DNA from: Nitrospira sp. | GTDB taxonomy: Bacteria > Nitrospirota > Nitrospiria > Nitrospirales > Nitrospiraceae | Direction of reading: 5' to 3' | DNA: 58,562 nucleotides | Assembly (NCBI GenBank): GCA_020853775.1 | Contig: JADYYH010000015.1 | Location: 1 to 58,562 of the forward strand | Part shown: positions 1-58,562 of the stretch, one piece after another | Position numbering within the stretch: position 1 is the first letter of the stretch | Layout of the letters: each line of letters opens with the position of its first letter | The notes under the pieces: model-generated | What the model was told of the DNA's origin: nothing | Seen by the model: the letters and a program-made list of their open reading frames with translations, nothing else | The model's database searches: none | Program-made: the position numbers and the translations under genes

Positions 1-56
1 CCCGCCTTTCCAGCAAGATGGTCAGCAATCTGCGATTTCGTCATCGACTTGGCCAT
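1..56 (-). CDS. HU-family DNA-binding protein, N-terminal fragment
   Basis: The gene runs off the left edge, so only the first 18 or so codons are visible on the minus strand. They read MAKSMTKSQIADHLAGKA, which matches the start of HU/IHF-type nucleoid proteins that bend DNA as dimers. A strong ribosome binding site (AAGGGAGGA) lies just upstream at 61-70 and fixes the start. The assignment rests on these few residues and on the familiar first-helix pattern. The rest of the protein is outside the window. Confidence 0.6.
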   Translation of the reverse strand, partial: MAKSMTKSQIADHLAGKA

Positions 57-352
57 GCGTTCCTCCCTTTGAACAACGAATGAAAGTGAACTGACTTGTG
101 CGGTCTGCGATCTATAAACTCGTACGTACAGAGGTGGAGCCGGAAATCTGCGAGTGTCCTGCAGAATCAGTCCGAAAACAGGGCGAGAGTGTATCCAAAG
201 CCCTGGGGGCTGTCAAGAGCCGCAAAGCGGAGCACGCGCATCCAGAGAGGCGACCAGCACGCTCGATGCTCTTGCGCGCCGTGTGAGCCACAGAGTAGAG
301 TAGAAAGGCATGCTGCTGTTCAATGCATCACTCAGGATCACGAGGCGTCGCC
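57..352. other. Intergenic region between divergent genes
   Basis: This stretch of about 300 bases separates the HU-type gene (minus) from the gene at 353 (plus). It must hold the promoters of both. No convincing sigma-70 pair, repeat or RNA gene was seen. Short overlapping reading frames are present but have no ribosome binding site or recognisable sequence. Confidence 0.4.
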
Positions 353-910
353 ATGGCTAAAGAACTTCCTATTCTTCCCTCTACCGCCCAACCAGCCGAG
401 GGCGCCGCACCCGAAGCGGTCATTTACTCACGAGTCTTCTGCAAAAATGACAATGCTCCACCGCTTCGCCTGTTGATGGAATTCCTCAAGTCGCGGGGAC
501 AACTTCCCATTCTCCCCCCCGACATGAGCGATGCCATGCTGGACGAGTGGGCATGGGTGCAGGTCATTTTGGGTTATGCGCGCGAGCGTAAGCCGATTCA
601 CGTGTTTTGCGTGCGCGACCGGGGCAGCTATCAAGATTTGTTCGAGCAGGAGCAGAAACAATTCCTGGAGCATCTGTCCTCACACGACAGCCTCGAGGCC
701 AGTCTGGCCCAAGAACACGTCACCCGCGCGCGGTTCATCCTCACAACGCGCATGGTCGAAGCCGACGTCACCGACGAGGGCTATGATTTCAACGGATGGA
801 TTTTGGAATTTTTCCAGGAACACTGCAACGGCATCGTGCAGATCGATCAGCAAGGATTCTTCTCCCCCAAAGGAGAACTCATCGTCGATCTCTCTCTCCC
901 CGAGGAATAG
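353..910 (+). CDS. Conserved-looking protein of unknown function
   Basis: About 185 residues, soluble, with no signal peptide or membrane segment. I do not recognise the family. The middle is acidic and rich in aromatic residues, and the C-terminal third (GYDFNGWILEFF, then a short beta-rich tail ending DLSLPEE) looks well folded. The reading frame is open further upstream to an ATG at 323; I prefer 353 because the protein-like sequence begins there, but neither start has a strong ribosome binding site. Only five bases separate its stop from the YkgJ-type gene at 916, so the two are probably co-transcribed. Confidence 0.7.
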   Translation: MAKELPILPSTAQPAEGAAPEAVIYSRVFCKNDNAPPLRLLMEFLKSRGQLPILPPDMSDAMLDEWAWVQVILGYARERKPIHVFCVRDRGSYQDLFEQEQKQFLEHLSSHDSLEASLAQEHVTRARFILTTRMVEADVTDEGYDFNGWILEFFQEHCNGIVQIDQQGFFSPKGELIVDLSLPEE

Positions 911-915
911 GCACC

Positions 916-1545
916 ATGGAGGCCACGGCGTCCTCCCCTCACACCTTGCCCCTCTTCCAGCAAGCCGAGGACTGGTTCAGACGTGCACGAGCCTCACTGC
1001 TGGGGCAGATCCCCTGCGGGCGCGGCTGCTGCGACTGCTGTACCGGCATCTTTCCCATCACTCGCCTCGACGCCCTCGAAATACAACGTGGCCTTGATGA
1101 ATTACCTTCCGCCCTCACGCACGCCATCGTCACGCGGGCCAGAACCCAGATCACCGCTGTGGAAACGGCCTACCCAAGGTTGAAATCGACACCGGGCCTT
1201 GACGAGTGGGCAGATGACACCATCGATGAGATAGCCGAACGATTCGCCCACCTTCCCTGCCCCGCCCTGGAGGCCGACGGAACCTGCAGTATCTACTCCC
1301 ACAGACCCATCACATGCCGCACGATGGGCATTCCCGGCGAATCGGACGGGATAGTCCATGGTGCTTGTGCCGTCCAAACCGCCGTGCCCATTGTCCGCCT
1401 CTCAGCCACCCTTCGACGCGATGCCGACCGCCTGGCCGAACACGAGGCACTCTCTTTGTCCATCCTGCGCCGAGCTCAACCTCCGGGCGACGATGAAATC
1501 CTCCTGCCCTATGGATTCGTGCCAAATGGTGATCCAACTCCCTAG
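916..1545 (+). CDS. YkgJ-family cysteine-cluster protein
   Basis: A protein of about 209 residues with the signature of the putative zinc- or iron-chelating CxxCxxCC family (PF03692, YkgJ/UPF0153). An early cluster reads CGRGCCDCC, near residue 35. A second cysteine set, CPALEADGTC followed by YSHRPITCR, is the usual C-terminal half of the metal site. The biochemical role of the family is not established. The frame stays open far upstream inside the preceding gene; the ATG at 916 is the sensible start because it follows the previous stop by five bases. A second, longer family member lies at 14675-15472. Confidence 0.85.
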   Translation: MEATASSPHTLPLFQQAEDWFRRARASLLGQIPCGRGCCDCCTGIFPITRLDALEIQRGLDELPSALTHAIVTRARTQITAVETAYPRLKSTPGLDEWADDTIDEIAERFAHLPCPALEADGTCSIYSHRPITCRTMGIPGESDGIVHGACAVQTAVPIVRLSATLRRDADRLAEHEALSLSILRRAQPPGDDEILLPYGFVPNGDPTP

Positions 1546-1592
1546 ACAGCAACAGAAACGCTATGCTAATGTGTCGGATCTGATCGACGGGA

Positions 1593-1669
1593 GCGCCTGT
1601 AGCTCAGCTGGATAGAGCATCAGCCTCCGGAGCTGAGGGCCACAGGTTCAAATCCTGTCAGGCGCACCA
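1593..1669 (+). tRNA. tRNA-Arg (anticodon CCG)
   Basis: The cloverleaf folds fully: acceptor stem GCGCCTG/CAGGCGC, D-arm with AGCTGGATA, anticodon stem TCAGC/GCTGA enclosing the loop CTCCGGA (anticodon CCG), and T-arm ACAGG-TTCAAAT-CCTGT. The 3' CCA is encoded. It reads arginine codon CGG. Confidence 0.96.
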
Positions 1670-1716
1670 TTCGCTCTGTCAGGTACGTTACGATCGAAAC
1701 ATAGTGCACACAGGTG

Positions 1717-1792
<76 letters not shown>

Positions 1793-1799
1793 TTTTTTC

Positions 1800-2166
1800 A
1801 ACTACCTACACAGACCGCTTCCTCGTCCAAACCCGCCGACTGCGCTGCTTTCTGTGCATTGCCCAGGCGTTGGCCTGACATCTCCACTCCATCCCGCAGA
1901 TTCTCCGTAAAATTTGCGCATATCGCTGCATCATGAAGGACGATTTGTGCCCCAGCAACTGGCGCACCTTGTAGAGATCGATGCCACTCTGCCCGAGCGT
2001 CGTTCGCGAACATCTGGCGCAAATCGTGGAAGTGAAAATTTTCGATCTCTGCCTTCTTGAAGGCGAGACGAAACGATCCTGGCGGATGACCTGATTCGAT
2101 CGGCGTGTAGGCTTTCCTCCAGAATACGTCTTGCCAGCGATCAGATCTTCCTCTGGTCTTAAGCAC
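1800..2166 (-). pseudogene. Tyrosine recombinase (phage-type integrase) remnant
   Basis: The minus strand carries the C-terminal half of a phage-type integrase, broken by frameshifts. One frame holds the box II motif (FHFHDLRQMFA, the HxxR element). The next frame continues as SGIDLYKVRQLLGHKSS and MQRYAQ, which contain the LLGH motif and the catalytic tyrosine. The first frame then resumes with ENLRDGVEM, the usual segment after the tyrosine. The N-terminal core-binding domain and the box I arginine are missing. Order and spacing of the motifs fit a decayed integrase; at least two frameshifts make a functional product impossible. It sits right behind tRNA-Lys, a common attachment site. Confidence 0.8.
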
Positions 2167-2400
2167 GGTCCGAGCCGCCAAATTCGCCGAAATGGTCAGT
2201 GACGGCCAGGACACATACCGATGACCAGACGGATGTGAGTATAGTGACACCAAGGAGACAAAATGCTGAGCTGGAAAATTTAAATTGGCTTGATCGAAAG
2301 CAAAAATGGCGGCGGAGTTATTTTCAACCCACAGAGCCCAACGAATGTTGCGGCTTGTGTGTCACGATTGCCCCTAACAGAATCGTCGCAGAGAGAGGAC

Positions 2401-2814
2401 ATGATGTTTTGTCTCGTTTACGCCAGTTCTGCCACGAGACCGTTTTCACCATCTGAACTCACGGACCTGCTCGCCTCGTGCCACGCAAACAACAGCCAAT
2501 TAGGCATCACGGGGATGTTGCTTTACAAAAACGGGAATTTTATGCAAGCGCTTGAGGGTGAGGAACAGGCGGTGTTGAATCTCTATGCAAACATTTTCCA
2601 AGATGAGCGCCATAACGGAGTCCTCACGCTCTTGCAGACCACTCTACCCGCGCGACAATTTCCCAATTGGTCTATGGGGTTTCGTGGTCTCAATTCTCCA
2701 GAGGTACGATCGCTGCCCGGGTACAATGAATTCTTAAATGTGCCGCTCACCGGCGCCGAGTTCTCCGCTGATCCCACCTATTGCCAGAGACTTCTGACCA
2801 TTTTAAGAAAATGA
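2401..2814 (+). CDS. BLUF-domain blue-light sensor protein
   Basis: A protein of about 137 residues that is essentially a single BLUF domain, the FAD-binding blue-light sensor fold. The residues of the photocycle are visible: Tyr7 (VYASS), Asn31, Gln49 (in GNFMQALEG) and the Trp90-Met92 pair in NWSMGF. The linker QLGITGMLLY is the family hallmark. A short C-terminal tail follows with no fused output domain, so it presumably acts through a partner protein. The start at 2401 follows AGAGAGG; the upstream in-frame extension to 2290 has no such support. It lies in a gene-poor accessory stretch behind the integrase remnant. Confidence 0.92.
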   Translation: MMFCLVYASSATRPFSPSELTDLLASCHANNSQLGITGMLLYKNGNFMQALEGEEQAVLNLYANIFQDERHNGVLTLLQTTLPARQFPNWSMGFRGLNSPEVRSLPGYNEFLNVPLTGAEFSADPTYCQRLLTILRK

Positions 2815-3240
2815 TGTAGAAGCTCCTGTAGCTGTAGCCTTGGCCCCGTTGCCCTGCCACCTCAGCTCCTTCTGACCGAGTGTTGCTCGGAATTCAGTCG
2901 ACATCGAAGCCCTTCACCGCCAGCAGCTCACGGATACGCCGCGCCGTAATTATGCCTCCTTGAGTCCATAGGAAATTTGGGCTGATTCTAGCTTTCGCTC
3001 GACGACACGGATGCCTGTTCCGACCGGACCGTTATCTCCAATTGACTGCCCCTCTAGCCTGAATGTCTTCCTGGTTCAGGAAAGTGAACATTCCTCAGGC
3101 GCCCGGCAGACGATACTATGATTGAGAGCTGCCCTGCTTCGATCTGCTGCGCACCCAGGACTTGAATGGTCGATAAAGTCCCGCGCATGAAGATGATACG
3201 GCGCTGACCATACCCATCAGGCCGGAGGAGTAGCGTGGTG
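2815..3240. other. Gene-poor accessory stretch
   Basis: No gene could be supported here. On the minus strand around 2894-2952 a short open run ends TARRIRELLAVKGFDVD before a stop. It resembles the tail of some protein, but I could not assign it. The region looks like decayed accessory DNA between the BLUF gene and the zinc-ribbon genes. Confidence 0.4.
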
Positions 3241-3336
3241 ATGAACCCGCTGGATGGAGAGGCGCAACCTGTTCTTTGCGGCCTCTCCATTCACCGGCTT
3301 CCTGCGAAATGTTGCGGAAGGAGAGTGGAACGATGA
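3241..3336 (+). CDS. Possible 31-residue upstream ORF coupled to zinc-ribbon gene
   Basis: A short frame begins at ATG 3241 about ten bases after GGAGGAG and ends in a TGA that overlaps the next gene's ATG (ATGA at 3333-3336). That arrangement is typical of translational coupling. The product would have three cysteines and matches no family I know. A perfect 10-bp hairpin (3254-3290) lies inside it. It may be a leader peptide or chance. Confidence 0.25.
   Translation: MNPLDGEAQPVLCGLSIHRLPAKCCGRRVER
3254..3290 (+). repeat. Inverted repeat / hairpin ahead of zinc-ribbon gene
   Basis: ATGGAGAGGC at 3254-3263 is perfectly complementary to GCCTCTCCAT at 3281-3290, giving a 10-bp stem with a 17-base loop. 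No T-run follows, so it is unlikely to be an intrinsic terminator. It ends about 40 bases before the zinc-ribbon start and could act in the leader RNA. Confidence 0.45.
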
Positions 3337-3500
3337 CGTGTTCCCGATGCGGGGGCTATCTGGCACTCGAACCATCCAACGATTTTTATGATCCAGAAGG
3401 TCGGTGGCGATGCGTCAACTGCGGAGCTCACACGGCACGTCATACTCGTGATCCGCTGAAACCTATAATGAAATCGTCGCACACCATGCCTGATCCCTAA
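3333..3500 (+). CDS. Zinc-ribbon miniprotein (first of three)
   Basis: A 55-residue protein with two CxxC knuckles, CSRCGG near the N-terminus and CVNCGA about 25 residues later. This is the layout of a small treble-clef or zinc-ribbon protein binding one zinc ion. The centre (FYDPEGRWRC) is aromatic and acidic. GGAAGGAGAG at 3316-3325 supports the ATG at 3333; the frame is open upstream, but that part has no protein character. The function is unknown. Two further proteins of nearly the same size and layout follow at 3587 and 4429. Confidence 0.7.
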   Translation: MTCSRCGGYLALEPSNDFYDPEGRWRCVNCGAHTARHTRDPLKPIMKSSHTMPDP

Positions 3501-3586
3501 GAACATCAGGCCCACCCGGCATATGCACTTTTGCTTCACCCGAGTACCTTCACGATGCGTTCTATCACTGGTCAAGGAGTTCTCTC

Positions 3587-3751
3587 ATGAAGATTTATGA
3601 CTGCCCCCGATGCCGGCATCACAGTTTGGTCCCGACTGGAGGGTTTTTGTACTGCGGACAGTGCGACTACGCAATCACGGCCTATGCCCTGGCGGTCGAA
3701 CAACGAGCACGCAACACCTCGTCGCACTCGTCGAAACGATCCTCTACCTGA
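3587..3751 (+). CDS. Zinc-ribbon miniprotein (second of three)
   Basis: A 54-residue protein beginning MKIYDCPRCRHH, with a second knuckle CGQC after GGFLY. The two CxxC pairs are about 15 residues apart, so this is a compact zinc ribbon. The tail is basic and serine-rich. CAAGGAG at 3572-3578 lies eight bases ahead of the ATG, which strongly supports real translation. Function unknown; possibly nucleic-acid or protein binding, as in other tiny zinc ribbons. It lies 86 bases after the first one. Confidence 0.7.
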   Translation: MKIYDCPRCRHHSLVPTGGFLYCGQCDYAITAYALAVEQRARNTSSHSSKRSST

Positions 3752-4227
3752 CGCACCGAAGCAACAACGGGAAACCACTTCCCATCCACGACCCGGTGCA
3801 CTCGGTCCATCTCGAGACCACTCCTTCCCCAGCGACTGATTGCGTGGTGGATGACATCAGAAACGGGTCAATCAGTCGTGCCGGCCACCGTGATTATCTC
3901 TATGCACAACGCTCCTAAATCGTGGGCGCTCCAGTACAACCAATAGAATTGCGCACCTCCACACCGCTGCTGTTCCTCTAGACATATCCACACTCGTGTT
4001 CTGCCTGGTATCCAAATCGATTCACGATTATCGGATTGGATACAGCGCCAAGTTGACGGACAACGAGAAGAGAACATTCTGCAGCGACACGAACGATCAA
4101 TACCAAGGAATTGAGGTAGTCACACGCAGCCAGAAGATGGCTCCCTGATGGTACGCGAGTTGCTAATGATCAGGGCATGGCATGTCACTGATGCGACAAG
4201 ATGACGCGAAAGAATCAGGAGGGGATC
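3752..4227. other. Gene-poor stretch
   Basis: Nearly 480 bases with no supported gene. Several overlapping frames exist, including a 31-residue one at 3851-3946 behind a weak GGTGG, but none has a recognisable motif. No repeat or RNA structure stood out. Confidence 0.4.
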
Positions 4228-4305
4228 ATGATCTGGGCCATTATCATTGCAGGAACCTATGTCGCCGGAATTTACGTGATTCGCTTGGTGTGGTGGCAGG
4301 AGTGA
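4228..4305 (+). CDS. Tiny (25-residue) predicted membrane peptide
   Basis: Reads MIWAIIIAGTYVAGIYV followed by IRLVWWQE and a stop. The whole peptide is one hydrophobic helix, long enough to cross a membrane, with a short charged end. A near-perfect ribosome binding site (AGGAGGGG, 4218-4224) sits four to five bases ahead of the ATG. Such short single-span peptides often modulate larger membrane proteins, but no partner is evident. Confidence rests on the combination of strong initiation signal and clear membrane-helix composition. Confidence 0.5.
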   Translation: MIWAIIIAGTYVAGIYVIRLVWWQE

Positions 4306-4428
4306 TCCATTCGCGGGTGCAGCGCGGTCGAAGGGGATATGCAGCCTCTGCACTGGTACCTGCCCACCACCCGCGTCCAACTACCCCGAAGTAATCAACT
4401 ATTGAGCGTACGCCTCACAGCAACCCTT

Positions 4429-4599
4429 ATGTCCATCGAGACGCCTACTGACAGTTCGCATTCCTGCCCTCAGTGTCCCGGAATGGTGCGCCGCTCAGGG
4501 CGCCGCGGGTGGCGCGATTTTTTTTGGCATCTGCTGGGTCGCTTTCCCTGGCGCTGCCGATCCTGCAGTTATCGCTTCTATGCCGCCAGCCGTCAGTAA
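4429..4599 (+). CDS. Zinc-ribbon miniprotein (third of three)
   Basis: A 56-residue protein with the pairs CPQCPG and CRSCSYRF about 30 residues apart. Between them lies a basic and aromatic stretch (RRGWRDFFWHLL). It is the same general design as the two smaller zinc ribbons upstream. The frame is open back to 4339, but the ATG at 4429 begins the protein-like part; its ribosome binding site is weak. A PilZ-domain gene follows after 33 bases on the same strand, so the two may share a transcript. Confidence 0.6.
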   Translation: MSIETPTDSSHSCPQCPGMVRRSGRRGWRDFFWHLLGRFPWRCRSCSYRFYAASRQ

Positions 4600-4632
4600 G
4601 TTGCGCTTCGACGCTCCTGGCAATATTGTGAA

Positions 4633-5079
4633 ATGAACGACACCGGCGAAGCCCCCCTAAGGTGGGATGTGAGGAGTGTCTCTCTCACCACTACAATGCC
4701 GACCATGCAGTCACATCTTTCAACAGCGCGAACGTCACGCATCCATCCCTCTTCATCACAAACCACTCTCACCTTTCAACGATCGCGCGACCGCCTGGGC
4801 ATTGCCTTTCCGGTCATGTTCGCTGGAGTTCCATTCATTGGAGAAGGGACGGTTCTCAACCTCTCATCGGATGGATGCCTTCTCGAAGGTGAGCGAGCGG
4901 TGATGGAGGGCAGCTACCTGACCGTACGACTCCTGCTGCCAGACAATGCCCCGGCATTGGTCATCGACCTCGCCGCTGTCCGCTGGGTCCGCACACACTA
5001 TTTCGGCCTCGAATTCCTCCGGCTACCCGCCTTGGAGCGTCACCGCCTGGAGCAATTCTTAACCGCTTATCGCCGCTGA
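4633..5079 (+). CDS. PilZ-domain protein (probable c-di-GMP receptor)
   Basis: A small PilZ protein. The two nucleotide-binding elements are visible: the RxxxR motif (R50 and R54 in QRSRDR, counting from 4633) and the NxSxxG motif (N76-S78-G81 in NLSSDG). The rest folds as the usual beta-barrel ending GLEFLRL. Single-domain PilZ proteins bind cyclic di-GMP and then contact an effector, often for motility, pili or exopolysaccharide. The first 45 residues are low in structure, and the start could also be ATG 4696 or 4705; none has a good ribosome binding site. Confidence 0.85.
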   Translation: MNDTGEAPLRWDVRSVSLTTTMPTMQSHLSTARTSRIHPSSSQTTLTFQRSRDRLGIAFPVMFAGVPFIGEGTVLNLSSDGCLLEGERAVMEGSYLTVRLLLPDNAPALVIDLAAVRWVRTHYFGLEFLRLPALERHRLEQFLTAYRR

Positions 5080-5144
5080 TACTCCCCATTAGAACCCTCT
5101 CCGGCCCAGACTCATCGCCCCTCATTGCATTCGAGCGGGCAGAT

Positions 5145-5591
5145 TCATCTTCCTCCGAATGAACGCACATACATCAGCACCTGCCAGGCCTCTTCCTCGG
5201 TCAGCACCAATGGAATAAACGGCGCCATATCTGTTCCCGGGCTCCCGTTTTTCAGAATCCAGAACAGTTCCCCGTCCGTGCGTGCCTGCTGCCACATCTT
5301 GTCCGTGAAGTTGCGTGGCAGCGGGCCCTTAAATGTAGAATAGTCCAGATCCATGCCAAGGCCCTTCCCATCATTCCCGTGACAGGCACGACAAAAGGCC
5401 TTACCTTCAAACAGGGCCTTTCCCTTCTCACGCATGTCCGGCGTCACCGGAAATGGATTCGTGACCGCGCGCGCCGCCTCCATCTGATCGACCGGCACGC
5501 GAGGGCGCAACACTTCTGAATCCGCAGACCAGGCTGTTGCCCCCACGCCAGTTAGTGCTACGGCAAAAAGAAAGAGATATCCGACTTTCAT
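5145..5591 (-). CDS. Exported mono-heme c-type cytochrome
   Basis: About 148 residues with a signal peptide (MKVGYLFLFAVAL, cleavage likely after AWSA). One heme-attachment site, CRACH, is followed by GNDGKG, and a likely axial methionine lies in GSPGTDMAPF. This is a class I periplasmic electron carrier. The frame extends to 5615, but AGAGGAA seven bases ahead of the ATG at 5591 marks the start. It is the last gene of a minus-strand set after two OBAP proteins and a di-heme peroxidase-like protein, and may be their redox partner. Confidence 0.9.
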   Translation of the reverse strand: MKVGYLFLFAVALTGVGATAWSADSEVLRPRVPVDQMEAARAVTNPFPVTPDMREKGKALFEGKAFCRACHGNDGKGLGMDLDYSTFKGPLPRNFTDKMWQQARTDGELFWILKNGSPGTDMAPFIPLVLTEEEAWQVLMYVRSFGGR

Positions 5592-5675
5592 CGCAGCTAT
5601 TCCTCTCTCCAACATAATGCGGGCGGAGAAGACGCCGAACGCGCCCTCTCCGCCCGGTGATTTCAGCCAGTCCGC

Positions 5676-6224
5676 TTATTCCGTCCGATGCTTGTGGCCC
5701 ACCGATTGAGGATGTCCCACTTCCCCGTTCGGCGCCTTCGCCCCATCCGGCCAGAGATGGAAAATGATGCCGTCGGTCTTCGCCGCGACTGCAGCGACTT
5801 CCTTGGCCTGCGCGTCCGGCATGTCGAGGATTTGAACGCGGCCCGTCGCAATCTCCACTTCATGATCGTGGTAGTACTTATTCCACGTTTCCAACGGCAC
5901 ATGCGCTCGCGACACAGATTTGGCGACAAAATACTCGATGTCGGTCAATAAGGCGTTCGAGTCGGTTGATTCAAACAACAAACACTGCAAGATCTCCGGG
6001 GAGATCGGCTTACAGTAATGGTGATAGGGGCCATGGACCGTCCCGTCTTCAAACTTATGGGGAGCCATCACGTGAATGGTATACCCCTGAGCCGGTGTCG
6101 GCATGGCTTTCGCCGCGGCCGGGGCAGCAGCCGCCGTGGACTTCATTTCATGAGACGTTTCCGCACAGCCGGCCGCCGTGAGGGCAGCCGCACACAACCC
6201 GATCATTGCAATCGCACTTCGCAT
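5676..6224 (-). CDS. OBAP/DUF1264-family lipoprotein
   Basis: A 182-residue protein with a lipoprotein signal (MRSAIAMIGLC, lipobox TAAGC at residues 17-21) and an alanine-rich linker. The remainder is a DUF1264 domain, the family of plant oil-body-associated proteins (OBAP). Histidine-rich conserved blocks stand out: GPYHHYCKPI, YYHDHEVEIATG and FHLWPDGAKAP. Bacterial members have no established role. The blocks are shared almost unchanged with the upstream paralogue at 6278-6784. AAGGAGG six bases before the ATG fixes the start. Between a peroxidase-like gene and a cytochrome gene, a periplasmic redox or metal role is plausible but unproven. Confidence 0.88.
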   Translation of the reverse strand: MRSAIAMIGLCAAALTAAGCAETSHEMKSTAAAAPAAAKAMPTPAQGYTIHVMAPHKFEDGTVHGPYHHYCKPISPEILQCLLFESTDSNALLTDIEYFVAKSVSRAHVPLETWNKYYHDHEVEIATGRVQILDMPDAQAKEVAAVAAKTDGIIFHLWPDGAKAPNGEVGHPQSVGHKHRTE

Positions 6225-6277
6225 GATGGCCTCCTTACCATAGATCTACAGATGGTCGATCGTTCGTGAACGCGAGG

Positions 6278-6784
6278 TTATTCCGTCCGGGGCTTATGCC
6301 CCACCGACGTCGGATGCCCGACCGATCCGTCAGGAGCCTTGGCGCCTTTCGGCCATAAATGAAATATAATGCCGTCCGTCTTAGCTGCCGCCGCAGCCAC
6401 TTCTTTCGCCTGCGCATCCGGCATGTCCAGTACTTGAACACGACCGGTGGCAATTTCGACCTCGTGATCATGATAGAATTTATTCCACACATCCAACGGA
6501 ACCGCCGATCGAGACACGGGTTTCGCCACGAAGTATTCCACATCGGTCAACACGGCATTCGGCGCAGTGGACTCGAACAGCAAACACTGCAAGACTTCGG
6601 GCTTGATGGCTTTGCAATAGTGATGGAAGGGACCGGCTACCGAGCCATCTTCCATCTTATGCGGGGCCATCACATGAATATCGAATCCGTCGGCCGGACC
6701 CGGCTTCATATCCGCGGCAAGTGCCGGCCCGCCCAAGGCGAGCGCGAGCGTGCTCGCACCAAGCACGCAAAGTTGTCGAAACAT
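6278..6784 (-). CDS. OBAP/DUF1264-family exported protein
   Basis: The second OBAP paralogue, about 168 residues. It has a cleavable signal peptide ending ALA-AD instead of a lipobox, so it should be soluble in the periplasm while its neighbour is lipid-anchored. The core is nearly the same: GPFHHYCKAI, FYHDHEVEIATG, VQVLDMPDAQAKEV and VGHKPRTE. The ATG at 6784 is preceded by AGGAGG, whereas the longer frame to 6817 has no such site. The gap to the lipoprotein gene is 53 bases. A tandem duplication with changed localisation is the simplest reading. Confidence 0.88.
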   Translation of the reverse strand: MFRQLCVLGASTLALALGGPALAADMKPGPADGFDIHVMAPHKMEDGSVAGPFHHYCKAIKPEVLQCLLFESTAPNAVLTDVEYFVAKPVSRSAVPLDVWNKFYHDHEVEIATGRVQVLDMPDAQAKEVAAAAAKTDGIIFHLWPKGAKAPDGSVGHPTSVGHKPRTE

Positions 6785-6895
6785 AGAAGGCCTCCTCTGG
6801 TTGGGGTTGGAATGCATGGAAGTGTCGTATCGACAAACCTCTCCCTTGTGTCTCTCTGCCCGTAAGAGTCACCGTTGTCCGAAAGGATTCGCGAT

Positions 6896-7966
6896 TTATT
6901 TCGGCAATTGCGGCATGCTGAACTTTATCGGCTCTCCCGTCAACGCCTTCAGGAACATCACCAGATCGGTTTTCTCCTCTGCTGTCAGACCGAGCGGCCG
7001 CATCAGCGGACTGAGAGTGGGGTTGCTGCCGCCGCCTTGATCTAAGAATTCGACGACTTCCTCCAATGTTTTGAAGACGCCGTCGTGCATATAGGGAGCC
7101 GTTTCCGTAATGCTGCGAAGAGTCGGCGTTTTGAACGCCCCCTTGTCTTTTTCCGCCCTGCTGACGTTGTACCGCCCCAGATCTTCCTTCATCGGCCCGA
7201 CCTGAGGCACGCCGAGATTGTGGAACTGGTTGTCGGTAAAGTTCGGCCCGTTGTGGCACAGAATACAGCGCGCCTTTCCTTTAAAGAGTCCCAAGCCCCG
7301 CACTGCGGCTTCATCCATCGCCTTGGCATCACCGAGGACGTATTGATCAAAAGCGGAATTCGTGGATAGGACGGTGCGCTCATAGGCCGCGATGGCCTCG
7401 GCAATTCCCTGCAGATTGACATCCGTCCCGAAGACGGCTCGAAATTGTTGTTGATACCCCTTGATCTTGCCCAGTTTGGCGACCACGTGTTCGTGGGTCT
7501 CCGCCATTTCAACAGGGTTGTGGATCGGCCCGATCGCTTGCTCTTCCAATGACCGGGCACGACCATCCCAAAATTGCACATGATTGAAGCCGGTATTGTA
7601 GACCGTCGGCGATTGGCGACCACCAATTCCACCACCGACGCCGATGGACGTCTGGCGGGAGTCCGCAAATCCCGTTCCGGGGTTATGACAAAACGCGCAG
7701 GAGATCGCATTGTTCTTGGATAATCGTCCGTCGAAATACAGCTGCTTCCCCAACTCGATTTTGGCGGCGTAATTCACGTTCGAAGACGGGATCGGCACCA
7801 CGGTCGGCAGTGGCCCGATATCAGGCACCGTTACGTCGTCGATGGTCACCGTCCCATGAGGCGCGTGGCTGGTTGGTGAGGCACCGACCAGCCCTTCACC
7901 AATTCCGAAGGCAGAGACACACAGTAGTACGAGGATGAAGCAGAGCGGCAAAACCGTTCGCACCAT
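6896..7966 (-). CDS. Di-heme cytochrome c peroxidase / MauG-family protein
   Basis: About 356 residues with an N-terminal signal segment and two heme c sites. The first is CAFCH (near residue 92 from the longer start) within NNAISCAFCHNPGTGFAD, and the second is CILCH near residue 236. The segments FWDGRARSLEEQA and APYMHDG are typical of bacterial di-heme cytochrome c peroxidases and MauG-like proteins. They reduce hydrogen peroxide with electrons from small cytochromes, or modify partner proteins. AAGGAGG lies eight bases before ATG 7966 but only two before ATG 7972, so the inner start is preferred. It is the first gene of the four-gene set. Confidence 0.92.
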   Translation of the reverse strand: MVRTVLPLCFILVLLCVSAFGIGEGLVGASPTSHAPHGTVTIDDVTVPDIGPLPTVVPIPSSNVNYAAKIELGKQLYFDGRLSKNNAISCAFCHNPGTGFADSRQTSIGVGGGIGGRQSPTVYNTGFNHVQFWDGRARSLEEQAIGPIHNPVEMAETHEHVVAKLGKIKGYQQQFRAVFGTDVNLQGIAEAIAAYERTVLSTNSAFDQYVLGDAKAMDEAAVRGLGLFKGKARCILCHNGPNFTDNQFHNLGVPQVGPMKEDLGRYNVSRAEKDKGAFKTPTLRSITETAPYMHDGVFKTLEEVVEFLDQGGGSNPTLSPLMRPLGLTAEEKTDLVMFLKALTGEPIKFSMPQLPK

Positions 7967-8030
7967 AGACATGACCTCCTTATGGGCGTTGTGTCATCAA
8001 ACCGATGGACTGACTGCTATCGTGCAGGCC

Positions 8031-8058
8031 ATTGTACGCAGATTTAGCGATCATGCAA
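8031..8058 (-). promoter_or_regulatory. Candidate sigma-70 promoter of the peroxidase-OBAP-cytochrome set
   Basis: On the minus strand TTGCAT (8058-8053) and TACAAT (8036-8031) are spaced 16 bases apart, about 65 bases ahead of the peroxidase start. The -10 box differs from consensus at one position and the -35 at two or three. No operator was recognised. Confidence 0.4.
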
Positions 8059-8116
8059 GGTGAGACGGTACCGACACATACAGCAGCCGTCGATGGAGCA
8101 GTGACGCCGCTGGTCC

Positions 8117-8710
8117 TTAGCGCACGGTGGAGCGCATCAGACTATCGGCTTGGGGTGGAAGAAAGCCCTGGTACCCCTGATGCCGTTCGGCAAGTTCCAG
8201 CACCGAAAACGGTTGTCCGTCGATCATCTCAGGCGCAGTAAAGATCTGCCGCAGTGGTCCTCCCCGGGCGCCGACGATTTCTCCGGCAAAGACCACGCCC
8301 TTCGATTTCAGCTTCAGAATCGCCTGCTCGATGTCCTCGACCCGGACCGCCACATGATGAAACACACGATCGCCGAATTTTTCGACCCAACGCGGAATGA
8401 TACTGGTCTGACCGCGAGCGTCCGGATACGCCTGGTCGACAAACAACGCCGGATAGCCGGCTTTCCTGAACACCTTGGCATACCAGTCATCGTAGTAAAT
8501 CGTTTCATCGTACTCGTATCCGAGGGCAATGAATTCCTCCGCACGGTGGTCGATGTCCATGGTTCGGATCGTCAAATGGTCCATCACCGGCACAAACCCC
8601 ACGCCGATGTCGTCCAATGCGCGGCGAAGCATTCCGGCGGCGCTGTTCTGTGCGAGGAAGTCGGCCGTCATTCGAGCAATCACGGCATCCAGTTCAGCGG
8701 CTTGCCCCAT
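8117..8710 (-). CDS. VOC-fold dioxygenase-like protein
   Basis: A 197-residue vicinal-oxygen-chelate protein. Three metal-ligand candidates are placed as in 4-hydroxyphenylpyruvate dioxygenase-type enzymes: His45 (MDHLTIRT), His119 (FHHVAV) and Glu172 (SVLELAER). The exact substrate cannot be read from the sequence. Its neighbours suggest lysine breakdown, where a VOC-related enzyme (HglS, DUF1338) converts 2-oxoadipate; this protein is much shorter than HglS, so it would be an analogue at best. The ATG at 8710 lies 17 bases inside the end of the ALDH gene, and the preceding GGAGG supports it. The longer frame to 9022 is only ALDH antiframe. Confidence 0.75.
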   Translation of the reverse strand: MGQAAELDAVIARMTADFLAQNSAAGMLRRALDDIGVGFVPVMDHLTIRTMDIDHRAEEFIALGYEYDETIYYDDWYAKVFRKAGYPALFVDQAYPDARGQTSIIPRWVEKFGDRVFHHVAVRVEDIEQAILKLKSKGVVFAGEIVGARGGPLRQIFTAPEMIDGQPFSVLELAERHQGYQGFLPPQADSLMRSTVR

Positions 8711-10250
8711 GGTGTCCTCCTTCCGATCGCCCAAAAGTGATCCCCTGCGCCAGCGGCAATTGAGTCCCCCAATTGATTGTCGTGGTCTGACGCCGCATAT
8801 AGGCCTTCCAGGCGTCAGATCCCGCTTCACGTCCGCCCCCAGTCTGCTTCTCTCCGCCGAATGCTCCGCCGATCTCCGCGCCGGAGGTGCCGATGTTGAT
8901 GTTGGCAATACCGCAATCACTGCCCGTCGCCGATAGGAAGGCCTCGCTATGGCGAAGATGAGTGGTAAACAACGCGGACGATAATCCCTGCGGAACGGCA
9001 TTCTGCATCTCGATGGCCTCATCGAGCGTTCGATAGGTCATGACATACAAGATCGGAGCAAACGTTTCCTGCTGAACAATCTTCCAATAATTCTGAGCTC
9101 GCACGATCGTCGGTTCGACAAAATATCCCGGACGAGATAAGACCCGCCCCCCACAGAGCACCTCGCCGCCGGCTTGCTTCACGGCATCGAGTGCCGATCG
9201 ATACCGCGCCACGGCGTCGCCATCGATCAGCGGACCCATCATGACATCGGCCTGAAGCGGATCCCCGATGGTCACCTGCCTATAGGCGGAGAGGAGGCGC
9301 GACACGAGCGTATCGTACCGGGATTCCTGCACAACCACCCGCCTGGTGCTGGTGCAACGCTGTCCGGCAGAGCCGACTGCGCCGAAGACAATCGCGCTGG
9401 TGGCCAATTCCAGATCGGCAGTCTCATCGACGATGATGGCGTTGTTTCCGCTCAATTCTAAGAGGCTCCGGCCCAGGCGACGCCCCACTACCTCCGCCAC
9501 CTGCCTTCCCACCGGCACAGAACCGGTGAAGGAGATGAGTGGAAGCCGCTCATCTTGAACCATGCGCTCGGCCAGCTCGACCCGATCCGTCGTACAGAGC
9601 GCAAAGACGCCCGGGTGTCCGACGTCGTCCAGGACTCGATTGCAGAGATGCTGTATCGCCACTGCACAGAGCGGCGCCTTGGGCGAGGGTTTCCACAACA
9701 CCGTATTGCCGGTCGCGGCCGCGATGAATGCATTCCAAGCCCACACCGCGACCGGAAAGTTAAACGCGGTGATGACGCCTATCACGCCCAAGGGATGCCA
9801 TTGTTCGTACATCCGGTGTTGTGGCCGTTCCGAATGCATGGTGCGCCCGTACAACATGCGGGAGAGTCCCACGGCAAAATCGGCCATGTCGATCATCTCC
9901 TGCACTTCGCCATCGCCCTCGGCTTTAATCTTTCCCACTTCGAGAGCAATCAGACTGCCGAGGGCATCTTTCTGCTCTCTCAGCGCCTGCCCGATCCGGC
10001 GGATGACCTCGCCTCGTTTCGGCGCGGGCACCGTCCGCCATGACCGATGAATGTCCTGCAGGCCGATCACCAGGGCGTCGTAGTCGTCATCCGAGCACCC
10101 ATAGACCCGACCTAGCGTGAGGCCTGTCGAGGGATTCCGGGATTCGATCACTCCTGCCTGCGTCGTACGTGTCCAGGTTGAGGAAGAAGAGCCTCCCCCC
10201 GATTGTTCCGGGGGCAAACCCAGCCGTGTGAAGAGTTCTTCTATCGTCAT
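8694..10250 (-). CDS. ALDH7-type aldehyde dehydrogenase (probable aminoadipate-semialdehyde dehydrogenase)
   Basis: A full-length NAD(P)-dependent aldehyde dehydrogenase of 518 residues. The catalytic cysteine is C299 in SAGQRCTSTRR and the general base is E265 in LLELSGNN; the cofactor-binding FTGSVPVGRQ is present. The sequence follows the antiquitin (ALDH7) pattern, whose known members oxidise alpha-aminoadipate semialdehyde to 2-aminoadipate in lysine degradation. The saccharopine-dehydrogenase-like gene ends seven bases upstream, which fits that reaction. The start at 10250 is chosen because the frame beyond it overlaps the upstream gene. The N-terminus has an unusual serine-rich stretch. 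Confidence 0.87.
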   Translation of the reverse strand: MTIEELFTRLGLPPEQSGGGSSSSTWTRTTQAGVIESRNPSTGLTLGRVYGCSDDDYDALVIGLQDIHRSWRTVPAPKRGEVIRRIGQALREQKDALGSLIALEVGKIKAEGDGEVQEMIDMADFAVGLSRMLYGRTMHSERPQHRMYEQWHPLGVIGVITAFNFPVAVWAWNAFIAAATGNTVLWKPSPKAPLCAVAIQHLCNRVLDDVGHPGVFALCTTDRVELAERMVQDERLPLISFTGSVPVGRQVAEVVGRRLGRSLLELSGNNAIIVDETADLELATSAIVFGAVGSAGQRCTSTRRVVVQESRYDTLVSRLLSAYRQVTIGDPLQADVMMGPLIDGDAVARYRSALDAVKQAGGEVLCGGRVLSRPGYFVEPTIVRAQNYWKIVQQETFAPILYVMTYRTLDEAIEMQNAVPQGLSSALFTTHLRHSEAFLSATGSDCGIANINIGTSGAEIGGAFGGEKQTGGGREAGSDAWKAYMRRQTTTINWGTQLPLAQGITFGRSEGGHHGASR

Positions 10251-10257
10251 GATTGAT

Positions 10258-11349
10258 CTAGGGTCGGAAACAGTCCCCGAAGCGATTGTCCAACACGTCC
10301 TGCAAGGAGAAATGTTCCTGCCTGATGAATCCCCGATAGGCGGATGGCCTAGCGAGTACCAGATCAAGCACACAACACAAGGATGACGCGGTGGTGACCT
10401 GAATCGCGGACCAGGTGCGCCCGAGCATCGTCCGAGGGTAGACTTTCTTCACGTAGGTCTCTTCAAACAACTCACCCTGTCGGGTCCCCGTCACCGCGGC
10501 GTATACCAACACCACGTCTTGATGCGTCTGCGGAATTGCCCGCTCCAGGATACGTTTGAGCGTCTCCCGGTCCTCATTCAGCTTGAGGTCGTTCATGAGG
10601 AATTGGATCTTTTCACAATGGCCGGGGTACCGCAGCGTCTTATAATTCATCGTCCGAACCCGGCCTCGATAGGTGTCTGCCAGGGTACCCAACCCGCCTG
10701 ACGTGTTGAACGCTTCGTAGAGCAGGCCGTCCAATTCAATCGTCTCGTATCCCTCCAAGGGCCGCAGGTGAACCTCTTCTCCCCCTTCAATTCCGACACA
10801 GATATTTCCATATTCGTTGAGTAACCCGTCGGTCGACCACGTCAGGGAATACTTCAACGCATTACTCGGGTTGACCGGAAGGGCGCCCACGCGCATCTTC
10901 ACGTGATCAATGGATTCAAAATGGCCGATGAGGTCGTTGGTGACGATGCTGATGAAGCCGGGGGCCAACCCGCATTGGGGGAGAAACGCTCGATCGGCGC
11001 CTTCGCTGATCGCCTTGACGCGTCCGGTGACGGCCACGTCTTCGGTGAGGTCGAAATAGTGGAGATGATGGGCCCGCGCAATCTCCGCCACCGCCTGGTT
11101 ATAAAAATACGGCAGACAGGAGATCACTGCGTCTAAACGGTGCGCAGTGACATAGGCGACGACCGAATCGGGCCGCCGCACATCCAGCGCGCATGGGGTG
11201 ACTGTCGTCAGCGCCAGATCGTCGATCAAGCGTTTCGGCGCATCCAGGGTGAGATCGGCCAGATGGACCTGATACTGTCCCTTAGCCGACAGCAGCCCTG
11301 CAATGAGAGACCCGATTTTCCCGGATCCGAGCACCAGTACCTGAGGCAT
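10258..11349 (-). CDS. Saccharopine dehydrogenase-family protein
   Basis: A 363-residue oxidoreductase with an N-terminal Rossmann fold (VLGSGKIGSLIAGLL, residues 6-20) and a saccharopine dehydrogenase C-terminal domain. Saccharopine dehydrogenases interconvert saccharopine with glutamate and aminoadipate semialdehyde; related members act on other amino-acid adducts. Segments such as YFDLTEDVAVTGRV and CGLAPGFISI are typical. GAGGTG lies six bases before the ATG. With the ALDH7-type and VOC genes directly downstream, the product likely supplies the semialdehyde for the next enzyme. The sequence does not show which direction or substrate is physiological. Confidence 0.87.
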   Translation of the reverse strand: MPQVLVLGSGKIGSLIAGLLSAKGQYQVHLADLTLDAPKRLIDDLALTTVTPCALDVRRPDSVVAYVTAHRLDAVISCLPYFYNQAVAEIARAHHLHYFDLTEDVAVTGRVKAISEGADRAFLPQCGLAPGFISIVTNDLIGHFESIDHVKMRVGALPVNPSNALKYSLTWSTDGLLNEYGNICVGIEGGEEVHLRPLEGYETIELDGLLYEAFNTSGGLGTLADTYRGRVRTMNYKTLRYPGHCEKIQFLMNDLKLNEDRETLKRILERAIPQTHQDVVLVYAAVTGTRQGELFEETYVKKVYPRTMLGRTWSAIQVTTASSLCCVLDLVLARPSAYRGFIRQEHFSLQDVLDNRFGDCFRP

Positions 11350-11457
11350 CCGTCACCTCATGGTCATTATACTCTTTCAGACTGAAATGACGAGGCTTTC
11401 AACCCCCAAGTTGAAGAATCAGGTGTACGGCGTGATACGAGGGAAACCTGATCGGAA

Positions 11458-12243
11458 CTAGGAAGAGGCCAAACGGGTACGAACGGGATTGATCAGCGCG
11501 GAAGACTTAGATGACGAGGAGGACGGCTGACTTTCCATGGCTTCGAACAACAGACAACACTTGAGCCGGCCACAGACGCCCAGCAATTTTGGGTCATCCA
11601 CCGGAAGCCCCATTCCACGGGCTTGCTTGACGGTCACCGGTTTGACCTCTGTCAGAAATGCGGCACAACAGAGCACGAGCCCGCAGGTATCGATTCCGCC
11701 TAATCGGCTGGCTTCGTCCCTGACTCCGACTTGACGCATTTCAATCCGCCCGCCGAACCGGCGAGCGAGCAAACGAACTAACTCGCGGAAATCGATGCGA
11801 TCCTCGGCCGTATACACGAAGGTCATCTGCCGGCGATGAAACGAGCAGAACACCTCAACCAGTTTCATCCTGAGTCCCAGCGCTATGGCCTGTTCCCGGC
11901 AAGCCTTCATGCCCTCTGAAGCCAGTCGCTCGTAGCGATCGATGGTCGCCGCATCCTCCGCGGTAGCTTTCCGGGCAATCGGCTGCAAGACACGCATAGG
12001 CGGGATAAATGGCATCGCCTGAGGAGCCCCATACACGACTCCGTAGCTCAACTCACCCGCAACATCGACCAAAACGCGATCGCCGACGGCAAGACTGGCT
12101 TCCCCGGCATCGAATTTCTTGACCTCGCCGCGGTCACGGATCTTCACACCCACAATCCTGACGACCGACGGGTACGGCTTCGCAAGCTCTTGCGCAAGAA
12201 GTTTATCGACCATGGCCGGATGATACACCATCCGATCTTTCAA
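11458..12243 (-). CDS. ricT: PSP1-domain protein (RicT/YaaT family)
   Basis: A 261-residue member of the PSP1 family, named RicT (YaaT) in Bacillus, where it joins RicA and RicF in a complex that affects RNase Y and phosphorelay signalling. The cysteine-rich core is clear: GGIDTCGLVLCCAAFL and LLGVCGRLKCCLLFE, cysteines known to hold Fe-S clusters in the Bacillus complex. The last 25 residues are serine-rich and disordered. GAGGA six bases ahead supports a TTG start at 12243; ATG codons at 12231 and 12213 are alternatives with weaker signals. The role outside Bacillus is not well defined. Confidence 0.85.
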   Translation of the reverse strand: MKDRMVYHPAMVDKLLAQELAKPYPSVVRIVGVKIRDRGEVKKFDAGEASLAVGDRVLVDVAGELSYGVVYGAPQAMPFIPPMRVLQPIARKATAEDAATIDRYERLASEGMKACREQAIALGLRMKLVEVFCSFHRRQMTFVYTAEDRIDFRELVRLLARRFGGRIEMRQVGVRDEASRLGGIDTCGLVLCCAAFLTEVKPVTVKQARGMGLPVDDPKLLGVCGRLKCCLLFEAMESQPSSSSSKSSALINPVRTRLASS

Positions 12244-12371
12244 TTGAAATCCTCAACACCGCCTCCGTCCGGAGAGAGACAGAAGAGGCCTGGAGAAATA
12301 GGGGATGGGCCGATTAAGCATAACCGGCTGATAAATATGAAGTTATAATCGGGGAAGACAAAAGAGGAAAT

Positions 12372-12455
12372 ATGTTAGGCTATCCGGGAGCAGGAATTCG
12401 GCGCAGAGGGCGCCCAGAAGAAAGACAGCGAGGGCACGGTGCGCATACCCAATAA
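12372..12455 (+). CDS. Possible 27-residue leader ORF ahead of the ImmA-like gene
   Basis: Begins at ATG 12372 after AGAGGAAAT and ends at 12455, 17 bases inside the next gene in another frame. The product is rich in arginine and glycine (GIRRRGRPEERQRG). TATAAT at 12344-12349 lies just upstream and could be the -10 box for both. Evidence is limited to the initiation signal and overlap. Confidence 0.25.
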   Translation: MLGYPGAGIRRRGRPEERQRGHGAHTQ

Positions 12456-12684
12456 AGTCGTCCTTCCATTCGGCTATCACATCATGATCCGGCAGGTCAC
12501 CGATTCAGAGATGAACCGCCAGGATGCCAACGCGGATGGGATTTGGGATAACGAAGCGAAAACCATCTATATCCGCAAGCGACTCCCGGTCACGCGACGT
12601 CGTTACATTCTGGCCCATGAGCTTGGCCACGCCTGGCTCGACTGGCAACATCGCTATTTGGACGACGGAAAGGCCCGCAGCTAG
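12439..12684 (+). CDS. Small ImmA/IrrE-type zinc metallopeptidase
   Basis: An 81-residue protein with the zinc-binding signature HELGH (in LAHELGHAWLDWQH) near residue 60. It is preceded by a segment that looks like a substrate-binding strand (KTIYIRKRL). Members of the ImmA/IrrE group cleave transcriptional repressors or DdrO-type regulators. This one is far shorter than usual and has no DNA-binding domain, and the third zinc ligand is not obvious, so it is a minimal or truncated version. The start is GTG 12439 with GAGG six bases ahead. No repressor partner gene is adjacent. Confidence 0.72.
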   Translation: MRIPNKVVLPFGYHIMIRQVTDSEMNRQDANADGIWDNEAKTIYIRKRLPVTRRRYILAHELGHAWLDWQHRYLDDGKARS

Positions 12685-12731
12685 CCCTCCTCGCAGAATA
12701 AAGGGCCACCTCTCCCCATTCAAGCCACGCT

Positions 12732-13214
12732 TCAGTCCCGATGAGTGCGCGCGAGTCGAAGGATTTCATTCCACTCGGACGGCTTCACCGGCTGTACCGA
12801 CAAGCGCGACCCCTTTCGAAGTAATTCCATCCCCTTTAAGCTCGCCTGGTCCCTGAGTAAGTCCAACGACAGCGGCGCGGCAAACTTGCGCACGAACCGG
12901 ATATCCACCATATCCCAGCGGGGCTGATCAGTGGGGCTGGCCGGATCGTAGTGCGCATCGTGCGGATCGAACTGCGTCGGATCGGGATAGGCCGTCTTGA
13001 CCACTTCGGCGATTCCCATGACACAAGGAGGCTGAGCGTTGCTGTGATAGAACAACACCTGGTCGCCGGTCTTCATCGTCCGCATGAAATTACGTGCTTG
13101 ATAGTTCCTCACCCCATCCCAGGCCGTGGTCTGCTTTGGCGCGCGCGCCAAAGCGTCGAGCGAAAATACGTTGGGCTCGGATTTCATCAACCAATAGTGC
13201 CGTCCCTCTGCCAT
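12732..13214 (-). CDS. EVE-domain protein
   Basis: A 160-residue protein that is a single EVE domain, related to human THYN1 and structurally to the YTH and PUA folds that read modified bases. Typical elements are YWLMKSEP at the N-terminus, WDGVRNYQARNFMR, and GDQVLFYHSN. The family may bind modified nucleic acids, but the physiological role is unsettled. AGGAGG five bases before the ATG makes the start secure. It is convergent with the ImmA-like gene and divergent from the YdcF-type gene. Confidence 0.9.
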   Translation of the reverse strand: MAEGRHYWLMKSEPNVFSLDALARAPKQTTAWDGVRNYQARNFMRTMKTGDQVLFYHSNAQPPCVMGIAEVVKTAYPDPTQFDPHDAHYDPASPTDQPRWDMVDIRFVRKFAAPLSLDLLRDQASLKGMELLRKGSRLSVQPVKPSEWNEILRLARTHRD

Positions 13215-13291
13215 ACCATCCTCCTGAACACTTGGTGTCCGTCACACCTCCGTGTATGCTGAGCATTCTTCCGGTCAACCGTGGAGCGCCT

Positions 13292-14110
13292 ATGGATCTC
13301 ACTCCCATGTGGTTCGCTGTCTATAAGACCTCAAAATATCTCCTCTATCCCCTGTCGTGGATCGTCATGTCGGGACTCTTGACCCTGGTCATGGCCTGTC
13401 TGCCCGTCAGGCCCACACGAACGACCTGGGTCAGGCGCTTCGCCTTCAGCACCATTCTGCTCCTGCTCCTCACTGCCACTCCGCTTCTTTCAACCATCTA
13501 TATTTCGCTGCTCGAGGGACGTTATCCGCCGTTCACCGCAACCCCCGCATCGAAATTCGACGCCGTGGTCGTTTTGGCAGGCGCTGTCTTCCAGAAGGGA
13601 TCTCTTCGGCCTACCGATGAGGCCTCGGAGACATCACGTCAGAGGACGACCTGTGGCGCAGAATTGTGGCTTCAGGGCTTGGCTCCCACACTGTTGCTCA
13701 CCGGGGGCGATGCGACTGTGCTTCGGACGGGCCCTTCTGTCTCCCGTGAGATGAAACGGTGGGCGCTCCGCCTTGGTGTGCCGGCATCGGTCATCCAGGT
13801 CGAGGAGCACTCCCGAACAACCTACGAAAACGCGGTGCAGACGAAGGCGCTTCTGGGGCCAGCCCGCATCCTCCTCGTCACCGCCGCCTATCATCTTCCC
13901 CGAGCCGTGGGCTTGTTTGAAAAGCAAGGCTTTACGGTCACCCCGGTGGCCTGCGGCTATGAAGCGACACACCACCCGGAACAGGCCTGGGAACAGAAAA
14001 CCCTGTTCGACTTCATCCCCACGGTTCGGGCGCTGCTTGTCAGCACGGAGGCCATCGACGAAGTGGCCGGCATCCTGGTCTATTGGATCACCGGCAAGTG
14101 GCAGCCCTGA
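13292..14110 (+). CDS. YdcF/DUF218-family membrane protein
   Basis: A 272-residue protein with two N-terminal membrane helices (residues about 10-35 and 48-70) and a DUF218 domain. Core motifs are FDAVVVLAGAV, LLLTGGDA, HSRTTYENA and LVTAAYHLPRA. The family includes SanA and ElyC-type proteins linked to cell-envelope integrity and peptidoglycan synthesis at low temperature. GGAG at 13282-13285 supports ATG 13292, and the first helix follows at once. The longer frame starting at 13094 is antisense to the EVE gene. Confidence 0.88.
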   Translation: MDLTPMWFAVYKTSKYLLYPLSWIVMSGLLTLVMACLPVRPTRTTWVRRFAFSTILLLLLTATPLLSTIYISLLEGRYPPFTATPASKFDAVVVLAGAVFQKGSLRPTDEASETSRQRTTCGAELWLQGLAPTLLLTGGDATVLRTGPSVSREMKRWALRLGVPASVIQVEEHSRTTYENAVQTKALLGPARILLVTAAYHLPRAVGLFEKQGFTVTPVACGYEATHHPEQAWEQKTLFDFIPTVRALLVSTEAIDEVAGILVYWITGKWQP

Positions 14111-14144
14111 GCCATCAGCCTCATGCGTCACGATGCGACAGTGA

Positions 14145-14516
14145 TTATTCTGTTGCGGCATCCGATTCGAGATGTGTGATCAAGGCCGCATAGGTTAATT
14201 CTCGAATCCGTGCCTTGGAGGAACCCGGCGGGCCGAGATTCGTTTCCAGCCACACCTGTTCCATGACCTGGCTGCGCGCCTCGTTACAATGCCGCCACAT
14301 TTCATGCAGAAACTCAAGCGGCATGCCGACTTGCAGACCTTCCGACTCAATCCGATCATCTAAAATCGAGAGCAAATCCGCGATGGCATGATCCGGCTGG
14401 TACGGAGGTGGGGAAAAACCGAACGCCTGCTGAGCCTGCGACTCCTGCCGAGCCTGCTCGACAAGATCTCGCATATATTCTTTTAACAAACCGATGATAT
14501 GGCCGGAAACACGCAT
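14145..14516 (-). CDS. Hypothetical protein
   Basis: A 123-residue, largely helical, acidic protein. The N-terminal third is glutamine-rich (RQESQAQQ), then FGFSPPPYQPDH begins the better-ordered part. No signal peptide, membrane helix or known motif is visible. It is convergent with the YdcF-type gene and divergent from the second YkgJ-type gene. The start is uncertain: no good ribosome binding site precedes the ATG at 14516 or the one at 14474. Confidence 0.6.
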   Translation of the reverse strand: MRVSGHIIGLLKEYMRDLVEQARQESQAQQAFGFSPPPYQPDHAIADLLSILDDRIESEGLQVGMPLEFLHEMWRHCNEARSQVMEQVWLETNLGPPGSSKARIRELTYAALITHLESDAATE

Positions 14517-14674
14517 GGGCGACAGAGTAGCCGCAACCGTCCCCGTGGGGCAAGACCGAGTCGGGCACCCATTGGTTGACCGTGTATTCCCTGGTTCTCT
14601 ATGATAGCTGCGGCAACACCCACACGGGCGTTCTCTTTGATCACGACCGCACGAAACGAGCTGACACCAGATCC

Positions 14675-15472
14675 GTGAGTCACCGGACAGCAGTGGAACA
14701 CTTCGAAATTTCTCTGCAGACCCCGAGTGGTGAGGTCTCCACTGCCATCGGCGTTCCGACGAGCTTCGTGCCGGTGACGGCGATTCTTCCCCTCATGCGC
14801 AGCCTCGGCGAAGAGGTCCAGACGCTGGAACTCGCTCGGGTGCGTGAAGCGGGGCAGACCGTGTCCTGTCAGAAGGGCTGCGCGGCCTGTTGTCGCATGC
14901 TGGTGCCGATTTCCGCTCCAGAAGCCTTCGCCCTCGCAAACAGCATCGACCGCCTCGCCCCCCAGGAACGCGAGCGGCTTCTGTCAAAAATTGACGTGGC
15001 GCAGCAGCACCTGGCCCGAGCCGGAGTCCTGCCACAACTGTCCGCCCTCGCTGAATCGCCAGACCCGATCAGTGATGAAGCCATCGAACCGTTGAACCGG
15101 GCGTATTATGCGCTTCGCATGCCCTGCCCCTTTCTGGACAATGAGGTCTGCAGCATCTACGAGGATCGACCGGCAGCCTGCCGGGAACTCGCCGTCACCT
15201 CTCCGGCCACAGACTGTCAAAACATGACGAATCCGACAATCCGGCCGGTTCCCGTTGCGGTTCGCATCAGTACAACCCTGAGCCTCCTCTGGGCGGACCT
15301 CACCGCCACCACACCGAGACTGATCCCGCTCCCACTGGCCATCGACTGGGCCAAGCGGCATCATGCCGAGCAGGCTGGCCGATGGGCCGGCACAGAGTTG
15401 TTCGAAAAGGCGATCGATAAAATCGGGCGGTATCTCGGTCAGGAACGGGCGCGCCGCGGAACCGGCGGATAG
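14675..15472 (+). CDS. YkgJ-family cysteine-cluster protein, long form
   Basis: The second CxxCxxCC protein of the window. The first cluster reads CQKGCAACC, and the second CPFLDNEVCSIYEDRPAACR; together they form the presumed metal site. An N-terminal beta-rich segment (FEISLQTPSGEVSTAIGVP) and a C-terminal helical extension make it longer than the family member at 916-1545. The start is unclear: the frame is open to 14576, and GTG 14675 or 14693 would begin just before the conserved part. No ribosome binding site decides it. Function unknown apart from likely iron or zinc binding. Confidence 0.82.
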   Translation: MSHRTAVEHFEISLQTPSGEVSTAIGVPTSFVPVTAILPLMRSLGEEVQTLELARVREAGQTVSCQKGCAACCRMLVPISAPEAFALANSIDRLAPQERERLLSKIDVAQQHLARAGVLPQLSALAESPDPISDEAIEPLNRAYYALRMPCPFLDNEVCSIYEDRPAACRELAVTSPATDCQNMTNPTIRPVPVAVRISTTLSLLWADLTATTPRLIPLPLAIDWAKRHHAEQAGRWAGTELFEKAIDKIGRYLGQERARRGTGG

Positions 15473-15477
15473 AGCAT

Positions 15478-15565
15478 AATGTTGAGTGCCGAGTCGCGAG
15501 TGCTGAATTGTGAGTGAGCGGCGCTGTATTCCACTCACCACTCAGCATTCAAAACTCAGAAACTT
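15478..15565. repeat. Short imperfect intergenic repeat tract
   Basis: GAGTGCCGAGTCGCGAGTG on the left and CACTCACCACTCAGCATTC on the right are built from variants of the word GAGTGCTGAGT and its complement, forming a loose inverted repeat of about 70 bases. Such tracts occur between genes in many genomes. It ends just before the ribosome binding site of thrH. Confidence 0.4.
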
Positions 15566-15580
15566 TTTTAAGGAGGATCG

Positions 15581-16201
15581 ATGCAGAACCCCGTCATTGT
15601 GTGCCTCGACCTGGAAGGCGTGTTAGTCCCGGAAATCTGGGTCAACTTCGCCATTAAGACCGGCATTGAAGAGCTCAAAATCACCACACGCGAAATGCCT
15701 GACTATGATGCCTTGATGACGCGCCGGTTGAAGATTCTCGATCAACATGGATACACCCTCGCCGACATTCAATCGGTGATCGATGCCATGGGTCCCATGG
15801 AAGGGGCGGCCGAATTCGTTGCCTGGCTGCGCGAACGCGCGCAGGTCATCATCCTGTCCGACACATTCTATGAATTTGCCCTCCCGTTGATGCGGCAATT
15901 GGGCTTTCCCACCATTTTCTGCAATCAATTGGAAATCGGCTCCAACGGCCGCATTGTTAACTACAAACTCCGCCAACCCAACCAGAAGAAACATGCAGTC
16001 GCCGCGCTGAAGAACCTGAATTTCCACGTCATGGCCGCCGGGGATGCCTACAACGATACCGCCATGCTGGGAGAGGCCCATGCGGGTTTCTTCTTTCGTC
16101 CGCCGGCGCATCTGCCGAAAGAATTCCCGCAATTTCCAGTGACCAAGACCTATGCCGAGTTGCAGGAACAGTTTCGAAAAGCAGGCGGGCTGAGGGGATA
16201 A
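15581..16201 (+). CDS. thrH: ThrH-type HAD phosphatase (phosphoserine phosphatase / homoserine kinase)
   Basis: A 206-residue HAD-superfamily enzyme. The nucleophile motif CLDLEGVLVPEIW is the variant that marks ThrH, which in Pseudomonas both dephosphorylates phosphoserine and transfers phosphate to homoserine. Motif II is ILSDTFYEF and motif IV is AAGDAYNDTAMLGEA. Length matches the family. AAGGAGG six bases before the ATG sets the start. It probably serves serine or threonine synthesis. Which activity dominates cannot be told from the sequence. Confidence 0.9.
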   Translation: MQNPVIVCLDLEGVLVPEIWVNFAIKTGIEELKITTREMPDYDALMTRRLKILDQHGYTLADIQSVIDAMGPMEGAAEFVAWLRERAQVIILSDTFYEFALPLMRQLGFPTIFCNQLEIGSNGRIVNYKLRQPNQKKHAVAALKNLNFHVMAAGDAYNDTAMLGEAHAGFFFRPPAHLPKEFPQFPVTKTYAELQEQFRKAGGLRG

Positions 16202-16225
16202 TCAGCGGCCAGACTGAAACGTATT

Positions 16226-16260
16226 CCCTCCCTTTGTAAGGGGAGGCCGGTGGCGGTAGA
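16226..16260 (+). repeat. Palindromic repeat, left of DUF559 gene
   Basis: CCTCCCTTTGTAAGGGGAGG (16227-16246) is a near-perfect palindrome and is followed by CCGGTGGCGGTAGA. The same unit, palindrome plus GGTGGGGTAGA-type tail, recurs in the same orientation at 16704-16740 on the other side of the DUF559 gene. Confidence 0.7.
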
Positions 16261-16266
16261 GACCTC

Positions 16267-16668
16267 ATGCCCAGAGCCAAGCAAGGGCAAGCTAACCATC
16301 TCACGCTCAAACGTCGGCTTCGTTCTGATATGACCGGCCCGGAGAAGCAGCTGTGGTCAAGACTCCGAGCACGACAATTTTTCGGGCTTAAATTCAGGCG
16401 GCAGCATGGCATCGGGCCCTACATTGTAGACTTCTATTGCCCGGAACAATCACTCGTCATTGAAGTAGACGGCGATAGCCACGTGCCTGCGGACCAAATC
16501 TTGAAGGATCAGCAGCGGGACAGATATCTCCTCTCCCTCGGCCTTCAGGTGATTCGATACACAAGCGACGACGTGCTGAAGAATGTGGAGGGGGTACTCG
16601 AAAATCTGCGAAGAAAAATACCGTCAGGACCGACCTCCCCTGCCCCTCCTTATCAAGGAGGGGGGTGA
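16267..16668 (+). CDS. DUF559-domain endonuclease-like protein
   Basis: A 133-residue protein of the DUF559 family, related to very-short-patch-repair and restriction-type nucleases. The core reads FGLKFRRQHGIGPYIVDFYC and then LVIEVDGDSH, where the Asp in VDFYC and the E-x-D pair are the likely metal ligands of the PD-(D/E)xK fold. The C-terminal PAPPYQGGG is encoded by a palindromic repeat (16643-16664), so the repeat has been taken into the gene. No ribosome binding site is seen before the ATG at 16267. Palindromic repeats of the same type lie on both sides. The biological role of the family is not established. Confidence 0.85.
   Translation: MPRAKQGQANHLTLKRRLRSDMTGPEKQLWSRLRARQFFGLKFRRQHGIGPYIVDFYCPEQSLVIEVDGDSHVPADQILKDQQRDRYLLSLGLQVIRYTSDDVLKNVEGVLENLRRKIPSGPTSPAPPYQGGG
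16643..16664 (+). repeat. Palindrome inside the 3' end of the DUF559 gene
   Basis: CCCCTCCTTATCAAGGAGGGGG forms a stem of eight to nine base pairs and codes the last residues before the stop codon at 16666-16668. It resembles the flanking palindromes in design but differs in the centre (TTATCAA instead of TTTGTAA). Confidence 0.65.
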
Positions 16669-16703
16669 AAAAGACTGAAGGCCCGCAGTCTCTCTGAGCG
16701 TTG

Positions 16704-16740
16704 CCTCCCCTTTGTAAGGGGAGGTTAGGTGGGGTAGAAA
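16704..16740 (+). repeat. Palindromic repeat, right of DUF559 gene
   Basis: CCTCCCCTTTGTAAGGGGAGG (16704-16724) is a perfect-armed palindrome and is followed by TTAGGTGGGGTAGAAAA. It matches the left copy at 16226-16260 in both core and tail and has the same orientation, so the DUF559 gene lies between direct copies of one repeat. Confidence 0.7.
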
Positions 16741-16771
16741 ACCGTGAGCAGAAGCTAGGGATGCGGACGGC

Positions 16772-18643
16772 CTAATCACACTCCTTGTTCACCACCCCAA
16801 GCACGCGACGGCCATAGCGCTCTACCTTGACCTCCCCGATGCCGGGAATCTCCAGCAGGGCGCTGAGCGTCACCGGTTTATGGCCTGCGATGGTACGGAG
16901 CGTTTTGTCGTGAAAAATCACGAACGGCGCCACTCCCTCCTCTTCCGCCAACTCTTTGCGCAATTGACGAAGCCGCTCGAACAAGTGTGGATCAGCAGAC
17001 GACGCGAGAGATGCGGCCGTGGAGTGGTCCCGGCTACTGACCGGCACCGTGAGCGGGACCACTGCTGACGATGTCGCGGCCTGACTCACTTCAATAAAAC
17101 CGAGCCCCTTCAAAACATCCTGCCCCCGTCGAGTCAGGTCAAGCGTGGGATAGTCCAAGCCGTCTACCTGCAGATACGCCGAGTCAATCAAGAATTTCAC
17201 AAGACGAGTCAGCGCCGTCTTCGTCCAGGCCTGATACATTCCATACCCCGGACAGTCTTCAGCCCCATAGGCCAGCAGATTTTTCGCTCGACTGCCACGC
17301 AGCAGTTCGACAATGCGAGTCACCCCGAATCGGCCTCCGCACCAGGATACTGCGGTGAGGATAGCCTTCGCGCACATCGACTCATCATTCACGATGTCCG
17401 CAGGCATCTGAACGGGCGTCTTACACCGATCACACAACCCACAAGGCCCCAGGGCTCGTTCCACCTCATCACTGAAATAGTCCAGGATGGCGAGTTGGCG
17501 GCAGGTGGTCACCGACACGTAGTCCAGCAGGTCCTGAAGCAACGTCTTCATGCGCTCCACTCGCGCGGCATTGCCGGATTCTTTCGAAGCCTGTTGAATA
17601 AAGTATTCCTGCGTGGCCACATCTCGCTCATGGAACAACAGCAGGCAAGCGGCCGGTTGACCGTCACGCCCGGCTCGTCCGACTTCCTGGTAATACGCCT
17701 CCAGGCTTCCGGGAATATCAAAATGGACGACCAAACGAACATCCGACTTATCGATCCCCATGCCGAATGCGTTGGTCGCCGCCAAGATTCGGATCGTCCC
17801 CACCCGAAACTCCTCGTGAACCGATCGCCGCTCGTCATCCGAGAGACCCGCATGGTAGTACCCGACGGACGAATTCGTGCGATGCAGACAGGCCGCTACT
17901 TCCTCCACCGCTCGTCGCGTGGCGCAATAGATGAGCAGCGTGCCCGTGGGGTACTCGCGCACCACGCGCTCCAACTGAGCCAGTTTCTCCTGGCGCGAAC
18001 GGCACAGCCGAACCGAGAGAGCGAGATTCGGCCGGCGAAAACCCGTGACCAGCCGTAACGGATCGTGGAGCGACAGTCGCTCGCAGAGATCCGCTTGCAC
18101 ACGCGCCGTAGCCGTGGCCGTTAAGGCCAAACAGGGTGGATTTTCGAGTTCCCGGCGCAAGCGGCCGATGTTCAGATAGTCCGGCCTGAAATCATGCCCC
18201 CATTGCGAAATGCAATGCGCTTCGTCGACCACCAGAAGAGAAACCCACAAGGATCGCAACAGACGCAGAAATCGCTCGTGCTGCATACGCTCAGGGGCGA
18301 GGTAGAGGAGCTGGAGCCGTCTCAATTTGAGGTTCAAGACGATCTTGTCGCGCTCCTGTTCACAAAGGCCGGAATGGAAGGCCGCGGCGGCAACGTGGCG
18401 CGCTTTCAGACTGTTAACCTGATCCTGCATCAGGGCGATCAAGGGGGAAATGACCAGCGTCAGGCCTGGCAGAATGGTAGCCGGCAACTGATAACAGAGC
18501 GACTTCCCCTGGCCGGTGGGCATCACCGCCATGGCATCACGTCGGGACAACACGGCATCGATCACCTCCCGTTGACCGGGGCGAAACGACGAAAACCCGA
18601 ATTGTTGGTGAAGCTGTTTGTTCAGATCATCCACGGGGAACAC
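16772..18643 (-). CDS. recQ: ATP-dependent DNA helicase RecQ
   Basis: A 623-residue superfamily 2 helicase acting in recombination and replication repair. Walker A (VMPTGQGKS) is near residue 41 and the DEAH box (VVDEAHCISQWGHDFRP) near 138. Further motifs are LTATAT and QEVGRAGRDG. The RecQ-specific zinc site (CGLCDRC), a winged helix and a C-terminal HRDC domain (PHLFERLRQLRKEL) follow, so the full RecQ layout is present. The start is GTG 18643, with no strong ribosome binding site; no in-frame ATG precedes it closely. It is downstream of, but separated by a terminator from, the minus-strand gene at 18863. Confidence 0.95.
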   Translation of the reverse strand: MFPVDDLNKQLHQQFGFSSFRPGQREVIDAVLSRRDAMAVMPTGQGKSLCYQLPATILPGLTLVISPLIALMQDQVNSLKARHVAAAAFHSGLCEQERDKIVLNLKLRRLQLLYLAPERMQHERFLRLLRSLWVSLLVVDEAHCISQWGHDFRPDYLNIGRLRRELENPPCLALTATATARVQADLCERLSLHDPLRLVTGFRRPNLALSVRLCRSRQEKLAQLERVVREYPTGTLLIYCATRRAVEEVAACLHRTNSSVGYYHAGLSDDERRSVHEEFRVGTIRILAATNAFGMGIDKSDVRLVVHFDIPGSLEAYYQEVGRAGRDGQPAACLLLFHERDVATQEYFIQQASKESGNAARVERMKTLLQDLLDYVSVTTCRQLAILDYFSDEVERALGPCGLCDRCKTPVQMPADIVNDESMCAKAILTAVSWCGGRFGVTRIVELLRGSRAKNLLAYGAEDCPGYGMYQAWTKTALTRLVKFLIDSAYLQVDGLDYPTLDLTRRGQDVLKGLGFIEVSQAATSSAVVPLTVPVSSRDHSTAASLASSADPHLFERLRQLRKELAEEEGVAPFVIFHDKTLRTIAGHKPVTLSALLEIPGIGEVKVERYGRRVLGVVNKECD

Positions 18644-18773
18644 TCGAGCGACCCATTCAGCGTGTTGCAGACGGGCGAGTATAAGACGCCCGGCGAATCG
18701 CGGGCAAGCGGCCTGGGGCGAGAGATTTCACGCCTCCGCAGTCGAACTCAGCGATCGATCGATTCGCAATAAG

Positions 18774-18804
18774 AAACCCCGCCGGGGATCACCCGGCGGG
18801 GTTT
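18774..18804 (-). terminator. Intrinsic terminator after the exported-protein gene
   Basis: AAACCCCGCCGGG and CCCGGCGGGGTTT form a perfect 13-bp stem around the loop GATCA. On the minus strand the stem is followed by CTTATT, giving a short U-rich end. It would stop transcripts from the genes at 18863 and above before recQ. Confidence 0.85.
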
Positions 18805-18862
18805 CAGATTTCGAGACAGGCAGGGGGTCGCCCTCACGCCTCGCACTATCGTTCAGGTATGG

Positions 18863-19291
18863 TTATGGCGCGGTATAGCTGCCGAACTTCGGCACCGTAT
18901 CACAGCCTGGTCCCTGATCCTGATTGGCCACACAAAGATACCGCAGCGCGCCCTGTGCAGACAAACGGGCTTCCTTGTGCAGGCGAGCCTTGCCGTACTC
19001 CACCGCCAACTTCAACTGGCGCATGGCATCGGCACCGACTCCGCCGGATTGGGCCTTGCTGAGCCCATCCTGGAGTTTTGCCGTGGCGCTGTCGGTGACG
19101 CTCACATCTGATCCCCATCGCTTGGTGACATCGACGGTCGTCCGCTTGCCGAGACCCGGCGCATCGGTCAACTCGACGATGGCATCATTCACTGCTTGAA
19201 TCGCATCCGCGACCTGGGCCTGCGCAGTGACCGGCTGGCTGCCGATCGCCAACGCCGCGACGCCCAGTGTGACGAACATGAGTTTTTTCAT
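18863..19291 (-). CDS. Small exported protein of unknown function
   Basis: A 142-residue protein with a clear signal peptide (KKLMFVTLGVAALAIG, cleavage after VTAQA). The mature part is helical, with repeated alanine and lysine (ATAKLQDGLSKAQ, QLKLAVEYGKARLHKEARL). Two cysteines near the end (LCVANQDQGPGC) could form a disulfide. AAAGGAG eight bases before ATG 19291 fixes the start. No known family is recognised. It follows the porin gene by 74 bases on the same strand and precedes a strong terminator, so it is probably the last gene of that transcript. Confidence 0.8.
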   Translation of the reverse strand: MKKLMFVTLGVAALAIGSQPVTAQAQVADAIQAVNDAIVELTDAPGLGKRTTVDVTKRWGSDVSVTDSATAKLQDGLSKAQSGGVGADAMRQLKLAVEYGKARLHKEARLSAQGALRYLCVANQDQGPGCDTVPKFGSYTAP

Positions 19292-19365
19292 TGCGTGTCT
19301 CCTTTGTCTGGCCATAGCTTTCAGCACACACTGTCAGCTGAATGCTGTGGACTGATTGCCTCGCC

Positions 19366-21063
19366 TTAGAAGTTCATCCACAACGACATATAGGCCCAGT
19401 GCTGATTCTGCGTCTGGTTCAAGGTGCTGGTCAAATAACCACCACTGAAAATCGTGCCATACGCAGCTTGCAGGGCGACTTTGCCGTCGGCGAACATCCG
19501 GGTGTAGGCCACGTCGATTTCGTCGCCGATGTGGGTCTTCGTGTTGTTGTTGTTCGAGAAGACGTAGCAACCCTGAGCTCCGCGGTACCAGCAATCCTTG
19601 GAATTGGCTAGGTTCAGGTTCGTGTACCACAATTCGATATGGTCACGCGCCGAAGGCCGGGCCTGCAAGTTGACCGAAGGAGACAGCATGTTCTTCCAGG
19701 CTTGCACGTCCATGTAGCCCATGTGGATGTGGTTCGTCGGAAAGAAGTTTTCAAACGTATTGGCCGTCTTACAGCCCATATTGCCACCGCCGGTGCCACA
19801 ATTGTTCCTGCTATCACCTGAGGCATAGTCGAGATTGAACGCGATACGCGTCTTCCAGGCCGTATCGTAGAATGTATAACCGATCCAGTTTCTGGTTGCC
19901 CAGGCATTGATGTGCAAGCATTTCTGTTCGCCTTGACAAGCTCCCAATTGCCCCATTTGACCGAACTGCCAAGCAATTTCGTTCGAGAAGTCGAACCCGC
20001 CCTTGCGCACTTCGATCCGGTTTCCGATCATGTGTCGGGTCTGATTGGAGTGCTTGGCGGTTCCTACCCCCTGGCCCGCATTGTCCGCAGAACTGTAGTT
20101 ATTTTTATAATAAACATAGAACGGCTCGATGACCATTCCCGGAACCATCTTGATCTGGTTGTAGAAAATGAACATGTCCGCATCGCGGTTCGCATCGCCA
20201 CCGACTAAATTGGTAGCACCTCCAACAGCAGCCGACCCACCGGCAACGTTAGGCGCCCCGCTACCAACCGCAGCGCCCTGTCCTAGATCGCTCTCTGAAT
20301 TCCGAAACCAACCAAAGTAGCTGTCCCAGCTCTTCGTCTGATAAGCAAACATCACACCGTCATGCGAATAGCCGGTATTGGCCCAATCGAAGTGACCGAA
20401 CAGTGAGTGGTTGCCGAAGACCACATACTGACGACCGACCTTCATGCTGAGGCCCTGCACTCCTGCCAGGTTCCTCACCAACATGTAGGCGGCACGAACG
20501 CCCAAACGGCCTCCGTTGCCACCACCGGCATTAGCGCCAATGGAACCGTTATGGTTCAAGGGATCGCCTCCGTTGCCCGCATTCACGGCGCTCCCGTTGC
20601 CGCCCCAGGTCGCGCTATCAATTATTTCCACGTAAAAATTGACGTCCGGCGAAAGGTCGTACCCGATGCCCAAGCGCATCCACTGCTGGACGAACATGTC
20701 GTTCCCTTTGTTTCCGCCAGTAGGAGCAGTCCCTCTGGTCCCGAACGAGTTACATGTTCCGCCGCCCCCCTGCGCACCACCGAAGCACGCGTTGTTCCGC
20801 ATTTCCGGGCGCACACGCAGATCCGCGCGCATCCACAGGTTCTTAATGTCGAAATTCCGGCCGATGACCGGATCGTAGAGTTCGTAGGCTTCTTTCTGCG
20901 GCATGTTGCGAGGGATTGCGGGGAGATTCGTGATGCGTTCGCCCGGGGGAAGTTCGTATCCGGCGAAGGCCGGGAGCGTCAGGCACTGCAGAGCTGAGAT
21001 GGCCGCAGCGCCAAAGATGGCGGCCAACCGACCCCATCTGGTCCGTCCTTGGATGCGTTTCAT
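19366..21063 (-). CDS. Alginate-export-type outer-membrane porin
   Basis: A 565-residue beta-barrel protein with a signal peptide ending AFA and a C-terminal phenylalanine (MSLWMNF), the usual outer-membrane assembly signal. The pattern of aromatic strands matches the alginate export family (AlgE-like, PF13372). Nothing shows that the substrate is alginate. Unusual features are glycine- and asparagine-rich insertions and four closely spaced cysteine pairs, each within a loop-like segment: CFGGAQGGGGTC, CQGEQKC, CGTGGGNMGC and CWYRGAQGC. GAGGAACGCT precedes the ATG. Upstream lie two Tat genes on the same strand, 250 bases away. Confidence 0.85.
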   Translation of the reverse strand: MKRIQGRTRWGRLAAIFGAAAISALQCLTLPAFAGYELPPGERITNLPAIPRNMPQKEAYELYDPVIGRNFDIKNLWMRADLRVRPEMRNNACFGGAQGGGGTCNSFGTRGTAPTGGNKGNDMFVQQWMRLGIGYDLSPDVNFYVEIIDSATWGGNGSAVNAGNGGDPLNHNGSIGANAGGGNGGRLGVRAAYMLVRNLAGVQGLSMKVGRQYVVFGNHSLFGHFDWANTGYSHDGVMFAYQTKSWDSYFGWFRNSESDLGQGAAVGSGAPNVAGGSAAVGGATNLVGGDANRDADMFIFYNQIKMVPGMVIEPFYVYYKNNYSSADNAGQGVGTAKHSNQTRHMIGNRIEVRKGGFDFSNEIAWQFGQMGQLGACQGEQKCLHINAWATRNWIGYTFYDTAWKTRIAFNLDYASGDSRNNCGTGGGNMGCKTANTFENFFPTNHIHMGYMDVQAWKNMLSPSVNLQARPSARDHIELWYTNLNLANSKDCWYRGAQGCYVFSNNNNTKTHIGDEIDVAYTRMFADGKVALQAAYGTIFSGGYLTSTLNQTQNQHWAYMSLWMNF

Positions 21064-21311
21064 AGCGTTCCTCCTGTGAATTGGATGGCAACCCTTCGTG
21101 TACCCATCACTCCAGGGTGCCGCCTAAAATCCAACCGCTATTGCACTACAAAGCTAACTCCTGTGTGCGGGTTTCAGTCGGCCGAACCAGAATGGTGCCC
21201 ACCATCCGGTCATGACCGGCTTCGATCCCGAAGCCAGCCCTCACACCGTCAGTCTTGTATTGTTACTCTGGTCACCTCCCTTCACAGCCGTAGAGCGCGT
21301 ATGAAATGGTA

Positions 21312-21611
21312 TTAGGCCTGCTTGGGCAAACCCGATTCCTCTGCCCCATGCTCTACGCCCGATGTTGCGTGGTTAATCTGTTCTTCCGCTTCTTTCATCG
21401 ACGACTCGAAATCCTGCTCGACCATCTTCATTTCCTGTTGGATCATGTTGAGTTCTGGCTCAACCGTCTTCTTCAGGTCGTCAGCCGTCTCCTTGAATCC
21501 CTTGACGGCCTTGCCCACCTGACGCCCGATTTCGGGCAACTGTTTCGGCCCGAACAACAGGAACGCGATGACCAGGATGATGAGAATTTCTCCAGCGCCA
21601 AGACCGAACAT
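21312..21611 (-). CDS. TatA/TatB-family protein translocase subunit
   Basis: A 99-residue protein with one N-terminal membrane helix (EILIILVIAFLLFG) followed by the conserved FGPKQLPEIGRQVG hinge and an amphipathic helix, then an acidic helical tail. This is the TatA/TatB family of the twin-arginine translocation system. The longer glutamate-rich tail suggests TatB, but the two cannot be separated with certainty. The frame is open to 21668; ATG 21611 starts the family pattern. A TatA-type gene lies 93 bases upstream. TatC is not in this window. Confidence 0.85.
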   Translation of the reverse strand: MFGLGAGEILIILVIAFLLFGPKQLPEIGRQVGKAVKGFKETADDLKKTVEPELNMIQQEMKMVEQDFESSMKEAEEQINHATSGVEHGAEESGLPKQA

Positions 21612-21703
21612 GGTGTTCCTACTGAGGTGGTTGTGTGAAAGACCAGGCGGCGCAACCGTGAAAACCAATCGCCGTCACCCGGGCTGATCCTCAGTCTCGC
21701 AAG

Positions 21704-21988
21704 TTATCCCTGCGTCGTCCGTGGCGGTGGTGCCGCATCGGCCTGCTGCGCAGGCGGCGGTGTGGCCGACTGTCCGGTTTGCTGGATTTGTGCCGTCGGC
21801 TGAGCCGCGGCCGGTTCCGTCTCGTTTGCCGTCACATCGATGGCATCCGCTTCGTGAACCGATTTCTTGAACCCCTTGATTGCTTTACCTAATCCCTCAC
21901 CGAGCTGGGGAATTTTTCCCGCTCCAAAGATGATGAGCACGATGACGAGAATCAGCAGCAGCTCCATCCAGCCGAACGAACCAAACAT
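21704..21988 (-). CDS. tatA: Sec-independent protein translocase subunit TatA
   Basis: A 94-residue TatA. One membrane helix ([15 protein letters not shown]) is followed by [20 protein letters not shown], the standard TatA hinge and amphipathic helix. The tail is proline-, alanine- and glutamine-rich and disordered. TatA forms the translocation element with TatC. GGAG lies about ten bases ahead of the ATG. A promoter candidate is found about 190 bases upstream at 22172-22198. The pair with the 21312 gene gives two TatA/B proteins in a row. Confidence 0.9.
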
Positions 21989-22171
21989 GGTACTGTATGC
22001 TCCTTGTTACAGCTGTGCGATTATTCGCACGACATATGCTCACGGACCGGCGACTCAACTGCCTCTCGTGAAGTACGTCGTCTGAGAAGATCTTGCCTGC
22101 GAACCCCTCCCCTTCTGAATGTTCACCACGCACGGCGAAGGACGGGGCGACTATCGGAAATCGCGGGAAAG

Positions 22172-22198
22172 GCTATAGAAACGACTGGGATTAGTCAA
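22172..22198 (-). promoter_or_regulatory. Candidate sigma-70 promoter for the tat genes
   Basis: On the minus strand TTGACT (22198-22193) and TATAGC (22177-22172) are 15 bases apart. The -35 box is close to consensus and the spacing is slightly short. It lies between the MidA-type gene and tatA and points toward tatA. Confidence 0.4.
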
Positions 22199-22254
22199 GC
22201 TCTTTCTCCCACAGGCGCCCCCTTGCGCCTCTTTCCCTCCGACAAAACCGGCGT

Positions 22255-23715
22255 CTACGGCCGAAACGCGAAGTGATAGTACTCGACCGGACTCGGAGGT
22301 GCGCCAAGCGCCATCAACCACGACTCCCGCTCGTATCCCAGTTCTTCCAATTCACCCTGGGCCTGACTCAACTCTTCTTCGGTGACGTAGGCGATGGTAT
22401 CCGGAATCCCATTCGATTTCATCGAGAGCAGCGTCCCCTGTGCCGCTTCACGTTCTTCTGCGGGCATTTCCTTGCGCAGGGGGAACTCGATCTTGCGTTG
22501 ATACGGGCTCTCGTAGATGTCATTCAGCGTACGAATGGTTTTCAGCGTCAGCTGATCCAATTGCCATGGCTGAACCTTGGAACCCACCGTCGGATGGCAG
22601 GCGAGCAGATCCATCAGCGTCATCACATTCGTTCCCAGTCGACTGCCCACGAATTCCCGCTGGGTCTCAATGACGGTGGTCGTGATCCCGAGATGCTTCG
22701 CCACAGCTTGGATGAGGGCTAGATTCACCATGAAACTGTATTGGCCGCCGAATTGGCCATAACAGGGCTTCTCGGGATCATTGAGCACCTGCATATCCGC
22801 CGTTCCGGCATCGAAACTGCTGAACCCGACGGCGTCCGGCGCCAGCACCCGCTTCGCTTCCTTGATCGACGCGCAGGCGCCCAGATTCACCGGCACCAAC
22901 ACTTCCTCGTCGATGGCTTTCATAAACTCGGTGAGTGTTTTGCGATAGGGCACGTCCTTCCAATCCACCTTGTGATATTCGCGTTCCCAAATCAGATCGT
23001 CCAGAAAAGGCGGGAATTGTTTCAGTTGTTCGATGTCCTTGGCGTCGAAGGCGCGCACAAACCCGGACCAGTCGGCAATCGCCGCCGCCTTGCGTTCATT
23101 GAGGTTCGGGCGGAGATGCTCTTCCTCATACTCCCCGCCCTTCTTCACAATGAGCTTGGTGGCCAATTCATTCCACAGCTCATTACAGATGATCCGGTCC
23201 ACGGTGCCGTCGGCAATCGTCGGCATGTGCTCGCCATCGGCACACAGGGACTCGACTTTGGACAGATGCGCGACCAAGTCAGGATGCGCGCGCGCCCGTT
23301 CCAGCGCGGGAGCGTGAGAATCAACCAACACATACCGCACCCGAGGATAGACCTGTCCCGCCTTGTCGAGATGCTGCAAATGGCTGAGGAAGCAGGCCGC
23401 GAGGTTGCCATTGCCGGGGCCCCACTCCATGACGGTCAAGGATGACTTGGGAGCGGCATCGCCGGATGCTGCGGATTTCGCCGCAGCTTTCTTATCCCGT
23501 TTGACCACCTGTTCGAAATAGTCGGCCGCCAACGCATGCGCTAATCGATAATCGGCCGAGGCAAAGGTCTGGTAGAAGCTGCGTTGTTGGTCCCCGCGCA
23601 GTTGGTAAAATAGAGTATTGATATGCGCCTGCCAATAATCGACCGGCTTGTATTCCCCGATGGGTTGCGGTAACGCGTCGGGATCCTCGACGGGTGTCAT
23701 GAGGTGCTGTTCCAT
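22255..23715 (-). CDS. MidA/NDUFAF7-like SAM-dependent methyltransferase
   Basis: A 486-residue protein with a class I methyltransferase core. The SAM-binding motif reads VMEWGPGNGNLAA near residue 95, followed by VRYVLVDSHAPALERA and ICNELWNELATKL. This arrangement resembles the MidA/NDUFAF7 family (PF02636), which methylates arginine in complex I assembly in mitochondria. The C-terminal 150 residues are less familiar. The target is unknown. AGGGGGACAGC precedes ATG 23715. It is transcribed divergently from the exported protein at 23890. Confidence 0.75.
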   Translation of the reverse strand: MEQHLMTPVEDPDALPQPIGEYKPVDYWQAHINTLFYQLRGDQQRSFYQTFASADYRLAHALAADYFEQVVKRDKKAAAKSAASGDAAPKSSLTVMEWGPGNGNLAACFLSHLQHLDKAGQVYPRVRYVLVDSHAPALERARAHPDLVAHLSKVESLCADGEHMPTIADGTVDRIICNELWNELATKLIVKKGGEYEEEHLRPNLNERKAAAIADWSGFVRAFDAKDIEQLKQFPPFLDDLIWEREYHKVDWKDVPYRKTLTEFMKAIDEEVLVPVNLGACASIKEAKRVLAPDAVGFSSFDAGTADMQVLNDPEKPCYGQFGGQYSFMVNLALIQAVAKHLGITTTVIETQREFVGSRLGTNVMTLMDLLACHPTVGSKVQPWQLDQLTLKTIRTLNDIYESPYQRKIEFPLRKEMPAEEREAAQGTLLSMKSNGIPDTIAYVTEEELSQAQGELEELGYERESWLMALGAPPSPVEYYHFAFRP

Positions 23716-23889
23716 GCTGTCCCCCTGTAGAAAGAGCGAAAGTCTAACAGGAAGCAATTTTCACCCGCAACCTCTACCGGACGAATCCCCCTTCATCGTC
23801 CACGCTGCCGTTCGGCCGAACGCGCCGACGCGAGCTCTGGCCCCGGACCTTCCTTGACAGGCCTGTTGGGCGGAGTGTACCAAGACAGG

Positions 23890-24465
23890 ATGAGATCGGT
23901 GCCTGCGCTTGGGTGTCTCCTCGTTCTTCTCTCCGGCTCCCTCGCCTGGGCCGAAGACCTTCCCCTGACCCGCAATGTCCCGGTCCCCGATTTTCAAAAC
24001 CGGACCGAGAGCGCCAAACCCTACAATTTCGACGCCCCTCCGGAAGGGATGTTTCGTCGCATCGTGCTCGCCGAGGGGTTCGATGAAGAGATGGGCTTTC
24101 AACGGACCCATGAAATTGTTCCCGTCAAGCCGACCGACCAATTCTCGGCCGCCGGCAAACCTATTTTCATCGTGTTTGAGCTGCACCAGCACTACCAATC
24201 CTTTCAATTATTCGGGCGGTGCTATCCCGAGGAGGTATCCGGGCTGGATGGACGAACGATAGTGGCTGAAGATGCCATGTACATCGCGTTGGAAGATCAA
24301 ACCGGCTATCTGAAGTTATTCCCCCCGGACAGCAGCTGGAAACCAGGACGCTATAAGGTGGAAATCCATGCCGGTGAACAGATCAACGACATGAGCCTGA
24401 TGGGCACGATGCGTTTCACGATTCTCGCCGCCGCTGAATCGGACATCCCTACCAGGAGCCGGTGA
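23890..24465 (+). CDS. Exported protein of unknown function
   Basis: About 191 residues with a signal peptide (VPALGCLLVLLSGSLAWA, cleavage before ED). The mature part is beta-rich with no known motif; aromatic segments such as FELHQHYQSFQLFGRCYP and GRYKVEIHAGEQIND suggest an Ig-like or lipocalin-sized sandwich. The start at 23890 is set by the signal peptide and a weak AGACAGG. It lies 123 bases ahead of the TSUP permease gene on the same strand and may be co-transcribed. I do not recognise a family. Confidence 0.72.
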   Translation: MRSVPALGCLLVLLSGSLAWAEDLPLTRNVPVPDFQNRTESAKPYNFDAPPEGMFRRIVLAEGFDEEMGFQRTHEIVPVKPTDQFSAAGKPIFIVFELHQHYQSFQLFGRCYPEEVSGLDGRTIVAEDAMYIALEDQTGYLKLFPPDSSWKPGRYKVEIHAGEQINDMSLMGTMRFTILAAAESDIPTRSR

Positions 24466-24588
24466 CCAACCCCGCACGCTTCAGACCGATTGACGACCGC
24501 TCCAGCGCCGGGCTATACCGGTCTGCCGCCGCAAAGGCTGAGCATTGGGCCGTTCGAGCGCAGTCGGGTCGAAAGGAGCGTTGTCGCC

Positions 24589-25320
24589 ATGCAATGGGAT
24601 ATTCTCGCCACCATCCTCCTCACGGCCACCATTCAGTCGCTCTTCGGTGTGGGCGTGTTGCTCTTCGGCACCCCGATCCTTCTCATGCTGGGCTATGACT
24701 TCATCACCGCGCTGACGATTCTGCTTCCGATCTCGCTGACGATCAACCTGCTGCAAGTGAGCAAGGACTATCGGTCCATTCACTGGCCGCTCTATCGGCA
24801 GATCCTGACGTTGTCCATCCCCTGCGTGGTGCTCTGTCTGTTGTTCGTCACGACGTTCAAGCTGAACATCGGCAGCATTGTCGGCCTGTTCCTGATCGTC
24901 GCGGCGCTCAAGAGCGTCTATGGGCCCTTCAACCGATTGATCGAATCGCTGGTGCGATACGAGCGCACGTATTTCACCGTGATGGGCATCGTCCACGGCC
25001 TGACCAATCTGGGGGGCTCGCTGTTGACGGCCATGATCCACAGCAAACCGTACGACAAGGATCAGACCCGCGCGACCACGGCGGTCTCCTATGGCACCTT
25101 CGCGCTGTTTCAGCTCATGACGCTGAGCATGTCCCTGGGACCTTCGGCCATTGTCACGTCCATCACGGCACTGTATATGGCCGTAGGGGTGAGCATGTTC
25201 CTGGCGACCGAGCTCTTGCTCTATAGCAAGATGAGCACGGAACGATACCGCACCACGTTCGCCGCCTTTCTCTTTCTGTCCGGCACGGCCTTGATCTTCA
25301 AATCTCTCTTCCTTCGCTGA
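24589..25320 (+). CDS. TSUP-family (TauE/SafE-like) membrane permease
   Basis: A 243-residue integral membrane protein with about seven or eight hydrophobic helices. The opening (ATIQSLFGVGVLLFGTPILLMLGYDF) and the mid-protein repeat (GIVHGLTNLGGSLLTAMI) are the two halves of the TSUP/TauE-SafE fold, which exports sulfite, sulfonates or related small anions. AAAGGAG lies ten bases before ATG 24589; the frame is open to 24490, but that part is not membrane-like. The substrate cannot be deduced. Confidence 0.87.
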   Translation: MQWDILATILLTATIQSLFGVGVLLFGTPILLMLGYDFITALTILLPISLTINLLQVSKDYRSIHWPLYRQILTLSIPCVVLCLLFVTTFKLNIGSIVGLFLIVAALKSVYGPFNRLIESLVRYERTYFTVMGIVHGLTNLGGSLLTAMIHSKPYDKDQTRATTAVSYGTFALFQLMTLSMSLGPSAIVTSITALYMAVGVSMFLATELLLYSKMSTERYRTTFAAFLFLSGTALIFKSLFLR

Positions 25321-25497
25321 CCGGACGGGGAACAATTGCGCCGCCGGCATTCCGACGATCCCCGGATCGTCTCGTGCCCGACGGGGCCTTGTGTTGACGA
25401 CGAACCGGCTCTCGGTCTAGACTTCGCCCAGCTTCGCGCATCTCTCAGGTGATGGAGTTCACCGAGAACCGCCGGTTGCGATCCCCGCACGGCTGAT

Positions 25498-25528
25498 AAC
25501 TCCTACCAGCGCCCACGCGGTAGGAGTT
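25498..25528 (+). promoter_or_regulatory. Hairpin covering the ribosome binding site of the ABC gene
   Basis: AACTCCTACC (25498-25507) and GGTAGGAGTT (25519-25528) form a perfect 10-bp stem with an 11-base loop. The right arm contains AGGAG (25522-25526), the ribosome binding site of the GTG start at 25532. When folded, the stem would hide that site. No T-run follows, so it is not a terminator. It may lower or regulate translation of the downstream gene. Confidence 0.7.
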
Positions 25529-25531
25529 GCT

Positions 25532-27223
25532 GTGACCCAGTCCCCCACGACCACCCAGAGCTACCCCCAGTATCAGCTCACTGAAGTCCTCCGCGATATT
25601 TTCGCCCACCTCGGCATGTTGCTGAAACTGGAGCGATCGATCCTGGGCATTATCGCTACGTATGCGGTAGCCATTGGATTCTTCCTGCTCTGTGTTCCTA
25701 TTGCTGTCCAGGAACTCGTCAGCACGTTCTCCTTTTCGATGGAACCTCGCATGATCTTTACACTGGCGCTGTTCGTCGCCAGTTCCTTGACCGGGGTCGC
25801 GGCCTTTCGGGTGCTGCAGGCGCGCGCCGTGGAGACGCTACAACAACGGATCTACACGCGCGTTGCCATCGCCTTCACTCGCCTTCTGCCTCAGCTCCGC
25901 GATGATACGTTTGCCACGCCGCAAGCCCACCGGTTCATGGAAGCCGATCTCCTGACGCGCGCCCTGGTCGCAATGGTGGCGGATCTCTTTAATGTCGCTG
26001 TAGTCGGCACCATTGGGATGACCATGCTCATCCTCTTTCATCCCTACTTCGTGCTCTACATTTTGGTGCTGATCCTCGGGTTTGTGGGGTTGCTTACCCT
26101 CTTCGGACGCGGAGGGTTTTTCATCACACTGGAGATGTCCCGGCTGCATTACGAGATATTCGGCTGGATTCAAAATATCGCGCAGAATCTTCCGCACCTG
26201 CGGGCAGCCGGGGAGAGCCCGTACCTCTTGGACCGAACCGACACGCTGACTCGCATCTATGCCCGAATCCGGCAACGTCGTTCGGATACGCTCACCGGCC
26301 GGCAATACAAAGCGGCGGCGCTCTGGCAAGTTGCCGGGCACAGCGGGCTCCTCATTACGGCGGGTCTCTTGGTCGTCGATGGACAACTGACGGTCGGGCA
26401 GTTTGCCGCCGCCGAGGTGCTGGTCGGCAACCTGCTGCTGAATATGGACACCTTAGCTCGACGCATGGTCGCCATGTTTTTTACCTTCGTGTCCTGCCGG
26501 GAAATGGCCGCCGTGTTCTCGCTGCCGACCGAAGACGACGGCGCGAAGGAAGACGTGCCGGCGACACAGTTCGGCGGCTCTGGCATTCGCCTGACGTGCC
26601 GGAACCTTTCCTACAGCTGGCAGGATGGCCTGCCGATATTTCGGAACGTGTCCCTGGAGGTGGCTCCGGGAGAGAGAGTCGCCATCCTGTGCAGCACCAA
26701 CAGAGCCAAGACCGCCCTCGCGAAAGTCCTGGCCGGTCTTCACCCGCCCTCGGCCGGATTTGTCCGCTATAACGACATGAACCTGGCCGAGGTGAGGCGC
26801 GACTCCGTCAGCCGGGTGCGCGGCCTCATCCTGGATTCGCATCCCACACTGCTCGACGGGACGCTGGAAGACAACATCACGCTGGGCCGACCGTCGATCG
26901 AGTACCAGGATCTTCAATGGGCGCTGCGGTTTGTGGAGCTCGACCACGACATTGATGCGATGCCGCAGGGCCTCAATACCCTTGTCTCCGGTGGCGAGAC
27001 CCACCTCTCGATGAGTCAGATTCTCCGCCTTCTCGTCGCCCGCGCGATAGTGACTCGCCCGCAACTCTTAATTTTCGACGGGACCCTCCACAATATGCTG
27101 CCTGCGACAAGAGCCCTGCTGCTTCGCCGGCTCTGCGCGAAAGACGAGCCCTGGTCGGTGATCTTCGTCTCGAACGATCCGACCTTCTCGACTCATGTCG
27201 ATCGGCAGATCATCATTGAATAA
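25532..27223 (+). CDS. ABC exporter-like protein with degraded ATPase motifs
   Basis: A 563-residue half-transporter: an N-terminal membrane domain of about six helices (residues 35-320) fused to an ABC domain (350-563). The fold is clear from VSLEVAPGERVAIL and GTLEDNITLG, but catalytic motifs are lost. Walker A is CSTNRAKT (387-394) with all three glycines replaced. The signature is LSMSQ (492-496) instead of LSGGQ. Walker B ends FDG (515-517) without the catalytic Glu. The H-loop His is Asn548, and the Q-loop Gln is absent. The frame is intact, so this looks like a pseudo-ATPase, not a decayed gene. Start is GTG 25532 with AGGAG inside a hairpin. Substrate unknown. Confidence 0.85.
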   Translation: MTQSPTTTQSYPQYQLTEVLRDIFAHLGMLLKLERSILGIIATYAVAIGFFLLCVPIAVQELVSTFSFSMEPRMIFTLALFVASSLTGVAAFRVLQARAVETLQQRIYTRVAIAFTRLLPQLRDDTFATPQAHRFMEADLLTRALVAMVADLFNVAVVGTIGMTMLILFHPYFVLYILVLILGFVGLLTLFGRGGFFITLEMSRLHYEIFGWIQNIAQNLPHLRAAGESPYLLDRTDTLTRIYARIRQRRSDTLTGRQYKAAALWQVAGHSGLLITAGLLVVDGQLTVGQFAAAEVLVGNLLLNMDTLARRMVAMFFTFVSCREMAAVFSLPTEDDGAKEDVPATQFGGSGIRLTCRNLSYSWQDGLPIFRNVSLEVAPGERVAILCSTNRAKTALAKVLAGLHPPSAGFVRYNDMNLAEVRRDSVSRVRGLILDSHPTLLDGTLEDNITLGRPSIEYQDLQWALRFVELDHDIDAMPQGLNTLVSGGETHLSMSQILRLLVARAIVTRPQLLIFDGTLHNMLPATRALLLRRLCAKDEPWSVIFVSNDPTFSTHVDRQIIIE

Positions 27224-27355
27224 CGGTTCCTGCTTCGCCCTGATCGCCAACCGCCTTGACCAAGACAGAATCGTTTGACCACCCCTCCGTGCGTTTTGTA
27301 GAATGGGCGCCGTGCAGACTGATCAACGACTGTGTGAAGGAACTGATCCCGCTCC

Positions 27356-28132
27356 ATGACTGTGGCCACCCGCCCATGGGCTTCCGTTGTCATCCCGATC
27401 AAGGATGAACGCGACAATCTGGTCCCCCTGACAGAGCAATTGGTGAAGGTCTTGGACGGCCGAGAAGAGTCGCGATCGGCCCCGTTCGAGCTGATTTTCA
27501 TCGACGACGGCAGCTCAGACGGCAGCTCCGTGGTGCTGGAGGACCTGGCCGCCCGATACCCGACGGTCAAGGTCTTTCACTTCGATCGGAATTACGGGCA
27601 ATCGGCGGCCTTCGATGCAGGCTTTAAGCAGTCGACAGGAGACCTGGTGATGACCATCGACGGCGACCTGCAGAACGACCCGGCGGATATCGCCACGCTG
27701 CTGCCGCACATCAAGACCTTCGACCTCGTCTGTGGCTGGCGCAAAGATCGTCACGACAATCTGACGCGGAAAATTTCGTCCCGTATTGCCAACAGCGTCC
27801 GCAGTGCCGTCACGGGTGATCGTGTCCACGATACCGGCTGTTCCCTCAAGCTGTTTCGTCGAGCGGTGGTGGAAAAAATGCAGCTCTTCGAGGGCATGCA
27901 TCGGTTTTTCCCTGCCTTGGCCCTGATGCACGGATTCACCGTCACGGAGGTGCCGGTCCGCCATTATCCGCGCACGCGCGGCACCTCAAAATACGGCGTG
28001 GGCAATCGTCTGTTCAAGGGGCTGTACGATCTGGTGGCTGTCCGATGGATGCAGCACCGCTGCCTGCGGTATCACTACCGTATCGCCGCCATGTCCCCTC
28101 CTCGTTCGACCTCGACCTCCGTACCGCTATGA
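27356..28132 (+). CDS. Family 2 glycosyltransferase (DPM1/ArnC-like)
   Basis: A 258-residue GT-A enzyme of the dolichol-phosphate-mannose synthase type. Visible motifs are SVVIPIKDERDNL, FIDDGSSDGS, and TIDGDLQNDP with the metal-binding acidic residues. The later YGVGNR region is typical. There are no membrane helices at the C-terminus, as in the single-domain DPM1 form. It probably loads a sugar on a polyprenyl phosphate for use by the GT39 enzyme at 28428. Its stop overlaps the next start by four bases (ATGA), so the genes are an operon. Confidence 0.9.
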   Translation: MTVATRPWASVVIPIKDERDNLVPLTEQLVKVLDGREESRSAPFELIFIDDGSSDGSSVVLEDLAARYPTVKVFHFDRNYGQSAAFDAGFKQSTGDLVMTIDGDLQNDPADIATLLPHIKTFDLVCGWRKDRHDNLTRKISSRIANSVRSAVTGDRVHDTGCSLKLFRRAVVEKMQLFEGMHRFFPALALMHGFTVTEVPVRHYPRTRGTSKYGVGNRLFKGLYDLVAVRWMQHRCLRYHYRIAAMSPPRSTSTSVPL

Positions 28133-28428
28133 CACTCGATACCATTTGGCTGATCATCGGATTCCTCGGGCAGGGAATCTTCTTTATGCGCTGGGTCGTC
28201 CAGTGGATCGCCTCCGAACGCCATGCCGAAAGCCGGGTGCCGACGGCATTCTGGTATATGAGCATGATCGGCGGGTTGATCACACTCGCGTATGCCATCT
28301 ATCGGCAGGACCCCGTCTTCATTGCCGGACAAAGCATCGGCAGCATCGTGTATCTCCGCAACCTCATGCTCATTCACCGCCCGAACTCGGCCGACTCCGG
28401 CACGGCCTCCCCGGCGATCAAATCCTAA
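28129..28428 (+). CDS. LABN-domain small membrane protein
   Basis: A 99-residue protein with three hydrophobic helices. Segments FFMRWVVQWIASER, SRVPTAFWYMSMIGG and LRNLMLIHRP are the hallmarks of the lipid-A-disaccharide-synthase N-terminal domain (PF07578), here as a stand-alone protein. Free LABN proteins sit beside GT2 and GT39 enzymes and are thought to help handle the polyprenyl-linked sugar. The ATG at 28129 overlaps the GT2 stop. The frame is open to 28045, but that part duplicates the GT2 gene in another frame. Confidence 0.9.
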   Translation: MTLDTIWLIIGFLGQGIFFMRWVVQWIASERHAESRVPTAFWYMSMIGGLITLAYAIYRQDPVFIAGQSIGSIVYLRNLMLIHRPNSADSGTASPAIKS

Positions 28429-30221
28429 TGGAACCGCATATGAACGGAGAAGTCCCGTCCGCGCAGACGCCGGCGCCGATCGACCGGTCGATTCAGCCGC
28501 TCACGCTCGTCATCTTGCTGGCGTTGGCCGCCGTGTTGTTCTTTGTCGGGCTGGGGTCTCTCGGTTTGACCGATCGGGATGAAGGGCGCAACGCCGAAGC
28601 CGGCCGGGAAATGTTTGAAACGGGCCATTACATCAGCCCGACGTTCAACTATGAGCCGCGCTTTGCCAAGCCGGTCTTCGTGTATTGGCTGATGACCCTG
28701 TCGTACCACGCCTTCGGGGTGAATGAATTCGCAGCGCGATTTCCGTCCGCCCTGTTCGGTCTTGGCCTGATCCTGCTCCAATATCTGTTTCTGACCCGTT
28801 GCCGAGGGCCGGTCATCGGTCTGTTCGGCGCGGCCATGTTGTTGCTGAATCTGGAGATCATCGGGCTCAGTCGCATGGCGCTCACCGACAGCGTGTTAAT
28901 CTTCTTTACCACACTGTCTCTCTACGGGTTCTGGCTCGGCCTCTACGGAGAGGGACGTGAACGCCACTCGATCTGGTTCTTTTACATCGGCATGGCGCTG
29001 GCCACGTTGACGAAAGGCCCGATCGGTTTTCTGATTCCGCTATTGGCGGTGGGACTCTATCTCTGGCTGACCCGCTCCTGGCCGCTCTTCCGCCGCGAGG
29101 GACGTCTCCTGCCCGGCCTGCTGCTCTTCGTCGCCCTGGCCCTCCCTTGGTATCTCATGATGTTGAACCTGCATGGGGAACGGTACACGACCTCCGCGCA
29201 GGGGGATACGATCGGTCGGTTCTTTGGCGCCATGGAAGGACACGGCGGCACGCTGCTGTTCTATCTGCCGGTGTTCCTCCTGGGATTTTTTCCCTGGAGT
29301 GGGCTCCTGCCGTTTGCCTGGTATCAGGCCTATCGAAGCTGGCGTGTGGCCAAACAGGCTGGGGCATTCGCACCGGCTCCGAGTGCAGATCCCCCATCGT
29401 CCTCACAGGCCCTCGAGTGGTTCGCCGCCGTCTGGGTGCTGGGCGGACTCGTGTTTTTCAGCCTGTCTTCCACCCGTCTGCCGCACTATATCGGCCCGTT
29501 GTTTCCCGCCGCCGCAATCTTGACGGCGTCGTTCTGGAATCGCTGTGTAACGGACCATGCCGCGCCGCACTTGCGCGGCGCCATCCACATGATGACGGCG
29601 GTCGGCTATATTCTGGCGCTGGCATTTGCGTCACTTCCGCCCCTGTATGCCAAGTTCGCCGTCAAGCTGGTGGATGAATTTCCTCTGGCGGGACAGGTGA
29701 CGCTGGGACCGGGGCCCTATACCGTCGCCTCCATCTTTTTGGTGGGAATGGGTTTGGTTGCGTATTTCGGACTCAGCGAGACACGGCGGCCGGCCGCCTT
29801 CTGGGCCGCGGGGGGATCATTGGCCCTGGTGGTATTGGCCGTCACACAACTGACGTTTCCGCTGGTCCACCATTTTGTCATCGATCCGCCGCAGCGGCTG
29901 GCCGATGTCGCAGGGTTGAATCTCGGCCCGAACGACCGGCTGATTCTCTACGGACAGCCGCGCCCCTCGCTGGTGTTCTATGCCAAACGAAAAGCCATCG
30001 TTGTGCCCAAAGGCGAAGAAGCCAACATCAAGCCCTATTTGACCCAGCCGGGTCGCACGTTGATTCTCCTGCCGGCGGCCATGCGGAATCGATTGCCGTT
30101 TGAAACCATGGAATACCCGGTCATGCTCGAGCGGTACGGCTACATCCTCCTGGCCAATCAATCCATGATTCATGTCCCCGAAGAGGCAGAGAAACCTCAG
30201 GTTCGGATTCCCGGCCACTGA
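28428..30221 (+). CDS. GT39/ArnT-like membrane glycosyltransferase
   Basis: A 597-residue membrane protein of the ArnT/PMT (GT-C) type with about a dozen hydrophobic helices. The acidic pair of the first periplasmic loop is visible in LTDRDEGRNAEAGREMF, the catalytic region of the family. Such enzymes transfer a sugar from a polyprenyl phosphate to lipid A or another envelope acceptor. The soluble C-terminal domain (LILYGQPRPSLVFYAKRK) matches ArnT-like proteins. The start overlaps the LABN stop as TAATG at 28426-28430; ATG 28440 is an alternative. Confidence 0.88.
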   Translation: MEPHMNGEVPSAQTPAPIDRSIQPLTLVILLALAAVLFFVGLGSLGLTDRDEGRNAEAGREMFETGHYISPTFNYEPRFAKPVFVYWLMTLSYHAFGVNEFAARFPSALFGLGLILLQYLFLTRCRGPVIGLFGAAMLLLNLEIIGLSRMALTDSVLIFFTTLSLYGFWLGLYGEGRERHSIWFFYIGMALATLTKGPIGFLIPLLAVGLYLWLTRSWPLFRREGRLLPGLLLFVALALPWYLMMLNLHGERYTTSAQGDTIGRFFGAMEGHGGTLLFYLPVFLLGFFPWSGLLPFAWYQAYRSWRVAKQAGAFAPAPSADPPSSSQALEWFAAVWVLGGLVFFSLSSTRLPHYIGPLFPAAAILTASFWNRCVTDHAAPHLRGAIHMMTAVGYILALAFASLPPLYAKFAVKLVDEFPLAGQVTLGPGPYTVASIFLVGMGLVAYFGLSETRRPAAFWAAGGSLALVVLAVTQLTFPLVHHFVIDPPQRLADVAGLNLGPNDRLILYGQPRPSLVFYAKRKAIVVPKGEEANIKPYLTQPGRTLILLPAAMRNRLPFETMEYPVMLERYGYILLANQSMIHVPEEAEKPQVRIPGH

Positions 30222-30228
30222 TCGTCCA

Positions 30229-31308
30229 TCACTGTAACGGCACCAGGCCTTTCAGGAACTGGACGGCAATCACGCCCGCGAGACTTGCCGCCGCGTACAA
30301 TCCATCCCTGCGCCAGGACGGCTGAGCAACCGCATCGAGACGGTGTGCCGCAACAACCCATCGTGCCCCGCAGAGCAGACCGGTCAACGCGATGACGATC
30401 GGGGCTCCGGTCGCCAGCCCTACCCCTGACAGCAACAAGCTCTTTGAAGTGACGATCGCCGCAATGTTACCGCCTGTTGCCGACCGCCACCGGGGCATCA
30501 CCTGCAGCACCCACCCTACGAGCACCAGCAGCACCCCCGATGCTACCAGCACGTGATCTGTCATCGGATCAAGAATGCGATGCGTCAACACCCAGAACCA
30601 GCCGGCCAGCAACAACACAACGGGGGCGATACGAACGAGTGCCTGGGCGCAGGATCTTCCCCACCACCGCAACGGCCCGTTAAAGACTGATCCCACCATA
30701 AACCCCAACACCATCCCGCCTACCACATCGCCGGGGAAATGGGATCCTCTCCAGATCCGGCTGGCTCCCACCCATCCGGCCAGGACAAATGGCACCCATG
30801 AAAGCCGAGGCAGCGCTCTCGCCAAGACCGTCGCTACGGCGACCGTCGCGGAGGTATGGCCAGAGGGAAATGAATCCAAGCCCGATTGCAACGAGGGCCA
30901 CCATTGCCATCCGCCTGAATGGGTGAGGCGTGGCCTGGGACGGCCGATGATATGTTTGAGGCTGTTCACCACCAACGCCACCACCCCGTGGGCAAGCAGG
31001 CTATCCACCGCCGTACGGATCCAGGCCTGTCGCTTGAGCAAATACCCCGCTCCCAGGAGCAGCACGCTGATGGTAATCAGCGTCCCCCCGTTGCCCAGCT
31101 TTTCGCCAAGATCACCCAAGGATTGGAGCGACGACAAATTGTGCGAGCGGAGTAAGAGCAGGATGGGAATATCGATGTGAAAGAGCGCGGCGAACGACCC
31201 GAGCACCACCAGCGCGGAGAGGATCACCGCCGGGACCGGCGGGCTATCCGGTGGGGGAGCAGGCTGTGCCGGCATCGGCGCAGCCTGCCCGTCACCTGCT
31301 TCGTTCAT
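30229..31308 (-). CDS. PAP2-family phosphatase
   Basis: A 359-residue membrane protein with the three phosphatase motifs of the PAP2 superfamily: KHIIGRPRP, SFPSGHTSA and SRIWRGSHFPGD. PAP2 proteins act on membrane phospholipids or undecaprenyl pyrophosphate on the outer face of the inner membrane. The C-terminal 120 residues add more hydrophobic helices than usual. Its start overlaps the stop of the PD40 gene by four bases (ATGA), so it belongs to that operon, and it is convergent with the GT39 gene. Substrate not identifiable. Confidence 0.88.
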   Translation of the reverse strand: MNEAGDGQAAPMPAQPAPPPDSPPVPAVILSALVVLGSFAALFHIDIPILLLLRSHNLSSLQSLGDLGEKLGNGGTLITISVLLLGAGYLLKRQAWIRTAVDSLLAHGVVALVVNSLKHIIGRPRPRLTHSGGWQWWPSLQSGLDSFPSGHTSATVAVATVLARALPRLSWVPFVLAGWVGASRIWRGSHFPGDVVGGMVLGFMVGSVFNGPLRWWGRSCAQALVRIAPVVLLLAGWFWVLTHRILDPMTDHVLVASGVLLVLVGWVLQVMPRWRSATGGNIAAIVTSKSLLLSGVGLATGAPIVIALTGLLCGARWVVAAHRLDAVAQPSWRRDGLYAAASLAGVIAVQFLKGLVPLQ

Positions 31309-32435
31309 GGAACCCAGTCGGCAAGAAACACGTTGAATTCTCCCGGCTCTTTCGCGTTCCGGTCGGACACCCAGACGAGGTGCTTTCCATCCGGAGAGAA
31401 CATGGGAAAGCTGTTGAACTTGCCGTCCGCCGTCAATCGTTCCAGGCCGGAGCCGTCCTCATTGGTGAGGTACAAATGGAACTCTGGCCGCCCCCCTTCG
31501 TTGCGCGTCTCCACGTTCGACGAGAAGATGACGCGGTGTCCATCCGGATGGAAGTAGGGAGAGAAATTAGAGGCGCCGTTGCTCGTGACCTGCTGCTTAT
31601 TCGAGCCGTCGGCATTCATGATGAAAATTTCCAAGCGGCCCGGTTCCACGAGGTTTTGAGCGAGGAGCGCTTTGTACTGGTCCAATTCCTCCTGATTACT
31701 CGGATGCTGGGCGCGATACACGATCCGCTTGCTGTCGGGCGAGAAAAACGCCCCGCCGTCGTACCCGATTTCCTGGGTCAACCGGCGGGGATGCGTGCCG
31801 TCCAGATCCATGGCGTAGATATCCAAATCCCCGTCACGCATCGATGTCCAGACAATCGTCTTCCCGTTGGGAGCCACCGTGGCTTCGGCGTCATATCCGG
31901 GAGTATTCGTCAGTCGCTGCGGGTCCAAGCCGTCGATCCGAACGGAGAACAAATCATAGTCGTCCAACGCCCACCGGTAGGCGCCTCCCTCCCTCTTGGG
32001 CTTCGGAGGACAATTGGGGCCTCTCAGGTGAGTAGACGAGTACAAGACGCGCCGATCGCCGGGAAAGAAATAGCCGCAAGTGGTCGTGCCGGAACCGGTA
32101 CTGACCATCCGGATCTTTTCGCTGCCCAGATCCATCACGTACATTTGATAACAGCCAAGCGGGATGTCGGCCGGATGCATCGCCGCGGCAAACGTATCCT
32201 TCATCCAATTGTTCGTTGATTGGAAAATGAGCTTGTCGCCGCTGAACGAAAAATACGCCTCAGCATTTTGCCGACCAAACGTCAGCTGCTTGATATTGGT
32301 CAGATGCCGCTCGGTCGAAGCCGCCGGCGTCGCCGCAGGCGCGGCCGCCTTCGAGGCCGCGGCCGCGTGATTCGTCGCGGCGAGAGAGACCACCAGCCCC
32401 AGCATTCCCGCCATCACCTGCTTAACGTGTTTCAA
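31305..32435 (-). CDS. Exported TolB-like PD40 beta-propeller protein
   Basis: A 376-residue protein with a signal peptide (MAGMLGLVVSLAATNHAAA) and several PD40 repeats, the beta-propeller blades of TolB and related proteins. Typical blade sequences are FSFSGDKLIFQS, FFSPDSKRIVYRA, FHPDGHRVIFSS and FSPDGKHLVWVS. It lacks TolB's N-terminal domain, so it is not TolB. PD40 proteins usually act as protein-binding platforms or peptidase-associated domains. The gene overlaps the M1 peptidase gene upstream by 14 bases. Confidence 0.87.
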   Translation of the reverse strand: MKHVKQVMAGMLGLVVSLAATNHAAAASKAAAPAATPAASTERHLTNIKQLTFGRQNAEAYFSFSGDKLIFQSTNNWMKDTFAAAMHPADIPLGCYQMYVMDLGSEKIRMVSTGSGTTTCGYFFPGDRRVLYSSTHLRGPNCPPKPKREGGAYRWALDDYDLFSVRIDGLDPQRLTNTPGYDAEATVAPNGKTIVWTSMRDGDLDIYAMDLDGTHPRRLTQEIGYDGGAFFSPDSKRIVYRAQHPSNQEELDQYKALLAQNLVEPGRLEIFIMNADGSNKQQVTSNGASNFSPYFHPDGHRVIFSSNVETRNEGGRPEFHLYLTNEDGSGLERLTADGKFNSFPMFSPDGKHLVWVSDRNAKEPGEFNVFLADWVP

Positions 32436-34611
32436 TTCGCACCTCTGTACTCATCCGATCCTCCCAATCGCCCCGTGCCACCACGGTGCCTTCGTGAAAC
32501 ACCACATAACTCTGCCATCCATAAAAAAACAAGAGCCGGGCCACACGAGTCAGCGCCTGCGGCGTCACTCCATAGAGCATGGCCACCACGCTCCCCGGGT
32601 GATCGTCGCGCCGGCATGACAGCAGTACCGCCATCGTCGGTCCTTCGTAGAGCTTCCCCTGCACGGCAAACCCCTGCTCGGTGAACCGAAGACGGTCGCC
32701 GCAGTATCGCAGCATGTCTGTGGCAGCCGGATTCTCCCCCGGTCCACCCAGCACGAGCACGGAGCCCGCAGGCACAGCCGAACTGCCTTCTTCCGGCCGT
32801 CTCACGGTCGTGCGCGACAGCTCGGGCTTCGACGCCTCTTGCGCGACGATGCGTTGCACAATGTCGGCGAAAGGACTCGGTTGCGCTGAAGAGTCGGAGG
32901 GCAACAACACCGTGCGTTGAGCATCTGTCACGTACAGATTCAACATGGGTGCCAATGCATTGCGCGCCACGCGGCGAAACAGATGCAGACCTGGGTCGAG
33001 CCGAACCGCCAGCGGGCGTTCAGGCAATGGTACGATCACCTCCTGCCGGGACTCCGTCACGTGAATGCGCGTTCGGTGAGTCCGTCCCCCGTCCAGCACA
33101 AATTCCAGATCGACAGCAAGGCGATATGGAGCCCCGTGTTGGGCCATATGCACCATCGCCTCCAGCCTGTTCCGTTCCCCTGAAGGCCCGGCTGACGGCT
33201 GCACCTCGAAACCAGTCACCTCAATCTCCGGCACGCCAGCCCGTTCGATCCACTGAGCAAAAAACCAACGAAGATCCCGCCCGGCCACGTCCTGAAACAC
33301 TCGCTCCACATCACGCCACTCGGCAGCCTTTCCCAGATATCGCTCCGGTATCTGTTTGAGCGCTTTCCAAAACAAGGCCTCGCCGATTTCCTGCCTTAAC
33401 GCATGGAACACCATGGCGGCTTGTTGATAGCCGATGGCATTGTCCTTCTCATCATGCTTCTGGGCAAACTGGATGACGGGATATTCCTCACCGGGACGAA
33501 CGTAGACGGCGTATCCCATGAGCATCAACCGTCGCTGTTCCCGAGCCTGCGCCTCATCGCCCACCAGCTCATGGTAATAATAATTGGAGAGATAGGTCGT
33601 GAGCCCTTCCACCCAATTGCCGCGATCGATCCGGTTGAACACGCCGTTTCCGATCCACGAATGCACGATCTCATGGCCGAGCGCGTAGGGCTGCGTATAG
33701 TGCCGTTTGATGACTCCGCTCCCCAACAGGGTGAAGGAAGGCATGCCGAGTCCGCTGGAGAAAAAATTCTCAACGACGGCAAATTGAGAAAACGGATAGG
33801 GACCGAGCAAAGGGATGTACGCATCGAGGTATCGTGCCGACGCGTCCAAATACTCATCGGCTAAAGCGGCTTCGTCCGGGAACAGATAGGTCGCGAGCCG
33901 GATCTCTTGCCCCGACTTCGCCTTCCAGTTGCGGGACTTCACCACAAACCGGTTGGCGACCACCGTCAAGGCTTCGCTCCTGGTGGGAACCACCCAGTGT
34001 GCCGGATTAGACTGGGGCACGCCTTGCGTGACCGCAGCCCACCCTTCAGGCACGGAAATGGTCACATCATAGGTGGCGAGCGACCCCTCCAGATCGGGAT
34101 ACCATTGGCTTTCACTGCTGAGATACACGCCCTCGGGGCCGATGTGGCCGGAGGTTTCGCTGGGCGTAACAAAACGAAGATGCCGGGGGTCTCGCGGCGG
34201 ATCGTCGACCACACCTCGATAGGAAAACCTCAACGCGATCACGCCGTCTGTCCGATCTGGGGCCGATGGCTTCAGAATCACGCGCTGCGGCTCGGGCCGG
34301 CCTGGTGAGGCGTCCCTCTCGAAGGCCAATTCGGGAGCCATTTCGCAGGGATCCTGACAGTGCGTGACATCCTGGATGTGTTCAAGATGGAGCGCGGGGG
34401 CAAGGGAAAACGCCAGCGTCTGCCCGGCAGCGCCTCCCGACAGGGTCACGCGATCCGTCGCAATGAGCTGATGGGAATCCGGCAGCAGCTCGAGCGTCAG
34501 CCGGTGATGTTCGATCGTTGGTAGAGAGGAAACAGGCTCAGCAACTGCAAGTGCAGGAACGAGACAACCGGCAAGCAGACTGAAACGGATGAGGCGATGC
34601 AAACAATTCAC
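32422..34611 (-). CDS. Exported M1-family metallopeptidase-like protein
   Basis: A 729-residue protein with a signal peptide. The gluzincin site is HEIVHSW (His313, Glu314, His317) with the third ligand Glu335 in GNWVEGLTTY. The spacing from the second His to the Glu is 17 residues, one less than in classic M1 enzymes. The exopeptidase GAMEN motif is replaced by VVENFFSSG, so an aminopeptidase activity is not assured. After residue 480 a long beta-rich extension follows, ending in a domain rich in acidic residues. It lies at the head of a three-gene set with PD40 and PAP2. Confidence 0.85.
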   Translation of the reverse strand: MNCLHRLIRFSLLAGCLVPALAVAEPVSSLPTIEHHRLTLELLPDSHQLIATDRVTLSGGAAGQTLAFSLAPALHLEHIQDVTHCQDPCEMAPELAFERDASPGRPEPQRVILKPSAPDRTDGVIALRFSYRGVVDDPPRDPRHLRFVTPSETSGHIGPEGVYLSSESQWYPDLEGSLATYDVTISVPEGWAAVTQGVPQSNPAHWVVPTRSEALTVVANRFVVKSRNWKAKSGQEIRLATYLFPDEAALADEYLDASARYLDAYIPLLGPYPFSQFAVVENFFSSGLGMPSFTLLGSGVIKRHYTQPYALGHEIVHSWIGNGVFNRIDRGNWVEGLTTYLSNYYYHELVGDEAQAREQRRLMLMGYAVYVRPGEEYPVIQFAQKHDEKDNAIGYQQAAMVFHALRQEIGEALFWKALKQIPERYLGKAAEWRDVERVFQDVAGRDLRWFFAQWIERAGVPEIEVTGFEVQPSAGPSGERNRLEAMVHMAQHGAPYRLAVDLEFVLDGGRTHRTRIHVTESRQEVIVPLPERPLAVRLDPGLHLFRRVARNALAPMLNLYVTDAQRTVLLPSDSSAQPSPFADIVQRIVAQEASKPELSRTTVRRPEEGSSAVPAGSVLVLGGPGENPAATDMLRYCGDRLRFTEQGFAVQGKLYEGPTMAVLLSCRRDDHPGSVVAMLYGVTPQALTRVARLLFFYGWQSYVVFHEGTVVARGDWEDRMSTEVRIETR

Positions 34612-34644
34612 CCTTCACCGGCACCCCGAGGTTGACGGTGAAGA

Positions 34645-35430
34645 TTAGCATTCCCGACAGACCATCACAAGCTGGATCGCCATCAAGGCGCGCTCTAAAT
34701 CTAGAGGTTTGTCGAGCACTTCTTGCGGGCCCAAGGCCCAGGCATCGGCCAACAATGGATCGTTGTGATGGCCGCTCAAAATGATCGTCCGTCCGGCATA
34801 GTCGCGCTCAGCCAAGACCTTCAACAATTCCACGCCGTTCATCTCCGGCATGACAAGATCAAGAATCACCAAATCCGGCGCGGACTCCTCAATCATTCGC
34901 AAGGCCTCGCGGCCATCTTTGGCCCCGCGCACATGGTACCCGCGCAGACTGAGAAAACGCATCAGGAGATCACGCGCCATCACATCGTCATCGACCACGA
35001 GGATCTGCTCCTCGGGTGACTGGCCGGTTTCACTGCCCGCCAGAGATTGCGGGTATGACGCCTCACGCCGTGCCTGCTGGGCGATCCGATGCACCGCGCC
35101 CACGAGCACATCGAGCGATAATCCTTTTCGGAAGAAATCCGTGACGCGTAATTTTCGTGCGAGATTTTCCAACTCCTCGGTTGCGCCACCTCCCAGAATA
35201 ATCACTCCGGCGCGCGGATCATGCGTCCGAATCTCTTTGAGCACGGCCAGCCCGTCCATTTCCGGCATGCGCAGGTCGAGCAGGGTGACGGCCGGCCGAA
35301 GCTGCCGGAACAGGGCGACACCCTCACGCCCGCTCGTCGCCGTACTGACTCGATACCCGTGGCGAGACAACGCCATCTGCAAGAGATCGCAATGCAACCG
35401 GTCATCGTCGATTACCAATAAGGTCGTCAT
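34645..35430 (-). CDS. Tandem double-receiver response regulator
   Basis: A 261-residue protein consisting of two CheY-like receiver domains and no output domain. The first has VIDDD near the start, the phosphoacceptor in LLDLRMPEMDG and a lysine in FFRKG. The second begins ILVVDDDVMARD, with VILDLVMPEMNG and a DKP motif. Both look competent for phosphorylation. It presumably links a kinase to partner proteins or acts in a phosphorelay. No histidine kinase is adjacent. The ribosome binding site is weak. It is 33 bases from the M1 gene. Confidence 0.9.
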   Translation of the reverse strand: MTTLLVIDDDRLHCDLLQMALSRHGYRVSTATSGREGVALFRQLRPAVTLLDLRMPEMDGLAVLKEIRTHDPRAGVIILGGGATEELENLARKLRVTDFFRKGLSLDVLVGAVHRIAQQARREASYPQSLAGSETGQSPEEQILVVDDDVMARDLLMRFLSLRGYHVRGAKDGREALRMIEESAPDLVILDLVMPEMNGVELLKVLAERDYAGRTIILSGHHNDPLLADAWALGPQEVLDKPLDLERALMAIQLVMVCREC

Positions 35431-35582
35431 CGTGGCTTCTCATTCATGTGCGAGGCCGTGGCTGCAAGGGCCCACTCTTGGACTACAGGCTCAGGAAACA
35501 GCCTAGCATGAGGTCCGCGGGATGAGAAGAAATTGAAGGAAAGTGCAGGATCGGCAGCAGAGGGGTCGATCAAGCAGGCACG

Positions 35583-36497
35583 TTAAAACAACGCGTCGAC
35601 AAAGGCCTTGGCGTTGAAGTCTTGGAGGTCTTCGACGGATTCCCCCACCCCAACCAACCGGACCGGAATCTTGAGGGTATCGGCAATCGCCACCACGATG
35701 CCGCCGCGGGCTGTGCCATCAAGCTTGGTCAACGCAATGCCGGTCACCCCGACCGCCTCGTGGAACTGCCGGGCTTGCGCAATGGCATTTTGCCCGACCG
35801 TGGCATCCAAGACCAACAGCACCTCATGGGGCGCACCCGGACATTCTTGCGCCACAATCCGTTTGATTTTGCGCAACTCATCCATCAAGTTGGTTTTCGT
35901 GTGCAGCCGCCCGGCGGTATCGATGAGGACCACATCGGACCCGCGTGCTTTGGCGGCCGTAATCCCGTCATAGGCCACGGCTGCGGGATCGGCGCCGGGT
36001 CGATGTCGGATGATATCGACCTGAATGCGGTCCGCCCATACCTGCAGTTGATCAATGGCCGCAGCCCGGAATGTGTCGCCGGCAACCAGCAACGCCGTCT
36101 TCCCTTGCTGACGAAACCGCTGGGTCAATTTTGCGACGGTGGTGGTCTTCCCGACACCATTCACCCCCACGACGAGAATCACAAAGGGACGCGGCCCTTG
36201 CGCGATGAGCTGGTCGATCGACGCACCTTGCGTCGGAAGCAGGATGTCCAAGACGGATTGTCGCAGCAGGTCCCGCACCTTTTCGGCAGCCGAAAAGTTT
36301 CCCCCGCGCATCTGTGCACGCAGGTTCTCCATCACACGCTCGACGACAGACATGCCCAAATCCGCGCTGATGAGGGCGACCTCCAACTCGTCTAAAAGAG
36401 CGGGGTCGGCCGCGCGTCCCAGTAGTCGATCCAGCTGCCCGGTGACCGCATGGCGTGTTTTTGAGAGCCCCTCGCTCAGTTTCTGAAACCAACCCAC
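35583..36497 (-). CDS. ftsY: Signal recognition particle receptor FtsY
   Basis: A 304-residue SRP-receptor GTPase that docks ribosome-SRP complexes at the inner membrane. The NG domain has the P-loop GVNGVGKTTT, DTAGR and TKLDGTARGG. The N-terminal acidic region found in E. coli is missing, so this is the short form with only a basic amphipathic start (GWFQKLSEGLSKTR). The start is GTG 36497 with GAGGTG ahead. It follows ybeY by about 60 bases, in the common phoH-ybeY-ftsY order. Confidence 0.95.
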   Translation of the reverse strand: MGWFQKLSEGLSKTRHAVTGQLDRLLGRAADPALLDELEVALISADLGMSVVERVMENLRAQMRGGNFSAAEKVRDLLRQSVLDILLPTQGASIDQLIAQGPRPFVILVVGVNGVGKTTTVAKLTQRFRQQGKTALLVAGDTFRAAAIDQLQVWADRIQVDIIRHRPGADPAAVAYDGITAAKARGSDVVLIDTAGRLHTKTNLMDELRKIKRIVAQECPGAPHEVLLVLDATVGQNAIAQARQFHEAVGVTGIALTKLDGTARGGIVVAIADTLKIPVRLVGVGESVEDLQDFNAKAFVDALF

Positions 36498-36555
36498 CGC
36501 TCACCTCATCCCTTCGTCGACGTTCGCATTCCTGATCATGCGCTCACGTCACGCA

Positions 36556-37026
36556 TCATACTGGATCTGAATCGCCGGATACCAATAGCCTTGGAACGGG
36601 GCCGATGCCACGTAACACGGCCCGTTCGCGCCGGGCCATTCGTCTGGCTTCCGGCTCGCTTCGCTCATGGTCATACCCGCATAAATGGAGAATGCCGTGA
36701 ATCAGGAGTACGACCAATTCATGATCGATACCCCGTGAGTGGCGGCGAGCCTGGCGAATGGCTTGCGGCAACGATATGACCACATCCCCAAGCAGAGCCG
36801 AAGGCGGACCAGGCCCTTCCCTGGTCGCAAACGCGAGCACATCGGTGGTTTTGTCACGATGGCGAAAGGTTCGATTCAAGCGACGCATCCGGACGTCGCC
36901 TACGATTTCAAGGCTGAGAAGCGCCTCGCGTTCGCCGATGGATTGGAGAATACGATTAGCGAGCGTCCTGAGAGACGCGAGGCGCAGAGTCCTCCTCGTC
37001 AACCGCATGCCGACCACGACCGGCAT
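36556..37026 (-). CDS. ybeY: Endoribonuclease YbeY
   Basis: A 156-residue zinc-dependent RNase of 16S rRNA 3'-end maturation and ribosome quality control. The metal site reads HGILHLCGYDH, with TTDVLAFATREG and LGDVVIS upstream. The ATG overlaps the phoH stop by one base (TAATG at 37028-37024), so the two are translated together. Length matches the family. The last 20 residues are variable. Confidence 0.95.
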   Translation of the reverse strand: MPVVVGMRLTRRTLRLASLRTLANRILQSIGEREALLSLEIVGDVRMRRLNRTFRHRDKTTDVLAFATREGPGPPSALLGDVVISLPQAIRQARRHSRGIDHELVVLLIHGILHLCGYDHERSEPEARRMARRERAVLRGIGPVPRLLVSGDSDPV

Positions 37027-38114
37027 TAGTGTGATTGGCCCCAGGAGTCTTTGGGAGGAGCTGATGAGCGGGCGGTCTTAGGAGCAGAGCTCTGCCCCTT
37101 TCCGAGATGGTCGCCTTTTCTGGGTGAACCGGGAGGTGCAGACGCAATCGAATGCCGATCGTAGGCTTTGATAATTTCTTGGACGAGCCGATGCCGCACG
37201 ACATCCCGTTCATCGAAATACACGAACTCTATACCGGCGATGTCCTGGAGGATGTCCCGCACTTCAATCAGGCCGGAGACGCGGTCGGATGGTAAGTCGA
37301 TCTGCGTGATATCGCCCGTCACGACGGCTTTGGAGTGAAAGCCCAATCGGGTCAGGAACATTTTCATTTGCTCAGCCGTCGCATTCTGCGCTTCGTCCAG
37401 AATCACGAACGAGTCGTTGAGGGTACGGCCACGCATAAACGCCAGCGGAGCGATTTCAATATCTCCCCGATCAATGAGACGATTGGCTCGCTCCATGTCC
37501 ATCATATCGAACAGCGCGTCGTATAAGGGACGAAGATAGGGATTCACCTTGGCATACATGTCTCCCGGGAGATAGCCGAGTTTCTCTCCGGCTTCGACTG
37601 CCGGACGGGCCAGGATGATGCGGCTGACGTCCTTCTTCATCAAAGCGCTCACCGCCATAGCCATGGCCAGATACGTCTTGCCTGTTCCGGCAGGACCGAT
37701 ACCAATGACGATGTCATGCTTCTCGATCGCGTCGAGGTAGTATTTCTGCGTCGGGGTCTTGGGGACAATGAAGCGCTTCCGGGTGACGATGGGGGACGCG
37801 CTGAAGAGCAGTTCCTTGAGAGAGGCGTCTTGATTATGGCGGAGGGCGGTCAGCGCATGGGTGACATCATCCGACCTGAGATCATATCCTTCGTTGGTAA
37901 GCGAAGCGAGTTCGTTGAGGACACGCTCTGCTTGCTTCACGGCGTCGGCAGTTCCCTCAACCGTGACCTCTTCGCCCCGCGCGGAACACCGTACCCCGAA
38001 CTCTTCCTCAATCAATTTGAGGTGGCGATCGTGGTGCCCAAACAGGACCGCTGTGTTCGTGCCTTCACGTAGTTTGATCTTGCGCACGCCTGTGACGAAG
38101 ACTCCTTTCGCCAA
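37026..38114 (-). CDS. phoH: PhoH-family ATPase
   Basis: A 362-residue protein with an N-terminal KH-like RNA-binding region and a PhoH ATPase domain. Walker A is GPAGTGKTYLAM, Walker B is SFVILDEAQNAT, and the segment EAGEKLGYLPGDMYAKVNP is diagnostic. PhoH acts with YbeY in RNA metabolism, and the gene overlaps ybeY directly. The C-terminal 40 residues are serine- and lysine-rich and disordered. It is the first gene of the phoH-ybeY-ftsY run. Confidence 0.95.
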   Translation of the reverse strand: MAKGVFVTGVRKIKLREGTNTAVLFGHHDRHLKLIEEEFGVRCSARGEEVTVEGTADAVKQAERVLNELASLTNEGYDLRSDDVTHALTALRHNQDASLKELLFSASPIVTRKRFIVPKTPTQKYYLDAIEKHDIVIGIGPAGTGKTYLAMAMAVSALMKKDVSRIILARPAVEAGEKLGYLPGDMYAKVNPYLRPLYDALFDMMDMERANRLIDRGDIEIAPLAFMRGRTLNDSFVILDEAQNATAEQMKMFLTRLGFHSKAVVTGDITQIDLPSDRVSGLIEVRDILQDIAGIEFVYFDERDVVRHRLVQEIIKAYDRHSIASAPPGSPRKGDHLGKGQSSAPKTARSSAPPKDSWGQSH

Positions 38115-38210
38115 GCCAATAACCAGATTCTAACAAACTGCGAAAGGGAGGAACAAGGTCGGAATAGGAGGGCGGGGAAAAATGAGAAACGCTAGGTTTC
38201 GAGGTGCCAG

Positions 38211-39245
38211 TTATCCTTGAGACGGTAATGATGGCTGCGATTGCGCCGTGGAGGGAATCGATAGTTCAAACTCCTGCCAGGCAATCCCGCCCTGCCCGTC
38301 TTCCGCCATGATCTTCACTCGATGAGTTCCCGCCGCACCTGGAATGACCTTCCAGTTAACCTGGCCCGTTACCTTGTCGATGGTCATCCCTGGGGGCCCG
38401 GTCTCCAAGCCATAGGTGACCGCATCGCCATCCACGTCCTTCGCTTGCACGAGATACTCATAGAGTTCCCGATTCGTCAGTGCCGCCGGATTCGAGACAA
38501 TCAACGGCGGTGAATTGCCCAATGCACTCGGGGTTGACCGCACTGGCGCAGCAGCGGCATCCTGGTCCCGCGCCGTCACTTCGACCACCACCACATCTTT
38601 TCGCCCAAAGCCGGTGGTATCGAGGACACTTTCTTCGCCTTCTTTGACCTGTTTGTCGTTTCGCCACCAACGGTAAGTGTAATGAATCTCATCTCGATCA
38701 GGATCGATGGCATCGACCTTGGCAAGAACCCAATTGCTCTTTTCAGCATCTGCCTCGACGGTCACATGTGACACGAGAGGCGGGGTGTTCACCACAGGAA
38801 TGGGGTCTGTGCGATAGGGGGCACTCTCCAATTCACCATCCAGGGCTACCACCTCGAGCGCAATCTGATCGCCTCGCTTGGCATGAATCGGGTCTAATTC
38901 AGGCCCGGTTGCCCCTAAGATGGGCGCGCCGTTGACGATCCATTGAAAGCGTGTGGTCGGTTCCGTCCCATCGGGATCGTCTGCCACCACATGGGCCGCA
39001 AGAGGGCCGGCGAGTACGAGCGGATTTGGCACGATCGTGACGAGACGAACTACGGGTGGGTGATTGCCATTCGGCCCGCTAGCAGCCGCCGGCCCGTCAG
39101 GAGGAGAAGAAGAACACCCCGATAACGCCGCGACGACCAAGGCCACCAGCGGTAATTGTGCGGCGGGAACGAGCGTGCGGAGAGAGAATCTCTCCGCGCT
39201 GCGCTCCAACATGCTCAGGATTGCCGTTTTTACTGGTTCGTCCAT
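38211..39245 (-). CDS. Ig-like-repeat lipoprotein linked to PilY1
   Basis: A 344-residue lipoprotein (lipobox ALSGC at about residue 43, or 32 from the inner ATG 39212). The mature part has three or four Ig/cadherin-like modules, with repeated NHPPVVRLV-, NTPPLVSHV- and NSPPLIVSNP-type strands. The last (GPPGMTIDKVTGQVNW) is a putative-Ig He_PIG-type domain. Such proteins bind or display other surface proteins. Its start lies 16 bases inside the end of the pilY1 gene, so the two are coupled, and it probably tethers or assists the adhesin complex. Confidence 0.83.
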   Translation of the reverse strand: MDEPVKTAILSMLERSAERFSLRTLVPAAQLPLVALVVAALSGCSSSPPDGPAAASGPNGNHPPVVRLVTIVPNPLVLAGPLAAHVVADDPDGTEPTTRFQWIVNGAPILGATGPELDPIHAKRGDQIALEVVALDGELESAPYRTDPIPVVNTPPLVSHVTVEADAEKSNWVLAKVDAIDPDRDEIHYTYRWWRNDKQVKEGEESVLDTTGFGRKDVVVVEVTARDQDAAAAPVRSTPSALGNSPPLIVSNPAALTNRELYEYLVQAKDVDGDAVTYGLETGPPGMTIDKVTGQVNWKVIPGAAGTHRVKIMAEDGQGGIAWQEFELSIPSTAQSQPSLPSQG

Positions 39246-42200
39246 GAGAAAAATCTGCTCCGCGGATCAATCGCGACAGGCACGCTGATATTGGAGCCGA
39301 TGGTTCCACCACCTGTCGTACAGGTGGCGCAATCCCCGAAGTTGCCCTGGCTCATGTTGATCAGCAGGCCGAACGGGCTTCCCCCATCCCGGCCGGACCC
39401 CATATGCACCACGACACCAAAGGCCAAACCTTCACCGAGGGACCCAAATTTGTTCACCATCTGATTCGCACCCGACGCAGTTTTACCGAGGATCGGCTCT
39501 TGATAGGCGCTTCCGGTTTTATAGAACAACGCCCAGAGACGGCTGGTTCCCGACGAGACACAGATGTCGTTGGTCGGGATAAAGGTGGGGAAAAACACCA
39601 CTCCTCCGAAGACCGTCGGGCTACTGACAGCCCGCTCACCGATGCCATAGGGCGCCGGCTTCGTCGGCGGGTTGGCCGGTTCGACTAATTTAGTCACCCA
39701 ACCATCTTTACTCTGAACCAATCCGATCAAGCCGGTAAACGTCGTGGCACCGGACACGCCGGAAACTTGGTTGGTTCCACTGGCCTGACCACAATCGCCG
39801 ACTCCCACCACACAGACCGTGGCATTCGAGACATCCACAAGATCATTGTCCATGCAGTTGAGTGCGCCGGCTGATTGATTGCATCCGGCATTGAGCACAG
39901 AATCTTTCATCCCCACAAAATACTGGGTTGAGAGATCCGTCTTGTCAGATTTGCTGTAATAACGTCCGCTGCCCACAAACACCCAGACATTCGCCGCATC
40001 ATCTGTCGTCACGGAAGGCGCGGTCGCAACGGGGCCCATCTCCGCTCCGGACGTAAACGTATCCAACATTTCCGTCGGAACCCGCGCGCTTCCGGATGCG
40101 ATGCCCCACTGAGTCGGACTGGTGACCGTACCGAACTTGGCCGTGGCTCCCCCGGCTCCCATGGTCAAACGATAAATCTTGCCCCGCCAGGGAAGCGCTC
40201 CGTCATGAATCACTCGCCCGAAATACACGACGTCGTGGCGGTAATCGAGATCTCGATCGAACGCCGTGATGTCTCCGATATACGAATTCCAGGACCCCAC
40301 CGAATACGACGTGACGAGGCTGTTGCCGCTACCCGGGCCCGTCGCAAGGTCGACGGCAAAGACTTTTGCACTCTGCACTACGCTGGCGTCATATCCGGTC
40401 GGGCCAGACCCGACCACCATGTACCATTTCGCGTTGGTATTACTGGCCTTGGCATCAGCGGCCGGATTCACGCGAACCACGGCAGGCGCACTCGTCGTCA
40501 ACCCCAAATTCGAACTGCTGAACGACCAGAGCAATTTGGGAGCATCAGGATTCGTGATATCCATGGCGAAGTACGAACTGTAAAACGTATAGTCCGTACC
40601 GCCGATATTGACCGTCATCGGCGGCGCACCGGTTCCCGCCGAACAGGCACCGCAACTTCCACCCATTCTGAATCCACCGATCAGGATCGTGCCCCACCCG
40701 TTCGGATGATCCGTGTCCGGAGTGAAAATGCGGACATCCGCGACCTTGAGGGGCAAATCAACATAATAGGTATGCTGGTAGTCGGCGCGGCTCAAAAACT
40801 CCAGCTGCGGAAGGAGTTCATAGGGCACAAATCCCCACAGCTCATCCCCTAATGGAGCCCCGGTGGAATTGTCCGCGGGAGCAGTCGTAAACCAGCCGTG
40901 TTCGGTAATATTTGCGGGAGCAGAGGCACTCGCATCATCGCCTGGATGGTAATAACCCGCGTTGAACGCGTGCAACATCCCGTCGTTTCCGCCCACATAG
41001 GCGACCTGCCTGCGGTTGTACCACTTCTGAAGAAAAGCCGAATAACTCTGATCGCCATAGATGGCATCATGCCGGTCCTTCGGACCCGCAACCACCGTCG
41101 GGGTGGAGTGAATGACATCCCCGAGTTTCCACACCTTCAGGCTCCCGCTCCCGGCCGGAACCTGAAGACGACGATCCCTTGTTGTCGCCTGTTCCGCGCA
41201 TGTCCCCACATCGCAACCACGCACAAAATTGATGATCTTGGTCCCTTCCGCACTCGACGCGGCACGAAGGTATGGTCGGAGCGTCGGCTCGTTGGCTGTC
41301 GTGAATGCCAGCTGTTCGCCGGAATCGACCACGCCGTCATGATCGGCATCCACCCAGGTGAGGATGGTCCGAGTCGAGGCACCCTTTAAGGCCAGCTGCT
41401 TTCCAGCCTCCCAGATAGGGAGAATGTCACTCAACAATTGCCCACAAGGATTACAAACCGTTGGATTCGCAATTCCATCACCGTCACGATCCTCGTACTT
41501 ATCGACCTTTACTCCGACACCATCAAATCGGGTCTTAATGATCAAGTCGACCTTGTAGTCAAGCCGACCATCCTGATTCGTATCCTCTCGAGTATTGCCG
41601 AAGGTATCGATAAACAAGGCCTGCGTATAGCCGGTCCATTTCACGTCACTCAGCGTCGAGGGTTCGATCGTGCTGGGATAAAAATAGGATTGGTATAGGG
41701 CGCCTTCGCCGGTCGAGGCAGTGGCCAGCACCGATACGGATGAGCCGGACGCACTTCGCCTGAGAATACTCGCGATCGTGGCCAGCAGCTTGTCCTGAAG
41801 ATCGTCAACGTTGGAGGATTCGAAATAGGCGTCAGGAATACCGTCCGGAGTGGATGATCCGGTCAGATTGTTTTCTTTATCCCATTCAGCGGTTTGTGGA
41901 ATGCCATCCTCATTCGTATCTTCAAATCCACCCAGCCGCGCAGTTTGAGCGAGAATTCCCCGGCCATTGATATTGCCAAATGCGAAAAATGAGTACACCG
42001 TCAGGTTCTGAGTGCCGGGTATGCAGTGTCCCGTTACAGATAATAAACCTGCGATCGTACCGTCACTTGTGCCGCTGCAGGGTCGGAGATCGGTCGTGTG
42101 CGCCCAATAGGCCACATCGTCCAGATAGTGGCTGCCGCTGTCGGCATAATCGGTTTTATGTTCCGCAAGTAAATCACTATAGGGCGTCGCGGCGTTCGTG

Positions 42201-43603
42201 TTGCAGGTTCCATTGATCGGCCGTGGAGGAGCAGCGCCATCGCTCCCGGTGCAATGTTGCCCATGATGAGCATGCGCATAGTCTTGCAGGGCCGTCGGGA
42301 TATTCTGGTCTTGCGTCGGTTCACCATCCGTAAACACGATCACAAACGTCCGACAGCAGGCCACAACCTGAGAACTCGATGACCAGGGCGGGGTATGGTT
42401 TTGCCCAAAAAAATACGGGTCGCGGCCACAGGCACTCGTGATATAGCTGGCGGGACATGTTTCAGAACCGACCAATGCCGTCAATTCACTCGTTCCAATC
42501 GAACCGGCCCCGTTCGTGGCAAAATTGACGCCGTTCGAATTGCCTCCGGAAAACGCGATCGGATAGACATAGCCGGTTCCAAGGGTTGACTGGATCTGCG
42601 CGACATACCGCGCAGTTTCATACAGGGCCTCGCTGAGCGGAGTCCAGGTTGACGGATAGGACTCCTGCACCGCATCCACCATGGCCGCCGCATTCGTATT
42701 AAACGTCTCGACCCCAGTTCCAGACCAATCGATAGACTGGCGGGAACCGGCCCCGACCAGCATACGCGCGCCCTCGCTACTGGATTTAAATTCCATTAGC
42801 CCGAACCGCGCTTTACTGCCGATCTGCTGAATGACCCCGGTCGGTTCTGTCGTGTATCCAACCTTCAGTTCGTACTTACGAACACTGTAGGCGTCCCCGC
42901 AGTTGCTGTCGAACGTCGTGTCATTATCGACGCAAAAATAGGCACTTGATACACCGATTGAGATCGTCACGGGATTGCTTCCCCTATCAGCGAGCGGAAT
43001 TCGCCCGACATAGGTATTGGCGCCGACTCCACCGTTATAGCCCACATCGGCGCGCTCCGTGTTCACCCCTTGAGATTGTGCGCGAACCGTCTTCAAGGCG
43101 GGCGTTCCTGTAGCCGTACATGTGCCATCCGTAGCTCTGGCAGCCGCGCAATCACCGCCGATCATCGCTCGTTTCACGGCATCAAACCGGCGCAACGTCG
43201 ACCAATTCAAGAAATTCCCGTCCCACTGCGTGTCCGGACAGGCGAAATCCAGTGTTGCCTTGCTGGTCCCGCTCTCGAATCGCTTATCGGTCGTGTTGTA
43301 GGTATAGCAGCGAAGAGAATCAAAGTAGCCCGAATAACGCGTGGTATTGGTCCATGTCGTGGTGGTCGAGGTGTTGCCGTCCGCCAGAGTCCCGCAGGAG
43401 GTCGACTCACAAGCCCGGTTGCTCATACTGCCGGAATTGTCCATCAGAATGATGATATTCGGGGTCGTTGCGTTCGACACGAAGGGCGGGACAGCCGTGT
43501 AATCCGCGTTGGAGACAACGGCGGCCGCATCGTCGGAGCCCCACAGACCGGAACTGACACTACCGGCAAGCACCACCAGCGAGACCAGAGTTCGGCAATT
43601 CAT
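39230..43603 (-). CDS. pilY1: PilY1-type type IV pilus tip adhesin
   Basis: A 1457-residue exported protein with a signal peptide. The N-terminal part is a von Willebrand A domain whose MIDAS motif is DNSGSMS at residue 55. Several calcium-binding-like DxDxDG motifs follow, such as EDTNEDGIP, EDTNQDGRLD, YEDRDGDGIA and DADHDGVVDSG. The C-terminal half is the PilY1 beta-propeller (AYVGGNDGMLHAFNAGYY, LWGFVPYELLPQLEFL, YYVDLPLKVADVRIF). PilY1 primes pilus assembly, acts as tip adhesin and senses surfaces. AGGAGGAAAAACGC precedes the ATG. It ends the second minor-pilin cassette. Confidence 0.93.
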   Translation of the reverse strand: MNCRTLVSLVVLAGSVSSGLWGSDDAAAVVSNADYTAVPPFVSNATTPNIIILMDNSGSMSNRACESTSCGTLADGNTSTTTTWTNTTRYSGYFDSLRCYTYNTTDKRFESGTSKATLDFACPDTQWDGNFLNWSTLRRFDAVKRAMIGGDCAAARATDGTCTATGTPALKTVRAQSQGVNTERADVGYNGGVGANTYVGRIPLADRGSNPVTISIGVSSAYFCVDNDTTFDSNCGDAYSVRKYELKVGYTTEPTGVIQQIGSKARFGLMEFKSSSEGARMLVGAGSRQSIDWSGTGVETFNTNAAAMVDAVQESYPSTWTPLSEALYETARYVAQIQSTLGTGYVYPIAFSGGNSNGVNFATNGAGSIGTSELTALVGSETCPASYITSACGRDPYFFGQNHTPPWSSSSQVVACCRTFVIVFTDGEPTQDQNIPTALQDYAHAHHGQHCTGSDGAAPPRPINGTCNTNAATPYSDLLAEHKTDYADSGSHYLDDVAYWAHTTDLRPCSGTSDGTIAGLLSVTGHCIPGTQNLTVYSFFAFGNINGRGILAQTARLGGFEDTNEDGIPQTAEWDKENNLTGSSTPDGIPDAYFESSNVDDLQDKLLATIASILRRSASGSSVSVLATASTGEGALYQSYFYPSTIEPSTLSDVKWTGYTQALFIDTFGNTREDTNQDGRLDYKVDLIIKTRFDGVGVKVDKYEDRDGDGIANPTVCNPCGQLLSDILPIWEAGKQLALKGASTRTILTWVDADHDGVVDSGEQLAFTTANEPTLRPYLRAASSAEGTKIINFVRGCDVGTCAEQATTRDRRLQVPAGSGSLKVWKLGDVIHSTPTVVAGPKDRHDAIYGDQSYSAFLQKWYNRRQVAYVGGNDGMLHAFNAGYYHPGDDASASAPANITEHGWFTTAPADNSTGAPLGDELWGFVPYELLPQLEFLSRADYQHTYYVDLPLKVADVRIFTPDTDHPNGWGTILIGGFRMGGSCGACSAGTGAPPMTVNIGGTDYTFYSSYFAMDITNPDAPKLLWSFSSSNLGLTTSAPAVVRVNPAADAKASNTNAKWYMVVGSGPTGYDASVVQSAKVFAVDLATGPGSGNSLVTSYSVGSWNSYIGDITAFDRDLDYRHDVVYFGRVIHDGALPWRGKIYRLTMGAGGATAKFGTVTSPTQWGIASGSARVPTEMLDTFTSGAEMGPVATAPSVTTDDAANVWVFVGSGRYYSKSDKTDLSTQYFVGMKDSVLNAGCNQSAGALNCMDNDLVDVSNATVCVVGVGDCGQASGTNQVSGVSGATTFTGLIGLVQSKDGWVTKLVEPANPPTKPAPYGIGERAVSSPTVFGGVVFFPTFIPTNDICVSSGTSRLWALFYKTGSAYQEPILGKTASGANQMVNKFGSLGEGLAFGVVVHMGSGRDGGSPFGLLINMSQGNFGDCATCTTGGGTIGSNISVPVAIDPRSRFFSWTNQ

Positions 43604-43680
43604 GCGTTTTTCCTCCTCATCTCAAGCAGGACAACAGCCATCGCGTTTCGGCTACGAGTTGAGACAAGACCTTTCATGCG

Positions 43681-44001
43681 CTATTGCGGCAACGTGACCA
43701 CCATCTTATCGATGTGGCCTTCTTTGAGATGAAACTTCACGAGCGAAGTGGGAATGATCCGCTCTATCTCCAGTGGCTCCCCTTCGTGGGTAAGCGTTAC
43801 CACCGCAGACTTCAACACGTAACTCCGACCATCGATGCGAATGCTTGATCCCTGCACCTCATCAATCACACCGAACTGAAACCCGACGGTTGAAAACAAC
43901 ATCGGCTCCTGGCTTTGCTCGGTGTCGGCATAGACGGAAGGCGATCCAACCGGCATCAGGATCAGCAGGCCGAGCACCACAAGAAATACTGTGTTGTTCA
44001 T
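43681..44001 (-). CDS. Small exported protein between pilX and pilY1
   Basis: A 106-residue protein with an N-terminal hydrophobic signal segment (VFLVVLGLLILMPVG). The mature part is beta-rich (VIDEVQGSSIRIDGRSYVL, VKFHLKEGHIDKMVV), resembling a small SH3- or OB-like barrel. I recognise no named family. The ATG at 44001 is preferred because AGGGGG lies eight bases ahead; ATG 44007 is too close to it. The gene sits 16 bases behind pilX and 77 ahead of pilY1, so a role in pilus tip assembly is likely by position only. Confidence 0.72.
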   Translation of the reverse strand: MNNTVFLVVLGLLILMPVGSPSVYADTEQSQEPMLFSTVGFQFGVIDEVQGSSIRIDGRSYVLKSAVVTLTHEGEPLEIERIIPTSLVKFHLKEGHIDKMVVTLPQ

Positions 44002-44017
44002 TGCCATGCCCCCTCTC

Positions 44018-44650
44018 TCAATTGATTTTCTTCACACAGGTGTCGCCATCCAAACAGCCGTACACCGAAGTCACCGTGCTATTGGAGCCGGTCGCGGGAT
44101 TACCCGCCATGCAGGTAATCCGATACACATGCTCGGTGCCGGCCACCCCCGTTCCCTGTCCACTCTTCGCATGGGTATAGAGCAGATCGATGTCTCCGTT
44201 GACCGTGAACCCGGGCAGATTCGTCATGACAAAATTCGGGGCTGTGTTCGCCACATCCGCATAGTTGACGGCCGGCGTATTTGCCGGAGCCGGTGACGGC
44301 AGATCGTAGCCATAGATTTCAGCGTAGAGAGTCATGGCATTAGCGGCAGGAACCGGACCAGTCGGCGCGATGAACGAAGCCGGGAGCACCCCTGGAGGAG
44401 ACAACGTCTGCTGAATGATGTTGGCAGCCAGTCCTTCACACGAATCGGCGGCCGCCACCACGGCCTCGGTCGTGCGGAAAAATCCCGCCATTCGATTTTC
44501 CATGCTGGTCACCGTGATGGAGGCGATGCCGAGTATGGTGAGAATCAACAGCATCAACATCACGGTGAGCAACGCAATGCCACGCTGGTCCCTCACCCCT
44601 GTGCACATATCTTGTTGGCCTCGAGCGGTTGTGGCCTGTCGCAGATTCAT
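44018..44650 (-). CDS. pilX: PilX-type minor pilin
   Basis: About 210 residues with a prepilin-like start: a basic leader, then RGIALLTVMLMLLIL as the hydrophobic helix. As usual for PilX it lacks the glutamate at position five. The segments SMENRMAGFFRTTE and AADSCEGLA are typical of the PilX N-terminal domain. The C-terminal half has pairs of cysteines. It works with PilW, PilV and FimT to build the pilus tip that carries PilY1. Start is ATG 44650 or GTG 44653; GAGAGACG supports either. It follows pilW by about a dozen bases. Confidence 0.85.
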   Translation of the reverse strand: MNLRQATTARGQQDMCTGVRDQRGIALLTVMLMLLILTILGIASITVTSMENRMAGFFRTTEAVVAAADSCEGLAANIIQQTLSPPGVLPASFIAPTGPVPAANAMTLYAEIYGYDLPSPAPANTPAVNYADVANTAPNFVMTNLPGFTVNGDIDLLYTHAKSGQGTGVAGTEHVYRITCMAGNPATGSNSTVTSVYGCLDGDTCVKKIN

Positions 44651-44664
44651 CACAGCGTCTCTCG

Positions 44665-45768
44665 TTACAGGTTTCTCGGCTGAATCGTGCGGATCATCAC
44701 GCGCCGTCGCTGTTGCATATACGTGCTCGCGTTATAACCCGTATCTGCCGATGGATTATGGTCGCCGATGATCACAGGCCCGGTGGTGTTGACGGCCTTG
44801 GTTCCCTTCTCATCAAGACCGTCATCCGCGTTCGTCGGCCTGACGACCAGGCTCACTTGTGCCAGCCTGATCTTATCCGGCGTCCACGGCGCAATCGCCC
44901 ACGCACTGTTGGAGACAAAATCTCCCTGCGTGAAGGTGGGAAATCCCGACGTCGAGGAGGCATCTTGATCATCGACAACCCCGTCCGGAAACAAGGGATT
45001 GGGCGCGGCCTGATTGCACCCGTCGCAGGCGTAGGCGAGTTGCAAGTCTTCCACACCATCGACCAGCGACACGTTGTTTCGCACAAGACAAGGCGTGTCA
45101 CTGCCGCAGGTCGCCGGCGCATTCGCCACGACTTGATACCGCACGCATTGCATCAAGTACACAGGCGTGCCGACCGGGAATTGTCCATCGACGAAGTTTC
45201 CGGTACCGAAGCCAATCGACGTGGCATTGACAGCCTGCACCGTCTTTGACAATGCCCCGCCGATGGAAATCGTCGATCCGACCACGAGGCCTTGTGCAAC
45301 CATCTCCGTCATAGCGGCTCCGGAAAGACTGATGCTGTTGTCATACGTCTTATTGTTCGGCGTTCCACCGACCGCCGCCGTCAGTGTCCACCCGGTCGTA
45401 TTCACCACCGGCAACACCATTGACACGCTATCAGCCCCGGTGTCCGCACCTGTCGGCGTTTGGTCTTGGGGCAGCAGTCCAACCGGCTTGACGACGGCGC
45501 CAATGGTGGCATTGCACGCGCCCACAGATCCGGTTGCCGGATCGGTCGCATTGTAATTAAAGCCGGCCAGTTTGATATCCCGGCTGAGCAAGTCGATGGC
45601 CAATCGCACATTCTGTTGCGTGTCCGCGACCTGTGTGTTGACGACATTGGCGCGATTCGAGGTGACCACCGTGGTCATCGTCGCCGCCACAATCACCACT
45701 GTGATCAGAACAGCTGCCATCAGTTCCACGAGAGTGAAGCCCTGCTGGTTCCAGTCGAATCTACGCAT
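44665..45768 (-). CDS. pilW: PilW-type minor pilin
   Basis: A 367-residue prepilin. The cleavage site and helix read QQGFTLVELMAAVLI with the conserved glutamate at position five of the mature protein. The C-terminal part is beta-rich and includes cysteine pairs (CGSDTPC, ACDGC). The family is the minor pilin PilW, part of the tip complex. GGAG eight bases ahead supports ATG 45768; the longer frame to 46047 runs antiframe through pilV. It is 20 bases behind pilV. Confidence 0.88.
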   Translation of the reverse strand: MRRFDWNQQGFTLVELMAAVLITVVIVAATMTTVVTSNRANVVNTQVADTQQNVRLAIDLLSRDIKLAGFNYNATDPATGSVGACNATIGAVVKPVGLLPQDQTPTGADTGADSVSMVLPVVNTTGWTLTAAVGGTPNNKTYDNSISLSGAAMTEMVAQGLVVGSTISIGGALSKTVQAVNATSIGFGTGNFVDGQFPVGTPVYLMQCVRYQVVANAPATCGSDTPCLVRNNVSLVDGVEDLQLAYACDGCNQAAPNPLFPDGVVDDQDASSTSGFPTFTQGDFVSNSAWAIAPWTPDKIRLAQVSLVVRPTNADDGLDEKGTKAVNTTGPVIIGDHNPSADTGYNASTYMQQRRRVMIRTIQPRNL

Positions 45769-45788
45769 CGTCATGCTCCAGGCTACGC

Positions 45789-46313
45789 CTATTCCGGCGC
45801 GACCATCGTCGTAAACATCGCGGTCTTGGTCCGGACCGTACTCACATCCGTCTGTCTGGTTTGCCAGCTGACGGTCACCGTGACGAGGAACCGGTTCATC
45901 GTCACCGGATTCGCCGTCGGAGCCGGATCGAGTTGGGCTACCGTGACCATTCCGGTGGCGCTCGGGAGACCAGAATTGGCCACCAGCGTTTGCCACTGCG
46001 TGCAATCTCCCAACGCCATACGTTGAGTGTTCGCGCTCTGTGCACAAGCCACACTCGTGTTGGTGTTATGGTAGTCCATGACACGCTGGCGGTTATTTTG
46101 AACACGCTCGGCCATATCGGCAGCGATATTGGTGACTCGCGACATGTCGTTGGCGTCAACATTTTTTCCCAGCGACATTCCCGACAATCCTGCAAGGCCT
46201 AACAGTCCGACAGAAAGCACGCCTGCCGCGATCATCGCTTCCAGCAGGGTGAACCCTTGTTGACGGCGAGCGACCATCCTTGACAGGGCCTTCGATTCTC
46301 TCGCGTGTTTCAT
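45789..46313 (-). CDS. pilV: PilV-type minor pilin
   Basis: A 174-residue prepilin with the signal QQGFTLLEAMIAAGVLSVG, cleaved after Gly and with Glu at position five. The following GLAGLSGM and DMAERVQNNR are typical of PilV/MshD-type minor pilins. AGAGG ahead of ATG 46313 supports the start; the stop of fimT lies seven bases upstream. It is the second gene of the downstream minor-pilin cassette. Confidence 0.88.
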   Translation of the reverse strand: MKHARESKALSRMVARRQQGFTLLEAMIAAGVLSVGLLGLAGLSGMSLGKNVDANDMSRVTNIAADMAERVQNNRQRVMDYHNTNTSVACAQSANTQRMALGDCTQWQTLVANSGLPSATGMVTVAQLDPAPTANPVTMNRFLVTVTVSWQTRQTDVSTVRTKTAMFTTMVAPE

Positions 46314-46320
46314 GCAGCCT

Positions 46321-46824
46321 CTATGGGCACGTTGCGTGGGCACACCAGTTCACCTTGCCTGACGGGGTGATGACGAGTGAGTAGACCGTGCCCTGCTGAG
46401 ACACCAAGGTCAGCGGCACGTTTGCGGTCGATCCGCTCAAGCCTTGTCGCGTGAATTGCACCGTCGGGCCACCGGTAAATCCAACAATTGCCTGAGGGAG
46501 CACGATGGGAGCGAGCGCATTGCCGAAATCGACGGTGACTCTGCCGGAGGCGAGCGCCAGCGTCACCGTGACGGCCAGGTTACGATTCATCGCGGCCATA
46601 CGAGCCAAATTCAGACTGCCCGCCAATTCGGTCGTGCCCTGTTTCAGCTGATACCGCGCGTTCCATTGCAGATAATTAGGGACGGCCACCATGGCCAGAA
46701 TGCCGACAATCGCGACGGCGATCATCACTTCGATGAGCGTGAAGCCTCTCTGACAACGGACAACGGAGGACCGTTGGTGATAGGGAACGACACACATAGC
46801 GACAAGCAGATGAGCAAGTGCCAT
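46321..46824 (-). CDS. fimT: FimT/GspH-type minor pilin
   Basis: A 167-residue pseudopilin with the signal CQRGFTLIEVMIAVAIVGIL and the GspH/FimT domain beyond it (ELAGSLNLARMAAMNRN). The C-terminus carries a paired cysteine (CAHATCP), likely a disulfide. It opens the second cassette fimT-pilV-pilW-pilX. Start position is uncertain: ATG 46824 gives a 27-residue leader, and ATG 46797 a shorter one; neither has a strong ribosome binding site. Confidence 0.85.
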   Translation of the reverse strand: MALAHLLVAMCVVPYHQRSSVVRCQRGFTLIEVMIAVAIVGILAMVAVPNYLQWNARYQLKQGTTELAGSLNLARMAAMNRNLAVTVTLALASGRVTVDFGNALAPIVLPQAIVGFTGGPTVQFTRQGLSGSTANVPLTLVSQQGTVYSLVITPSGKVNWCAHATCP

Positions 46825-47177
46825 GCCGATGTCTTTTCACAGGAATATTTATCTAACCATTTGATAACTCAGTTGCATTCATATCCCAGGCCGTACACTT
46901 CCGAGCGTTTCCTGATCACGAAGATGACAATTTTCGTCTAGGGTATGGCGATCTTTGCCCATGGGGAACGATCAATAGCAGGAGAAAGGGAGATGCGATG
47001 AGCCAGCGACAAGGCTCTCAAGAGTGGAGAAAGAGGAATTCCATCTTGATAGCAGGCCGAACGGACTGCCACCGTCTTACCAGGGATAGAATTGCTGCAA
47101 GGCCGATTCTTGAGCACAACCGGCCTGCTTCCACAGGGGAAAGGAAGGCTGGAAACAGGCGATTACTCGCCACGGCA
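46825..47177. other. Intergenic spacer between the two pilin cassettes
   Basis: A 353-base gap on the minus strand between the ATPase gene and the second fimT. It must hold the promoter of the second cassette, but no clear -35/-10 or -24/-12 pair was found. It contains the short PilY1-like relic described separately. A plus-strand frame starting at 46998 has a fair ribosome binding site but runs antisense into the ATPase gene. Confidence 0.45.
47041..47076 (-). pseudogene. Relic of a PilY1 C-terminus
   Basis: On the minus strand this stretch reads DGGSPFGLL and, after one missing base, IKM. The intact PilY1 at 39230 ends with DGGSPFGLLINM at the matching place. The DNA is alike at 29 of 34 positions with one gap, and several differences fall at third codon positions, as expected for old coding sequence. 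A stop follows within nine codons, and upstream similarity fades. It is best read as the leftover of a second pilY1. Confidence 0.5.
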
Positions 47178-48977
47178 CTACTTAATAGCCACAGCGCGCA
47201 CTTGCTTGTAGGTGGTGAGCCCTTGGAGCACCTTCTCAATGCCATCCTGAACGAGTGTCTGCATGCCCTCACTTTTCGCGAGTGCCAGCAATTCTCCGGT
47301 ACGAGCCCGGCTTTGGATGAGCGCTTTCATGCCGTCGGAAACCACCATTAACTCATGGATGGGAACTCGTCCGCGGTACCCGGTGTGATGACACGCCTCG
47401 CAACCTCGACCGCGGAACAACGTGAACGCGCCATCATACGTCGGCCGCCGAAACGCCCATTCGTTCTCCCCGAATGCTTGCACCAATTCCTCGTATTCGC
47501 TGCGAGTCGGGTGGTAGGACTCCCGACAGTGCGAACACAAACGCTTACACAGCCGCATCGCCAGCACACCCAACATGGCGTCAGAAAAATTGAATGGATC
47601 ACACCCCATATCGAGCAACCGCACGACCGTTTCCACGGCGCTGTTGGTATGGATGGTGCTGAACACCAGATGGCCCGTTAAAGAGGCTTCGATAGCAATG
47701 TCCGCCGTTTCCTTGTCGCGCATTTCTCCGATCATGATCACATCAGGATCGGCCCGTAAAAATGCTCGCATGGTGGCGGCAAACGTCAGGCCGATTTTGG
47801 GATGCACTTGCACCTGTCGCAGGCCGTCCTGCGTGATCTCTATCGGATCTTCCGCCGTCCAGATCTTCCGTTCGTCCGTATTGATCGATGCCAGAATGGC
47901 GTGCAACGTCGTCGTTTTGCCGGAACCGGTCGGACCGGCGCACAAGACGATGCCGTGTGGTTTCTGGGCGAGCTGTTCCACAATACGGCGAGTCTCGGCA
48001 CTGAATTCACACTCGTCGAGTCGCCTCGGACCGTTAGCGCTCAGCAGGCGAAGGACCACGTCTTCGTTGAATCCCGCAGTGGGAAGCGTCGCCACACGCA
48101 ATTCAATCTCCTGCCCGGTCGTCAATTTGAAACGAATCTTGCCATCCTGAGGCTTCCGCCGTTCAGCAATATCAAGGCTGGCCATGATCTTCACGCGAGA
48201 CACAATGGCCCGGCGATAGGCGGCGGGAATCTTCATGTACGTAAAACACGTCCCATCCACACGGAAGCGCACCGCCGTTTCTTTCCGGTCGGCATACGGC
48301 TCGATATGAATATCCGATGCGCCTCGCCGATAGGCCTCTGCGATGATTTGGTTGGCGAGACGGACGATGGCCGAATCGTTTTCAGTGATCGCCGCGATGG
48401 TGGCGTTTTGCTGCTCCTCTATCTGCGCTTCACTGACCAGCTCGCCCAGAATGTCCGTGATGGGATCGCCGACCTCACGCCCGCATGCATCACTCAACAG
48501 GCGCTCGATATCTGCCCGCAGACCAACGTGGTAGACGACCGTTTGACCCGGAAAGGCCCGCCGCACATCGAAACGTTTGTCAGGGTTATGCGGGTCGTCG
48601 ATCAAGACCTCCACCACCTGCCCCTGCCGTTTGAGAGGAACCCAATGATTCATTCGGAGGTAGTCGACGCTGAGATTTCTCAGTAACTCCGGCTCCACGC
48701 AGGTCTGCTCGTCAGAGGCGAGAAACTGGCACTCGTAGAATTTTGCGAGGGCTGCACCGATCGCCGGTTTTGGAATGCGATACCGGTCCATGAGTAGTGT
48801 GGCCACATCAAGCCGCCTTCGCACCGCTTCTGATAAGACAAGTGCCAGTTCCTCCTGCCGCAGAAATCCTTGATGCACGAGTGGCTCATAGAGGCCAGCC
48901 GGATGGATCCGACTTGGACGTGTTTTTCCCAATGGGAGTCCGCTTGGCACTAACCCAACTGAACTGGCGCGAATCAT
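47178..48977 (-). CDS. PilB/GspE-type pilus assembly ATPase
   Basis: A 599-residue hexameric ATPase of the type IV pilus / type II secretion class. An MshEN-like N-terminal domain spans about residues 30-170. The ATPase domain has Walker A GPTGSGKTTT (348-357), the Asp box SDIHIEP, Walker B DPDVIMIGEMRD (from 411) and the His box STIHTNSA. The metal site has CSHC near 481 and CEAC near 531. It drives pilin polymerisation from the cytoplasm with a PilC-type platform, which is not encoded here. It follows the PilX-like gene by 60 bases, so it belongs to the upstream cassette. Confidence 0.92.
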   Translation of the reverse strand: MIRASSVGLVPSGLPLGKTRPSRIHPAGLYEPLVHQGFLRQEELALVLSEAVRRRLDVATLLMDRYRIPKPAIGAALAKFYECQFLASDEQTCVEPELLRNLSVDYLRMNHWVPLKRQGQVVEVLIDDPHNPDKRFDVRRAFPGQTVVYHVGLRADIERLLSDACGREVGDPITDILGELVSEAQIEEQQNATIAAITENDSAIVRLANQIIAEAYRRGASDIHIEPYADRKETAVRFRVDGTCFTYMKIPAAYRRAIVSRVKIMASLDIAERRKPQDGKIRFKLTTGQEIELRVATLPTAGFNEDVVLRLLSANGPRRLDECEFSAETRRIVEQLAQKPHGIVLCAGPTGSGKTTTLHAILASINTDERKIWTAEDPIEITQDGLRQVQVHPKIGLTFAATMRAFLRADPDVIMIGEMRDKETADIAIEASLTGHLVFSTIHTNSAVETVVRLLDMGCDPFNFSDAMLGVLAMRLCKRLCSHCRESYHPTRSEYEELVQAFGENEWAFRRPTYDGAFTLFRGRGCEACHHTGYRGRVPIHELMVVSDGMKALIQSRARTGELLALAKSEGMQTLVQDGIEKVLQGLTTYKQVRAVAIK

Positions 48978-49037
48978 GGTGCTATTCCTTTCAACGACCT
49001 GACCGACTTGTTGATGACTTAGAATCGGACTTCGTTC

Positions 49038-50525
49038 TTATATTTTGGTCTGCCAACTGCCGGGGGCGACAAAGACCACCGGCAAACCCTGCACAAGTCC
49101 TTCGCGAAGATCGTGGTTGTACCAAACCTCCAGCATGCCCGATCCATTGGCCGCTTCCATGATCGTCCCTTGTGCCACCACCCCGCCGTACACTTTGAGA
49201 TGGCCGGTAAATCGAACGTCCCCTGCGGCATACACAACCCCCTGAAGATGAATGCCGGACAGCTGCACCGGTACCCGTGCCCCAAGTGACTGCTGCCCTT
49301 CTGGCGGCGGGCTCAGCGCCGGCACGGCTCTTCCGGAACTTCCTGCCTTCCACAACACATGTGCATTCACAAGAAAAATGCCCTCGGCATAGTCCTGATC
49401 GAGCACAATCGTGCCCAAATTATCGAAGCGGGGTGGCATCCCATCAAGGGTATCGACAAATACGAGCCCCCGATGATCTCCCGGCCCCTTTGAAGCAAAC
49501 ACCTCGGATGCAGGACGTCCCATGCCTGGCTGAACTACGCCGCCCGCGTACAAGAGCCCCTCTCGGTCGATCCCATACACCTGACCAAACTGCATCGCCA
49601 TTCGCTTCAAGCTCGCGTACTCCCACTGATCCACTTTGATGCCGGGAACCGGCTCTTGGTGCGGATGGACATTCAATGGCACGCCCGCCCAGGCCTCGAT
49701 CGGAAGTTGGGCAAAATAGGCATCACCCCCCAGCCGGATCGTCAGCCAGCGATCCTCACGTTGCCCCATTTCGTCATAGGCCTGTCCATTCACAGGAGCC
49801 ATTCCGCTCTTGATCGGAACCTCTTCCGGCCGGGGGAAATAAGCCCGGCCACGGACCACCATTTCACCCCAATGCGCAAAGACCGAACCGGCGCGCGCCT
49901 GCACTGCCTCGCTGCCAAGGGCACCGCTTTGCAGCGGCGCGTGCAGGGCCGGAATGGCATAGGCCCCGAATTCCATGCTCACTGTCTTGGTCACGCGAGA
50001 GGCAGGGCCAGCCCCAGCCGTCACTTCGACGGTGCAGAGCAAACCCGGTCTCGTGGCACCGTAGACTCGTAATTTGAGAATTTTCGCAAGACCCTTGAGC
50101 GACCTGAACCAACCGGTCTGCGGATCGTTCAATAACCGGTCGTGCTGGAGGTTCGCTGCATCGAACACCACATCAGGAGCTGCGCTTGTCCCGACAAATT
50201 GTGCATGCCCCAGCGCATCAAAATACGATGGGTCTCCCTGTGCATTGATCAATCGCTTGGCGAACCAGGCTGTCCCGATCTCCTGTGGACGAAGTGTTGG
50301 ATCATGAAACCACCCCAACACCAGATCTACGGCCGCCTCAGCAGCGTGATGCGCCACCCGCTCTTCCTGCAAGGCACTGGCCCCGACAACTTCCTGACCT
50401 GCGAGCTGCATGGACGTCATCCCTAAGAGGGTCAGGAGAAACACCACCATCAGCACCGCTAATAACGCCATTCCCCGTTCATCTCGCCGCTTCGTCTGCG
50501 CTGATCGTTCCACACTTCTATTCAT
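49038..50525 (-). CDS. Large PilX-like pseudopilin of the upstream cassette
   Basis: A 495-residue protein with a PilX-like N-terminus: basic leader, then RGMALLAVLMVVFLLTLLG without glutamate at position five, and HHAAEAAVDLVLG as in PilX. The rest, over 400 residues, is beta-rich, contains repeated glycine-strand segments (GIHLQGVVYAAGDVRFTGH, LKVYGGVVAQGTI) and resembles a polymer-forming or beta-helix surface domain. It is more than twice the usual PilX length. Ahead of it, pilW ends 18 bases upstream. It is the least familiar gene of the cluster. Confidence 0.75.
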   Translation of the reverse strand: MNRSVERSAQTKRRDERGMALLAVLMVVFLLTLLGMTSMQLAGQEVVGASALQEERVAHHAAEAAVDLVLGWFHDPTLRPQEIGTAWFAKRLINAQGDPSYFDALGHAQFVGTSAAPDVVFDAANLQHDRLLNDPQTGWFRSLKGLAKILKLRVYGATRPGLLCTVEVTAGAGPASRVTKTVSMEFGAYAIPALHAPLQSGALGSEAVQARAGSVFAHWGEMVVRGRAYFPRPEEVPIKSGMAPVNGQAYDEMGQREDRWLTIRLGGDAYFAQLPIEAWAGVPLNVHPHQEPVPGIKVDQWEYASLKRMAMQFGQVYGIDREGLLYAGGVVQPGMGRPASEVFASKGPGDHRGLVFVDTLDGMPPRFDNLGTIVLDQDYAEGIFLVNAHVLWKAGSSGRAVPALSPPPEGQQSLGARVPVQLSGIHLQGVVYAAGDVRFTGHLKVYGGVVAQGTIMEAANGSGMLEVWYNHDLREGLVQGLPVVFVAPGSWQTKI

Positions 50526-50543
50526 ATGCCCTTACCCCCTTTT

Positions 50544-51323
50544 TCATGACATTCGGATCGCAATATCTCGCGAGAGCCTTAATCCTTGCCGGCCCACTTG
50601 TATCGTCACACGAACGCGCACCACATCACGCGCGTCATTGACCACCCCTCCACTTCTGTTGAAATACTGCAGCTGCAGATCACTCACATCGTTCAACACC
50701 GTACTTGCTACGCCGTCCACTTCACGCATCAATCGCTGAGTTCCTTCATCAGAGCGCTTGACGTAGTAGCGAACCCGGTTCAGCAAAATGACGGCAGTCT
50801 TCGGCTGATATTGTTCGAGCGTCGGGGTCATGAGCGGCAATGTTTGCTTTCGGCCGTCGGCAGCCAGACGATGCCAGACACAATGCGCTGCGGTGCACAG
50901 GAGCACCTGCTTGCCTTTCGGCCAATCCGAAGCGTCCTCAACTGGCAGGTCCTGCCGGCCCGCCTCAACAAGCTGCGTGAGGAGCGTTGACGATCCGCTC
51001 AAGTTGGCAAAAAACTCCACTTCGCCCAGCCCCGTCTTCATAAAGACCGTGTCTCCGACCAATAATCCTCCACCGGCCAATCGCAGTTCGCTACACAACA
51101 CGTCCATCCCTAGCCGCAGTTCTTGATTCGCCGTCATGCTGGCATGCTGGGAACTCAATCGAACGCCGTATGCGGCAAACGCTTGAATGGCCGCCGAGAC
51201 CGCAACGCTGCTGATCGCCAGCGCGATGAGAAGTTCGATGAGACTGACTCCCCTGGTATTAAGGCGCCCTTCCAACCGCATCGGCTCCGCCTGGTATGAA
51301 GCACAACGTCTTGTGTGTGTCAT
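50544..51323 (-). CDS. PilW-like minor pilin of the upstream cassette
   Basis: A 259-residue prepilin with RGVSLIELLIALAISSVAV as cleavage site and helix, including Glu at position five. The downstream MDVLCSELRLAGGG is typical of PilW/ComGF-type proteins. The ATG overlaps the stop of the preceding pilV-like gene (ATGA at 51323-51320). An inner start at 51281 would give a shorter, more usual leader of eleven residues. It pairs by type with pilW at 44665. Confidence 0.84.
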   Translation of the reverse strand: MTHTRRCASYQAEPMRLEGRLNTRGVSLIELLIALAISSVAVSAAIQAFAAYGVRLSSQHASMTANQELRLGMDVLCSELRLAGGGLLVGDTVFMKTGLGEVEFFANLSGSSTLLTQLVEAGRQDLPVEDASDWPKGKQVLLCTAAHCVWHRLAADGRKQTLPLMTPTLEQYQPKTAVILLNRVRYYVKRSDEGTQRLMREVDGVASTVLNDVSDLQLQYFNRSGGVVNDARDVVRVRVTIQVGRQGLRLSRDIAIRMS

Positions 51324-51847
51324 GACAAGACCATCAAGCCGGTAGCACGTGGGTTTGCCCGGATCGTACGCAGGCGCACTTCGCGCGCCTGGCCGCCGAG
51401 CGTTGTGAAACTCGCGCGCGCCTCAATCGTCGCCAGGCTCGCAGCTCCAAGCTGTCCTCCGCGGTTGAGTTCCACCGTCCAGACGAGTCTGATATTGGAC
51501 TGCGTCAGGCTCCCCGTGAAGATACCGTCGCCATTGGTCTCATCGCCCAGCAAACCGTCGTCGTGCATGAGAGATTCCAGTGTGCCGTTCTGATCGAGAT
51601 CATCTGCCAGCAATTGATCCCACGGCAGACTTCGCTTCCCCTCCAGACATGATTCAGCCAGAGCCAAGGCCGTTGTGGTCATCGCCCCGCGCTGAAGGCC
51701 ACGCTGCGCCCATTCACACATTCCAATCGTCCCGATGATTCCTATCGACAGGACCACCAAGGCCACCATGCTTTCCACCAGCGTAAACCCTGCGGTACTC
51801 ATCGTCGAACCTGGTTGTTTCGTCTGCTTCGTCACTGATCGTTTCAT
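51320..51847 (-). CDS. PilV-like minor pilin of the upstream cassette
   Basis: A 175-residue prepilin with the signal AGFTLVESMVALVVLSIGIIG and Glu at position five, matching the PilV type. The middle has an acidic, calcium-binding-like stretch (DDLDQNGTLESL, GDETNGDGIF). Both ends overlap neighbours by four bases (ATGA), so translation with fimT-like and pilW-like genes is coupled. It pairs with pilV at 45789. Confidence 0.85.
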   Translation of the reverse strand: MKRSVTKQTKQPGSTMSTAGFTLVESMVALVVLSIGIIGTIGMCEWAQRGLQRGAMTTTALALAESCLEGKRSLPWDQLLADDLDQNGTLESLMHDDGLLGDETNGDGIFTGSLTQSNIRLVWTVELNRGGQLGAASLATIEARASFTTLGGQAREVRLRTIRANPRATGLMVLS

Positions 51848-52278
51848 GACATCGATACCCGCCCCGTAATACTCACGGTGATCTGATGCGTCACCCGACT
51901 GGAATCACTCAGCACTATGGTCGTTGCCGTAGCGGACCGGCCGCTGGATTGGAAGAAGATCTCGGGCCTGGTGCTCATGGACTCGACCACCGTGCCGGTG
52001 TGCGCAAACTCATAACGACGCAGCACGGTCGTCTCACAGTCCACACATTCCGTGCGTAACTCGGATTGCGCCGTATTCACCACGACGCGAACGCGTTCGT
52101 GCCGCGCCATGGCTAATTGCCTGGCCATCCGTAATTCAGATGCAATCTCTGTCACCACTGCCCGCTGTCGATGTTTCGCAACAAGTGCCGTCCACCCTGG
52201 CACGCTGACTCCGAGTACGATCGCCACGATGGCGAGCACTGTACAAAGCTCTACAAGACTGACTCCGCGTTCGTTCAT
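51844..52278 (-). CDS. FimT/GspH-like minor pilin of the upstream cassette
   Basis: A 144-residue pseudopilin starting MNERGVSLVELCTVLAI, with a very short leader, Glu at position five and the GspH-type follow-up ELRMARQLAMARHERV. A CVDC pair suggests a disulfide. AAGGAG seven bases before ATG 52278 gives a firm start. A strong hairpin (52326-52359) lies about 50 bases upstream in the leader. It is the first gene of the upstream cassette. Confidence 0.87.
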   Translation of the reverse strand: MNERGVSLVELCTVLAIVAIVLGVSVPGWTALVAKHRQRAVVTEIASELRMARQLAMARHERVRVVVNTAQSELRTECVDCETTVLRRYEFAHTGTVVESMSTRPEIFFQSSGRSATATTIVLSDSSRVTHQITVSITGRVSMS

Positions 52279-52325
52279 GTCCGCTCCTTTCTTCGAGCGC
52301 GTAGAGCATTTCCAAGTTCCGTGCC

Positions 52326-52359
52326 GTTGGATGTTTGCGCATGGCGCAAGGCATCCAAC
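52326..52359 (-). promoter_or_regulatory. Strong hairpin in the leader of the upstream pilin cassette
   Basis: On the minus strand GTTGGATG pairs with CATCCAAC (8 bp), and inside that TTGCGC pairs with GCGCAA (6 bp), separated by a small bulge and closed by a CAT loop. There is no following T-run on either strand, so it does not look like an intrinsic terminator. It lies about 50 bases ahead of the fimT-like start and may act in mRNA stability or as an operator palindrome. Confidence 0.55.
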
Positions 52360-52573
52360 GTTAACCGGCTTGCTTAAAAACCTGGGATAAGATGCAGGGA
52401 TGGGGGGATCTTGCGCGGACGGAGCCTGCACTCAGACAGTGAAATGCCCGGTGCCTATACGCTTGGACAATTCTGAACTGTTCCGAATCAGATACAGTGC
52501 CCCGACCATTCGGATACAGATGACGGACTCATCATGGTCTACAAACTGGCTCTGACAGCCACTTTGCAGGGAT

Positions 52574-53347
52574 TTACTGAGGCAGGTTAATGAGAGACCA
52601 ATACCAGTTGAGGAAGGGCTGGTGAAACAGGAGCGCAAGAAGCGATCCCGCCGCGAGGAATGGTCCAAATGGAATATATTGATCACGCCTGGTGATCCCG
52701 GCAGCAATCAGCCCGACACCGACGAGGGATCCTAGAAACGAGCCGATCATGATGGCTAACAACACCGGCTTCCATCCGATAAACGCCCCGACCATCGCCA
52801 TGAGTTTTATGTCCCCGCCGCCCATGCCTTCTTTCCCGAAGACATAGGGGCTGACCCAGGCCAGGAACCACAGGATACCTCCGCCCACGAGGATGCCCAG
52901 CAGGGAGTCTACCAGGCCGATCGGCAGAACCACGGCGGCACAGACCAGCCCCACGGCAATCCCCGGTAACGTCACGGCATCGGGAATCATCGTATGGGAA
53001 AGATCCGTCCCCGTAATCACAATCAGGGCCGAGAGTAAGGCCGCATATACGAACGCTTCGGCGGTGAAGTCGAACATCAAAAATATGAGCAGGTAGCCGA
53101 TGGCATTGGCGGCTTCGACCAGCGGATATTGGATGGAAATCGGCACCTGGCACGAACGGCACCGGCCACGCAGGAGCAGATAGCTGACAATCGGAATGTT
53201 GTCGTACACGGCGACGGGTTGCCGGCAGGCAGGACAGTGCGAGGCGGGCCAGGCGACAGACTCCTCTCGTGGCAATCGGTAGATACAGACGTTGAGAAAA
53301 CTGCCGATGACTGCGCCAAATAACAGCAGTATCACATATGGGACCAT
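52574..53347 (-). CDS. pilD: Prepilin peptidase / methyltransferase PilD
   Basis: A 257-residue bifunctional membrane enzyme that cleaves prepilin leaders and N-methylates the new end. The zinc-binding cysteines are C38-x2-C41 and C63-x2-C66 (CPAC, CRSC). The aspartyl protease motifs are TDLSHTMIPD and GMGGGDIKL. About eight membrane helices are present. GGGAGG lies close ahead of ATG 53347; the TTG three bases earlier would overlap it. It stands about 300 bases ahead of the minor-pilin genes on the same strand and presumably serves both cassettes. Confidence 0.95.
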   Translation of the reverse strand: MVPYVILLLFGAVIGSFLNVCIYRLPREESVAWPASHCPACRQPVAVYDNIPIVSYLLLRGRCRSCQVPISIQYPLVEAANAIGYLLIFLMFDFTAEAFVYAALLSALIVITGTDLSHTMIPDAVTLPGIAVGLVCAAVVLPIGLVDSLLGILVGGGILWFLAWVSPYVFGKEGMGGGDIKLMAMVGAFIGWKPVLLAIMIGSFLGSLVGVGLIAAGITRRDQYIPFGPFLAAGSLLALLFHQPFLNWYWSLINLPQ

Positions 53348-53567
53348 CAAGCCTCCCGATACGGCTCGCTCACATTACGCTCACGGGACTGTCTAAGTAT
53401 AGGTAGACAGCCCTAAGACAATAAGAGCATGCATTCGCCCCTCTGCGCCCGCCTCTTTTCATTTACAAACGCCAGGAGCACTGCGTATAATCCGACAACG
53501 CTTTTGGCCCGAGAAGTCGAAGATTCAATCTGAGCATTGCCTTTATTCCAAGTGGAGCGAGAAGTAC

Positions 53568-53852
53568 ATGCCGACAGCTGCCAGGACTACCAAAAGTCGA
53601 ACCACAGCCTCATTACCAGAGCCGATTCTTCCCGCGCGCAAGCGACGCCCGGAAGCACTGACCACACGCGAACAGGAAATTCTTGAGTTGATCTGGACTG
53701 GCTTCAAGAACAAGGAAATCGCCCAGCGGCTCAAAATCAGCGTGAAAACCGTCGAGGCGCACCGAGCCAACATGATGAAGAAAATTCGGGTCTCGAACAC
53801 CGCCCAACTGCTCAAGGCTGCCATTCAGGGCAAAATGCTCAAGCTGAGGTAG
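53568..53852 (+). CDS. Solitary LuxR-type (GerE) helix-turn-helix regulator
   Basis: A 94-residue protein with a basic, threonine-rich N-terminus and a complete LuxR-type DNA-binding domain (LTTREQEILELIWTGF, KEIAQRLKISVKTVEAHRANMMKKI). There is no receiver or ligand-binding domain, as in GerE-type regulators. GGAG about ten bases ahead of the ATG supports the start. It is divergent from pilD, so it may regulate pilus genes; no target site was recognised. It is convergent with rlmB, ten bases apart. Confidence 0.88.
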   Translation: MPTAARTTKSRTTASLPEPILPARKRRPEALTTREQEILELIWTGFKNKEIAQRLKISVKTVEAHRANMMKKIRVSNTAQLLKAAIQGKMLKLR

Positions 53853-53862
53853 TCCGCCGGCT

Positions 53863-54645
53863 TTATGTTCCGGCCTGCCCCTCTCTTCGTTCCCGACGCT
53901 GACGCACAGCCTCATACAGAACGATGGCCGCCGACGCCGAGACATTGAGCGAGCTGACCTTCCCCGACATAGGAATGTGCGCCGCATCATCGCAGGCACT
54001 GCGAACCCCTGGGCGCACACCCTTGCCTTCTCCGCCGAACACCAGCGCGACCGGCCCTCGAAAGTCCAGTTCCGTGTACACCTTCGGCGCTTCGGCATCC
54101 AGCGCATACACCCAGACACCGGCCTGCTGCAGCCGCTCAATCCATCGCGACAGGTTGGGCACTCTGCCGACCGGCATATAATCCACCGCTCCCGCTGACG
54201 CCTTAGCCACCACACTCGTCAGCCCCACGGCACGGCGTTCCGGAATGAACACACCCTGCGCCCCGGACGCTTCAGCCGTGCGGAGGATCGCCCCTAGATT
54301 GTGAGGATCTTCGACACCATCGAGCAACACCAGCAGAGGCGTCTCGCCAGGAGTCTGCGCCGAAGCGAGAATGGCGTCCGGGTCGGCATAGGACTTGGCG
54401 GCGACGAGTCCAACCACACCCTGATGATGGCCGGCAGGAACAAGCCGGTCGAAAGCCACACGTGGTTCGACATATACGGGGATGCGCTGCTCTCTGGCCA
54501 GCCGCACGATGTCTCCGAACTGCCGATCTGTCCCCAACACGAGCAGCCGCTGGATAGGGCGGGACCCGGCACGAAGCGCCTCGCGCACGGCATGGAGACC
54601 GTAAATCAGCTCCGCCGAATTATCGCTTCCAGCGGCTGGTGCCAT
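53863..54645 (-). CDS. rlmB: 23S rRNA 2'-O-ribose methyltransferase RlmB (TrmH family)
   Basis: About 260 residues. An N-terminal substrate-binding domain starts at LIYGLHAVREAL, and the SPOUT knot methyltransferase follows with its three motifs: DPHNLGAILRTAEASG, ALVFGGEGKG and SLNVSASAAIVLYE. RlmB methylates the guanosine of helix 90 in 23S rRNA. The ATG at 54645 lies 26 bases inside the end of cysS, and the longer frame to 54768 only antiframes that gene. The cysS-rlmB order is common in bacteria. Confidence 0.9.
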   Translation of the reverse strand: MAPAAGSDNSAELIYGLHAVREALRAGSRPIQRLLVLGTDRQFGDIVRLAREQRIPVYVEPRVAFDRLVPAGHHQGVVGLVAAKSYADPDAILASAQTPGETPLLVLLDGVEDPHNLGAILRTAEASGAQGVFIPERRAVGLTSVVAKASAGAVDYMPVGRVPNLSRWIERLQQAGVWVYALDAEAPKVYTELDFRGPVALVFGGEGKGVRPGVRSACDDAAHIPMSGKVSSLNVSASAAIVLYEAVRQRRERREGQAGT

Positions 54646-56080
54646 CCGGCCTGTCCTCGATGATAATGCCGTGGGACGCCAACTCGGCTCGGAGCTGATC
54701 CGCCCGTTGATAGTCCCTGGATTGTTTTGCAGCCAGTCGGGCGGCAATTCTGTCAGCGATTTCTTCATCGGACAGGGCGCTCATTGAGACCTCTGCGGTG
54801 CCATGGGATTCGCGCGACCCAGGACGACTGAACTGCCACCTGTCCTGCTGCAACAGCCCCAACACCGCGCCCAACGAACGAAACTCCTCCCTCACGGCCT
54901 GCCGCATCTCAGCGGACAGCCCAGCATCCAGTGCCTTGTTCGCTTCCCCGCGCAACTTCTGTAACGCGGCCACCGCATTCGGCGTATTCACATCATCGTC
55001 CATGGCGTCGGCAAACGCCTGCCGTGTTCGTATGCTGGTCTCACGCACCTGCTGATCGGCCGCGCCATGGGCAGGAGCCGGCTCCTTCAATCGCTCGAAG
55101 AGGTCATACAATCCGTTGAGGGCGTTTTTGGCTTCCGCTACGCTGTGATCGGAAAAGTCCAACGGGCTGCGGTAGTGCGTAGACAGCAGAAAGTATCGCA
55201 ACATCTCGCCGGTGACGGCATCAGGCCATTCAGATTTGTCAAAGATTTCGCGAATGGTAAAGAAGTTGCCCAACGACTTGGACATCTTCTCGTGGTTGAT
55301 CTGCACAAAGCCGTTATGTACCCAATAGCGCGCGAATTCTTTGCCGGTCGCGCCGCATGATTGGGCAATCTCGTTTTCATGATGCGGGAAAATGAGATCC
55401 ATGCCGCCGCCGTGAATGTCGAACGTTTCACCGAGATGCCGCATCGCCATCGCCGAACATTCGATATGCCAGCCAGGACGACCCGGCCCCCACGGGCTGT
55501 CCCATGACGGTTCACCGGGCTTACTCCCTTTCCAGAGGGCAAAATCCATGGGGTGCCGTTTGCGCTCGTCCACATCCACGCGGGCGCCGGCCTGCAAATC
55601 TTCGATCTTTCGTTTGGAAAGGCGACCATACACCGGATACCGGTCGACCTGAAAATAGACGTCTCCATCAACGCGATAAGCCATGCCTTTATCCACTAAG
55701 GTCTCGACCAGGGCGACGATCTCGGCCATGTGCTCGGTCGCCTTGGGCTCAAGCGTGGCCCGTCGCACTCCGAGCCTGTCCATGTCGTCATAGTAGGCCT
55801 TGATGTAGGTCGCCGTGATGTGGTCACAACTGACCCCCTGCTCATTCGCCCGCTTGATGATTTTGTCATCCACATCGGTGAAGTTCTTCGCGAATTCCAC
55901 GGCAAAGCCGATGTATTCCAGATAACGTCGCAGCACATCAAAGACCAACGCGCTGCGGGCATGTCCGATATGACAGTAGTCGTAGACCGTCACCCCGCAG
56001 ACGTACATGCGGACTTTTCCTGGCACCATCGGCTCGAACGGTTCCTTGCTTCCGGTCAGAGTATTATAGATACGCAACAT
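54620..56080 (-). CDS. cysS: Cysteine--tRNA ligase
   Basis: A 486-residue class I aminoacyl-tRNA synthetase. The HIGH motif is in YCHIGHARSALV and KMSKS in NHEKMSKSLGNFF. Zinc ligands are the cysteine in YVCGVTVYD, the cysteine in WHIECSAM and the HHEN segment. The C-terminal domain ends with SDEEIADRIAARLAAKQSRDY, as expected. It charges tRNA-Cys. The gene is between dedA and rlmB, with six bases to dedA. Confidence 0.96.
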   Translation of the reverse strand: MLRIYNTLTGSKEPFEPMVPGKVRMYVCGVTVYDYCHIGHARSALVFDVLRRYLEYIGFAVEFAKNFTDVDDKIIKRANEQGVSCDHITATYIKAYYDDMDRLGVRRATLEPKATEHMAEIVALVETLVDKGMAYRVDGDVYFQVDRYPVYGRLSKRKIEDLQAGARVDVDERKRHPMDFALWKGSKPGEPSWDSPWGPGRPGWHIECSAMAMRHLGETFDIHGGGMDLIFPHHENEIAQSCGATGKEFARYWVHNGFVQINHEKMSKSLGNFFTIREIFDKSEWPDAVTGEMLRYFLLSTHYRSPLDFSDHSVAEAKNALNGLYDLFERLKEPAPAHGAADQQVRETSIRTRQAFADAMDDDVNTPNAVAALQKLRGEANKALDAGLSAEMRQAVREEFRSLGAVLGLLQQDRWQFSRPGSRESHGTAEVSMSALSDEEIADRIAARLAAKQSRDYQRADQLRAELASHGIIIEDRPDGTSRWKR

Positions 56081-56086
56081 GATGCG

Positions 56087-56725
56087 TCATGACTCCATAG
56101 ACGGGCGGCGCTTAGGCCAATGAGACCAGAGGAAATAGCCGAGGCCCGCAGCCAGCAATACACCGATCACCAGATCCGCGTGATGGAAATACTGGTGCAG
56201 TTCATTCCAATGCTCCCCCATCTTCACTCCCACATAGGCGAGCGCATAACAAAAGGGCACCGCGCCAATAAATGAATAGAGCACGAACTTTTTGACGTCC
56301 ATGCGCGCAATTCCTGCCGGGAGCGAGATAAACGTTCGTACGACTGGCAACAGTCGGCCGATCAATACCGCCGCCTCTCCATGTTTGGCAAACCAGCGGT
56401 CGGCCAGTTCCATATCATGTTGGGACACGAGAAAGTACCGGCCGTACCGCTCGACAAACGGCCGGCCGCCCCAGACCCCGACATAGTAGGCCACTAAGGA
56501 GCCCAACACGTTTCCGATCGCGCCGGCCAGCGTCACACCCACGATCGAAAACTGGCCGGTGAATACCAAGTATCCGGAGAATGGCATAATGATTTCACTT
56601 GGCAGGGGGATACAGGCACTTTCGATTGCCATCGTGATCACGATGCCGGTGTAGCCAAACGTCGAAATGGTGGCGATGACGAAGCGGCCGAGAACTTCGA
56701 TCAACCATTCAATCAGGGCGCTCAT
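56087..56725 (-). CDS. DedA-family membrane protein
   Basis: A 212-residue inner-membrane protein of the DedA/SNARE-associated family, recently linked to lipid scrambling and undecaprenyl-phosphate recycling. Family segments include ESACIPLPSEIIMPFSGYL, GNVLGSLVAYYVG and GRLLPVVRTFISLPAGIARM. Its ATG overlaps the surE stop by four bases. The order surE-dedA-cysS forms a tight run. Confidence 0.92.
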   Translation of the reverse strand: MSALIEWLIEVLGRFVIATISTFGYTGIVITMAIESACIPLPSEIIMPFSGYLVFTGQFSIVGVTLAGAIGNVLGSLVAYYVGVWGGRPFVERYGRYFLVSQHDMELADRWFAKHGEAAVLIGRLLPVVRTFISLPAGIARMDVKKFVLYSFIGAVPFCYALAYVGVKMGEHWNELHQYFHHADLVIGVLLAAGLGYFLWSHWPKRRPSMES

Positions 56726-57537
56726 GCGCGAGACCTCCTAGAAGAACGCCCTCTGGCCACACTCCTGGTGGCAGGCGGTTTGGAGAGCGGCTGTTCCCAA
56801 GCTCGAAAGTGCTCCAGCATCGCGTGATGGGTCGTATCGAGATGGATCGGCGTCACAGACACCATGCGGCGCTCCAAGGCTTCATGGTCGGCGTCTTGTT
56901 GACGGCTCCACGATTGACGGGTTCCCGCAATCCAGTAATATTTGCGCCCTCTCGGATCCACTTTCTCGACAATGGGATTATTGAAGCGGCGCCGACTCAA
57001 GCACGTGACCTTGACGCCCTTGATGGAACGCAAGGGGACATCGGGAATATTCACATTCAAAATGGTTTCCGCCGGCAATCCATGCCGTAACACTTCCGCA
57101 GCCACTCGGGCCGCATACTGCGCCCCCACCTCGAACCGGAACGTCTCCCCGCCTTCCTGCGACACCGCCACCGACGGAATGCCGAGGATCGTCCCCTCTA
57201 GGGCGCCTGACACAGTGCCGGAATACATGACATCATCGCCGAGATTGACGCCGCGATTGATTCCCGAGAGGATCATCGCCGGCGGTCCCGGCAAGATTTT
57301 CACCAAGGCAAGATTGACACAATCCACGGGAGTTCCGTTCACCATAAACACGCGTGGCGCCATTTTGGTAATGCGGAGCGGCTTGTGCAAGGTCACCGCA
57401 TGTCCCACGGCGGTTCGTTCACGGTCGGGTGCGACAATCCACACCTCCCCCAGCGCGCCGAGGGCAGCCGCCACGGCATGAATACCGGGAGACGCAATCC
57501 CATCGTCGTTGGTGACTAGAATCCGTACGCGCGCCAC
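56722..57537 (-). CDS. surE: 5'/3'-nucleotidase SurE
   Basis: A 271-residue metal-dependent nucleotide phosphatase of stationary-phase survival. Motifs are ILVTNDDGIASPG at the N-terminus, and SGINRGVNLGDDVMYSGTV in the active site. The start is GTG 57537, five bases after AAGGAG; the longer frame to 57717 runs through the tRNA region. The last 20 residues are basic and serine-rich. It leads the surE-dedA-cysS-rlmB run. Confidence 0.93.
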   Translation of the reverse strand: MARVRILVTNDDGIASPGIHAVAAALGALGEVWIVAPDRERTAVGHAVTLHKPLRITKMAPRVFMVNGTPVDCVNLALVKILPGPPAMILSGINRGVNLGDDVMYSGTVSGALEGTILGIPSVAVSQEGGETFRFEVGAQYAARVAAEVLRHGLPAETILNVNIPDVPLRSIKGVKVTCLSRRRFNNPIVEKVDPRGRKYYWIAGTRQSWSRQQDADHEALERRMVSVTPIHLDTTHHAMLEHFRAWEQPLSKPPATRSVARGRSSRRSRA

Positions 57538-57672
57538 AGACACTCCTTCTGCATGGAATTCACCGTGAAGGGAGAGGACTGAACTCGTTGGCTCACGAGG
57601 GGTGGGAGGGCAAGAAGGTTCACAGATAGGCGAAGATGGTTGGACAATACGTGATGGACTACATCGTGCCGA

Positions 57673-57749
57673 TGGTCGGGGCGGCGGGATTTGAACCCAC
57701 GACCCCTCGCACCCCAAGCGAGTGCGCTACCGGGCTGCGCTACGCCCCG
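57673..57749 (-). tRNA. tRNA-Pro (anticodon TGG)
   Basis: On the minus strand the acceptor stem is CGGGGCG/CGCCCCG, the anticodon loop CTTGGGG gives anticodon TGG, and the T-arm GTGGG-TTCAAAT-CCCGC closes properly. CCA is encoded. It lies between the MerR-type gene and surE. Confidence 0.96.
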
Positions 57750-57811
57750 ACACGACCGACATCGATGTTACCCACACGGTTGGACGCAGCCGCCCGCATC
57801 ACCGGAACACT

Positions 57812-58165
57812 TCATGCTGAATGTGAATCGATCATCCGGATGATCGCCTGGAGATCGCCCCTGACACGTTGCGCCAGTTCTTTCCGCGACCCGCTCTTCT
57901 TGACGGTTGCCCGTCCTCGACGAGCCCAGTACCGCTTCACTCCGGCCAGCGTATGCCCTTCATCATAGAGCATGCGCTTAATCTCCAGCACCGTATCCAC
58001 ATCGCGCTGCACATACAGTCGCTGATTGCCGCGGCTTTTCTTGGGCCTCAGGAAGCTAAACTCCGACTCCCAAAACCGCAAGACATAAGCCGGCAATTTA
58101 GAAATCTTGCTGACTTCGCCGATCTTATAAAAAACCTTACTTCCCAGTCTGGGATCATTCCCCAT
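57812..58165 (-). CDS. MerR-family transcriptional regulator
   Basis: A 117-residue regulator with a MerR winged helix-turn-helix ([25 protein letters not shown]) and the wing region [22 protein letters not shown]. There is no effector-binding domain beyond a short basic helix, and no metal-binding cysteines. Small MerR proteins of this kind beside ihfA are common in deltaproteobacteria and Nitrospira-like genomes. Its targets are unknown. It is 41 bases downstream of ihfA. Confidence 0.92.
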
Positions 58166-58206
58166 GACCGTGTCTCATGCTGCGTGTGCTCGTGGCAAGG
58201 TGGCGA

Positions 58207-58482
58207 CTAGGAATTCACGTACTTTTTAAAGACTTGACTCGGCCGAAACGTCACCACGCGACGGGGGGTAATACCGATTTCTTCACCGGTGCGCGGATTC
58301 CGTCCTTTACGGGCCCCTTTACTTCGAACGACAAAATTCCCAAATCCTGCAATTTTGACCGCATCACCCTTCTGCAGCACTCCCTTCAGCAGATTGAGCA
58401 CGAGTTCGACGATATCAGCTGCATCGTTTTTAGACACTCCAACCTGCTTGAAGATTTCGTTCGCGATATCCGCCTTTCTCAT
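58207..58482 (-). CDS. ihfA: Integration host factor subunit alpha
   Basis: A 91-residue HU/IHF protein. MRKADIANEIFKQVGVSK begins the dimerisation helices, and GFGNFVVRSKGARKGRNPRTGE is the DNA-bending arm with the conserved proline. The alpha-type arm and the C-terminal FRPSQVFKKYVN fit IHF-alpha. The ATG at 58482 follows GGGGGGAAAGGC. The gene order ihfA-merR is characteristic. Another HU-type gene starts at the left edge of the window. Confidence 0.92.
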   Translation of the reverse strand: MRKADIANEIFKQVGVSKNDAADIVELVLNLLKGVLQKGDAVKIAGFGNFVVRSKGARKGRNPRTGEEIGITPRRVVTFRPSQVFKKYVNS

Positions 58483-58562
58483 GCCTTTCCCCCCGCCATC
58501 CACTAGAGTCGTTCCTTAGGAAGTGCTTCTTGGTGTCGAGCGTCCAAGACAAAGAATTTCCC

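Follow-up and report, generated by a model that had tools for sequence, protein, structure and literature searches.

ABC proteins are defined by the coupling of ATP hydrolysis to transport. The ABC subunits of E. coli HlyB-type type I secretion systems (8dck/7sgr) have the same full-length exporter fold as the protein described here, and paralogues of its gene share an operon with HlyD and TolC-type genes, as HlyB-type subunits do. It differs from them in that none of Walker A, the Q-loop, the LSGGQ signature, the Walker B Glu and the H-loop is intact, and in being encoded outside any HlyD/TolC operon. The inner-membrane transporters of tripartite systems are described as energised in the available part of a review (PMC8277102). 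Loss of catalytic residues from a maintained exporter half is also found in TM287/288, TmrAB, BmrCD and TAP, but these keep one active site, as do the exporters treated in the accessible part of a review of degenerate sites (PMC7756269); in the pseudo-ABC family described here every core copy is degenerate, single-copy forms included. HlyD/OEP machinery that lacks a working ABC ATPase has been reported, from Nitrospirae too, in the accessible part of Kamneva 2015 (PMC4452313), as a type-I-like module with SecA_DEAD and M50 proteins and no ABC homologue. However, no SecA is named beside the pseudo-ABC gene in annotated plasmid loci, and energising of the SecA type was rejected; this check was made by name in the annotated plasmid loci, with the flanks of ten distant loci available as ORF lists only. 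An M50 gene lies some distance downstream in one annotated plasmid locus (L278). Fluoride riboswitch regulons (the crcB motif) resemble the present locus in their aptamer, conserved core, ON-type platform and ion-transporter companions. The available part of Weinberg 2010 (PMC2864571) places the crcB motif before mutS, K+ or Cl- transport and formate hydrogen lyase genes, and a degenerate ABC exporter is not among the genes named there.

The window, a stretch of 58,562 nucleotides from a Nitrospira genome, contains a gene that we interpret, with a probability of roughly 60%, as encoding a fluoride-induced pseudo-ATPase ABC protein from a secretion-like family whose ATPase had already been lost. 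The strongest pointer to its function is the fluoride riboswitch upstream, which was absent from the initial annotation. The features discussed below are collected in Table 1.

Table 1. Features of the pseudo-ABC locus (positions in the window) and positions of membrane-domain-only relatives (in their own loci).
Feature	Position	Strand	Basis and remarks
203-aa protein, family unassigned	23854..24465	+	No Pfam match; near the gene in 21/23 A/A-like full-flank loci
276-aa protein, upstream of the riboswitch	24490..25320	+	No Pfam/NCBIfam match; not constant across loci
Fluoride riboswitch aptamer, crcB RNA motif, RF01734	25439..25512	+	cmscan 54 bits, gathering score 34
Putative expression platform, perfect inverted repeat CTCCTACC / GGTAGGAG	25500..25526	+	Sequence and folding
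Shine-Dalgarno AGGAG	25522..25526	+	Within the hairpin; from sequence
Pseudo-ATPase ABC half-exporter ORF	25532..27223	+	563 aa, GTG start, frame intact
Exporter-type helical membrane domain spanning roughly residues 16-330	25577..26521	+	AlphaFold2 model
Degenerate nucleotide-binding domain, residues 350-563	26579..27220	+	PF00005 at residues 371-516
Walker A remnant CSTNRAKT, residues 387-394	26690..26713	+	Motif table
Q-loop position, Asp435 replacing Gln	26834..26836	+	Motif table
Signature remnant LSMSQ (for LSGGQ), L492 to Q496	27005..27019	+	Motif table
Walker B remnant ending D516-G517; Asp kept, Glu to Gly	27065..27082	+	Motif table
H-loop position, Asn548 replacing His	27173..27175	+	Motif table
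Membrane-domain-only relatives beside OEP and HlyD genes	L068 6707-7744; L069 4444-5454; L266 6352-7362

The initial annotation had described an unbroken frame of 563 residues, and the ORF is indeed intact. The sole Pfam match of its product is PF00005, which its ATPase domain still matches with 44.6 bits against a cut-off of 25; a Pfam scan gave no sequence match to the known fluoride exporters CrcB/Fluc and CLC-F. An AlphaFold2 model built with 43 sequences (pLDDT 80.5, pTM 0.71) has as its top Foldseek match HlyB in the HlyB/D complex (8dck_A, TM 0.87). In a structure comparison with VIA, BmrCD, TmrAB and HlyB were tied at Z 28.9, with an rmsd of 2.5 over 533 residues for 8dck_A. As modelled, the protein is a full-length HlyB-fold ABC half-exporter with membrane and nucleotide-binding domains.

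The replacements reported earlier in Walker A, the Q-loop, the signature, the Walker B Glu and the H-loop hold residue by residue. The glycine positions of Walker A are occupied by C387, N390 and A392, with K393 and T394 retained. Judged by these motifs, the window protein is predicted to lack every residue set that normal ATP hydrolysis requires. Seven other ABC open frames, taken as controls from the window genome and from Nitrococcus, were checked by pattern: those for Walker A, LSGG[Q/E] and Walker B were matched in six, and the seventh (L007) matched those for Walker A and LSGGQ only; the Q-loop pattern was present in 5 of 7.

The same replacements were scored in 139 distinct core members from Nitrospirota and Nitrococcus, that is, 145 distinct sequences less one that is frameshifted and five that are distant. 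Every core member keeps at most 3 of 10 catalytic residues. The Walker B Glu is kept in 0/139 (Gly instead in 138), the H-loop His in 0/137 (Asn or Thr in 134), the Q-loop Gln in 0/139 (Asp instead in 130), and the first two Walker A glycines in none of the 139. The Lys, Asp and Ser singled out by the initial annotation as retained are present in the window protein, but their retention is a feature of its clade and not of the family: the Walker A Lys is found in 119, the Walker B Asp in 111 and the signature Ser in 53 of the 139 members. Intact close homologues were looked for and none was found. The loss is graded among distant relatives in methanotrophs, sphingomonads and Bacteroidota: in three, Walker A, LDEA and the H-loop His survive, whereas the Q-loop Gln and LSGGQ do not; many others keep Walker A alone, and some keep nothing. 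Degeneracy extends to eight relatives carried on named plasmids (Novosphingobium, Sphingomonas, Croceicoccus, Persicobacter, Aureibacter and Riemerella). The least degenerate relatives, L196, L201 and L203, lack the Q-loop Gln and LSGGQ, and in the tree they are well separated from the window family.

Family members occur in 41 of 61 relatives at E 1e-40 and in 77 of 295 genomes of the phylum, belonging to two families of one order, at E 1e-30. A scan of named genomes gave at least 80 loci in Nitrospira, other Nitrospirota, Nitrococcus mobilis Nb-231 and a gammaproteobacterial MAG; among the loci listed in that scan is one whose record bears the label uncultured Nitrosospira. By profile search, members were detected in at least 6 of the 369 genomes from the Nitrococcus class, at least 3 of 54 from its order and at least 11 of 398 from the phylum, and in at least 77 of 201 genomes of another gammaproteobacterial order; these counts are lower bounds because few candidates were scored per genome. 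PF02461 (AMO/pMMO family) was found in 14 of 20 tested genomes of the latter order, which suggests that the order is largely methanotrophic; we take it to be Methylococcales. In a tree rooted on five intact exporters the least degenerate clade branches first (support 71) and the Nitrospirota and Nitrococcus sequences form a single clade (support 100). A literature text search, which did not extend to fluoride combined with ABC, found no paper on the pseudo-ABC family.

The loci fall into an operon type, a D type and the window type (A and A-like loci). Counts by type refer to loci whose flanks reach 5 kb or more in both directions, leaving out 37 of the 139 members, which lie on shorter flanks. 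HlyD and OEP (TolC-type) genes lie within 5 kb in all 73 operon-type loci, in 0 of 23 window-type loci and in 0 of 6 D-type loci. The window gene is likewise not beside HlyD and TolC-family partners, so by its gene setting the product does not classify as the ABC subunit of a type I secretion system. In the tree, operon-type and D-type members surround the A clade, which implies that the A gene left the operon. The 203-aa protein encoded at 23854 was considered as a dedicated partner and rejected, because 42 of 46 genomes carry a homologue and some of these have no A gene. An anti-phage defence role was also rejected, with 0 PADLOC matches among 6 proteins. Among operon-type loci, L188, L189 and L195 are variants with three OEP genes, one pseudo-ABC gene and one HlyD gene. 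A small membrane-like protein of about 150-163 aa is encoded beside ABC-like, HlyD and TolC genes in methanotrophs (L227 5048-5503, L229 9245-9700 and L239 10596-11084).

In three genomes of one genus (G056, G058 and G1320) the product is only 337-346 aa long and shows no trace of the ATPase part. At one of these membrane-only loci (G1320; L266) HlyD is split into two ORFs, and dN/dS in the membrane-only relatives is 0.23-0.28, indicating weaker selection; taken together, these two features suggest that the membrane-only relatives may be relaxing. They support, but do not prove, the pseudo-ATPase reading.

The riboswitch match to RF01734 has an E-value between 1.1e-14 and 3.2e-12, varying with the length searched. 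The 5' arm of the inverted repeat is part of the 3' strand of the aptamer and its 3' arm carries the ribosome-binding site. This exact inverted-repeat pattern occurs at one place in the genome and in none of 100 shuffles of the window. The aptamer ends in ACUCCUAC, its last conserved strand, which could alternatively pair with GGUAGGAGU and so mask the ribosome-binding site held there; such alternative pairing for RF01734 was found by sequence and folding. Fluoride stabilises the crcB-motif aptamer, so the competing pairings suggest a translational ON switch, in which fluoride would stabilise the aptamer, free the ribosome-binding site and turn translation on. The platform in the window, as read from its sequence, fits such a fluoride ON switch.

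This arrangement is conserved with the gene. When the upstream regions of 20 A genes were folded, each formed a hairpin that covers the ribosome-binding site, and a riboswitch precedes 21 of 21 A-type copies examined (all 20 A loci and the second A copy of another genome, in L044). Five of six A-like loci also have it (L120, L131, L184, L193 and L192, in the last of these at the head of the gene run); it was not found at the sixth, L136, where the upstream flank is short. None of 3 D-type and 9 operon-type loci examined has the riboswitch. A general fluoride-aptamer pattern was found in 55 of 281 loci examined, and no hit fell outside the A and A-like loci and their copies. The riboswitch could serve downstream glycosyltransferase genes too. 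At L184 a second copy of the hairpin is followed by a run of T and resembles a terminator version, and L117 has a second fluoride-aptamer pattern (6738-6795) about 4.4 kb downstream of the A gene on the same contig.

Through their gene order, two related loci connect the pseudo-ABC protein with fluoride stress. At L044 the pseudo-ABC gene stands behind the riboswitch, with two Na+/H+ exchangers (PF00999) and Usp (universal stress protein) after it, and a 147-aa protein and a dynamin-family GTPase stand behind a second riboswitch. L192 has two riboswitches, and the genes behind them encode a small protein, a dynamin-family GTPase, an AAA protein, a Na+/H+ exchanger, Usp and the pseudo-ABC protein. 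The 147-aa protein, which has no Pfam match, and the dynamin-family GTPase stand behind riboswitches in both loci (L044 1587-4050 and L192 491-2993) and are possible new members of the fluoride regulon.

We infer from the riboswitch a role for the window protein in fluoride tolerance; on the sequence evidence it probably helps the cell to cope with fluoride, and not as an ordinary ATP-driven pump. Going by homology, model and motif tables, the induced product would be a membrane half-exporter of HlyB fold that lacks the residue sets for normal ATP hydrolysis. Its dimer may act in fluoride tolerance with no hydrolysis of ATP; the likeliest role would be that of a membrane conduit, or of a scaffold or regulator for the Na+/H+ exchangers of the same regulon. 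The tree and the operons show its ancestor to be the inner-membrane subunit of an HlyD/TolC system that resembles type I secretion and had already lost its ATPase; the gene left the HlyD/TolC operon either before it acquired fluoride control or in the course of acquiring it. Put more generally, and as a tentative and rather doubtful proposal, HlyD/TolC-type systems with a non-hydrolysing ABC subunit would exist in several phyla, and in Nitrospira one such subunit would have come under riboswitch control and serve ATP-independent fluoride resistance, as a conduit or as a partner of Na+/H+ exchangers. Metal-fluoride mimics of phosphate freeze working ABC ATPases. A dead ATPase could not be trapped by them, and this may be what makes such a subunit suitable under fluoride stress; trapping cannot explain the loss itself, since the ATPase was lost before fluoride control arose. 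A conserved exporter family with relatives in Nitrospirota, Pseudomonadota and Bacteroidota, whose core members have no working site and of which one lineage has its ATPase domain deleted, would reveal the capabilities of an exporter membrane domain on its own. Because of the fluoride switch one member lends itself to direct testing: the inducer is known, the aptamer can be probed and laboratory hosts sensitive to fluoride are available. The window protein is an added candidate for the short list of fluoride-resistance proteins, in hosts that are nitrite oxidisers relevant to wastewater and drinking water.

Because the A clade keeps both K393 and D516, its members may bind ATP without hydrolysing it. 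The protein might then be a nucleotide-gated receptor, a sensor or gate that signals to partners; we consider this unlikely. The sister D clade lends it some weight, since in every one of its 6 full-flank loci the gene adjoins those for a PAS histidine kinase and an NtrC-type regulator, and the one D-locus kinase examined has two membrane helices with only a short connecting loop, like kinases that listen to an ABC partner. Such a kinase presumably parallels BceS of BceAB-BceS sensing, and the pairing of an ABC-fold protein with a short-loop kinase is what the D clade has in common with that system; the likeness is one of arrangement, and the window gene is arranged otherwise. The kinase pair lies within 5 kb in only 2 of 23 A and A-like full-flank loci, all three Walker A glycines are lost, and the D-type loci lack the fluoride riboswitch (0/3), all of which argues against a receptor in the window. 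In the D-type loci L050, L051, L052, L053 and L182 the pseudo-ABC gene directly precedes the kinase and regulator genes. The D-type arrangement of pseudo-ABC, kinase and regulator is a possible signalling module.

The window protein could also act in trans as a subunit of an HlyD/TolC system, exchanging with the operon copies B and C and modifying the envelope conduit under fluoride. The material for this is at hand: its closest paralogues are of the type encoded with HlyD and OEP in 73/73 full loci, the window genome itself has an HlyD/OEP operon on contig C35, and the genome tables list operon-type copies in genomes with an A gene. The A gene is, however, away from HlyD/OEP in 23/23 full loci, and we regard such an exchange as distinctly improbable.

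The initial annotation had suggested half of a heterodimer whose other half is active. Heterodimers with one degenerate site are an established principle, as the accessible part of the degenerate-site review sets out (PMC7756269), and intact exporters are present in the genome, so that ATPase-competent ABC halves do occur elsewhere in it. A comparison of flanks among A loci showed no intact partner gene next to them. The closest paralogues, a tandem pair on C35 with 52 and 47% identity to the window protein, are equally degenerate in their catalytic motifs, and operon members are found as single copies in several lineages. A working site needs the signature and Walker residues of both partners, and LSGGQ is lost here too. 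Pairing with an active half thus finds no support and appears very unlikely.

Selection on the gene was estimated by pairwise Nei-Gojobori dN/dS, using only pairs with dS of 0.05-1 (for the whole gene in the A clade, 104 of 190 pairs). The median for 20 window-type genes is 0.084 overall, 0.042 for the membrane part and 0.121 for the ATPase part. The tandem paralogues have values of 0.085 and 0.045, and their HlyD and OEP neighbours 0.051 and 0.047. The ATPase domain is still constrained, far from a ratio of 1, which implies that it does something. The ATPase part is the better conserved one in canonical exporter pairs. Several pairs of the pseudo-ABC family reverse this order (for example 0.69 vs 0.49), but the window gene and its Nitrospira paralogues do not (0.51 vs 0.57). 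The pseudo-ATPase is therefore maintained, as first proposed, with dN/dS of 0.084, shared substitutions that recur across the 139 members and no close homologue with intact motifs. Gene decay or assembly error, to which the many lost motifs and the faster evolution of the ATPase part might point, can be set aside as an explanation, because the identical losses recur in 139 homologues at this low dN/dS and the riboswitch and hairpin are conserved together with the gene. One tandem copy at L191 (5382-7478) is frameshifted and two draft-genome copies (G010, C270 and C1022) contain TAG; these look like defects of single genomes.
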